Below are positions 1 through 46,345 of a stretch of 46,345 bases of DNA, piece after piece (position 1 is the stretch's first letter; each line of letters starts with the position of its first letter). The notes beneath the pieces are model-generated. The model was not told where the DNA came from and made no database searches. It saw only the letters and a list, made by a program, of their open reading frames with translations. This DNA is from Bolinopsis microptera (taxonomy: Eukaryota > Ctenophora > Tentaculata > Lobata > Bolinopsidae): NCBI RefSeq assembly GCF_026151205.1, contig NW_026971803.1:1-46345 (forward strand). Reading direction: 5' to 3'. The position numbers and the translations under genes are program-made.

Positions 1-3000
1 CAACATTCGCGTATCATCATTGGCATTGACTGGTATGTTACTATATTATACGAGCCAAGTAACAGATTTTATTCAGTTGACGGAGTTGAGCAAGGGAGAG
101 AGTACAGCAAACTACAGACTAAAAGTTACGTTAGTACTACCGCACATAACCATACCACTTACTGCGAGCGAACCTGTTGAAGATGAACAGATAAAGGGCG
201 TGCAACTGTGGTTCTCCAAATTGACTGTTTCTAACCTGAATAACGCGTGAGTTCTAACGCGTTATATGTAACGCGTGAGAGGTGATCCTTCCTTTCGAAC
301 TTTAGAACTTTTACATGAGCAAAATAAATTTCTTCCGGCAACTTGGTAATCTGTCGATGGACATTTGACACACATTAAAAGGTTACTCAACCCACGGTTG
401 ATACATACAAAATGGTTACGGCACGGTAAGTGAACAAACCTTGAAGCACGATTTGTATCTGGTAAATACACGGTTGATAAATGAACAGTACACTTCTTAG
501 TCTTATGAAATACAAAAGAACATGGCGGTGAGCGAGGATTAACTAATTAGCGAGGTTAAATAGCATTTTAGTATGTGCTTTTAATATCTTGCGTCAATCA
601 ACCGTGATGTATGTATCCATCGACAGATTACGAAATTGCCCAAAGATAAACTTTAGAATCACTAGTTACACTGTAACACCAATTGTAACACCAATGTACT
701 GCTACTGTTACGTAATTCTCTCGTATCCCAGAATGTACCTACCTCTGCTCACACTCCTACAAGAATGTTTGGAATGCTCCATAGTATCAGACCCCTCCCA
801 GTTCCCCAGCAAACCTCAGGACCCCTCTCCTTTACCCCACATCCACAACCAGGACCTTATTCCTGGGATTTTGGAGGAACTGACCCGTCATGAGAAGGTG
901 TGTTATCTTTAATTTTATTAGACAATTTTAACGAATTAATTATTCGACAATAACGAATTTTCCGTTATTTGAATAGTTATTAACTGTTTCTCAGTGTATT
1001 CAATCAATCGAAATTATTGTCATTCTTGTTCAAGTTCCAAGTATAGTTTATATGTATAATGTATATGCTGGGGGCTGTAGGACTATTGAGCGGAGGACTG
1101 TTGATCGTAGGACTGTAGGTCGGTGAAGGTCGGAATTAGGACTGTAGAGCGGTGTCAAATCGCCAGGGTAGGACTCTAGAGCGGCCGCCCTTATAGATCT
1201 CACAACATGAGGACTTTAGAGCGGTACGATCCTAAAATGAGGACTGTAGAGCGGTGGACTGTTGAGCGGTGGACTGTTGAGCGGTGGACTGTAGGCCGGT
1301 GAAGGTCGGAAGTAGGACTGTAGAGCGGCCCTCCCTTATAGATCCCATAACATGAGGACTCTAGAGCGGTACCCTCCTATAACATGAGGACTCTATAGCG
1401 GTTGAAAATTTGAAGATTGAACACTCAACGAAGCTAAGTTATACATTGTAACTCGTGATTGATTATGGTCATGACATTCTAAGATGATAACTTTATTAAA
1501 GAGTCATGGAGTTAATGAACATTTTCATTTACTTATTATAAATATTTCATTATTATAAATATTTCATTACTAATATTATAGTGTAACTTAATTTAAGATT
1601 ATTGGTCGGTCTCAACGTCTTCCAAATGATTGAAATATTCCCCTGCTACTCGAAAATGTAAAACGTGTCTTCGGTATTTTAGTGAACTGTTCGTATCAAT
1701 GTGATTTCGCTAAGCAGAGTACCGATCAAGTTCGTGCAGATCATTTAGGAATGAGGATCGCATCGCGTGTCGCTTTAGCGCCTACTAAGGATATCTCATG
1801 TTCATCAATCTGGTGACGGAACTGATTCAGATCAGATCCCATCGCAGTGCGATATCTTGTTAGGATTTCAAAGGTATGGCATAAATATCACAGCAGTGGT
1901 GGACGGTTGCTACTTCCACTTCTGCCAGGCAGTCCTGAGATGGGTGCGGGAGAACGGACTCAAGAAGTCCTACGACGATGGTATCAACAACCCCCTTACC
2001 AATTTCTGGACTCCTGGTCCTGTTCGTGTGTGGATACGGAGACTCATGCAGCTTGCTTTCCTCCCAGTCGACGATGTTGTCCCATCATACTTCGAGCTCC
2101 TAATCGAATTTGATATACAAAAACTGGATACTCCGTGATATTTATACCATACCTTCGAAAGCCTAACAAGATATCGCACTGCGATGGGATCTGATCTGAA
2201 TCAGTCCCGTCACCAGATTAGTAGGCGCTTAAGCGTCACGCGATGCGATCCTCATTCCTAAATGATCTGCACGAACTTGATCGGTACTCTGCTTAGCGAA
2301 ATCACATTGATACGAACAGTTCACTAAAATACCGAAGACACGTTTTACATTTTCGAGTAGCAGGGGAATATTTCAATCATTTGGAAGACGTTGAGACCGA
2401 CCAATAATCTTAAATTAAGTTACACTATAATATTAGTAATGAAATATTTATAATAATGAAATATTTATAATAAGTAAATGAAAATGTTCATTAACTCCAT
2501 GACTCTTTAATAAAGTTATCATCTTAGAATGTCATGACCATAATCAATCACGAGTTACAATGTATAACTTAGCTTCGTTGAGTGTTCAATCTTCAAATTT
2601 TCAACCGCTATAGAGTCCTCATGTTATAGGAGGGTACCGCTCTAGAGTCCTCATGTTATGGGATCTATAAGAGAGGGCCGCTCTACAGTCCTACTTCTGA
2701 CCTTCACCGGCGTACAGTCCACCGCTCAACAGTCCACCGCTCTACAGTCCTCATTTTAGGATCGTATCGCTCTAAAGTCCTCATGTTGTGAGATCTATAA
2801 GGGTGGCCGCTCTAGAGTCCTACCCTGGCGATTTGACACCGCTCTACAGTCCTACTTCCGACCTTCACCGACCTACAGTCCTACGCTCAACAGTCCACCG
2901 CTCAATAGTCCTGCTCCCATGCTGGGATCTCTAATACTTCTATAAACTTTTACCCGATCGTAACTGTAAGAATTCACTTAACAATAAACTCACTTCTCCA

Positions 3001-6000
3001 CTAAAGAAATAACCCATCTAAATTATACAATAATCATCTAAATAGCTAATCAATCCTCACACTAGCTAAAGCAAGAAATGCAAGAAGAAAAGAGCAGACA
3101 GCGGCGTAACCTTGTATACGCCGGTATCCCTGTAAACTCCTCCCCTTCCCCCAGCGCTAACAACTCTCCTGGTCACAATATATCTCCTGAGCTGCCCAGC
3201 ACTCCTCAGAGCAGGTTAGTTAATTAATTAGGGGGTCATTAGGAGCAATTAGCAGCAATTAGTTCATCATTAGGAGCAACTAGCAGCAATTAGTTCATTA
3301 TTAGGAGCAACTAGCAGCAATTAGTACATTATTAGGAGCAACTAGAAGCAATTAGTCCATTATTAGGAGCAACTAGCAGCAATTAATTCATTATTAGGAG
3401 CAATTAGCAGCAATTAGTTCATTATTAGGAGCAACTAGCAGCTCAATTAGTTCATTATTAGGAGCAACTAGCAGCAATTAGTTCATTATTAGGAGCAACT
3501 AGCAGCAATTAGTTCATTATTAGGAGCAACTAGAAGCAATTAGTTCATTATTAGGAGCAATTAGCAGCAATTAATTCATTATTAGGAGCAATTAGCAGCA
3601 ATTAGTTCATTATTAGGAGCAACTAGCAGCAATTAGTTCATTATTAGGAGCAACTAGCAGCAATTAGTTCATTATTAGGAGTTATAACTTCATTATCGTT
3701 CCTTATATCCTGGATATATTATACATACATTGTATCATGTATGTAATGACTTAATGAGACAACCAAGAATTTTAAGTGGATACGATTAAAGTTTGTTTAC
3801 TGTTAGTACACCCAATTTGAAATGTGTAAGACAGAGAACCCCCTACAGAAGGAGCAGTATCAGCAGTGTGAATATATCAGACACCCACCTAGCCGGCTCC
3901 CCTCTCTCCTCCCTCCCCGACTTGTTCCCACTCCTCAACAACCTGGTACTCGGCTTCACTTTCGACAGCTTCAGTGCTGACTTTCTCTATAACACAGATA
4001 ATAACTCCGGGGAGAAACACAGGTGGGCAGGGTCTTATGGTTGTGGTGTTAAGAGATGTTATTCTGAAAATTATCCGCTAACAAGACAGGATTAACTGTA
4101 CAGTTTTCACCAAATTAAAACAACATAAAGAACACATTTCACCAAACTCAAACAACAGTTTAAAGAACACATTATCCCAATTAATTAAATGCTTGATCAA
4201 ACGATTTCTAATTTTCTAACCTCACAACACCACCAGGTCTCGGAGATTCATATCAGACATACCTCTCCACATGTGGATGATCGAGGAGATCGCTGCTAAT
4301 GACGTCACGACCACGCCCAGTGACGTTATTGTGGAGAACGGACACAGGAAGCTAACTAGAAATACACTACGGAGGCAGGACACAATCACCTCCCTGGCTA
4401 CTGATTATTTGCTCCTCATGAAGTGCTCTAAATCTGTGAGTTTTTATTTCTATCTCTTATCTCTTATCTATCTCTTATCTATCTCTTATCTATCTCTTAT
4501 CTATCTCTTATCTATCTCTTATCTATCTCTTATCTATATCTCTTATCTATCTCTTATCTATCTCTTATCTATCTCTTATCTCTTATCTCTTATCTATCTC
4601 TTATCTTGAGCTGTAATAACTCCGTAATATTTATATTATGATCGCAAAATTTGTTAATGGTAAATGGAACTCAAAAACGTCAAAATTATCTGAAAGCTCG
4701 TTGTTTCGGTAAATCGAAATTTACCGACGGATTTGTCTGTATTATTTACTATTTCTATTTTGTTTATGGTATAATTTAGCATGCGAGAAATCATGTCTGA
4801 TTCTGTATTGAAAGTAAAAAGTAGCTATACTAATTAAGATAATCAAAAGATGGAAATAATGACCCTATGAGAAGACTCTCAGACTAATTTTAATAAGACC
4901 ACTAACAAACGAAGACGTTAAATACGTAAAATAATCGCCTCAATTATCAAATCCACCGCAAATTAATGGTAAAAACGAGCGATCAAACGAATGATGCCGC
5001 TATGATGCGGTTCAAATAAAGAATTTAATCGTTTACTTGTAATAAATAAACTTAATTCAACGAGGACGCTATAAACTAAATGAAATATATAATAGTGATT
5101 GGTTAGCACTGATCTAATAATAGCAGAGTTGCAAAGATTAGAAATGTACAGAAATATCTTTACAAATATCTTATAAATATAAATATATCCACGAATCACA
5201 AATATCTTTTCCACGAGTCAGTTGCCTGAAATGTTTCTGAAATGACAGTTTCTTCTCAAGGTGACATTCTTTACCCAATGAATGATTTGATCATTGAATG
5301 CGGTGATTGTGTCCTCAGCGGTAAGGAAAGATTAGTTAATCTTCGTTCCTCATTGATTGTTTCTGTATAAATATACCACATGTAAGACCTGCGGCCCTAT
5401 TCCCACAGAATTACATCTCATACGGAAAAATTATAATTAACTTCAGTAAATTAATTCAGGGAATCTATTTATATTCATGAGTAACGAGCAGGTCCTGGGA
5501 ATAGGGGTAAACTAATTTACATACCTTGTTAGGCGCACTGATTAAATGAGCTCAAATTAATTCACTGATAACTAAATGAAATATATTCACTAGTACTAAG
5601 TCTGTGTTGTAAAACTAGAAACACCCCAGATTCACTATTGTCTGTGTTTTAAAACTAGAAACACCCCAGATTCACTAAGTCTGTGTTTTAAAACTAGAAA
5701 CACCCCAGATTCACTAAGTCTGTGTTGTAAAACTAGAAACACCCCAGATTCACTAAGTCTGTGTTGTAAAACTAGAAACACCCCAGATTCACTAAGTCTG
5801 TGTTGTAAAACTAGAAACACCCCAGATTCACTAAGTCTGTGTTGTAAAACTAGAAACACCCCAGATTCACTAAGTCTGTGTTGTAAAACTAGAAACACCC
5901 CAGATTCACTAAGTCTGTGTTGTAAAACTAGAAACACCCCAGATTCACTAAGTCTGTGTTGTAAAACTAGAAACAACCCATATTCACTAAGTCTGTGTTG

Positions 6001-8068
6001 TAAAACTAGAAACACCCCAGATTCACTGCACGCTGGATAGAGAACAGTACCTGTTCCTTCTCCGACTCAACCAGGAGATGACAAGTTTTGTAGAGCAGAT
6101 AATCCTCTCCGTTACTCAAATATTTACTTCTAGCGTTCAGGTAATCCTCTCCGTTACTCAAATATTTACTTCTAGCGTTCAGGTCAGATATATTTGGTTC
6201 GTTTTTAGATTCCATGACTTACCTAGCTTGTCCATATAAACTAATAATTATGTAATAATTACAATAATTGTAATAATTATGAAACTAGACAACACCTAAC
6301 ACGTGACAACAGCTAACACGTGACAACACCTAACACGTGACAACAGCTAACACGTGACAACACCTAACACGTGACAACACCTCACACGTGACATGTCCCC
6401 ACAGGACAGCTCGTGTTTCAAGATGTTAGCCCTTCTGAACCACCTGATGTTAGACATCGCTCTCCCGGAGCCTCCTCGCCCCTACATCCCCTCCCTGTCA
6501 ACTTCTCCTCCCGACACTGCTAGTACTAGTCTTAGTCACCTGACTAGTGATAGTCCTTCTATTGGGTGGGTCCTGCAAATAATCCGAGGCATAAATCAAA
6601 ATTATAAGATGATTATATTATTTACAATCGTGCTAAAAATCGCGAGATTTTAACTCCATCTGCGAGCTAAAATTGGTTTACTTTTTGGTAAATTGTTTGC
6701 TTTTTAATCCGGTTGCAGGGCGCAGGCTGCAGGGGGATTTCGTCAAGTTGAAAACATAGTATAGTATGGATATAAATCAATACATACACTTTATAGCAAT
6801 AACATATGTTATATCCATCACTAACTAGGATAATTACTAACCAGATCACTTTCTTCCCAGATGTCGAGAATCTTTTCTAGCGGAAGAAGACATAGTCTTA
6901 CTGGAGAGAACTGATACACCCGAGAATGATCAAAAAAACAAATTAAACTGGATTGTTCTCAGCAGATCCGACTCGACTATAGCCTCTCTTTCTGGTTTGT
7001 CAATTGTTTCCATGTTATGTCAATGTACGGTTTCTGCAAAATGTAAAGTTTGGAATGTGGGAGATAATAAAAGAAGAACTTTATCAAGTATGGAAAATTC
7101 CGTATGCATGCAATAATGACGTACCTTAACTAAACTTTTACTTTTCAGAGAGATTGTCTCTGCAGTCAGAGGAAGACGCTCTCAGCATCTCATCCATCAC
7201 CAACGAACTAAATCCCCTAGCTAAAGGAGACACCAAAGAGACACTCCTCAAGTTCATCACTCGAGTAAGCAAGAAGAAAGAGACTTTGTCAGTGGGGGTC
7301 CAAACCACCACGGAGGACAGCTTAGTCGCGCACAACTACCAGCAACTGCACGCAGTGAGCGCTAAACTTATCAGTGAGGGTCTATCTAGTGAGGGTGTTT
7401 TGTCACGTGATCAGATTCAGGTTCACTGTGGTGATGCTGTGTTGGCGGTACATTCTGCACTTGATGTCATTACCAAGGTCACGTGTCGTAGAGTCCTAGT
7501 TTTGGACGAGGATTTGGAGATAAAGCCCCGGGAGTTTCCTTTGTCTAAGTGGAGGTGTCGTGGCTCAGAATCGAGTGACGCTCATCAGATTTATGCTAGG
7601 ATAGAATTGAACCCAGTAGAACCTCCAATTCTCAGATCTTCAACCATGGTAGACAAAACACAAATTGTTGATGACTTTAGTGACGTCACGAGCGACGATA
7701 TCACAACTTCCTTAGAATCTCTCCAGATGAACTGCGAGGTAGAGGCCAGTAGTCTTATCGCCTCGCTTAGAGACCGGTCTCTGGAGGGGTTAGCAGTGTT
7801 TTTCGAGCCTGATCCCACTCTTGCAAGTATCCCTCTCACTTTGAAATGCACTGTGCGGGATTGTCAAGTGGAGCTTCAAGTTGGTGCCGCGCAACAGACA
7901 GTGCACGTGCAAGGAGTTAGAATTAAACTCAATCAAGATGAAAGTTGGGAAATCGGACATGATCTGATTGATAGCTGCGAATTAGAGAGATTACGAACGG
8001 AAAACGAAGTATTGCGTGAGAAATTGAGACTGCTATCGATTCAGTTTAATTGTACCCCAGAAGATTGA
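1..8068 (+). CDS. Probable BLTP3-type (UHRF1BP1/SHIP164-like) lipid transfer protein, C-terminal 8 exons
   Basis: Eight exons can be chained with GT-AG borders and matching phase: 1-246, 732-897, 3072-3214, 3807-4022, 4237-4435, 6405-6565, 6861-6994 and 7149-8068 (TGA). They give about 727 residues; the N-terminus lies upstream of the window. The long last exon encodes a beta-rich stretch of the VPS13-like kind, with alternating PLTLKCTVRDCQVEL and later a short D-rich turn before EI. It ends in a predicted coiled coil (ELERLRTENEVLREKLRLL). Ser/Pro-rich linkers fill exons 2 to 4. The order (beta repeats, disordered linkers, terminal coiled coil) and inferred length resemble the UHRF1BP1/UHRF1BP1L family, which moves lipid between membranes at endosomal contacts. 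The family call is from pattern memory, so another chorein/RBG protein remains possible. The exon chain is much firmer than the name. Exon 3's acceptor (CTAAAG) is weak and was chosen by phase. Confidence 0.6.
247..731 (+). other. Intron 1 of the BLTP3-like gene
   Basis: Phase-2 intron. The donor GTGAGT at 247 lies in a short motif, TAACGCGTGA, that recurs exactly at 269 and imperfectly at 255, so a second donor-like site sits 28 bp downstream. The rest shows no coding pattern or recognisable repeat. Confidence 0.6.
1073..2918. mobile_element. MULE-type foldback transposon with ~0.8 kb inverted arms
   Basis: The left arm (about 1073-1892) reappears inverted as the right arm (about 2137-2918), with small indels such as an extra ~20 bp near 1790. 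The flanks carry an identical 8 bp direct repeat ATGCTGGG (1065-1072 and 2919-2926), the target-duplication size used by Mutator-like elements. Subterminal parts of both arms are built of repeated GGACTGTAGAGCGGT units, which may be transposase binding sites. The unique centre encodes a transposase fragment. The element lies in intron 2 of the BLTP3-like gene and does not touch an exon. It lacks a full transposase, so it is non-autonomous. Confidence 0.8.
1893..2112 (+). pseudogene. MULE transposase domain fragment
   Basis: One open frame reads VVDGCYFHFCQAVLRWV, then a spacer, then VRVWIRRLMQLAFLP and a terminal SYFELL. This is the back half of the MULE transposase domain: the GC.FHF.QA helix followed by the LAFLP..DV...FE.L block. 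Only about 70 residues remain, with no upstream catalytic aspartates and no zinc finger, so it cannot be an active enzyme. It is the only non-inverted part of the foldback element, meaning the inverted arms have closed in on a remnant of the parental gene. Confidence 0.7.
3237..3680. repeat. 31-bp minisatellite, ~14 copies, intron 3
   Basis: Tandem units built of TTCATTATTAGGAGCAAC plus TAGCAGCAATTAG run through most of intron 3 of the BLTP3-like gene. Copies differ by single bases (CAACTAG or CAATTAG, GCAGC or GAAGC) and one has a 2 bp insertion. There is no conserved frame, so it is non-coding. Confidence 0.9.
4449..4606. repeat. 11-bp satellite (CTTATCTATCT)n with 6-bp variants
   Basis: A pyrimidine-rich array begins 13 bp after the exon 5 donor (GTGAGT at 4436). 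It has about 14 units of CTTATCTATCT with shorter CTTATC slips. It reads open on plus only because the unit contains no stop; the predicted peptide is repetitive and not coding. Confidence 0.9.
4607..5597. other. Intron 5 AT-rich spacer
   Basis: About 1 kb of AT-rich sequence between two tandem arrays in intron 5. I see no exon, domain or repeat family here; the longest open frame (minus, 4963-5214) has a low-complexity translation. Confidence 0.5.
5598..6026. repeat. 39-bp minisatellite, 11 copies, intron 5
   Basis: The unit starts AAGTCTGTGTTGTAAAACTA and continues GAAACACCCCAGATTCACT. Copies are nearly identical; one carries AACAACCCATA instead of AACACCCCAGA, and a few read GTTTTA for GTTGTA. 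Because 39 is a multiple of three, the minus strand is open across the whole array (13-residue repeat VFLVLQHRLSESG). That frame has no start context or domain and lies within an intron. Confidence 0.92.
6099..6182. repeat. 42-bp tandem duplication
   Basis: Two adjacent copies of a 42 bp unit that starts at AATCCTCTCCGTTACTCAAA and ends in TCTAGCGTTCAG. They lie in intron 5, just downstream of the 39 bp array, and are identical apart from the first two bases. Confidence 0.85.
6290..6392. repeat. 17-bp array with six CACGTG E-boxes
   Basis: Six units alternate between ACACCTAACACGTGACA and ACAGCTAACACGTGACA, ending 12 bp before the exon 6 acceptor (CACAG at 6404). Each unit contains the palindrome CACGTG, the core E-box of bHLH-ZIP factors such as MYC, MAX and USF. 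Whether it regulates anything cannot be told from sequence; tandem slippage alone could have made it. Confidence 0.85.
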
Positions 8069-8321
8069 GTTGATAATTTAATGACGATGTATCAGATTGC
8101 AGCTGGAGCGTTGATAAGAATTGCTGGTTCAGTGTTTTAAATAATTGTTGCTATCTGCCAGGACATTTGCTCATTCGAGCAATGTCGGAAGATGTATAAT
8201 TATGTCACCTTATCGTAATTTTAAGAAGGGTTTGATATCCTATATAAACAGTTGACGGTTTCAATTTATTTACTCTTCGCCACTTTCATTTCAGCCTCCT
8301 ATAATAATCTAATCACTGAAA

Positions 8322-8327
8322 AATAAA
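8322..8327 (+). terminator. Candidate poly(A) signal of the BLTP3-like gene
   Basis: AATAAA about 255 bp after the TGA at 8066-8068, in AT-rich 3' UTR-like sequence. It is the first canonical hexamer downstream. Confidence 0.5.
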
Positions 8328-8901
8328 TAATTTTCCATCCCATTTGCCACTAAAGACCGCTACGGCTATTATTATCTGGGGCTCACGTGTCCTTACAATT
8401 TCACTATACTTGTTTATGCAAGCTAAAGCAGTACGTTATTAGTTATACTTTAAGGAGTGACTTTATTTTTTACCCGGTGCTTTTAAATTTGATATTATCA
8501 ATATGCAATATTATACGCTGATTTCATCTTAATATAAGGTTTATTTTGTTTTCCAATCTGTTTAAGTTATTCAGTAAAATATTTTTGATAAATTTAATTT
8601 TGTTTGAATGTAGGGTATTTTATAATATAATCATATATACGTTATTATTGCATTATGAAAAATATACTTTATCGTGAGTCTTTTTGATAAGATTACTGTA
8701 AAACTGAGACACCTATACAAAGCTTTTGTAATGTTTTGCAAACACTTTTTTAATTCTTTTAAGATATTGAATATCTGTTGACATATTTGACAGATGATGC
8801 GCGTCTACATTTGTCATTTATCTATCAAACCTTACTGGCTGGCGATATTACTACAGGTAAGGTGATAATTGCGTCTTCACAGCTTGTTGAGCTCCGAGCG
8901 C
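8328..8901. other. AT-rich intergenic spacer
   Basis: No coding potential, repeat family or RNA gene recognised. It runs from the presumed 3' end of the BLTP3-like gene to the first copy of the 189 bp duplication. Confidence 0.5.
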
Positions 8902-9258
8902 GCTCGTAAGTTCATTGCATTTGCACGCTCCAAACATTCCAAGAATGCAATTGCACCACGTACCACGTGATACAATTTAGCCAATATAATCAGAGAACAA
9001 GAATCCGCAAATGCGCACTTTTATTAGGGGTCGTTCACATATTACGTAATCATTTTTTGGAACATTTTTACCCCCCCCCCCCCCCCCCCCGCTCGTAAGT
9101 TCATTGCATTTGCACGCTTCAAACATTCCAAGAATGCAATTGCACCACGTACCACGTGATACAATTTAGCCAATATAATCAGAGAACAAGAATCCGCAAA
9201 TGCGCACTTTTATTAGGGGTCGTTCACATATTACGTAATCATTTTTTGGAACATTTTT

Positions 9259-9290
<32 letters not shown>
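8902..9290. repeat. 189-bp direct duplication ending in poly-C
   Basis: Copy A (8902-9090) and copy B (9091-9290) are almost identical, starting at GCTCGTAAGTTCATTGCATT. Both end in the left terminus of a TA-type MITE plus a homopolymer of C (20 in A, 31 in B). The break falls exactly in the C-tract, which suggests slippage there, either in the animal or in sequencing and assembly. Confidence 0.85.
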
Positions 9291-9292
<2 letters not shown>

Positions 9293-9416
9293 CCCCTCCG
9301 TAATCAGTTTTACACATAGCTATTGTTGATTGTGTCAAAATTACACTAGCGTAATCATTCGGAACCCCCCGCCCCCCCCCCCCCCTCAGCTGATTACGTA
9401 ATATGTGAACGACCCC
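9216..9416. mobile_element. TA-flanked MITE with expanded poly-C, copy 1
   Basis: The terminal inverted repeat GGGGTCGTTCACATATTACG starts at 9216 and its complement ends at 9416. TA dinucleotides border both sides (9214-9215, 9417-9418), as for Tc1/mariner-type elements. The interior has a C-tract of 31 and a second C-run near 9364. A sibling with the same ends and the same interior (GTAATCAGTTTTACACATAG) lies in an importin-4 intron at 32997-33159. Confidence 0.75.
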
Positions 9417-9598
9417 TACTGCCCATACCATGAAAATAAAACTTTTCGCGATAATTCAAAATCTATAATGTCCCTAATTTTCCTCCTGGTGCCGGGAGGT
9501 AACTTTAGTTTTACAAAACGAACATTTTGTTGAAAACCAGAACTTTCTATTTCTTTTACTTCTGAAGTTAGACCCCTATCATGTATCAATAAGATTTT

Positions 9599-9738
9599 TT
9601 GTAGGTTTATGACCTACCAGGACGCGCGCCGAGTTGGACTCGTCGACGGTCCTGCATCCTGGAATTAACGGGTGATACTCGTAAAATATCTGTTCCATGA
9701 ATCCAACTCGGCGCGCGTCCTGGTAGGTTATAAACCTA
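9599..9738. mobile_element. Palindromic element with 40-bp inverted ends
   Basis: TTGTAGGTTTATGACCTACC at the left and its near-complement at the right enclose a GC-rich stem (CCAGGACGCGCGCCGAGTTGGA) and a loop of about 60 bp. The left half recurs at about 20349-20402 beside CGAGTCTAGTTGGACTCGTC. The flanks show no convincing target duplication. It belongs with the other TTGTA-ended palindromes in this area. Confidence 0.6.
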
Positions 9739-9966
9739 CAATTGCTAACTTGCTCTATTCAGAGCACTTGCACTTGTATTGCAATAGCGCGCCCGCAGTA
9801 GCACGTGGTTGAGTTATAAACCTTGACGGATGTTACTCGTCTGAATTTCTTCGAAGTAGTCAACGCCGCTTTCTTCTCGAGTGCTACGAAGTAGCGCGCG
9901 CCGGGCCTGGTCATTAACAATGGTCAATATAAATATAAACCTCAAAACCTACAAATATCAAATATC

Positions 9967-10066
9967 TTGTCATACGTTTTATGACCCGCCGCACACGAGT
10001 GCGCGGCTCCCCTGTATCGTAGAAACTCTACAGTGAAACGATCGCGGGGGTCACGACGTGATACAA
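9967..10066. mobile_element. ~100-bp palindromic MITE, family A, copy 1
   Basis: The element begins TTGTCATACGTTTTATGACC and ends GGGGGTCACGACGTGATACAA; the ends are imperfect inverted repeats. The core contains a short inner palindrome, CGCACACGAGTGCGCG. Two further copies lie at 10181-10282 and about 20118-20222. The target duplication of this copy is unclear. Confidence 0.7.
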
Positions 10067-10180
10067 CAAATGTTAAATATCGGAGTTGATATAGTGATGA
10101 AAATGGGACGAAAGGTGTTCACGCTTTTCGAGCTGTAACATAATGGTTGGATTTTTTGGAATGAGCAGTGAGTTTCGCCT

Positions 10181-10282
10181 TGTCATACGTTGTATGACCC
10201 GCCGCGTACGAGTGCGCGGCTCCCCCTGTATCGTCTAAACTCTATCTAGTGATGCGACCTTGGGGGTCACCACGTGATACAA
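10181..10282. mobile_element. ~100-bp palindromic MITE, family A, copy 2, with target duplication
   Basis: Same ends and core as the copy at 9967. The 10 bases AGTTTCGCCT precede it (10171-10180) and recur at its right border, sharing its last A (from 10282). A 9-10 bp duplication suits Mutator-type transposition, so I infer it is mobilised by a MULE. It has no coding sequence. Confidence 0.72.
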
Positions 10283-10623
10283 GTTTCGCCTAGATGCCAT
10301 TTACTGAGCTGCGCTCAGCCTGTCATTCCGCCTACATGATAGCTTGTAGCGCGATGCGTTACTGCGCCGCGCCGCGCACTCATGAGGCTTCTCACAGAGG
10401 CTTCTCTGGCTAGATCGGCGAAATGCGCTACTGTGCCGCGCCGAGCTGCCATGAATTGATATCGTCAATTAAATGATAGCTTGAAGTCCCCAGGTAGAAG
10501 TGCCATATTTGATGGTGCTCGGCTTTAGCAAGCAAAATTAGGTGTAAAAGTCGCGTAATTTGACGAAATTCGTTGATTTTTGTCGTATTATTCTGTCATA
10601 TCTTCGGTTCCTAAACTTAAATC

Positions 10624-10728
10624 TTGATTCACGATGTCAATCCTTCGCATCTCGCCGATCTGCATACGGCCGGTTGCGAGAAGAATTATTTGATGCGCGG
10701 TGCGACCCAGTAGTGCATCGCGCTACAA
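10624..10728. mobile_element. ~105-bp MITE, family B, copy 1
   Basis: It begins TTGATTCACGATGTCAATCC and ends GTGCATCGCGCTACAA, with degenerate inverted ends. The flanking 9-mers ACTTAAATC and ACATGAATC agree at seven of nine positions, consistent with an old 9 bp target duplication. A cleaner copy lies at 19924-20027. Confidence 0.65.
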
Positions 10729-11191
10729 ACATGAATCATGTTGAAATTTTTTCAGAACCTTCCAATCATACTTAACTACCGAACCTAATTTAGTTGGGAG
10801 AGATTGGCCTTGATTAAGAGGTTTACAAATAAAAAATAGGTATAAATTCGTTGATAACTCAAATTCTGACCATCGAAATTGCTCAAACTAATTTAGGTTC
10901 TGTAAATGTTTACTTGATTCACGATGTCAATCCTTCGCAGCTCGGTGAGGCACAGTGGTGCATCTCGCCGATCTACCGAAGGATTGATGCATAACAACAA
11001 GACACGCGCTGCGCTAAAGACGCGCATTTTCTGAGTGATGTTAACGATAGCTTTAAATTCACTGATGTCATTATTATTCAGCGTGACCGGTAATAGTTTA
11101 AAAATCAGAAGGAGAAAACACATGTTTAAATTACTAAAAAAGGAGTATCACTTTACAGGATTGAATTTAAATATAGTCATAATAGATAAGA

Positions 11192-11310
11192 GAGGAATTT
11201 GTTTCCCTTTGAATCAATCAAACTAGATGAATTGTTGTAAATACTTAGATCAAACTATCAATCTACAGGCTATCGTCAAACATGTTGCAAGGCGTCATCT
11301 TCAGTGACAT
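11192..11310. repeat. ~118-bp dispersed inverted repeat, copy 1
   Basis: This segment, starting GAGGAATTTGTTTCCCTTTG and ending CGTCATCTTCAGTGACAT, is repeated in inverse orientation at 20517-20634 with only a few differences. The two copies lie about 9.2 kb apart on either side of the repeat-rich core. They could be members of a dispersed family or the traces of an inverted duplication. Confidence 0.75.
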
Positions 11311-11329
11311 AATAGATAAGAGTTTATTA

Positions 11330-13460
11330 ACTATCATGCCAACTTTAGAGACGGTAACCACATTAAACTAAAGTTTTCCCAATCAAAATAAAGGGTTTAT
11401 AGTTTATACAAAATAAAAGGTTTATGCACTAGACTGCGAGACAATTAACCTTATGCAATGCAGGTTAGTATAACTATAATATCGGACTGAGTTGAAATTT
11501 CTGAGAGCATGATACCCCAAAATAAATATATGCCTGTGTCTGGCAATAGCGTTCAGATGGCTTCCGAACTTGTGCGGATAAGATAATATAAAAAATACAA
11601 ATAAACTATAATAACAATCTGAAAATTAATGTATCAGTACAGATCTTATACTCGAAATCAGGCACTTTCAAAACATTTCTCTTAAATTATCTTTCTTAAC
11701 ACCGTTCAATTGTAACTTTAAATTAAAATATTATGATGATCCGGACGATGATAAATATTAAATTACAACTGATTATATTTATGGATTTCGGCCTGTCGAT
11801 GCTGGAAGCTGATCAGCTAATCGTTAATCGTTACCATGTGACAAGAATAGTATGATGAACCTCCCAATCAGTATCTATGTATCAAAAGAAAATATTGATC
11901 TAATTCAACTCGTCGGGAGCCCTTTTGAAACATCTCGAAGTTAGAGTGCAGAGTGCATGATTACTGATTATCAGCACGATTGGGTGAAACAAAGACGAAA
12001 CCGTGTGTTGATTAGAATTAAAAGAGGAAGATATTTAGTGATAAATTGTGCACTCTTGCATTTAAGTTTTAATTGTTAGACTTGTTCGATGTAGGGCCTT
12101 TAATTTAACCTAATACTAATGCAGTTACTTAATACTTGGTAAGTCTAGGGAAAACAGGTGCTAGTTGTCGGAAATGAAATGGAGTCTGTTCCTGATCGAA
12201 GTTACATGATGCTGATAGATTTGATGCAGCTCAGCACTCAGCAGCCACTGTCTTCAAATAGAGTGTTCCAGTTCTGCAATCTGCAGTCTCAAGTGTTTTC
12301 GCCCAGCTTTTCTTTTCATCGTGGTTATAGAAGACAGACCTGAAGAAATACTAGTATAATGATAATATAGGTAACATGTCCAGAATGAGTAAAATTGTAT
12401 TATCGGCAAATTTACTTATGTGAAAACTCCCAACAGGGTGGCGCTGGCCCAGAAGTAACTGCACACAAGCAACCCTTTAATGATCACGCACGTAATTTGT
12501 GTGAAAATATGTAACTCATTTAACGAAGTCAGTGAAAAGAACCTACCTTTATTTACCAATGTCGATTTTTTGCTTGTGATGAAGTAGTCCTCGCAAATGT
12601 GAGATATGTATGTAGTTTGTTTTTAAAAGTAGGATTGTAGTCATAGTCGATGTATAGCGACGGTAGTTTACCAGCAGCTCCCTGTACAAATAGAAATGTG
12701 GTTTTTATATAATATTACTAGTTAAATTAATGAGTACAATGCAGGAATAAAAAAATGTGTCTTAAATGTTTTATATTAAATGTGTTATAATTATATTAAC
12801 CACCTTATATTCGTATAATATGTACTCACAAACAATGATAGTCCCAACTGTTTTTAATTGCTTATAATTTAAACCTTCTTATTAAATAATTTAGATGACT
12901 GTGTCTGATCTAAAATTGCACGAGAAATAGAGAAAATTAGGTCTCAGACAGAACTCGACCGGGATATAACCGGCGCAGCCGGAATACCGGCTGGTATTTG
13001 GCGATTTTGTACCGGTACCGGCCGGGATTTTGGTTTTAGCCGGGATTTTTCCAAAATAAATTCAGTTTTTCTCAACGTTAATTTGAGTCCAAAATTAACA
13101 AATCTGTGAACATTTTCCTAAAACATTTTGACGAAGTCATTGAACAATGGAGACTGGAGTCAATCTATATTTAACATAATCATGGGTGTACGAATTATGG
13201 ACTTCTTTCTGACTTATGACTTAATTATTGTGACTAAGTGTCACGGCTCACGGTCTTGTGTTACCGAGGGACAAGTAAAACAGAGTTCTCCGGGTAAAGA
13301 AAGCATTAATAAATGCTATTCAGTATTCATCCTATTCAATTATTCAGGTAAGGTGATGTAAACTGTAAAGTGATAAGCTCCAACGTCAAACACCATGTTC
13401 AATTAAATGAGTTTAAGTAACCAATACCAGATCACAGGATCGTTATAGTTACGGAGACTG
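11330..13460. other. Non-coding AT-rich spacer
   Basis: No gene or clear element. The only notable stretch is 12955-13045, where CCGG-rich short palindromes occur (ACCGGTACCGGCCGGGATTT). This style is reminiscent of hAT-type subterminal sequences but too weak to call. Short open frames here, such as 12158-12343, have no recognisable product. Confidence 0.5.
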
Positions 13461-13850
13461 TTGGAAACGATGCAAACCAGGATCGGACTCCTATCAGAAA
13501 TAGTCGACCACCGGTCCAGCCTCCCTCAAACTCAAATGCCCTACCACTACCCCAGACCACATCCACCTCTTCAGCCAGGAACAGCGCTCCCACTATACCA
13601 CTACCAGCAGTTCCTACCGCCTCAGAGGATACACTGCACGTGCCCGTTATTCCTCATGCCTCGTCTTAAATGTCCAGTCCATGAATCCTGTGCATCAAGT
13701 GCGAGTATATGGGAAGTGCCAAAAATCTCAGCTCTTATTCAGGAGAAATCCAAAAACCACTCGTTACCGTTTATTGCACTTACGGAAACGTGGCTCAAGT
13801 CCTACATGTCAGACAAATACAAAATGTGCATCACCTCTTTCTCCTGCTGA
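13461..13850 (+). pseudogene. LINE endonuclease fragment, copy 1
   Basis: The translation contains PFIALTETWLKSYMSD, the beginning of the apurinic-type endonuclease of LINE ORF2 proteins, in which TETWL holds a metal-binding glutamate. It is preceded by CPVHESCASS and a Pro-rich stretch likely from the ORF1/ORF2 junction. The frame is lost after about 25 more residues, and no reverse transcriptase follows. This is a short 5' fragment of a CR1/L2-like LINE, different from the full copy at 40527-45474. Confidence 0.6.
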
Positions 13851-14494
13851 GCAGAACCTCCCCCTTAAAAGTAAACAAATCTGCATCGCCTCCCAACGAC
13901 AATCCAGATATATTAAGCAGCAGAGACAATCATTTAAGGAGACTTCGATATCTATCAGGATCATGATTATACTGCCTGAGAACTCAGCACTTCAGGATGA
14001 AACATATAATATTTGGTTTTCTCGATTTCATTCATATTTAGACAGAAGTCCGTGTAGATAATTGGTTATAGAATAATTGGATATAATTTTATGCGAAGTT
14101 GTGTCTGCGAAAATATACGTGTGAACTGGTCATCCCGCAAATGCTGAAAAAGTAGATGTTACCTATCATAAAATAACCGCTCGCACCGTACAGTGTACAC
14201 GACAGAGTTGTGACTGCGTTTACAAATTCTTTATCATATTGATATGTTGCCATGGCAACCGAAACTCCATCGGAAGATCGGCCTGTAAGGCATAATCATG
14301 ATAATACACAGTATCAAAACATTGCCATTGATATCATAGCAACATTCCAGAGATTAGATTATGTGTGTGTAAGAAAATGTATGTTATAGTATTATACAGT
14401 CTGCTAGAACATTCCGTTTACACATGGTGGCCGATAACAACTTGTTTAATTTATCTCCGAATTACACACAAATTTCTGAAAGTTTCGTAGACTT

Positions 14495-14722
14495 AAATCA
14501 ATTACAGAGGGTGTGGCTATTGGCCAGCCCCTCTATTTCACTATTATGGTTGAAACTATAAGAATACAGATTATATTGTTACAGTGATTTTACAAAAGTC
14601 GAAACAGTAAACACCAATTTGTAGGATACTTTAAATCACACCAAAATTGGTTCCAGAATGCAATGAAATCTGATGGCGTCTTTTCAGTGAAAAAGAGGCC
14701 ACACTCTCTGTAATTGATTAAA
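14495..14722. mobile_element. Small inverted-repeat element (MITE-like) in duplication copy 1
   Basis: TCAATTACAGAGGGTGTGGC at the left and GCCACACTCTCTGTAATTGA at the right form terminal inverted repeats around about 180 bp of non-coding sequence. The same unit recurs in duplication copy 2 at about 15738-15965. The target duplication is unclear. Confidence 0.5.
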
Positions 14723-14898
14723 GTTTACGAGACCTTTAGAAAATGAGTTATATAACTTGCAACTTAAACTAAGATAAATTGAGTATTTATACTCAATTTA
14801 TCTTAGTTGCATGAGTAATATATATATACTACCCACTATACCACTACCAGCAGTTCCTACCGCCTCAGAGGATACACTGCACGTGCCCGTTATTCCTC

Positions 14899-15093
14899 AT
14901 GCCTCGTCTTAAATGTCCAGTCCATGAATCCTGTGCATCAAGTGCGAGTATATGGGAAGTGCCAAAAATCTCAGCTCTTATTCAGGAGAAATCCAAAAAC
15001 CACTCGTTACCGTTTATTGCACTTACGGAAACGTGGCTCAAGTCCTACATGTCAGACAAATACAAAATGTGCATCACCTCTTTCTCCTGCTGA
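14899..15093 (+). pseudogene. LINE endonuclease fragment, copy 2
   Basis: Second copy of the PFIALTETWLK-containing fragment within the 1.24 kb duplication. The translation is identical to the overlapping part of copy 1 and ends at the same stop. Confidence 0.6.
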
Positions 15094-16073
15094 GCAGAAC
15101 CTCCCCCTTAAAAGTAAACAAATCTGCATCGCCTCCCAACGACAATCCAGATATATTAAGCAGCAGAGACAATCATTTAAGGAGACTTCGATATCTATCA
15201 GGATCATGATTTTACTGCCTGAGAACTCAGCACTTCAGGATGAAACATATAATATTTGGTTTTCTCGATTTCATTCATATTTAGACAGAAGTCCGTGTAG
15301 ATAATTGGTTATAGAATAATTGGATATAATTTTATGCGAAGTTGTGTCTGCGAAAATATACGTGTGAACTGGTCATCCCGCAAATGCTGAAAAAGTAGAT
15401 GTTACCTATCATAAAATAACCGCTCGCACCGTACAGTGTACACGACAGAGTTGTGACTGCGTTTACAAATTCTTTATCATATTGATGTGTTGCCATGGCA
15501 ACCGAAACTCCATCGGAAGATCGGCCTGTAAGGCATAATCATGATAATACACAGTATCAAAACATTGCCATTGATATCATAGCAACATTCCAGAGATTAG
15601 ATTATGTGTGTGTAAGAAAATGTATGTTATAGTATTATACAGTCTGCTAGAACATTCCGTTTACACATGGTGGCCGATAACAACTTGTTTAATTTATCTC
15701 CGAATTACACACAAATTTCTGAAAGTTTCGTAGACTTAAATCAATTACAGAGGGTGTGGCTATTGGCCAGCCCCTCTATTTCACTATTATGGTTGAAACT
15801 ATAAGAATATAGATTATATTGTTACAGTGATTTTACAAAAGTCGAAACAGTAAACACCAATTTGTAGGATACTTTAAATCACACCAAAATTGGTCCCAGA
15901 ATGCAATTAAATCTGATGGCGTCTTTTCAGTGAAAAAGAGGCCACACCCTCTGTAATTGATTAAAGTTTACGAGACCTTTAGAAAATGAGTTATATAACT
16001 TGGAACTTAAACTAAGATAAATTGAGTATTTATACTCAATTTATCTTAGTTGCATGAGTAATATATATATACT

Positions 16074-16829
16074 CTCATTTTTTTAGAGCAAACGTAATTT
16101 AAATGGCTAAACACAATTCAATAAAATTTGGCTCGATCCGATTATCCAAACTATCAAATAAATGCGAAAATGAACCTTCTTTTGAAAACAATGAACACAA
16201 ATATGTTTCGATTTGACAAATTTCTCGAACCAGTGGTGGTAGTAAGTCATACCAGAACCAATTATTTCAATTGGGCACTCAGTGACTGAGCTATTAATGC
16301 CAACGTTTGCACACTGACTTTTGGCCCACCCTGTATATTTATAATATACGGCTGGAAAAAATGTAACTGGATATCTGCCACAATGCTGCTATTATTAAGG
16401 TTAAAGTAACATTTAGCACATAAAGAAGTCTGGTTTGCTAGGTTTTAATTGGTCGTATAATAACAAATAAAAATGAGTTAAGACTACAAAAACGGTCGAT
16501 AGAACCTAATTATAATACCTGTATCGAGAACTCGACTTCAATGCACTGATAGCGTTGGTACTAACATTCTATCAAATTATGTCATATCTTGAGACTTGAT
16601 AGCTGCCTGAAACAGTTTTGAGTCAACATTATCGTGATATTCTAGAAATTGAAACCAATTCTCAACTTTAAAAAAGCAGGTTTCAATAAATGCCATAGAA
16701 TTAAATTCTACCTTTTTAAATTTTAAGAATTTGTTGATTTATTAAAATTCTGTCTCAATTAATATATAAGGGTACATGCAATGTATTTCGACACGCACTG
16801 TAGACTCACTTATTGGATTCGTGCTAGAT
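16074..16829. other. AT-rich spacer
   Basis: No coding potential or repeat family recognised between the 1.24 kb duplication and the decayed LINE copy. Confidence 0.5.
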
Positions 16830-17580
16830 GCTGTGTACGTCACCCTCTTAACCACCTCTATGGCGAAGATGAGGATGGTAAGTGCAAGTACAGTAATGTG
16901 AGGAGAGGATGGGTATCATTTAGCACATTTTTGCTGTAGGTGTAAAGTAGCTCTTAGTCAAGGAGTATATAAATGACGGCACGACAAGGTTCTGCAACAG
17001 ATCTCTGAACATGTTATCTTGTGAGCGCCGAGTGAACACTTATAAGAACAAGGCCAGCGATGTAAGACAGTATCATTGACTTAGTCCATGCTGGGAGGAA
17101 AAAAGCAAGTACAGACGACCGAAAGGAGTCGTGGTTTGGGATCCTGAGTGGGTCTCGATATTGGATAGTGCTTTTATATATCGGACCTTATGATATTCTC
17201 AAGGTCACCAAGACGGCACAGTCTTATGGCGGGAGGTAACGGTACCATCTAAAGAGCAGATTGCTGAATCATACAAGTAAAAACTCTACCGGTACAGCAG
17301 TCTTACAGCAGACTGAGATTCAAGCGAAAGAATTGTGCTGTTATAATTATGCGGTTAAAGTTCTAGCACCGGGAGTAGTTGTTCACGGTTTGGAGAGAGC
17401 TGAGTAGGCTAGTACGGGATAGAAGGGAAGAAGCAGCTCACTGTTCCAGATGGATCTACTTCTTATCAAGGAAGAAGGAGTGGTAGGTATAGTAAGGAAG
17501 ATTGGAGCCTAAGAGTTAACTTAACATCTAGAGGTACCACAAACTTTATCTCGTCGCCAATTGCGAGCTTTAACGGGTTT
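16830..17580 (+). pseudogene. Decayed R2/NeSL-type LINE 3' fragment
   Basis: Recognisably the same sequence as the 3' end of the fragment at 27413-29222, but full of indels. GAAGATGAGGATGGTAAGTG matches the stretch before the zinc knuckle, GTTTGGGATCCTGAGTGGG the endonuclease region, and the tail with CTCGTCGCCAATTGCGAGCT the 3' UTR (about 28730). All frames are broken. It shows that this LINE family inserted here more than once and at different ages. Confidence 0.75.
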
Positions 17581-18682
17581 CCTCAAGTGACTCGATGGTT
17601 TAATTGTGACAAATCATGATACGAACTTTGATGAACCCATAATAGTATAGTGCAATAATACTATGATAGTATTCTCATAAGTTCTACCCTTGCAACCGAG
17701 TACAATGTACATACTAAGTGATATCAAGCTGCAATCTAAAATTTATTAATTGAATCTCAAAATAACTTCAAATTTTACCTAATAATTGCGACATCGTTGG
17801 AAGTGAGAAATAAAATACATTAAATTTTAATCCAATTCTGCGAGAGAAGATTTGTCCAGACAGCTGACAAGAATGTATTACCATACTTCCTGTAAATGTG
17901 GTAGTTATTAGGTCATATCAAACTTGAAAATTATGTCAAAGTTTTTCTCAGTCTCTGGTGTCAATCACCAGTAGAGTGCCCAGCCGCACCAAAACAACCT
18001 GCGATTTTTACGTGGGAAACATCGTATAATACACATGCTATACACTCTAGTTTTATAGCAGCTACTGATATCATGCGGCAGTATTAATAAGCATACAAAT
18101 TCAGCGCAAAAAATTGTAAAGACGACACAAATTCATGCGGGATGTTAATAAATGTGTCCATGTTGAACTCAAACTCCGACAGAATAATATTTCAAATCGG
18201 ATATATTATAATTAATCAAATGGTATCTGCTCATGTTCCGTCTATATAAACTACAAAACTTAATAAATTAGTGAAGTTCTGAAACAAAGATCACGACTAG
18301 GTTTTATCAAAATTGAAAAGAAAACCGATCGAAGTGCACTAGAGATATAGTTTAAGTTTAAAGGGTCATCATTACTAAAATCTCTTCCTAGCTCCTAGCA
18401 ATCAAGTTGTTAATCCTAGTTCTACACCTAAACAAGTACAAAATTACAGCCTTACATTTTGAAATTTTTCGATATCTAGCTCAACATAAGACTTCGATAC
18501 CAATAATGCATAATGGGTACATACCGATGATCGGTGTTCGTAAATATTTGATTATTTATAGTATTGAAGTTTAAAATCTTCCTAATTATGTAAGAATAAC
18601 AAAAGGAATCACGTACTAGTGTGCTGTTACGAAAAACAACTATTTAATAAAAATAAATTAACAGTATTCGAGTACAAAATTA
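17581..18682. other. AT-rich spacer
   Basis: No gene or repeat family recognised in this 1.1 kb. Confidence 0.45.
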
Positions 18683-18724
18683 AAAATACAAACTCCAACA
18701 TAATTATGTTGGAGTTTGTATTTT
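18683..18724. repeat. 42-bp perfect palindrome
   Basis: AAAATACAAACTCCAACATA is followed directly by its exact complement, with no spacer. It can extrude as a cruciform or act as a hairpin. It resembles in size the AT-rich palindrome at the ends of the 1.24 kb duplication, but differs in sequence. Confidence 0.85.
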
Positions 18725-19923
18725 GTTTTTTTATTTTAATCGACAGACAAACTCAATAAATGAAGATTTCGTCGTGAAACGAGCTATATATACAGCTATA
18801 ACGTAGCGCTCGACTCCAGTCTGAACCAAAATTAAGTCGCGTTCGTAGGAAATTGACCACCAGCTGCTGGTGGTTCGAATGTTGGTTTGCACACTACTGT
18901 GGTTGCGAGAAGCATTATTTGATGCGCGCGCGACCCAGTAGTGCATCGCGCTACAAATGTTTACGTAAGCTGACCAAATTTCAACAAAATTGTTATATGG
19001 GAAGTATTTGACATACGTTGCATGCCACTTTTCGCGCGCGAAGCGCGCGCCGCCGTATATTGGGATACGAAACATGTATCAAGTGATCAAGGAAGTATCA
19101 TAACTTTTTGATTGTTTCCAAAATAATGTGCTGCGGGCCGAAATCAGAAATACGAGCTAAAAAACCAGTCAATGGTCATGGGTCAGCGCGTGCGTCTTAC
19201 GGTCGATGGCGCACTGCCTAATATATACTAAATACTACACTTATTACTAAATAGTCGTTCCCACTAAATCTGAAATCGCTCGCACAAAATTTTAAAAATT
19301 TGAAAGGGCCCTAACTCTTACCTAAGGACCCCAGGCTTTAATGGTGATAAACGAATAGAGATTAGGAATATGATTTTTTTCACATAGCCATGTGCCTACG
19401 CGTACTGCGTGACGCGCTTGTTTCACAAGTAGGATTTGCCGCCTCCGGCGGTCGCGCACTACTGCAAGCGAGAGGGCTCTTACCTGAGGACCCCAGGCTT
19501 TAATGTTGGTAAACAACAACCGAATAGAGATTAGGCGGAATGACAGGCTGAGCGCGGCCCAGTAAGAGGGCTCTGGTTAGAGCAATGATTTTTTATCAAC
19601 ATATTATTTGATTGATTTTCATTTACCAGGGACTAGGCTTGTGCGGTGTGGTTTCGACTACATTTTTACTGCGTTCTGGTTTCTCTTTGAAATTCACATA
19701 CATCTGTCCTTTAGAGATCGCAATCAGTTATACTTTGATTTTATTTTGCGCCACATGTTATATTGTATGTAAATTTTGAAAAGATTTTCATTTAAAAAAA
19801 AGCGGAATGACAGGCGCGCTGAGCGCGGCCCAGTAAGCAAGATAATATAACAACACGGACTGTGATCATAGCCGACAGATTAAATTACTAACCGAATGAT
19901 AATTAATACTTCACCTATCCTAG

Positions 19924-20027
19924 TTGATTCACGATGTCAATCCTTCGCATCTTGCCGATCTGCATACGGTGGTTGCGAGAAGAATTATTTGATGCGCGGC
20001 GCGACCCAGTAGTGCATCGCGCTACAA
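19924..20027. mobile_element. ~104-bp MITE, family B, with exact 9-bp target duplication
   Basis: It begins TTGATTCACGATGTCAATCC and ends GTGCATCGCGCTACAA. CTATCCTAG occurs directly before (19915-19923) and after (20028-20036). The exact 9 bp direct repeat fixes the element's borders and points to MULE-type mobilisation. It is used here to define the ends of the other family B copies. Confidence 0.8.
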
Positions 20028-20117
20028 CTATCCTAGCCATGTGCTTTTGTGCCTATGCGGGCGCTTAATTATTGCTTGCCGAACTTAATTAATTTCACAC
20101 CCTCAGTGCTCAGAAGT

Positions 20118-20222
20118 TGTCATACAATACCCGCCGCGCACGAGTGCACGGCTCCCCTGTTGCCTGTATCGTAGAAACTCTGCAATGATGATTGAAACGA
20201 CCGTGGGGGTCACGACGAAATA
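20118..20222. mobile_element. ~105-bp palindromic MITE, family A, copy 3
   Basis: It starts TTGTCATACAATACCCGCC and ends near GGGGGTCACGACGAAATAC. The flanks CTCAGAAGT and CTCAGGAGT agree at eight of nine bases, supporting a 9 bp target duplication for family A. Confidence 0.68.
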
Positions 20223-20516
20223 CAACTCAGGAGTTAGGGTTACTGGGCTGCGCTCAGCGCACAGCGTGTGATTCCGCCTAATCTCTATTCGATTGTTATC
20301 AATATTAAAGCCTGCGGTCCTCAGGTAATTTCCTGCTTGCTATAACCTGTAGGTTTATAACGTACCAGGACGCGCGCCGAGTCTAGTTGGACTCGTCGAC
20401 GGTTTGAAATAAATAGTAGTATTTAGTATCGTTAAGCTATGATCAGATCCTTCGCGCATGGTTATATGGAAGTGTGTACCACTGCAAGCGCAAAGGTTAG
20501 TTTGGTTAGAGCTTAT

Positions 20517-20634
20517 GTCACTGAAGATGACGCCTTGCAACATGTTTGACGATAGCCTGTAGATTGATAGTTTGATCTCAGTATTTACAACAATTTATCT
20601 AGTTTGATTGATTCAAAGGGAAACAAATTCCTCT
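20517..20634. repeat. ~118-bp dispersed inverted repeat, copy 2
   Basis: Inverse copy of 11192-11310; few differences over the full length. See that entry for alternatives. Confidence 0.75.
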
Positions 20635-20640
20635 GGTTAG

Positions 20641-21803
20641 AGCAAATTAATACCATAGATTTTAGTAAAACAAAGCATGAACTATAAGTTGCTAGTAATA
20701 GTAATAAAGATGAAATTGAACACAACACAAGATTAAGTCTACAATTGCATACTCTAACGTACCAAAGCCCTTGCGCTTGCATGCAGTGGTGCGAAAGCAA
20801 ATGGTTATGTGAGCCTTTTCAATTTATCAAAACATACACGAAATTCGCTCTGTTAAAATGAAAAATCTACGAAAGTTCTAAAGATTGCATTTCAATGAAA
20901 GCTAATATGTAATAAGATTTACAAATTTCTTAAGTAGATACTGGGCAGCGTTCTATTCAGCCTGTCATTCCGCCATATCTTCTATCTGTTTATGAACAGA
21001 AGAGGAAAACAAAATTTAAAGAATTACAAAATATGGAAATCTCCAACAAAAGATGGAATCTCCAACGGGTCAGCGTTATTCAGACTCAGTTACATATCTT
21101 AGAAAGCGCTTGCGCTTTGAGGTATTAAAGACAACGGTTATTTCGATAAGGGGGGACAGAGGGCCCAAGTTGCGATATAAACCAGACAATATTGAAGATT
21201 TAGATTTAAATATTGAGCCCTTTGGCTAGAGAATACTTTCTTGAATATTTTCGATAGTTTTTAATATTGGTAATATTAATAAATTGTAATTGATTGATAT
21301 GTAATATTTAGGCCCGTGGCCAGTTTTCACGTCAAAGCTTGAAGTCCCCAGGTAATTGAATTGGTACCTCATTGTATAATGCTATAGAATTCTGAAAATA
21401 CTTATCCTACGATTAAAGGTGGTGTTTTCATCTAAATTTAATTCAAAATATCCCGATTTAAGGTAGTGAGCATTAGACTAGCAAGCTAGGTAACTCACAA
21501 ATCTGCTGTTGTTATACTCTACTGGAAAAATGATAATTACTGCAAACTACAGCAATATTCTGAATAATATGCCAACAGTTTAGCAGAACCTAGATGTTAA
21601 TTGTTAGTTGAACTGGGAAAAAGCTTCCACCAACTGCATCAATCATAATTTAGGTTGTTGCTCATCTGTTTCTTATAAAAGTCAGCTTAAACTCAGATAA
21701 GTTTAGAAGACATTTGAAGAGAAATCATTTTATCATTTTATATTTAAAGGACAGAAAGAATCTCTCAGATACAGATAAGTCTTAGCCTTACAGAGTTTTA
21801 TCA
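20641..21803. other. Spacer downstream of the CAT-like gene
   Basis: AT-rich sequence that should contain the 3' UTR of the minus-strand transporter. No repeat or coding feature recognised apart from a GCGGAATGACAGG-type motif (inverse) near 20970. Confidence 0.45.
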
Positions 21804-23618
21804 TTAGTCCATATCTTTGTCAGTCCCATCATTCGGAATTAGTTCCAGTTCTTTTTTTTTCTTTAACGTTATAGTTGAGTGGAAATATCCATAGCCTAAA
21901 TACATCAAGACCCCAACAGCAAAGTAAGCGCCGGTCATCAGATGTGCCATTACATCAAGGGAACTGAACAAAACCAGGTTGAAAAATAGACCAATTGCTG
22001 GGATAAACGGTATTCCAGGACACACAAAACCAGGATTTTTCTGAGGCTGGATGTGGTAGGTGGATTTAATGTAGATTAATATCAGTATGTTCATGAACCC
22101 TAGTATTATCATGATTGGAAGACGAACTTTCCAGAAGTGCCATGAGCTCGGCCAGTGAATAAATGCAATGCAAAGCGTAGAAATAACTATGATAATACCC
22201 ATCCAACTGACCACTTTCAACTCTTGATTTTCAATGTACTGAGACTCGAGAGTCTCAATGTCCTGCTGATTCAGGGACGTTAAAGGCTGTTCTTCATTCA
22301 CCACGAATTCGTTTAAAATAAGTTCAGAGGATTCATCAATAACTTCCTTTTGTTTGGAGTAAGAAATAACTACGAGAGTGTGACACACTGCTGCAAAAGT
22401 AATCAATGCCCCTCCTGCGACCAAATGAATTAGGATCTTGTAGGAGAACACTATTGTAAAGAAACTTATCACAACTGTAGCAGAGACTGTGGCAATAATA
22501 GGTACTTTAGAGCACTCAGCCACCAAACCAAGGCAACTGAAAATCAATCCATCATCGGAGAACACCATGAGCCCTCGAGCCAGGGTGGTTAGGGAGCACA
22601 GAGCAACACTTCCAGAAGCAAAAAGAATCGCTGCTACGATAATGTACTTGGGGATTGTGAGCCCGTGTGCCTGCAGAGAACCAGGAATACCCGTACTTTC
22701 GTTAAGGGTATACCAAGGCACCAGGTAGGAAATAGCAGCACTTACTAGTAGATAACATGCAACAGAGATTCCGAAGCTTAAACCTGTTGCAAGAGGTATG
22801 TCTCTTTTAGAATTCTTTGCTTCCGCTGAAAGGCTGACCACAGTTTCGAAACCTGCAAAGGAAACAACCACAACAGCCGCTCCAGTTATGACACCTGAAA
22901 ATCCATAAGGAAACACCCCTCCTCTTCCAGTTTCAGGGTCTGTGGAGTTGGTGAATGTTTTGCTACTGCCATACGTAAATGAAACGATGCAGTACATGGT
23001 CAGAGATACAAAACTAAATACCACTGTGATGGTATTAACAATAGCAACATGTTTGACTCCAATACAGTTGATGATACAGCAAAACAAGATTAAAGCAATC
23101 GCCAACAAGTTGACATTTTCAGCTAAGTAATCCGGAAGAAAAGTACTAGAATACTCAACTTGAAGTTTATGGGCATTACCCTCAAAGATAAACTTGTCCA
23201 TATTCTGTCCAAATCCCACGGCCACCAAACCAACGCCAAGAGCAATTTCCGTCATAATGAACGTTCCCACAAGTCCAGCAGCAAATTCACCCAAAGCAGC
23301 ATACACATATACATAAGCGTTCCCGATACCTTTGTATCTAGCTCCCAAATCCATGTAAGCTAGAACAGTAAATATGAGAACTGCTGCAGCTAAGAGATAA
23401 GATACTACCAATCCAGGTCCAGCAGCCATCTTTGTAACTCCTGGTGTCATAATAAATATTCCCGCTCCCACAATATGAGCCAGTCCCTGCACTGTCAAAT
23501 CGAAAATGTTCAGACATTTCTTTAATTCCTGAGTTTGGAATTTGGGGGAAGATTTCTGGAATAGCCTCTCGAAGAAAGAAGGAGGCTTGCAGTTGTACTT
23601 TTCACAGCAAGATGCCAT
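21804..23618 (-). CDS. Cationic amino acid transporter (SLC7A CAT-like)
   Basis: A 604-residue single-exon membrane protein of the APC superfamily, about the usual CAT length (around 600-650). CAT proteins carry arginine, lysine and ornithine across the plasma or lysosomal membrane. Visible hallmarks are a cytoplasmic N-terminus, the TM1 motif GAGIFIMTPGVTKMAAGPG (the CAT form of GAGI...G), NAYVYVYAALGEF with the conserved glutamate of TM3, GFETVVSLSAEAKNSKRDIP, and LTTLARGLMVFSDDGL. After about residue 450 comes a large loop and three to four more membrane segments, giving around fourteen in all. The C-terminal block (WHFWKVRLPIMIILG, NPGFVCPGIPFIPAIGLFFN) is the CAT-specific domain. It could be an intronless retrocopy or an ancestral single-exon gene. 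Substrate is inferred from family only. Confidence 0.88.
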   Translation of the reverse strand: MASCCEKYNCKPPSFFERLFQKSSPKFQTQELKKCLNIFDLTVQGLAHIVGAGIFIMTPGVTKMAAGPGLVVSYLLAAAVLIFTVLAYMDLGARYKGIGNAYVYVYAALGEFAAGLVGTFIMTEIALGVGLVAVGFGQNMDKFIFEGNAHKLQVEYSSTFLPDYLAENVNLLAIALILFCCIINCIGVKHVAIVNTITVVFSFVSLTMYCIVSFTYGSSKTFTNSTDPETGRGGVFPYGFSGVITGAAVVVVSFAGFETVVSLSAEAKNSKRDIPLATGLSFGISVACYLLVSAAISYLVPWYTLNESTGIPGSLQAHGLTIPKYIIVAAILFASGSVALCSLTTLARGLMVFSDDGLIFSCLGLVAECSKVPIIATVSATVVISFFTIVFSYKILIHLVAGGALITFAAVCHTLVVISYSKQKEVIDESSELILNEFVVNEEQPLTSLNQQDIETLESQYIENQELKVVSWMGIIIVISTLCIAFIHWPSSWHFWKVRLPIMIILGFMNILILIYIKSTYHIQPQKNPGFVCPGIPFIPAIGLFFNLVLFSSLDVMAHLMTGAYFAVGVLMYLGYGYFHSTITLKKKKELELIPNDGTDKDMD

Positions 23619-24224
23619 TATGCTCCTAGAAAAGCTCCCGTAAAACTTGTTGCTTTAAGTCAAGTCTTGAAAGTCATATTATGTTCAACACGTAGCACTA
23701 GCAAAAAAAATAAACAATGCTAAATCAAACAGAATAGAATAGACATATAATATAGATTTAGTCTACTCAATTCGGTGAGATGCCATTATGCTTCAGTAAA
23801 AACTTCTGTGACAGCTCCTGTAAAACTTGTTGCTTTACATCAAGTCTTGAAAGTTATATTTTCAAGTGTACAATGCTTAATGGAACTTGTCAAAATAGAA
23901 TAGACAATTTATAAATTTAGTATACACAATTCGGTGAGATGCCATTATGCTCCTGTAATAGCTTCTGTAAAAGCTCCTGTAGCTGTAAAAATTGTTACTT
24001 ACATCATATTTCGGCAATTCAGAGTTTTCCAAAAGTTTTCTGGAGTTCTAGGGGCTGAAGATTGGTTCTGATGGTCTCTGATGGTTTTCACATTATGTAA
24101 TAGTTCTTGGCCCAAAAACGAAATTGGTTAAATAGTCTAAGGTTTCTAAAATGATCTTTAAGCACATCGTTTTATTATTTAAATCTCCTTTGTATATATT
24201 ATAATTTTCTATTAGAATTCAGGT
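23619..24224. promoter_or_regulatory. Intergenic region of a divergent gene pair with repeated start-codon segments
   Basis: About 606 bp separate the CAT-like start (minus) from the DCTPP-like start (plus), so both promoters should lie here. Three degenerate repeats of about 160 bp are present. The first overlaps the CAT start (ATG complement at 23616-23618) and the others put the same GCATAATGGCATCT context at 23784-23786 and 23943-23945. The upstream ATGs open short frames beginning MAS. One stops after seven codons and would be an upstream ORF if transcribed. Confidence 0.55.
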
Positions 24225-25652
24225 ATGTTTGAATTTAGCACAAACCCTACTATCGAGGTACTTCGAAAAGATTGTGAGATATTCAGATATGAGAAAATGA
24301 AGTGGGGTTCATGGCAAACTGCAAGAAATTTGTTTCTTGCCCTTGTTGGTGAACTAGGAGAACTTTCTACTGATGTTGCTGCTAACGAAGGATTTGCTAA
24401 CCCTAAAGATTGCAGTGACAATGAAGAGGATGAAGAGGATGAAGAAGTTAATGTTGAGAATACCGCAGACAGCAAGGAAAAAGACCCTACAGTAGAAACT
24501 GTTTTGTGTGAGCTTTCTGATGTGTTCAGTTACCTGATATGTTTAGCACAGGAATGTCAAGTTGATCTTGCAATCCCTGATTCATGCAGAAATAGTAAAC
24601 CGTCTTCTAGTTTTTCTGATGTTGCTTGGAATGAGATTGAAGTAACAGCCTTTTATCAGACTGTTAGGATTTCTGAGAAGACTAGCATAATGAAAGATTT
24701 CCTGAGCCTGTGCTTTTCTACTTCCAAACTGAATGATGTTTTTCAATGGATAACTGTTGAAAAGAATCTTAAGAATTTTTCTGTGGATAAGCAGCAAACT
24801 GTTGACAAGATTTTGAAACAAGTTTTCTGTCATGTAGTTGTCATTGCTTCGAAGTATGAGTATGATTTACCGAAATTATTGGAAGATAAGAATGCTATGA
24901 TCGCAGAAAAATATTCTAAGCACATTGGAAGATTAACAAAGGATGATGTTATCGAAAGTCGATATTCAGATCTCCCTAATTTTTACCTTGATGCAGATAC
25001 CCCTGGCCATGATTATCTTCTAGATAAGCCAGTGAACGACTTGAAAGTATCAGCTGATAATCTAGTATGTAAGCTTATGGAGTCAATCGGACTGATCGCT
25101 GAAATATTCCAGTGGGACACAGATGGTACAGAAACTGTTTTCTCCCCAGCAAAGCATGCACATCTGTGCAACCAGCTTTCCATGATAATCAATGTATTAA
25201 GAACTCTCGCCCAAGTTCACAAGATCTCTTTTTCAGATGCATTCAACAAGAAAATGCATAAAAATAGAGCAAAATATCCAGTTGGTAGTAGCAGTGGCAT
25301 TTTCATCAAATATAACGAAATGAAAGGCAAAGTGCCTAACCTCCCCTCTAGTGATGCTTTAGAGTCAGTCCATACATATCAAACAGTTTCAACAATTGGT
25401 GGTGCTGCCATGGCAATGCAATCTTTCGTAGAAGAGAGAAAGTGGCAAAAATACCATAAGCATTCCCGTAATCTGACTTTAGCTTTGTTCGGGGAAATTG
25501 GTGAAGTGATTGAGCTTTTTATCATGAAAAAAGGGACAACTTTTGATCAATGTTTGGGGGATGAACTTTCAGACTGTGTGGCGTACACAGTACAGCTGGC
25601 TAGTTGTTGTAATGTCGACTTAAGTGCAGCCATGACGCATTATTTTCCGTAG
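24225..25652 (+). CDS. Tandem MazG/DCTPP-like protein with four repeats (two degenerate)
   Basis: 475 residues in one exon. dCTP pyrophosphatase (DCTPP1, all-alpha NTP pyrophosphatase fold) cleaves dCTP and modified dCTPs; family members normally have one domain of about 110-170 residues. Here I see four repeats. Repeat 1 (about 3-118) has E43, E46, E96 and D99 in the family's E..E and ELSD motifs, plus an acidic insertion at 54-88. Repeat 2 (about 140-230) keeps DVFQW but lacks the acidic residues. Repeat 3 (about 262-353) keeps AEIFQWDTDG and NRAKYP but has QLSM instead of ELSD. Repeat 4 (about 385-475) has E424, E427, E447 and D450, but stops before the usual C-terminal tail. So two catalytic and two degenerate repeats. 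The ATG follows AATTCAGGT, which could also be an acceptor, so a 5' UTR exon is possible. Catalytic activity is inferred. Confidence 0.82.
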   Translation: MFEFSTNPTIEVLRKDCEIFRYEKMKWGSWQTARNLFLALVGELGELSTDVAANEGFANPKDCSDNEEDEEDEEVNVENTADSKEKDPTVETVLCELSDVFSYLICLAQECQVDLAIPDSCRNSKPSSSFSDVAWNEIEVTAFYQTVRISEKTSIMKDFLSLCFSTSKLNDVFQWITVEKNLKNFSVDKQQTVDKILKQVFCHVVVIASKYEYDLPKLLEDKNAMIAEKYSKHIGRLTKDDVIESRYSDLPNFYLDADTPGHDYLLDKPVNDLKVSADNLVCKLMESIGLIAEIFQWDTDGTETVFSPAKHAHLCNQLSMIINVLRTLAQVHKISFSDAFNKKMHKNRAKYPVGSSSGIFIKYNEMKGKVPNLPSSDALESVHTYQTVSTIGGAAMAMQSFVEERKWQKYHKHSRNLTLALFGEIGEVIELFIMKKGTTFDQCLGDELSDCVAYTVQLASCCNVDLSAAMTHYFP

Positions 25653-26380
25653 TAATTTATTTGTATTTTGTCTTCCAGAAATTCCTAAATTTTTAGAATG
25701 TAGTTTATGTTGACCATTTACCTTATCGGACCTTATTTGGGCAGAGACTACGTGGACATAAATTTGGTTGAAAATAATTATTCACTTTCATTTGGGCTGA
25801 AATTCCCCTTAGCGTCGATGCAATGTCCGACCAAGTAAAATTCGATAAGGTATTTAACATATTTGTAACAGTACCGTTTCATTGGACTAAAATTTATAGA
25901 TTTTTAGCGTATTTTTAGTTTTAATTTTTAACGTATTTATGACTATGTTCAATTTATCAATTACATTATTTTTATTGTTACATTATAATTATTCAATTAC
26001 ATTATTCTATTCATTCTGTCTCATAACTCTCTTAACTGGAGCTGGTTCTGAATGTAAAAATGAAAAAAGTTTCTTTTAAAAAATAAATCCGTCAAAATGA
26101 ACCTGCGCTATCTTCTAGCTATGATCGAAAATGTTTTGATGGACGCTCTGTTACTGATCGTTACTGATAATAAATGAATGGAATGCTGAGTTATTTATTT
26201 GAAAATAAATAGCCATCATAATGAGCTGATCGTATAGTATTTCATAATACAATCTTAGAATGATAATAGTAATTTAATTACAAGGCTGTATTTTATTTGC
26301 TCCCTTTCTATATTTTCGTATATTTTATTTCTCACATTTTTCACATGTCTCACATTCTTCCTATCAGTAGAAGAGTAGAG
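25653..26380. other. Spacer between the DCTPP-like gene and importin-4
   Basis: AT-rich. It contains AATAAA near 26082, a candidate poly(A) signal of the DCTPP-like gene, and presumably the importin-4 promoter. Nothing else recognised. Confidence 0.5.
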
Positions 26381-29300
26381 ATGTCAGCACAGCTTGAGCA
26401 AATTATCGCCCAACTGTTGGTCCCCGACAGCAATGCTATCCAAGCAGCAACGGTTAAACTCAAGGAGTTTTCTAAGGACCCTGCCATTGTACCTGCTCTG
26501 TGTCAAATTCTCAGGTAATTAATTAATTAATTAATTGTTTCTTCAATTTTACTATAAAAATGGAGATTTCACCCCAATTATTTACATTATACACCCTGAA
26601 CACAAAATTGTAGGCTGTAAAATGTTAAGACTTAATATTAGCTGTGTGCTGATATTTGAGACTTAAAAAAGATCAACGTATTTAAAGATAAGCACAGTGT
26701 GTAGATTTCTTTTGATATTTTTAGACCTCCTGCTCCTGGTTGAAATATTCTGGCTTGTTAACAATCTAATTATGAAGTATAATAGTCTATATATCAAGTC
26801 TATTTTATAGTCTTAGAAATTAATAACTACTAAATACTCAGCACATCGGAGAACAACACGATAAGACAGTATGCAGCCACCATACTGCGACAAAAGATTG
26901 AAAGAATTTGGTCAAAACTTGATAACGATCTGAAGAATGGAATCAAGACCATCTGCCTGCAGGTAGCTTCGCTGAATATTTCTTAATAATATTGGAGGAG
27001 GTTATCGACTGGCAAATTGTCGAAACTGCTTCAACGACTAATTTATATATGTAAACTTACAATACCGGCAAATCAATTATTAATTACCATTCTTTGTGAA
27101 GACTTAAACTGTACAAAATACATTGTAAACGTCTAGCGTGTAATTCAGTTACCCTTTTCTTTCTGGTATGTAGCTCAGAAATTCGTGTGTATCGTATTAA
27201 GGTGTATTATAGCTGGTGTAGCCCGCTGTAGCCGTATAAAATCAGATCATTTAAGAATGTAGATATTACTGATTGGGTAGAAATTCTAACTTTCCTTGTT
27301 ACGTACTCGAAAAATGAGACGAGGTAGATATTACTGATTGGGTAGAAACTTAAACTGTACAAAATACATTGTAAACGTCTAGCGTGTAATTCAGTTACCC
27401 TTTTCTTTTTCTCAGAAAATGGCTAGGAGTGGGACACACGCTTAGTAGCTCTTGCCTGTTTAGTCATTCATCCAGTGTTGCTCTCCCCATCGACAGCCTA
27501 ACCGACACTTGGAAAGTAGAAAAGTGCCGTCTCTTGCAGTCATATCAAACATCTCAGGATGCTTTGATCAGAGCGGTGCAACCCCAGGTGCGGTCTGGGA
27601 GAGTTTGGAAGGCAGATGCTCAGCTTCATGAAGCTGAAAGAGACTTGGTGTGTGAGTCAGTGCGAGGTATGGTGCAATCTCTTAGTAGAGCGGGAATTGG
27701 TTTCGGTGATTGGAAGAAGCCCTGGGAGAAGATGTCAGAAAAGGAGCAGCAGAGGGAGGTGTTGGATAGGGTTAAGGAGAACATCAGGAAGGAAAGAGAG
27801 GTGCAGTTGGGTACGTTGGAGATGCAGTCCAGGTGGGGTAATTGGAGAGAGCTGGTGACAAGGACTGACATGAGCTGGCACACGCTCTTCAAGTATGGGG
27901 ACTCATTAATCGGTTTTCTGCTTAGTGCTGTGTATGGCACGCTTGTTACACCAGCTTTAGCATCCAAGTGGAGCGAGGATGAGGATGGGATGTGCAAGCT
28001 GTGTGGTGACAAGTTGGGAACTGTGCCGCATATCCTGGCTGGTTGTCCTGTGGCACTAAGTCAAGGGAGATACCGATGGCGCCACGATAAGGTGCTTAAA
28101 CAAATAGCAGACCAGGTTAAATTCCATTGTGAGCGGAGAGTCAACAAGAGGAAGAGTTCGTGTGTCACTCGGAAAGCCATTGAGTTTGTCCCAGCAGGAG
28201 GGAGGTTTAAGGAGGTGAAGAGGTCGAAAGTCAGTGGGTTTGGGATTCTGAGTGGGGCCACTGATTGGATAGTATTAGCAGACCTGGATGAGCAGCTGAA
28301 ATTCCCGTCGGATATAGCAACGACCAGATTAAGACCAGATTTGGTTCTTTTCTCGAAAGCTTCCAAGAGAGTAATCTGGTGGGAGCTTACAGTACCGTCG
28401 GAAGAGAGAATAGCTGCATCCCATGAGCTGAAGCTTGATCGGTATAACAGTCTACAAGCGGAAATACAAGCTAATGGGTGGTCATGTTTCAGCTTTGCTG
28501 TTGAGGTTGGTGCTAAAGGTGTAGTCGCAGCAAGTTTGGAGTGTGCATCAAGGAAGATTGGTCTGACTGGGAGAGCCCTCAAGAAGTTGGTCAGAGATTG
28601 TGGGAAGGATGCAGCCCATTGTTCAAGATGGATTTATCTGCTGTCTAGGAAAAGAGAGTGGGAGATGAGAGCTGTTTGAGCTTTATGACTTCACCTAACA
28701 GCCAGAGGTGCCATAAGCTAACTCGTCGTAAATCGCGAGCTCTAGCAGGTATCCTCGGGTGATTGTCAGATCAGATGGTGGTCCAAGAGAGACTGCTGGG
28801 GCACCTGACAGAAAACCGTATCGCAATGAAAGCCCCGAAACGGTGTCAGGTTTGTGACTGAAGATTCTGATCAAGCTCAGGGTTGAGTCTACACAGTGTC
28901 GCCACTTGCCGATGCCATTTGATGCGAGAAGACACTGATGTAAGTGGGAAGTTATGTCTAAGAAACAGCGTGTGGTTCGGGTGCCGGTTGAACGCATGTA
29001 AAAGGGAGGGTATATCCGTATTTCGCTGCTAGTGATGCAGTCCTTGGCCCGGTAGCTAAGGCTTCCCCGTTTCTCGCTCATTTGTGCTCCGATGGGCTTG
29101 TGACCTCTGCGGGGGTCAAGTGCAGGATGAGGGACATGGCCGACCAGGAGAAGGTTGTTTTTGGGAGATAGAGCAGGGTTGGTTTGGTGTTGTGCCTTCG
29201 CAGTTTAACTGTATCTTTACCCTACAATACCGGCAAATCAATTATTAATTACCATTCTTTGTGAAGACTTAAACTGTACAAAATACATTGTAAACGTCTA

Positions 29301-31515
29301 GCGTGTAATTCAGTTACCCTTTTCTTTCTGGTATGTAGCTCAGAAATTCGTGTGTATCGTATTAAGGTGTATTATAGCTGGTGTAGCCCGCTGTAGCCCT
29401 ATAAAATCAGATCATTTAAGAATGTAGATATTACTGATTGGGTAGAAATTCTAACTTTCCTTGTTACGTACTCGAAAAATGAGACGAGGTAGATTAAGTA
29501 ATAAAATATTCCCAATATTTGCGATGATCAACATCAAATCTTCATCAGTCTCCAATTATCTGTTAAATTTATAACAGTGTTATACACTTGATCATGTAAC
29601 AGATACCAGGCTTTTTTCTCCAAATCTCATTTAACTAATCAAATGAATTAATTAACTAATTAATTCCTATTCCTGGCAGGTTCTACAAAGTCAAGTAACA
29701 AAAGAAGTGAGAAACTCAGTGACTGCTGTAATCTGTGTTATTACCAAACACGAGTTCAGTTCGTGGCCCGAGCTGCTCAACTTCATCACTGCGGCTTGTT
29801 ACAGTGACAACCTCCCTGCTAAGGAGGTGAGTTGGTTAATATGTTAAATATGTTAAATATGTTAAATATGTTAAATATGGTAAATATGTTAAATATGTTA
29901 AATATGTTAAATATGTTAAATATGTTAAATATGTTAAATATTTTAAAATATTTTGAATATTTTAAATATGTTGAACATGCAACCAGTGCTATTTAGTCAT
30001 GTTATCAGTTAAAGTATATTAATTCGTTTCCTGATAAGAGCCTTTTCGCAACAAACGGGAAAAAACATATAAATTAATTTTACTCTCTTCACAACTTATT
30101 GCCCGTGTAATATATAAGAACTCGACGTACTTTAGTCTTAATCAAGGTTCTAAATTACACTCCCCTCCAGCTGGGACTGTACATGTTGGGAGTAGTATCA
30201 GAGTCTGTGGGGGTGGAGATGGAACCTCACTTTAACTCCATGTTCGAGCTATACGCCAACTGTCTCTCTCACCACAACCAGCCAGAGGTTTGCACGACTT
30301 TTTTTAAATTAAAAAAAAAAAGTTACAAAAATCGTTTCGGTTAGGAGAACTTAGTTGGGAGGGAGAGGGGTGGTCGGTGCTGGGCCGCCTGGTAGATTGA
30401 TAGCTTAATTAATAATTATTGATAACTCTCAAAAGTTTGAGACGAGGTCTACTATAATAAAATTGTAGACTGCACTTATCTCCACTGATTAGGTCGTTTA
30501 ATCTTACGGACAGTTATTATTATTATAAGATACTTGATTGTACCTAAAAACTCTCATCCATTAAATAAACACAGGTGCTGCATCTAACATGTGTTGCCAT
30601 GAGTCAACTCGTTCCTTACCTTGGCTCCAACCATGCTCAGAAGTTTGGTGTTCTTCTGCCTAATGCTATCAATGCTATACAGATATTGCTTGGTAAGAGG
30701 TCTAAATACGATTACTAATGTCTACATTATTTTCGCAAAAATATTCTTAAATAATTCTTTGAAAATGTTATTAAATTTGAAAATGCACACCAAGTGCGGG
30801 CAGATACCATGTCTTCTCGTGGTGTCTCGTGGTGTCTCGTAGTGTATCGTGGTGACGTTTAAACCCCTCAGGCGTGGACGAAGATAAGGCGTGCACCTCA
30901 TTCGAACTATTCGACTCTCTGTTGGAGTGTGAGGTTGCGATTATTGTACCTCATTTAACCTCACTTCTGACACTTTGTTTGGAAGTAACTAAGAACACTG
31001 CATTTGATGATGGAACCAGGGTCAAGTTCATGACATTCTTGAGTTGGTTGGTGTCGACGAAGAAGAAGGCTCTGCAAGTTAGTTCAAATACAAGATGTGG
31101 TCTTTCTTTTGAACTCAAAAAAAATACTTGATAGATAGTTACTAGTACGTAGATGTATTATCGACAATGTTCTCACGAGCTTATGATTAAATCAGTAACT
31201 ACTCAATTAAATCAGTAACCAATCAGTAACCAATCAGTAACCAATCAGTAACCAATCAATTACAGAAACTACAACTGGTAACCACGATCCTTGATGTAAT
31301 CCTACCTCTGATGGCTTGTCCAGATATAGATGAAGATGAAGATACGTCTCAGAATCCTGGATCTTTTGCTGGAAGCGTCCTGGACACTCTAGCTCTCCAT
31401 CTGCCTAGCGGTAATTATTTTGTCGAGTGATTTATCGACCAATTATCAGTTGATTAGAATCTAGATCAAGGTTGGCATGCCTTATTTGATATTTAAGGTC
31501 TTTGAATGGTGGACT

Positions 31516-31547
<32 letters not shown>

Positions 31548-34500
31548 ACTGCTATTGGTGCTACTGGGCTGATTTCTCGCCTCAAATTACTTGTTAGTAG
31601 AAAGTAATAAAGCCCCAAAACATCTCTTAAAATCCACTTTTATCTTGTAATTGATCAGATCTATATTTCGGTGAAAGAAGCAATGGTTTTACATCAAAGT
31701 TATAATTGATCAGTCTTACTTAATCACATGAACTTATCTAATCATCCTACCAAACCTCCCAATCAAGGCCTTATAAGCTTATACCTGACAGATTTTATCT
31801 AATTCTACTAGTTATCATTACATCATCAATTATCTTGAATTGTGAACTCAACTTCATCGCGACTAGCGTTATGTTGTACACGTTTTGCATTCTTTTAAAG
31901 TATAATGAGCCATTCTCCGATCACGAACAATTTGAGCATGAGAAATCTGCTGTTAATCATCTCGTCTAATCATCTCTGTTTATTTAAAACAGTATTATCA
32001 TTAAATTTCCTCTCTTGAACTCTGGACATCCTTATTCGTTCAGATAAGCCACGATAATCACGCTCATCATTCATGTTAGAGAAAAATTTTCGAGTAATAT
32101 GCGTGTAATATTAGAGTAATATTATTAGAGTAATATGGTTTTGCTACTCAAACATATAATTTGAAATTTATAAATTACGTTATTTTTCAGATAAGCTGGT
32201 ACCGATCCTGTACAAGAACTACATCCTACCACTCATGTCATCCGGACAACCTCTCGAGAGGAAAGCTGGTAAGTTTCATTGGTATTGGTTTACTTAATGG
32301 CTTATCTAGCGTCTAATCAGTACTGATTACAACCATCATAGCTAGCCGCATGCCCGGCTGCGCGGAACAAAATTGCGCGAAAAATAGTGTGCTTTTTTGT
32401 CATCGTTGATGTAAAAAGCAAAATGCTAAACCATAGCTTTAAATCGCATGCTTGCGCGGCGCAATTGTAGCCTCTGCGACGTAATAGGTTCTCACTTCTA
32501 GTGATGCAATCTTCACGTCTTGCCATTGTGAGTTTTGCATGCTTAAATATGTATTAATTGTTAAACAATAAACTCTCACTCCAGGATTAACAGCCTTGGC
32601 TGTGGTAGCGGAAGGGACATGCGAGTACATGCTGGAGCACATGATGCAAGATTGTCTCAAGTTGGCCGGTAAATTGGTCTTGGTGGTGTTGATATAATCC
32701 GTGTACAGCGTGCTGTCATAGATTAATTTTCTACTCCTGTCTTGAGTTTTGTGATATAGACCTCTGAGTTGTTTAACTATGGAATGTGCTGCTAGCATTA
32801 GGTAATAACAGCACATATTTTCACAACATTTTGCATTGAATGTGAAACTGATTATCAGGAAATGGGTTATCTGACGAGGCTCCAGAAGTAAGGAATGCTG
32901 CCCTCTACGCTCTGGGTCAATTCGCTGAGCACTTCCAACCCGATATCGTCAAGTACAGCAATGAGGTAAATATTGTTACAGTTTTAACCCTGCTATGGGG
33001 TGGTTCACATATTACGTCATCATTTTTTTGGAACATTTTTACCCCCCCCCCCCTCCGTAATCAGTTTTACACATAGCTATTGAGTCAAAATTACACTAGC
33101 GTAATCATTCGAAACCCCCCCGGCCCCCTCAGCTGATTACGTAATATGTGAACGACCCCAATGGGTTTCGGTGTGATATTGATCGAATACGACACACATT
33201 TTTGGGGTTTTTCTCATTTCAAACCACTATGTCAATCATCTAAAATCTATCACGGAGCCCTTAAAACAACTAACAAAGGATATTTGAAGTAGTAAAACTA
33301 CTACTTTGCAGTGTTGATTAGCCTCGCACAAATATACTGTAAGGTGTACTACATACTAACAGTGATCTGATTCTGCGTCCTTTACAGTATCATCTATATC
33401 ATATTATATAGCTGACTCTAGCATTTACCGATAAATTGCTGCGTAAAATTTAACTTTATTTATTAATCTATTTATACTGAAATTTATCAGATCCTGCCGA
33501 TTCTATGTCAGAAGATCGCGGAGGAGATGAGTACCCAAAGTGCGGCCCTCACCCGAACCTACTACGCTCTGGAGTCCTTCTGTGAGAACATGGGAGAGAA
33601 CATTGTGCCTTATTTGCCGGATCTTGTGGAGAAACTCGTGGTTATGATAGCTCACAGTCCTACTGTTCACGGTTAACACTTATACTTTCTTGTTAATGTT
33701 TATTAACTCGGGTTATGATAGCTCACAGCCCTACTGTTCACGGTTAACACTTATACTTTCTTGTTAATGTTTATTAACTCGTGGTTATGATAGCTCACAG
33801 CCCTACTGTTCACGGTTAACACTTATACTTTCTTGTTAATGTTTATTAACTCGTGGTTATGATAGCTCACAGCCCTACTGTTCACGGTTAACACTTATAC
33901 TTTCTTGTTAATGTGTATTTAACTTGTGGTTATGATAGCTCACAGCCCTACTGTTCACGGTTAACACTTATACTTTCTTGTTAATGTTTATTAACTTGTG
34001 GTTATGATAGCTCACAGCCCTACTGTTCACGGTTAACACTTATACTTTCTTGTTAATGTGTATTTTCAATTAACGTGGAGAAACTTGTGGTTATGATAGC
34101 TCACAGCCCTACTGTTCACGGTTAACACTTATACTTTCTTGTTAATGTTTATTTTCAATTAACGTGGAGAAACTTGTGGTTATGATAGCTCACAGCCCTA
34201 CTGTTCACGGTTAACACTTATACTTTCTTGTTAATGTGTATTTTCAATTAACGTGGAGAAACTTGTGGTTATGATAGCTCACAGCCCTACTGTTCACGGT
34301 TAACACTTATACTTTCTTGTTAATGTTTATTTTCAATTAACGTGGAGAAACTTGTGGTTATGATAGCTCACAGCCCTACTGTTCACGGTTAACACTTATA
34401 CTTTCTTGTGGTTATGATAGCTCACAGCCCCACTGTTCACGGTTAACACTTATACTTTCTTGTGGTTATGATAGCTCACAGCCCTACTGTTCACGGTTAA

Positions 34501-36574
34501 CACTTATACTTTCTTGTTAATGTTTATTAACTTGTGGTTATGATAGCTCACAGCCCTACTGTTCACGGTTAACACTTATACTTTCTTGTTAATGTGTATT
34601 TTCAATTAACGTGGAGAAACTTGTGGTTATGATAGCTCACAGCCCTACTGTTCACGGTTAACACTTATACTTTCTTGTTAATGTTTATTTTCAATTAACG
34701 TGGAGAAACTTGTGGTTATGATAGCTCACAGCCCTACTGTTCACGGTTAACACTTGGGGGACACTTATACTTTCTTGTTAATGTTTATTTTCAATTAACG
34801 TGGAGAAACTTGTGGTTATGATAGCTCACAGCCCTACTGTTCACGGTTAACACTTATACTTTCTTGTTAATGTTATGATAGCTCACAGTCCTACTGTTCA
34901 CGGTTAACACTTATACATTCTTGTTAATGTTTATTTTCCATTAACGTGGAGAAACTTGTGGTTATGATAGCTCACAGCCCTACTGTTCACGGTTAACACT
35001 TATACTTTCTTGTGGTTATGATAGCTCACAGTCCTACTGTTCACGGTTAACACTTATACTTTCTTGTGGTTATGATAGCTCACAGCCCTACTGTTCACGG
35101 TTAACACTTATACTTTCTTGTGGTTATGATAGCTCACAGCCCTACTGTTCACGGTTAACACTTATACTTTCTTGTTAATAGCTCACAGCCCTACTGTTCA
35201 CGGTTAAGGGGGGGGGGGGGGGGGGGGGGGGGGGGTTCACCCTGATTTTTTTGTGAAACTTGGTTTCGAGATAGTAGTTGACCAACAAACTAGGACCAGT
35301 GACCGAACTTTTGAGGGGGTCCCGGACCCCAACCGCCAAACGGTGCCCGCGGGGCAGCCACGCCCATATTTGGTCCAAATTAGGCCCAATTTAGCCAAAT
35401 ACCCTGAACATGCCCAAAATCCAGATTTGAGGTGCTCTACTTGTAGCTAGTGGTCCCTTGAACTCGTATATGAATTTCCATCAAGATTGGACAAAAAATG
35501 ACTGAGTTATGAGCAAAAAACCATATGACCATATTTGGGCATACGCACCAAATTTGATCGATTTTGGCCCATATATTAGTCAAATATCAATATTTTTGAA
35601 TGAAACCAACTTTCTATGGAAGGTAAGCCTATACTACACATTCTCTATGATTATCAGCTCAGTATCTACCCAACTGTGGATTCTGTGTTCAAATAATCGC
35701 AAAAAATGAACAAAATTGCCCATATCTCAGTTCGCGATATTTGCAAAACTGATTTCGCTCAAAACAATAGAACTCAATAGGGTTTCAATATTTTTGCCTG
35801 AAAATTTCAGAATCAACGTAGAATTGCATTTCGACCTTAAGTTTTGGAACAGAATTTTGAGTTAGGCCTTTAAAAAAATTTGGCGGCCAAATTCTGAATT
35901 TCGCATTGCGAATTTTGGAATTTGGCCGCTAAATTTTTTTAAAGGCCTAACTCAAAATTCTGTCTCAAAACTTAAGGTCAAAATGCGATTCTACGTTGAT
36001 TCTGAAATTTTCAGGCAAAAATATTGAAACCCTATTGAGTTCTATTGTTTTGAACGAAATCAGTTTTGCAAATATCGCGAACCGAGATATGGGCAATTTT
36101 ATTCATTTTTTGCGATTATTTGAACACAGAATCCACAGTTGGGTGGGTACTGAGCTGATAATCATAGAGAATGTGAAGTATAGGCTTACCTTCCATATAA
36201 AGTTGGTTTCATTCAAAAATATTGATATTTGACCAATATATGGGCCAAAATCAATCAAATTTGGTGCGTATGCCCAAATATGGTCATATGGTTTTTTACT
36301 CATAACTCAGTCATTTTTTGTCCAATCTTGATGGAAATTCATATACGAATTCAGGGGACCACTAGCTACAAGTAGAGCACCTAAATTCTGGATTTTGGGC
36401 ATGTTCAGGGTATTTGGCTAAATTGGGCCTAATTTGGACCAAATATGGGCGTGGCTGCCCTGCGGGCACCGTTTGGCGGTTGGGGTCCGGGACCCCCTCA
36501 AAAGTTCGGTCACTGGTCCTAGTTTGTTGGTCAACTGCTATCTCGAAATTAAGTTTCACAAAAAAATCAGGGTG

Positions 36575-36610
<36 letters not shown>

Positions 36611-37866
36611 TTAACACTTATATACTTTCTTGTTATGACAGCTCACAGCCCTACTGTTCACGGTTAACACTTATACTTTCTTGTTATGACAGCTCACAGC
36701 CCTACTGTTCACGGTTAACACTTTTACTTTCTTGTTATGATAGCTCACAGCCCTACTGTTCACGGTTAACACTTATACTTTCTTGTTATGACAGCTCACA
36801 GCCCTACTGTTCACGGTTAACACTTTTACTTTCTTGTTATGATAGCTCACAGCCCTACTGTTCACGGTTAACACTTATACTTTCTTGTTATGACAGCTCA
36901 CAGCCCTACTGTTCACGGTTAACACTTATACTTTCTTGTTAATAGCTCACAGCCCTACTGTTCACGGTTAACACTTATACTTTCTTGTTAATGTGTATTT
37001 TCAATTACTAGGCTCAGTCGAATAATTCAATTTGTCTACTGTCTAGTATCTTATTATTTTTAAATTTGTTGAAATTCACTGTAATAACTTTAACACGGAG
37101 CCCCTGTCAGGTAAGGAGCTAGCAATAAGTGCGTTGGGAGCAGTGAGTAACGCAGCAGAAGAAGCTATTGTCCCCTTCCTAGGACAGGTTATGGAGCATC
37201 TCAAAGTTTACCTGACAGCCCCTGATACTGAGGACGGCATCAGGCTCAAGACCCAGGCTATTGACACTCTCAGTGTGTTTGCTAGAAAGATAGGTAAGTC
37301 TCGGGCAATAGTTTCACTTTTTAAGATTATTGGTAGACTTACTTTAGGATCGGACGGCATCTGTTCTGAGTCTCTTTAGTTATGTTAAATGTAAGATGTT
37401 ATTTAAAAAAACAAAATTTCTGTCACAGGAAAGGAAACGTTCAGCCCTATGGCAGCAGAGTGCGTGCAGCTTGGTATTGCTAATCTGTCCTCCGCTGACG
37501 ATCCAGACCTTAGACGATGTATTTACAGGTATCCTCAACTTTTTTAATATCACGTGTATACAGGTATCCTCAACTTTTTAATATCACGTGTTTTTGGATT
37601 CGACCAAAAAACGTATTGCCATATTTTACCCTTCTTCCCAGATACTAGATAATGTAATGCGTATATATCCACCGGGTTGTCTATATTGACTGTTGTGTAA
37701 TGCGTATATCTACCGGGTTGTCTATATTATTATTTTAACTGTTTCTATATTGACTGTTTCCTTCTCCAGTTTGTTTGCGGCAATATCATCTACATGTCCT
37801 GAAGCTCTTTACCCATGTCTTGACCCAATCGTAAAGAAAATGTTCGAGACCTTAGAGAGCACTGAG
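26381..37866 (+). CDS. IPO4: Importin-4, N-terminal 14 exons
   Basis: A karyopherin-beta that carries histones and ribosomal proteins into the nucleus. Fourteen exons chain in phase: 26381-26514, 26842-26962, 29680-29826, 30171-30287, 30575-30692, 30872-31077, 31266-31410, 32191-32268, 32585-32668, 32859-32965, 33491-33671, 37111-37293, 37429-37528 and 37770-37866, giving about 606 residues. It aligns throughout with human importin-4: LEQIIAQLLVPDSNAIQAA at the start, IRQYAATILRQ, VRNAALYALGQFAEHFQP, GKELAISALGAV, and DDPDLRRCIYSLFAA near the end. These are HEAT repeats with an acidic loop (DIDEDED) in exon 7. The usual protein is about 1080 residues; the C-terminal HEAT repeats are not seen before the window ends. 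Introns carry a LINE, a MITE, a palindromic element and a splice-donor array. Confidence 0.92.
27058..27329 (+). repeat. 272-bp direct repeat, left of LINE insertion
   Basis: Matches 29223-29494 with one substitution seen (GTAGCCGTAT versus GTAGCCCTAT). The two repeats flank a truncated R2/NeSL-type LINE in importin-4 intron 2. The best reading is a very long target-site duplication; long terminal repeats are the alternative, but the enclosed gene is of non-LTR type. Confidence 0.85.
27330..27412 (+). repeat. Templated filler at the 5' junction of the LINE insertion
   Basis: Two short patches copied from the adjacent 272 bp repeat. ATATTACTGATTGGGTAGAAA continues across the repeat end as a copy of about 27259-27283, and then about 60 bp from CTTAAACTGTACAAAATACA copies 27103-27162. 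This patchwork looks like template switching while the 5' end of the new copy was being joined. Confidence 0.75.
27413..29222 (+). mobile_element. 5'-truncated LINE of the R2/NeSL (restriction-like endonuclease) type
   Basis: Insert between the two 272 bp repeats in importin-4 intron 2. It contains the C-terminal part of the element's protein (27429-28679), then about 540 bp of 3' UTR with no poly(A) tail, as is common for R2/NeSL elements. The reverse transcriptase is missing. A much older copy of its 3' part lies at 16830-17580. Confidence 0.75.
27429..28679 (+). pseudogene. LINE protein C-terminus: zinc knuckle plus restriction-like endonuclease
   Basis: 416 codons open, truncated at the 5' side with no reverse transcriptase. 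About residues 188-205 form CKLCGDKLGTVPHILAGC, the C-x2-C-x7-H-x4-C knuckle typical of elements with a restriction-like endonuclease. About 290-340 read RPDLVLFS, WWELTVPSE and KLDRYNSL, fitting the PD...E-x-T...K..RY catalytic pattern of that PD-(D/E)XK-type nuclease. SFAVEVGAKGVVAAS follows, a block found downstream of it in this clade. The enzyme nicks DNA so that reverse transcription can start from the target. The frame is intact but cannot work alone. The first codon, GTG, is only the start of the open stretch. Confidence 0.75.
29223..29494 (+). repeat. 272-bp direct repeat, right of LINE insertion
   Basis: Right partner of 27058-27329. After it the sequence continues as ordinary intron to the exon 3 acceptor at 29679. 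Confidence 0.85.
29838..29965. repeat. 9-bp microsatellite (ATGTTAAAT)n, intron 3 of importin-4
   Basis: About 13 units directly after the exon 3 donor (GTGAGT at 29827), decaying at the 3' side into TTTTAAAATA variants. Confidence 0.9.
31195..31262. repeat. Short AATCAGTAACC array, intron 6 of importin-4
   Basis: Five or six units of about 11 bp end at the polypyrimidine-poor acceptor CAATTACAG of exon 7. Confidence 0.8.
31516..31546. repeat. Poly-G tract (31 G), intron 7 of importin-4
   Basis: An isolated run of 31 G without flanking inverted repeats, unlike the other homopolymers in this window. It could form G-quadruplexes. The length as given is likely unreliable. Confidence 0.85.
31547..32190. 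other. Remainder of importin-4 intron 7
   Basis: AT-rich with no coding pattern or repeat family recognised up to the acceptor TTTTTCAG of exon 8. Confidence 0.5.
32997..33159. mobile_element. MITE, copy 2, in importin-4 intron 10
   Basis: Starts GGGGTGGTTCACATATTACG and ends with the complement TAATATGTGAACGACCCC. It shares interior blocks with the element at 9216-9416 (AATCAGTTTTACACATAGC, ACACTAGCGTAATCATTCG). Its C-tract is only about 11 long, so it shows what the family looks like without homopolymer expansion. A TA duplication is not clear here. Confidence 0.75.
33640..35207 (+). repeat. Tandem array of the importin-4 exon 11/intron 11 junction, block 1
   Basis: The last ~31 coding bases of exon 11 (GTTATGATAGCTCACAG to GTTCACG), its 5' splice site (GTTAAC) and the first ~25 intron bases are repeated head to tail. 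With block 2 I count 29 occurrences of TTCACGGTTAA including the genuine junction at 33671. Units come in three lengths, about 54, 72 and 90 bp; the longest take in more of the exon (GTGGAGAAACTTGTGG). Each unit therefore holds an exonic stub plus a complete copy of the donor. Reading through the first donor meets an in-frame TAA at once (GGT TAA). Confidence 0.92.
35208..36610. mobile_element. 1.4-kb palindromic TTAA-target transposon with poly-G/poly-C ends
   Basis: Left arm (35208 to about 35900) and right arm (about 35915-36610) are near-perfect inverted copies of about 690 bp, meeting near 35908. The ends are G28 and C34, each followed by the stem GGTTCACCCTGATTTTTTTG or its complement. 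It splits one unit of the exon-junction array at TTAA, which is duplicated (35204-35207 and 36611-36614). TTAA duplication is the mark of piggyBac- and Kolobok-type transposases. There is no transposase inside, and the open frames in the arms are mirror images without domains. It is a non-autonomous foldback element; removal of one TTAA and the insert restores the array unit. Confidence 0.85.
36611..37005 (+). repeat. Exon 11/intron 11 junction array, block 2
   Basis: Continuation of the array after the palindromic element, with seven further junction copies. Units here are mostly about 50 bp and read GTTATGACAGCTCACAG or GTTATGATAGCTCACAG. The array stops about 105 bp before the genuine exon 12 acceptor (37109-37110). 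Confidence 0.9.
37524..37590 (+). repeat. 34-bp tandem duplication across the importin-4 exon 13 donor
   Basis: TACAGGTATCCTCAACTTTT plus TTAATATCACGTG is present twice. The first copy spans the exon 13 donor (exon ends at 37528, ACAG|GTATCC); the second recreates the same donor sequence in the intron. Confidence 0.85.
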
Positions 37867-38310
37867 GTTAGTCCATCTTATTATGTTTTCTAGATTTTTA
37901 AACAATTTTTTCAGTAGCAGAAAATTTCGCGAACTGGTTTGTGGATTATGGAGTTAGTAAATTAAATGAGTTGAAATAAAAGTAAAATTGCACCATAACA
38001 TGCCATTTGCAATGTCAGAATTCAGATTCTGCTTGATATATAACATTCTATTCAGATAAAATCTGCTTTATAAAATAAGTCTGTTTTTAAATAAAAATCT
38101 GGTTTCAAATTAGTGTTGAACAAATATAACTTAATTTTTCAAAAACTGCAAGGGCCAAGGTAGTAGTAATTGTAAACAATCACAATTTACCGATAATATC
38201 TAAAAATTGTTCAACTCGTTTATAAAGAATCTTACATAAATCATCTTAGTAACGCAAAGTCATAAATCTGCGATGATAAGAAATAATAAAAATGAACATG
38301 CTTCAGTGAC
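37867..38310. other. Sequence after importin-4 exon 14
   Basis: The donor GTTAGT at 37867 opens an intron. The next importin-4 exon is not found between here and 46345 on plus. This 440 bp is AT-rich and featureless. Confidence 0.5.
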
Positions 38311-38835
38311 TAGGGTTTGCAACCGATATTATCGGCGATAATTTGTGAAAAAGTCATTATCGGTTATCGGCGATAATTTCTAACCGATAAACCGATAATA
38401 TCATCATTTTTTTTCTTCAAAAATTATTTCCAAAAGGTTCGAAATTCCGTAAAATCACGATTAAAGTCATCTTACACACTATATGACTGATGACGTCATA
38501 ATTAGTTTCAAAACAACACACGATCCACGCCCCGCGTTTGTATTTGATCGCTCATTTGCTCAAATTGTTAATTGATTAACGTGCTTGGTTGTTCCCTGTC
38601 GTGTCCTGTGAGTGTAAAAACTGTTTTATTTGAATTTGATATGGCAACCAACGAGATCTGGAAACATTTCAAAAAAATAAATAAATAAATAAATAAATAA
38701 AGTCAATTTTTACAGCACAGCAATATATATCTAAATATCAGATCCTCTGTAATCATAATGTATAAAAAAAGGAGCTTTTCTCTGTGCTGAAGGATGAATC
38801 AAGGCAGATCATGGTTCTGTTAGCAGGCCACCCTA
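38311..38835. mobile_element. hAT-like element candidate
   Basis: The left end TAGGGTTTGCAACCGATATT is followed by repeated CCGATAATATCGG-type palindromes, as in subterminal regions of hAT elements. A possible right end, GGCCACCCTA, lies at 38835. The matching inverted part is short (TAGGGT) and I find no 8 bp target duplication, so the right border is tentative. Confidence 0.35.
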
Positions 38836-39444
38836 GTTATGGACAATACATATATATAAAATAATTAAATTATAATTTTAAAATTGTGTCAAGATTGAAC
38901 TAAAACATAACTCAGGGTAAAATAGACGTATTCCCTTCGTCAAATTAACTATTTACAATACTAAACTTAAACGAACTCCGGGTAAAATAAACGTAATCCC
39001 TTTGTCAAACTTGCTATTTACAATAAGTTAATAAATTAATACGGTTGAAAATTATTTCATATTCAATAACAATGTAGCATCAATATAATTGATACAAATG
39101 AGGAGCATACAGTGAGAATTGCACATAACAGGAGGACTGGAGGTATGGAGCAATAATGATTGACAGTGCACCTTTCCACTGATGTTCCTAATTTCCTGTA
39201 ATAGCTTAATAGGCATGGAAATACTTTGATTGCAGGGGATAGATTGGATTCACTTATGTACTGAGATAACTTAACCGAAATAACATAAGTCATAACTGCC
39301 TAGATACATTGGCTAGTGTTGGGTGGGATCATGAATTTATCGTAAGAGTTATCCCCTTGGTAATTCTCATCAGTTAGCAACATATTCATAAGAGTTTCTT
39401 TGTATAACTTAGAAAATTTCTTAACGTCGTCACACTCTCTAAGG

Positions 39445-40552
39445 CACAGTGGGCTGTGAGTGGGGGTCATGCTAGCATAGGGTATTTTAGACCATCACAC
39501 ATGCCCCTAACTTTGTTTCTAAGGTAATTTGGGTACAAAAATACGATTCCAATCATTTACAGGGCCGAAAATGTCTCAGAAAAAATTTTTGGGCCGATTT
39601 TAAGCAATCTTGTAGTCCAAAAATAGGAGGCTGATCCCAGGAAAAGTTGTTTTTTTAGAGGTTTAATCAATTTTAAAGCTCTTTTATGAACTGTAAACGA
39701 AGGAAGCTATCTTAGGAACTCAAATCTTTTTGAATTATGAAAAAATATTGATCAGAACAAAAGTTGTGCCCATTTATATGACCAAAATTTTCTGAAACAC
39801 CAAAATTGTTCCTGTTATTTTCAAAAATTTCGTTTAAAATCACGATTTTTTGGATTTTTATCAATTTTAACTATAATAATTGTGATATTTTGATTTTTCA
39901 TCCATATGCATCTGGTCTAGGATGCAAAAAATGCCACAAACATGGAGAATAACTAAATATGTCAATTTAATAGCAAAATTGAGCTCATAAATTATCTAAA
40001 AATGCAGCAAATTTTACCCAATTTTTGAGTTTCTTAATTTTGTAAACAGAGTTCCCCCAAAAGTTCCCAAAGTGATTCTTATTGCATCTGATAGGGAATT
40101 GTCTAAGCTTTCTGATGATACCATGCATTATACCGAACTATTGCAAACCAACAACGATTTCTGTCGTTAAATACCCCAAAAATTGCCTAAAATACACGCC
40201 ATAAAAAAGGCGCGGTCAAAAATCAGGTGAAAATGTTAAAGTCACACAGTTTTTTTTAGATGGCTGAGTATTCTTAAGTACTATACTGTATTTCAATTAT
40301 TAAAAACTGCCTTGATCAGGCATTTTAGCCCAAAATAATAAATATTAGGCAATTTTTGGCTAAAAAAGGCAAAATTTCTTGACAGTGAAAAATGCTATTT
40401 TTTCACGCGACGCCATTTTGGCATCTTGCAAAGTTTTTAATTACGGTTTTTTGCATGAAATCGGGCTAGCGTTTTACAATAAGGAAAGCTTATTTTCAAA
40501 GAAATTTAAGAAAGTCGATTTTAGGCCTATGCTAGCATGGTAGCCCACTGTG
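39445..40552. mobile_element. Transib-like non-autonomous element with RSS-type CACAGTG ends
   Basis: It begins CACAGTGGGCT at 39445 and ends AGCCCACTGTG at 40552. A second inverted block, CATGCTAGCATAGG, lies inside each end. TAAGG is duplicated on both sides (39440-39444, 40553-40557). Removing the element and one TAAGG reconnects LINE ORF2 in frame with about 45 further codons, ending at a stop at 39300-39302, which confirms the borders independently. CACAGTG plus a 5 bp duplication is the pattern of Transib/RAG-type transposition. There is no coding sequence inside, so it needs a transposase from elsewhere. Another CAC-ended superfamily remains possible. Confidence 0.72.
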
Positions 40553-43433
40553 TAAGGGACTTTGGTAATATGTTCCAGGCCTTAGTTCCTAGATAGTTAA
40601 ACTCCTTGTGAGATCTTGATTTAGGAGTATAAAGATTGCAGTTTTCTGCCTCACGTGATCCACCAGAAATATACGAGAATTTCCCGATAAAATGCTTTGG
40701 ACATGTTTCATTGATTATACGGTACATATATGAGCTAAGATGAACCTGTCGTCTCAAATGGAGAGGAAGCCATCCCATATTTTTGTATACATTAACCGAC
40801 CTCTCTCTGATGTTTACATCTAGGGCTATTTTAGCAACCTTTTTGTACATGATATCTAACTCTCCTAGTCGTTTTTTATATGTTCTTGACCAGATGGTGT
40901 CTAAGTAGTCAAAATGTGGCAACATAAGTGCATTAGCAAACATCTTCCTGAACTTAAGAGGGAGAAGTTTTTTTGATCTATACATAGCACCAATTCTTTT
41001 GGATATCTTTTTCTTAATGTTATCAATATGTTCATTAAATGTCAATCTGCTGTCAACTATAAGTCCAAGGTACTTATGGGATTTAGTTTCACAGATTACC
41101 AAAGTAAGGTCATCACAAATTTCAACAAGGATGGCATCAAGGTTAGGCTTAGAGTCAAGGATCATTAGTTTTGTTTTTTCATTATTCAGGGATAGTTTAT
41201 TAGCCTGAAGCCATCTGATAACTAATTTCAACTCTTGTTTGATGTTACCATAGTTTCCTCTAGATATATTGTCAAAATATAATGCACCGTCATCAGCAAA
41301 TAGATAAGGTTTAGAAAATAGGCATGCATTAGGCAGGTCATTGATAAAAATGCTGAATAGAATTGGTCCTAATATACTTCCTTGAGGCACTCCAGAGTTC
41401 AATGAATGTAAACTGCTTATCCTACTCCCAACTCTAGTTTGCTGTAATCTATCTGTGAGGAAGCTCCTAAACCAGCTCAATGCAGTATCTTTTATTCCAT
41501 AATGCTTCAGCTTTTGAATGAGAATATCATGGTTAACAGTATCAAATGCCTTTCTGATGTCCAGGAAGATAATTGCAGGATGCTTGGCACTGTTCTTAGC
41601 AGTAAATATACGATCAAACAGATCTAACATGAGATAAGTTGTAGAGTGATCTTTACGGAAACCATATTGATGCTCTGAAAGTATTCCCTTTTCATCAAGA
41701 TATTGAGTCAGTTGGGAGTTCACACAAAATTCGATGCACTTTCCAAGAATCGGTAAAATTGAGATTGGTCGATAATTACTAGGATTCTCAGTATCACCAT
41801 CCTTATGGATTGGGGTGACTTTTGCAACCTTGCAGCTGTTTGGCATGATGCCACTGGATAAACTCAAATTTACAAGATGTGTTAATGGAGCAATAAATGC
41901 AGGTAAAATTTGTCTAAACACTCTCAATGGTATATGATCATTAGTGGATTTGCTACAAGGGATACTTGCCACATAGTCTAAGATATTGGACTCAGTTATT
42001 TCAGTAAAGCTATTCAAGCTGGTCTCGTTGTCAATCTGCTCATTTTGTAGATAAGATAGAAATTCATTTTCATTTTCCAGCTGCACTTCTGCTTGGATCT
42101 TTGGACCTATTTCAGCAAAATATTTATTGGTGGTTTCAGCATCAAGATTGTTATTGATATTGTTAGCTTTAACAGGCAGATTTGATGCTGTCTTTATCGT
42201 TTTCCATACACCCTTTAGATCATTCATGGCACACTTGGCTTTCAGTTCTGTTGCTAAGTTAGTCTTCCTATTAATTCTAGACAAATAGGTTGAATAGTTT
42301 CTCTGCCGTTTATATGCCATCCATAATGAGTCACATTTATTACAGTGTATAAGACCATTTGGATGTATACGTCTGTTCTTGTTGTGTGTTAAAAATTTAC
42401 GGTAAAGTTTCCCTTTCAATTTCTTACTTTCTAAAAATTCTGGAGATGGCTTATGGATGTAATCACTATGGCACTTAATTTGTTTAATTGGACAGAAGTG
42501 ATCATAGTAGTGATCAATATGTTCGTTTAAACCATCAACTGCATCATTCAGACTAGTTGAATCTATTATTGGTCTATAATCACAGGTTTCCAAAAATTCT
42601 TTAAGAGCAGTAACATTCATTTTGCTGTGATCTCTTATTAGTAACTTCTTGAATTTTGAGGCCTTATGCACATTGAAATCGACAATGAACTTTACGACCT
42701 GATGATCTCCTATACAATCATCAAGGACTTTGCAGTCAAGAAACTTGGAGTAAGTGTTTGTTATGACAACATCGATTGTGGTCTTTGTGATTCTGTTTCC
42801 TAGTTTAGCAATGCGGGTAATATCCTGAACTACCTGTACCATTCCAAACATTTTCATTGTAATGTCTAATTTCTTATAGTTCATACTGCTGATGTTGTTT
42901 TGGTCTACATTTACATCACCCAGCCAAATAACATTCTTACTTCCTATACTCATCATGCAGTCTGTCATATAATCTAAAAATTTGTCAAGAGGACTAAACA
43001 ACTCAGATCTGTAGAAACAGCAGATGAAAATATTGCAATCTGTAAGATGGATCCAAATAGCCTCGATTTGGTCATATTGCAAAACTAAGTTTAGTTGAAT
43101 CATTTTAAACTTTATGTGCTCACTGATGAGAATGCCACATCCCCCATGACCATTGTCGTTAGGACGGTCTTTGCGGATAAAAGTAAAATTCTTGGGTAGG
43201 TTTGGACTGGCTGAGTCAATATCCGACTTAAGATTTGTTTCATTCAGGCATAAAACATCTAATTTCTCTTTCCAGATTAGATCTTGGATTTCAAGACATT
43301 TTGGCATACCTGTTAGTCCTCCCTGCATGTTGCAATGTCCCACTGCAAGCTTTTTGGCATGGTATGAAACTGTGATTTTACTAATGCACGGGTTAATGCA
43401 AGAACTGCTGTGAGAGCATGAAAATTTTTCCAA
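40527..43433 (-). CDS. LINE ORF2: endonuclease and reverse transcriptase
   Basis: 968 residues as it stands. About 30-250 is an apurinic-type endonuclease with N35, E65 (LNET), D173/N175 (LGDVN), D221 and D243/H244 all present. About 530-800 is the reverse transcriptase, with catalytic aspartates D625 (FLDIRKAFD) and D714/D715 (FADD), and GVPQGSILGP. The tail has the KAWNILP block. Together they nick the target and copy the element's RNA there. The final ~10 residues are read from the inserted Transib-like element and end at its TAG. The original ~45-codon tail survives on the far side (39300-39439). The clade is CR1/L2/Crack-like by motif style; not resolved further. Confidence 0.9.
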   Translation of the reverse strand: MEKFSCSHSSSCINPCISKITVSYHAKKLAVGHCNMQGGLTGMPKCLEIQDLIWKEKLDVLCLNETNLKSDIDSASPNLPKNFTFIRKDRPNDNGHGGCGILISEHIKFKMIQLNLVLQYDQIEAIWIHLTDCNIFICCFYRSELFSPLDKFLDYMTDCMMSIGSKNVIWLGDVNVDQNNISSMNYKKLDITMKMFGMVQVVQDITRIAKLGNRITKTTIDVVITNTYSKFLDCKVLDDCIGDHQVVKFIVDFNVHKASKFKKLLIRDHSKMNVTALKEFLETCDYRPIIDSTSLNDAVDGLNEHIDHYYDHFCPIKQIKCHSDYIHKPSPEFLESKKLKGKLYRKFLTHNKNRRIHPNGLIHCNKCDSLWMAYKRQRNYSTYLSRINRKTNLATELKAKCAMNDLKGVWKTIKTASNLPVKANNINNNLDAETTNKYFAEIGPKIQAEVQLENENEFLSYLQNEQIDNETSLNSFTEITESNILDYVASIPCSKSTNDHIPLRVFRQILPAFIAPLTHLVNLSLSSGIMPNSCKVAKVTPIHKDGDTENPSNYRPISILPILGKCIEFCVNSQLTQYLDEKGILSEHQYGFRKDHSTTYLMLDLFDRIFTAKNSAKHPAIIFLDIRKAFDTVNHDILIQKLKHYGIKDTALSWFRSFLTDRLQQTRVGSRISSLHSLNSGVPQGSILGPILFSIFINDLPNACLFSKPYLFADDGALYFDNISRGNYGNIKQELKLVIRWLQANKLSLNNEKTKLMILDSKPNLDAILVEICDDLTLVICETKSHKYLGLIVDSRLTFNEHIDNIKKKISKRIGAMYRSKKLLPLKFRKMFANALMLPHFDYLDTIWSRTYKKRLGELDIMYKKVAKIALDVNIRERSVNVYKNMGWLPLHLRRQVHLSSYMYRIINETCPKHFIGKFSYISGGSREAENCNLYTPKSRSHKEFNYLGTKAWNILPKSLTQWATMLA

Positions 43434-43599
43434 TTTATGCTGCTATAAACTTGTCAGAATAAGATAAATTGCAGAACTGGCAAATTTGTATGAGATAATA
43501 ACAAAACTTTCTAAAACTTCAATAAACATGAGGAACAATGTGTAATTATCCCTTATCTAGAATCTAGATGAAATAAATGTTAACAATCTTTCTGAAAAT

Positions 43600-45474
43600 T
43601 CAAACTTGCTTATGGGCCCAATACTTCAGAAATTTAGCAAGTCGAATAACACCGCTTGTATTGAGGTGACAGTTATCAGATATTTTTGCAGATGGTCTGG
43701 CAAAATAAAATTCTTTCCTGAATCCACTTCTATTATAGTTAAATAAATTATGGGTGCTAATGTAATTAAAACAAGAATCTTTGCTACACATATCCTTAAT
43801 AACCTTATTCAGCTCTGCCACAACATCATTGCGGCCTTTTGTACTCCTGGGAAGAATATTGAGAACATTAATTGTTGCATTCGGATACACTGACTTGAGA
43901 TAATTTAAGAGATTACTAATGTCACCCGCTGCATCCTTCAGTGACTTTGAGCCAAAATAGACTGTGTTCACATTATTAGTTCCTGTCATAATATAAATAA
44001 TAGATGGGGATGGAACGGAGTGTAGGTCAGTTTTTAGTTTATTTAACATTACTTTGGCATCAGCCCCAGGATAAAACAGTTTACTAGCACTAACAGTGGA
44101 CGATGATAACTTGTCCGCATCAAGAAACCTGAACATAGAGCTGCTTATGAATAGGACAGACTTTTGTGAAGCTTTGGCTGGCTGTTTGCAAACTGAGAGT
44201 GCAGGTGAAGAAGAGTCTGTCAGTTTGTGTCCTGAATGAGGGATGGGTGGGGGCGGTGAACGCAGACCAAACTCAGTTGACTGAGTGATCCTAGGGGGCT
44301 TCATCAGTCTTAGGGTGATGCTGATCCGGGGTTCATCACACATTTCGTCTGGCAGTATCTCATGTTGAAAGTCAGCCTGAGACAATTTGGACATGATGAA
44401 GACATCTCCATGCTGAAGCTGCACAGAGCCCACAACTTCATTGCTGCCGTTTGATCTAATTTGCAGTGTTCTCGTCGCACCAAGTGAAATGGTTACAATA
44501 TCAGAGTGTTCTACAATACATGATTCAGAATCGCTATGAGCTGGCATGAACTCTGCTCCAGTTTCATATAGATTGACGAGAATACTATTGTGTCTGAAAT
44601 TGGGTAATATCACATTAATGTAGGAGCTGAGTTTAGCAAGGTAGGAATCATTGTGTACACTTTTTGGGTCATGTGTTGCACCTGAATACTCATAGGGAAA
44701 GTCACCAAAATAAACCGATTTCCTGTTTTTAAAACCGTGACTGAACTCAAGTTCTTCCATTAATAGATCAAGTGAAAATTTAGAGAATGGACCATCATCT
44801 AGTAGGGTAACTGGTTTCACTGGTGATGGGGAACAAGTTACAGATATATTCATTGGCCCCGGTGTTATAGGATCGTAGACAGGGGCAGGGACCAAGTTTG
44901 GATATTTGTCTCTGGGCTTAGGGGTGTTGATCCGTGATTCACCAGTAGCAGTAGATACAGGGAGATCAGACACATCATCCTCGTCTGCCATAACCTCGTT
45001 AACAACAATCTCACTGATAACAATCTCGTTTCCAACAACCTCCTGTGGAACAATCTTGTCCACGACATCGTTGTCAACAAACAAACTGTCCGATACAACA
45101 TCTTCCACAACAATGTCATCTACATCAAACGCTTCTACTTGATTGATAACAACGTGTGACTGAGGGGTAATGGTTATGATCTCACATTCAATCTCCTCTG
45201 ATAAGTTCGGCAGCAAATTTTCACACTTAAAACTCTGTTCTTGTATTTGAGTTTGATCTGATATGAGACTATCATTGTACTGAGCAATGAGATCACTAGT
45301 TCTGATAATTTCATTCAATAAAGACAACTTTTTTTCTAAAAAGTCAATCTTGATGTCTTTTGACAGACAATTGTTACAGTTCTCTGATTTTTCAGACTGG
45401 AATGAAAAGTTCAAATGTTCTAAAGGGCGCTCACAAAAGTGGAGACTAATGTCTGAGCTCTGATTATTTGACAT
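43600..45474 (-). CDS. LINE ORF1: AlkB-type dioxygenase fused to SGNH hydrolase
   Basis: 624 residues. About 33-75 looks coiled-coil forming, 100-175 is acidic and Val-rich. About 230-395 is an AlkB-like 2-oxoglutarate/Fe(II) oxygenase: N301 and Y303 of NLY, H313-x-D315 and H371 for iron, and R383...R389 (RISITLR) for 2-oxoglutarate. All the AlkB signature residues are present. About 436-624 is an SGNH/GDSL hydrolase: block I is degenerate except its serine (SSSM, S446), block III is GTNN (498-501), and D600/H603 (DNCHLN) complete the triad. An esterase in ORF1 is known for CR1-type LINEs; the AlkB domain is the unusual part. AlkB proteins remove alkyl groups from nucleic acid bases, so it may repair or edit the element's RNA or cDNA; that is inference. 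It ends 166 bp before ORF2. Confidence 0.87.
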   Translation of the reverse strand: MSNNQSSDISLHFCERPLEHLNFSFQSEKSENCNNCLSKDIKIDFLEKKLSLLNEIIRTSDLIAQYNDSLISDQTQIQEQSFKCENLLPNLSEEIECEIITITPQSHVVINQVEAFDVDDIVVEDVVSDSLFVDNDVVDKIVPQEVVGNEIVISEIVVNEVMADEDDVSDLPVSTATGESRINTPKPRDKYPNLVPAPVYDPITPGPMNISVTCSPSPVKPVTLLDDGPFSKFSLDLLMEELEFSHGFKNRKSVYFGDFPYEYSGATHDPKSVHNDSYLAKLSSYINVILPNFRHNSILVNLYETGAEFMPAHSDSESCIVEHSDIVTISLGATRTLQIRSNGSNEVVGSVQLQHGDVFIMSKLSQADFQHEILPDEMCDEPRISITLRLMKPPRITQSTEFGLRSPPPPIPHSGHKLTDSSSPALSVCKQPAKASQKSVLFISSSMFRFLDADKLSSSTVSASKLFYPGADAKVMLNKLKTDLHSVPSPSIIYIMTGTNNVNTVYFGSKSLKDAAGDISNLLNYLKSVYPNATINVLNILPRSTKGRNDVVAELNKVIKDMCSKDSCFNYISTHNLFNYNRSGFRKEFYFARPSAKISDNCHLNTSGVIRLAKFLKYWAHKQV

Positions 45475-46066
45475 AGTTATATTATCAAGAGTTCAATGTT
45501 CAGAAGCACAATAAACACTGTAAACGCAATACCTTCAGTCCAGATAGTAGTTTTGATGAGAATAGTTTTGATGAGAATAGTTTTGATGAGAAGGAGGAGG
45601 ATGAGTAATCTTCAAGTACACTCACAGCAGTCCTTTGCACGTCAACACTTACGCTCGTCTATCATATCTCATACCTCAAATTATTTGTTATATAGTAGTG
45701 TTGAAAGTATTAAAACTAAAAAAAAAGAGGGAGACAACGTTACCTGCATACATTGTAAGAAGTCTTTCGAAGGTACAACTGCCAAGAGGTCTTACACTAG
45801 TCTAGGGAGTAGCTAAGGATCCATTGGATCTATGTGATCTCCTCGGTCGACTCAGCCGAATGATAGGAAACTTAATTGAGGGTTAAATGAGGAGGGGTAC
45901 CTGTTAAAAGTTCAAGAAACTTCCTAGGATACCCCTTCAGTGCATACTGTAAACATTGTACTATTAACTATTAACTATTAACACTAGTTTGTGGTATCAC
46001 TCGCGAGTTAAGCTTGCTATTGAAAATCCAGCCACTAAAAGTGCTAACTCGTCCACATCCCCCCAG
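45475..46066. other. LINE 5' UTR and downstream spacer
   Basis: Contains three copies of a TTTTGATGAGAATAG unit (45551-45590) and an inverted pair around GAGGGGTAC...GGATACCCCTT (45892-45945). There is no clear gene. A plus-strand frame at 45496-45816 has a CIHCKKSFEG patch but no complete domain. Confidence 0.45.
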
Positions 46067-46135
46067 GTCAAACGACTAAAAAGTCAACCCCTGATCGTAC
46101 CGTACATAGAAAAGAAGACTCAAGCTGAAATGTAA
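46067..46135 (+). CDS. Candidate terminal exon, gene unknown
   Basis: After a good acceptor (TCCCCCCAG, ends 46066) comes a 23-codon open stretch, VKRLKSQPLIVPYIEKKT plus QAEM, then TAA. GTAAATAAATT follows about 20 bp later. Its phase (0) is compatible with importin-4 exon 14, but it does not resemble the known importin-4 C-terminus. It could be the last exon of an unseen gene, an alternative short importin-4 end, or chance. Confidence 0.3.
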   Translation, partial: VKRLKSQPLIVPYIEKKTQAEM

Positions 46136-46191
46136 AGTCGTCTAGCAAATGATTTGTAAATAAATTTACGATGCCGTTGTGGAATTTCAAA

Positions 46192-46345
46192 TTACGTGTT
46201 TAGAATTCGTGTAACAGTAACTGATTTGAATCGATTGGGGCTGGCTGCGACTTCATCATAACTGGGCAAGGCCTCTCCATCTGCTGTCGGTGCCATTTCA
46301 TGGTCGTAGGCCGGTGGTGCTGAGGAGGCTGACGGGGCTGGGGGG
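46192..46345 (-). CDS. C-terminus of a PPxY-containing protein (partial)
   Basis: The minus-strand frame enters from the window edge and ends at TAA (46192-46194), giving about 50 residues. It is Pro/Ala/Ser-rich, with PPAYDHEM and LPSYDEV, then a basic end FKSVTVTRILNT. PPxY is the ligand of WW domains in NEDD4-family ubiquitin ligases. A pair of such motifs near the C-terminus is seen in arrestin-domain-containing proteins and some membrane adaptors. The catalytic or structural part lies outside the window, so family is undecided. Its 3' end is only 57 bp from the candidate plus-strand exon. Confidence 0.55.
   Translation of the reverse strand, partial: PPAPSASSAPPAYDHEMAPTADGEALPSYDEVAASPNRFKSVTVTRILNT

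Follow-up and report, generated by a model that had tools for sequence, protein, structure and literature searches.

The Bolinopsis microptera genome harbors a young family of non-LTR retrotransposons (LINEs) in which the ORF1 protein combines a probable coiled coil with a complete AlkB-type dioxygenase and an SGNH hydrolase. Homologous AlkB domains are also present in other LINE lineages and in Helitrons. One copy of the element lies in the 46,345-nt stretch of DNA analysed here (hereafter, the window). The anatomy of ORF1 and its conservation are near certain. As far as can be judged from sequence comparison, the best explanation of the AlkB domain, to which we assign a probability of about 0.5, is that it clears m1A and m3C from the single-stranded intermediates of the element.

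The element is a LINE: its ORF2 encodes an AP-type endonuclease and a reverse transcriptase, and no long terminal direct repeats were detected among the best 20 of the 35 repeat families in the window. A CR1/L2-like affinity is possible, the reverse transcriptase having been compared pairwise within the host genome. The features of the window's copy are as follows.

38671..45717, minus strand: LINE copy from end to end, comprising about 5.9 kb of LINE sequence and a 1.1-kb insert; ends match other copies at about 99% identity
45475..45717, minus strand: 5' untranslated region, from the shared 5' end to the ORF1 ATG
45543-45592: 20-nt repeat in the 5' untranslated region, three copies, 15 nt spacing
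43600..45474, minus strand: ORF1, 624 aa, coiled coil, AlkB and SGNH in this order
45241..45375, minus strand: predicted long helix, probable coiled coil, residues 34-78 (AlphaFold2 model, block pLDDT 67-87)
44296..44826, minus strand: AlkB (ALKBH2/3-type) dioxygenase domain, residues 217-393
43603..44166, minus strand: SGNH hydrolase domain, residues 437-624, with S446, G470, N500, D600 and H603 conserved
40553..43328, minus strand: proximal part of ORF2 (endonuclease and reverse transcriptase; Pfam RVT_1, 6e-37), from the ATG used in full-length copies
39445..40552, strand not assigned: 1108-bp transposon with inverted ends that has inserted into ORF2 at a site left intact in 18 of 19 other copies
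39440-39444 and 40553-40557: TAAGG direct repeats flanking the insertion
39300..39444, minus strand: distal part of ORF2, beyond the insertion; frame end identical to that of full-length copies
38671..39299, minus strand: 3' untranslated region including the (TTTA)n tail
38909-39025: 52-nt repeat in the 3' untranslated region, two copies, 65 nt spacing

In other copies, ORF2 consists of 971 aa and starts with MQGGLT; the match of its endonuclease to Pfam Exo_endo_phos (2.6e-4, 21.3 bits) falls below the cut-off of 24.5. The window's ORF2 is cut near its end by the 1108-bp insertion, so that the apparent C-terminus is the end of the insert and the original LINE frame terminates beyond it. The inverted ends of the insert begin with CACAGTG and are accompanied by 5-bp target duplications, both of them hallmarks of Transib transposons.

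A six-frame search of the genome (264.65 Mb in 232 contigs) with ORF1 yields at least 81 matches (71 of 990 candidates scored). Twenty copies, the window's included, span residues 1-622 or 1-624 without stops and at 99-100% identity; the 624-aa ORF1 is present in 19 of these (the end of the remaining one, L025, is shifted) and occurs together with the 971-aa ORF2 in 15. Across the full-length alignment of 17 of the 20 copies, which leaves out the window's copy, L015 and L024, the mean divergence is 0.44% (range 0.12-0.88%), and the 400-bp upstream flanks show no mutual similarity in BLAST comparisons. The copies are dispersed, with a common 3' end, a (TTTA)n tail and unrelated flanks; comparison of the copy ends did not cleanly establish any target-site duplications. 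These near-identical dispersed copies point to a young family with recent activity, and the insertion in ORF2 implies that the window's copy itself is broken. Accordingly, the initial annotation, which envisaged an intact frame in a young copy under selection, holds for the youth of the family and for selection on ORF1, and fails for the window's ORF2. The same 20 copies leave a negligible probability that a cellular ALKBH gene was fused by chance beside a LINE or that the arrangement is an assembly artefact, all the more so because the same ORF1 layout recurs among other families and in proteins of different origin, and the probable host ALKBH2/3 genes sit elsewhere in the genome.

The placement of a complete AlkB domain ahead of an SGNH hydrolase in ORF1, originally proposed from the letters and their translations, is borne out by Pfam, profile searches and the predicted structure. 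A predicted helix (residues 34-78) followed by an SGNH domain with the catalytic S, G, N, D and H assigns the protein to the esterase-type (type IV) ORF1s. In the ORF1 alignment, the SGNH catalytic residues are almost universally retained (S446 in 68, N500 in 69, D600 in 69 and H603 in 68 of 69 sequences), and G470 is nearly invariant. The match of the window's SGNH domain to Lipase_GDSL_2 is below the Pfam cut-off; by sequence, the best match in the profile search is 4c1b (ZfL2-1; 9.4e-11), which is absent from the best 50 structural matches to the window's model.

For the AlkB domain, the predicted structure and the alignment indicate a double-stranded beta-helix with the H-x-D...H iron triad and the R...R 2-oxoglutarate ligands. 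The signature residues N301, H313, D315, H371, R383 and R389 named in the initial annotation are indeed present in the window. Of 125 transposon-type domains, 122 retain all of the latter five (the exceptions are P0027, P0084 and P0086); this set counts four loci twice and contains database proteins that were assigned to the transposon type purely on similarity. E317 and G332 are kept in all 125. The Asn of the NxY motif (N301) is found in 52 of the 125, and the other 73 have T, H, S or Q instead, so that, going by this variation, activity may differ between families. ORF1 proteins elsewhere are RNA-binding proteins, which, along with the variable Asn, would suit a catalytically dispensable scaffold, that is, a fold retained for RNA binding rather than for chemistry. 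The near-complete retention of the five iron and 2-oxoglutarate ligands, against a mean column identity of 18% across the ORF1 alignment, makes such a scaffold very unlikely.

The excess of silent changes shows that the AlkB domain is held under purifying selection. Variants were counted in the 19 copies that have the 624-aa ORF1, a set chosen for an unbroken ORF1, which may inflate the selection signal. The AlkB stretch (residues 230-395) contains 3 replacement and 8 silent variants, against 2.54 to 1 expected under a neutral model that weights transitions four times transversions (p 0.0028). The corresponding counts are 8 and 9 for SGNH (p 0.029), 16 and 9 for residues 1-229 (p 0.27 versus neutrality) and 4 and 2 for the linker (396-437); the contrast between AlkB and the N-terminal part of ORF1 is not significant in these 19 copies (Fisher p 0.07). 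ORF2 has 18 replacement and 23 silent variants in 15 copies (p 1.3e-4). For more divergent pairs from other families of the genome, the dN/dS of the AlkB domain ranges from 0.04 to 0.36 in 29 pairs, which are not mutually independent (34 were taken, of which five had no silent difference). The values are 0.05-0.31 for Helitron-type domains, 0.04-0.07, the lowest of all groups, for the L056 kind of LINE described below, 0.15 for families B and C, and 0.18-0.36 for other LINE-type groups. Selection on the domain, suspected initially from the open frame, is thus upheld, and the replacement and silent counts, together with residue conservation and recurrence, rule out a single recent capture evolving without selection.

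Far from being confined to one copy, AlkB has at least 151 matches in the genome, including approximately three host genes, and the loci that were read belong to Helitrons and to no fewer than three or four LINE lineages. Five ORF1 relatives carry an organism name, and all five come from Mnemiopsis leidyi, which points to a ctenophore rather than a cnidarian host. An N-terminal PHD finger was detected by Pfam in 9 of 34 group-2 ORF1 relatives. A different kind of LINE, represented by L056 and L060 (G000:C7:5564400-5572600), carries AlkB within ORF1, and its reverse transcriptase bears only a distant resemblance to that of the window's element. An SGNH domain is doubtful in this kind, being indicated by motifs and by a profile match of low strength (Prob 22.8, E 9.1e-4) but not by Pfam. 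No relatives were confirmed in the viral contigs scanned. The protein P0066, possibly viral, contains an AlkB domain fused to a PC4-like domain, and no SGNH domain was seen in it. P0100 encodes an ORF2 81% identical to the window's and is filed under a Tenacibaculum (bacterium) MAG, which therefore probably holds animal DNA.

A 3388-codon frame in the same genome (G000) is a Helitron protein, as judged by its HUH Rep domain and PIF1-type helicase. Two Helitron-type loci are the following.

G000:C10:16874200-16883600: L033 with L035, Helitron-type
G000:C9:11089500-11094500: L034, Helitron-type

L033 encodes SGNH (6.2e-6, under the Pfam cut-off), AlkB (3.5e-21) and then DUF6570, and the stretch continues in L035 with Helitron_like_N (4.1e-23), a PIF1 helicase (3.1e-22) and an HxH motif recognized by eye. 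The 2225-codon frame of L034 combines AlkB and DUF6570. The AlkB stretches of L036, L038, L042 and L053 (frames of 868-3226 codons) resemble the Helitron-type ones. The joint presence of SGNH and AlkB in a Helitron protein places the pair in a transposon class that does not employ reverse transcription.

The origin of the domain was addressed with an ALKBH2-rooted tree of 67 representatives of 131 AlkB domains (172 columns), in which ALKBH2 and ALKBH3 are the cellular types included. In this phylogeny, 59 of the 61 transposon-type domains, from LINEs and Helitrons together, form one clade (support 100/97) apart from the host ALKBH2-like L029 and ALKBH3-like L030/L031, human ALKBH2 and ALKBH3, and P0066. 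This topology favors a single, ancient capture of the domain from a host gene resembling ALKBH2/3. Both representatives of the L056 kind join the transposon AlkBs weakly (93/73), so that a second capture is possible; as it stands, this grouping does not support an independent capture in this fourth LINE kind. The Helitron AlkBs are drawn inside the LINE-type clade, but the AU test does not reject a tree in which the LINEs are monophyletic (p 0.38), so transfer from LINEs to Helitrons and transfer in the opposite direction are both possible. We give even odds to the broader scenario in which AlkB, usually accompanied by SGNH, serves ctenophore mobile DNA as a common module against damage or silencing. 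In this scenario, one capture from an ALKBH2/3-like gene was followed by spread across several LINE lineages and by transfer to (or from) Helitrons, and the enzyme would protect single-stranded intermediates in two mechanistically unrelated classes.

Among the AlkB types with solved structures, ALKBH2/3 is the nearest to the LINE domain both by profile and by fold, and ALKBH5 is far from it. Profile, structure and copy evidence rule out chance or artefact as the source of the AlkB match. The closest fold to the window's model is ABH2, and ALKBH3 is equal to ALKBH2 in the profile search and ties with it in a second model. The preference of ABH2 for dsDNA (PMC11431407) and the presence of AlkB in Helitrons, which move as DNA, could be taken to indicate an ALKBH2-like enzyme that acts on modified or damaged bases at the target site or in the fresh insert, keeping insertions repaired or unmarked. 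We consider such targeting of genomic DNA unlikely, given the equal standing of ALKBH3, an enzyme with a preference for ssDNA and mRNA that is considered the chief m1A eraser of RNA (PMC11431407).

The affinity with ALKBH2/3 also favors m1A/m3C-type lesions over m6A as the likely substrates. The nearest published case found is a retrotransposon AlkB in the orchid Phalaenopsis, where the ALKBH5-like protein of a Gypsy element demethylates m6A in vitro and is proposed to evade host epitranscriptomic silencing (PMC9289625). By analogy, the ctenophore domain could strip m6A from the mRNA of the element or from host mRNAs. This appears improbable because of the distance from ALKBH5, because in mammalian L1 m6A writing is reported to promote and ALKBH5 to suppress retrotransposition (PMC7873242), and because it poorly explains the Helitrons. 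Descent from an ALKBH5-like m6A eraser is disfavored by the same profile and fold comparisons, ALKBH5 being absent from the tree.

Under the preferred explanation, the removal of m1A and m3C, ORF1 would be a probable coiled-coil scaffold that coats the element's RNA and carries two enzymes, an SGNH esterase and an ALKBH2/3-type demethylase. The latter would oxidatively strip methyls located on the Watson-Crick face, as in m1A and m3C. Its substrates would be the RNA template and the first cDNA strand of LINEs and, in Helitrons, where AlkB may have a distinct role, the single-stranded DNA. Methyls in this position block polymerases, so their removal would yield more full-length copies; in the LINE RNA-protein particle, AlkB would clear such blocks ahead of target-primed reverse transcription. 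The SGNH domain, as has been suggested for ZfL2-1, would probably mediate contact with membranes or lipids. The reverse transcriptase of R2, likewise a non-LTR enzyme, is impeded by m1A and m2,2G, and AlkB treatment, which removes m1A and m3C, modestly changes the capture of intact tRNAs and increases that of most 3' tRNA halves (PMC12140624).

No report of AlkB in a LINE or Helitron was found in the literature, in agreement with the initial impression that no LINE clade with an AlkB-SGNH ORF1 had been described; the search covered titles and the starts of abstracts of the papers listed, mostly open ones, without Repbase, so a description might have gone unnoticed. Two of these papers have AlkB passages, which deal with host genes. 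The ZfL2-1-type (type IV, esterase) ORF1s share the coiled coil and the SGNH esterase with the protein described here, which differs in having AlkB; neither AlkB nor a dioxygenase is mentioned in the searched passages of the respective papers (PMC3905857, PMC4120745). In the survey of CR1/L2/Jockey ORF1s, the words AlkB, dioxygenase and 2OG are absent from the main text, as is the present ORF1 type, and the esterase type appears in only two, exclusively vertebrate groups (PMC4120745). The PHD-containing CR1/L2 ORF1 types of that survey resemble the group-2 relatives in the N-terminal PHD finger, which here is followed by AlkB and SGNH (PMC4120745). The Phalaenopsis Ty3/Gypsy element likewise kept an AlkB-superfamily domain through rounds of replication; in that case, an ALKBH5-like protein is encoded by a separate ORF of an LTR element in one orchid lineage (PMC9289625), in contrast to the ALKBH2/3-like domain in one protein with SGNH in ctenophore LINE ORF1s and Helitrons. 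The AlkBs of plant RNA viruses (Alphaflexiviridae, Betaflexiviridae and Closteroviridae; cited in PMC9289625) also equip a parasite with an AlkB of its own, with RNA repair as the proposed function; these are viruses, not transposons, and are likened to the LINE AlkB by description. Cellular ALKBH2 and ALKBH3, the nearest cellular relatives found, have the same fold and catalytic residues and are repair genes that fall outside the transposon clade.

If the AlkB is active, the limits that methylation imposes on transposon copying become directly testable, since the element brings its own eraser. The same enzyme in two unrelated transposon classes would, if confirmed, suggest a shared obstacle, for example, alkylation damage or a host modification defence. 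The element also pairs a LINE reverse transcriptase with AlkB naturally, two kinds of enzymes that RNA-sequencing chemists combine to handle methylated RNA (PMC12140624).

Elsewhere in the window, there is a 1.24-kb tandem duplication, 99.4% identical (13589-16073), and a 1.4-kb stretch with a 96% match to its own reverse complement (35208-36604), adjoined by satellite-like repeats (33626-35207). Two 272-bp direct repeats, 99.6% identical and about 2 kb apart (27058-27329 and 29223-29494), could be the ends of a young LTR-like element.
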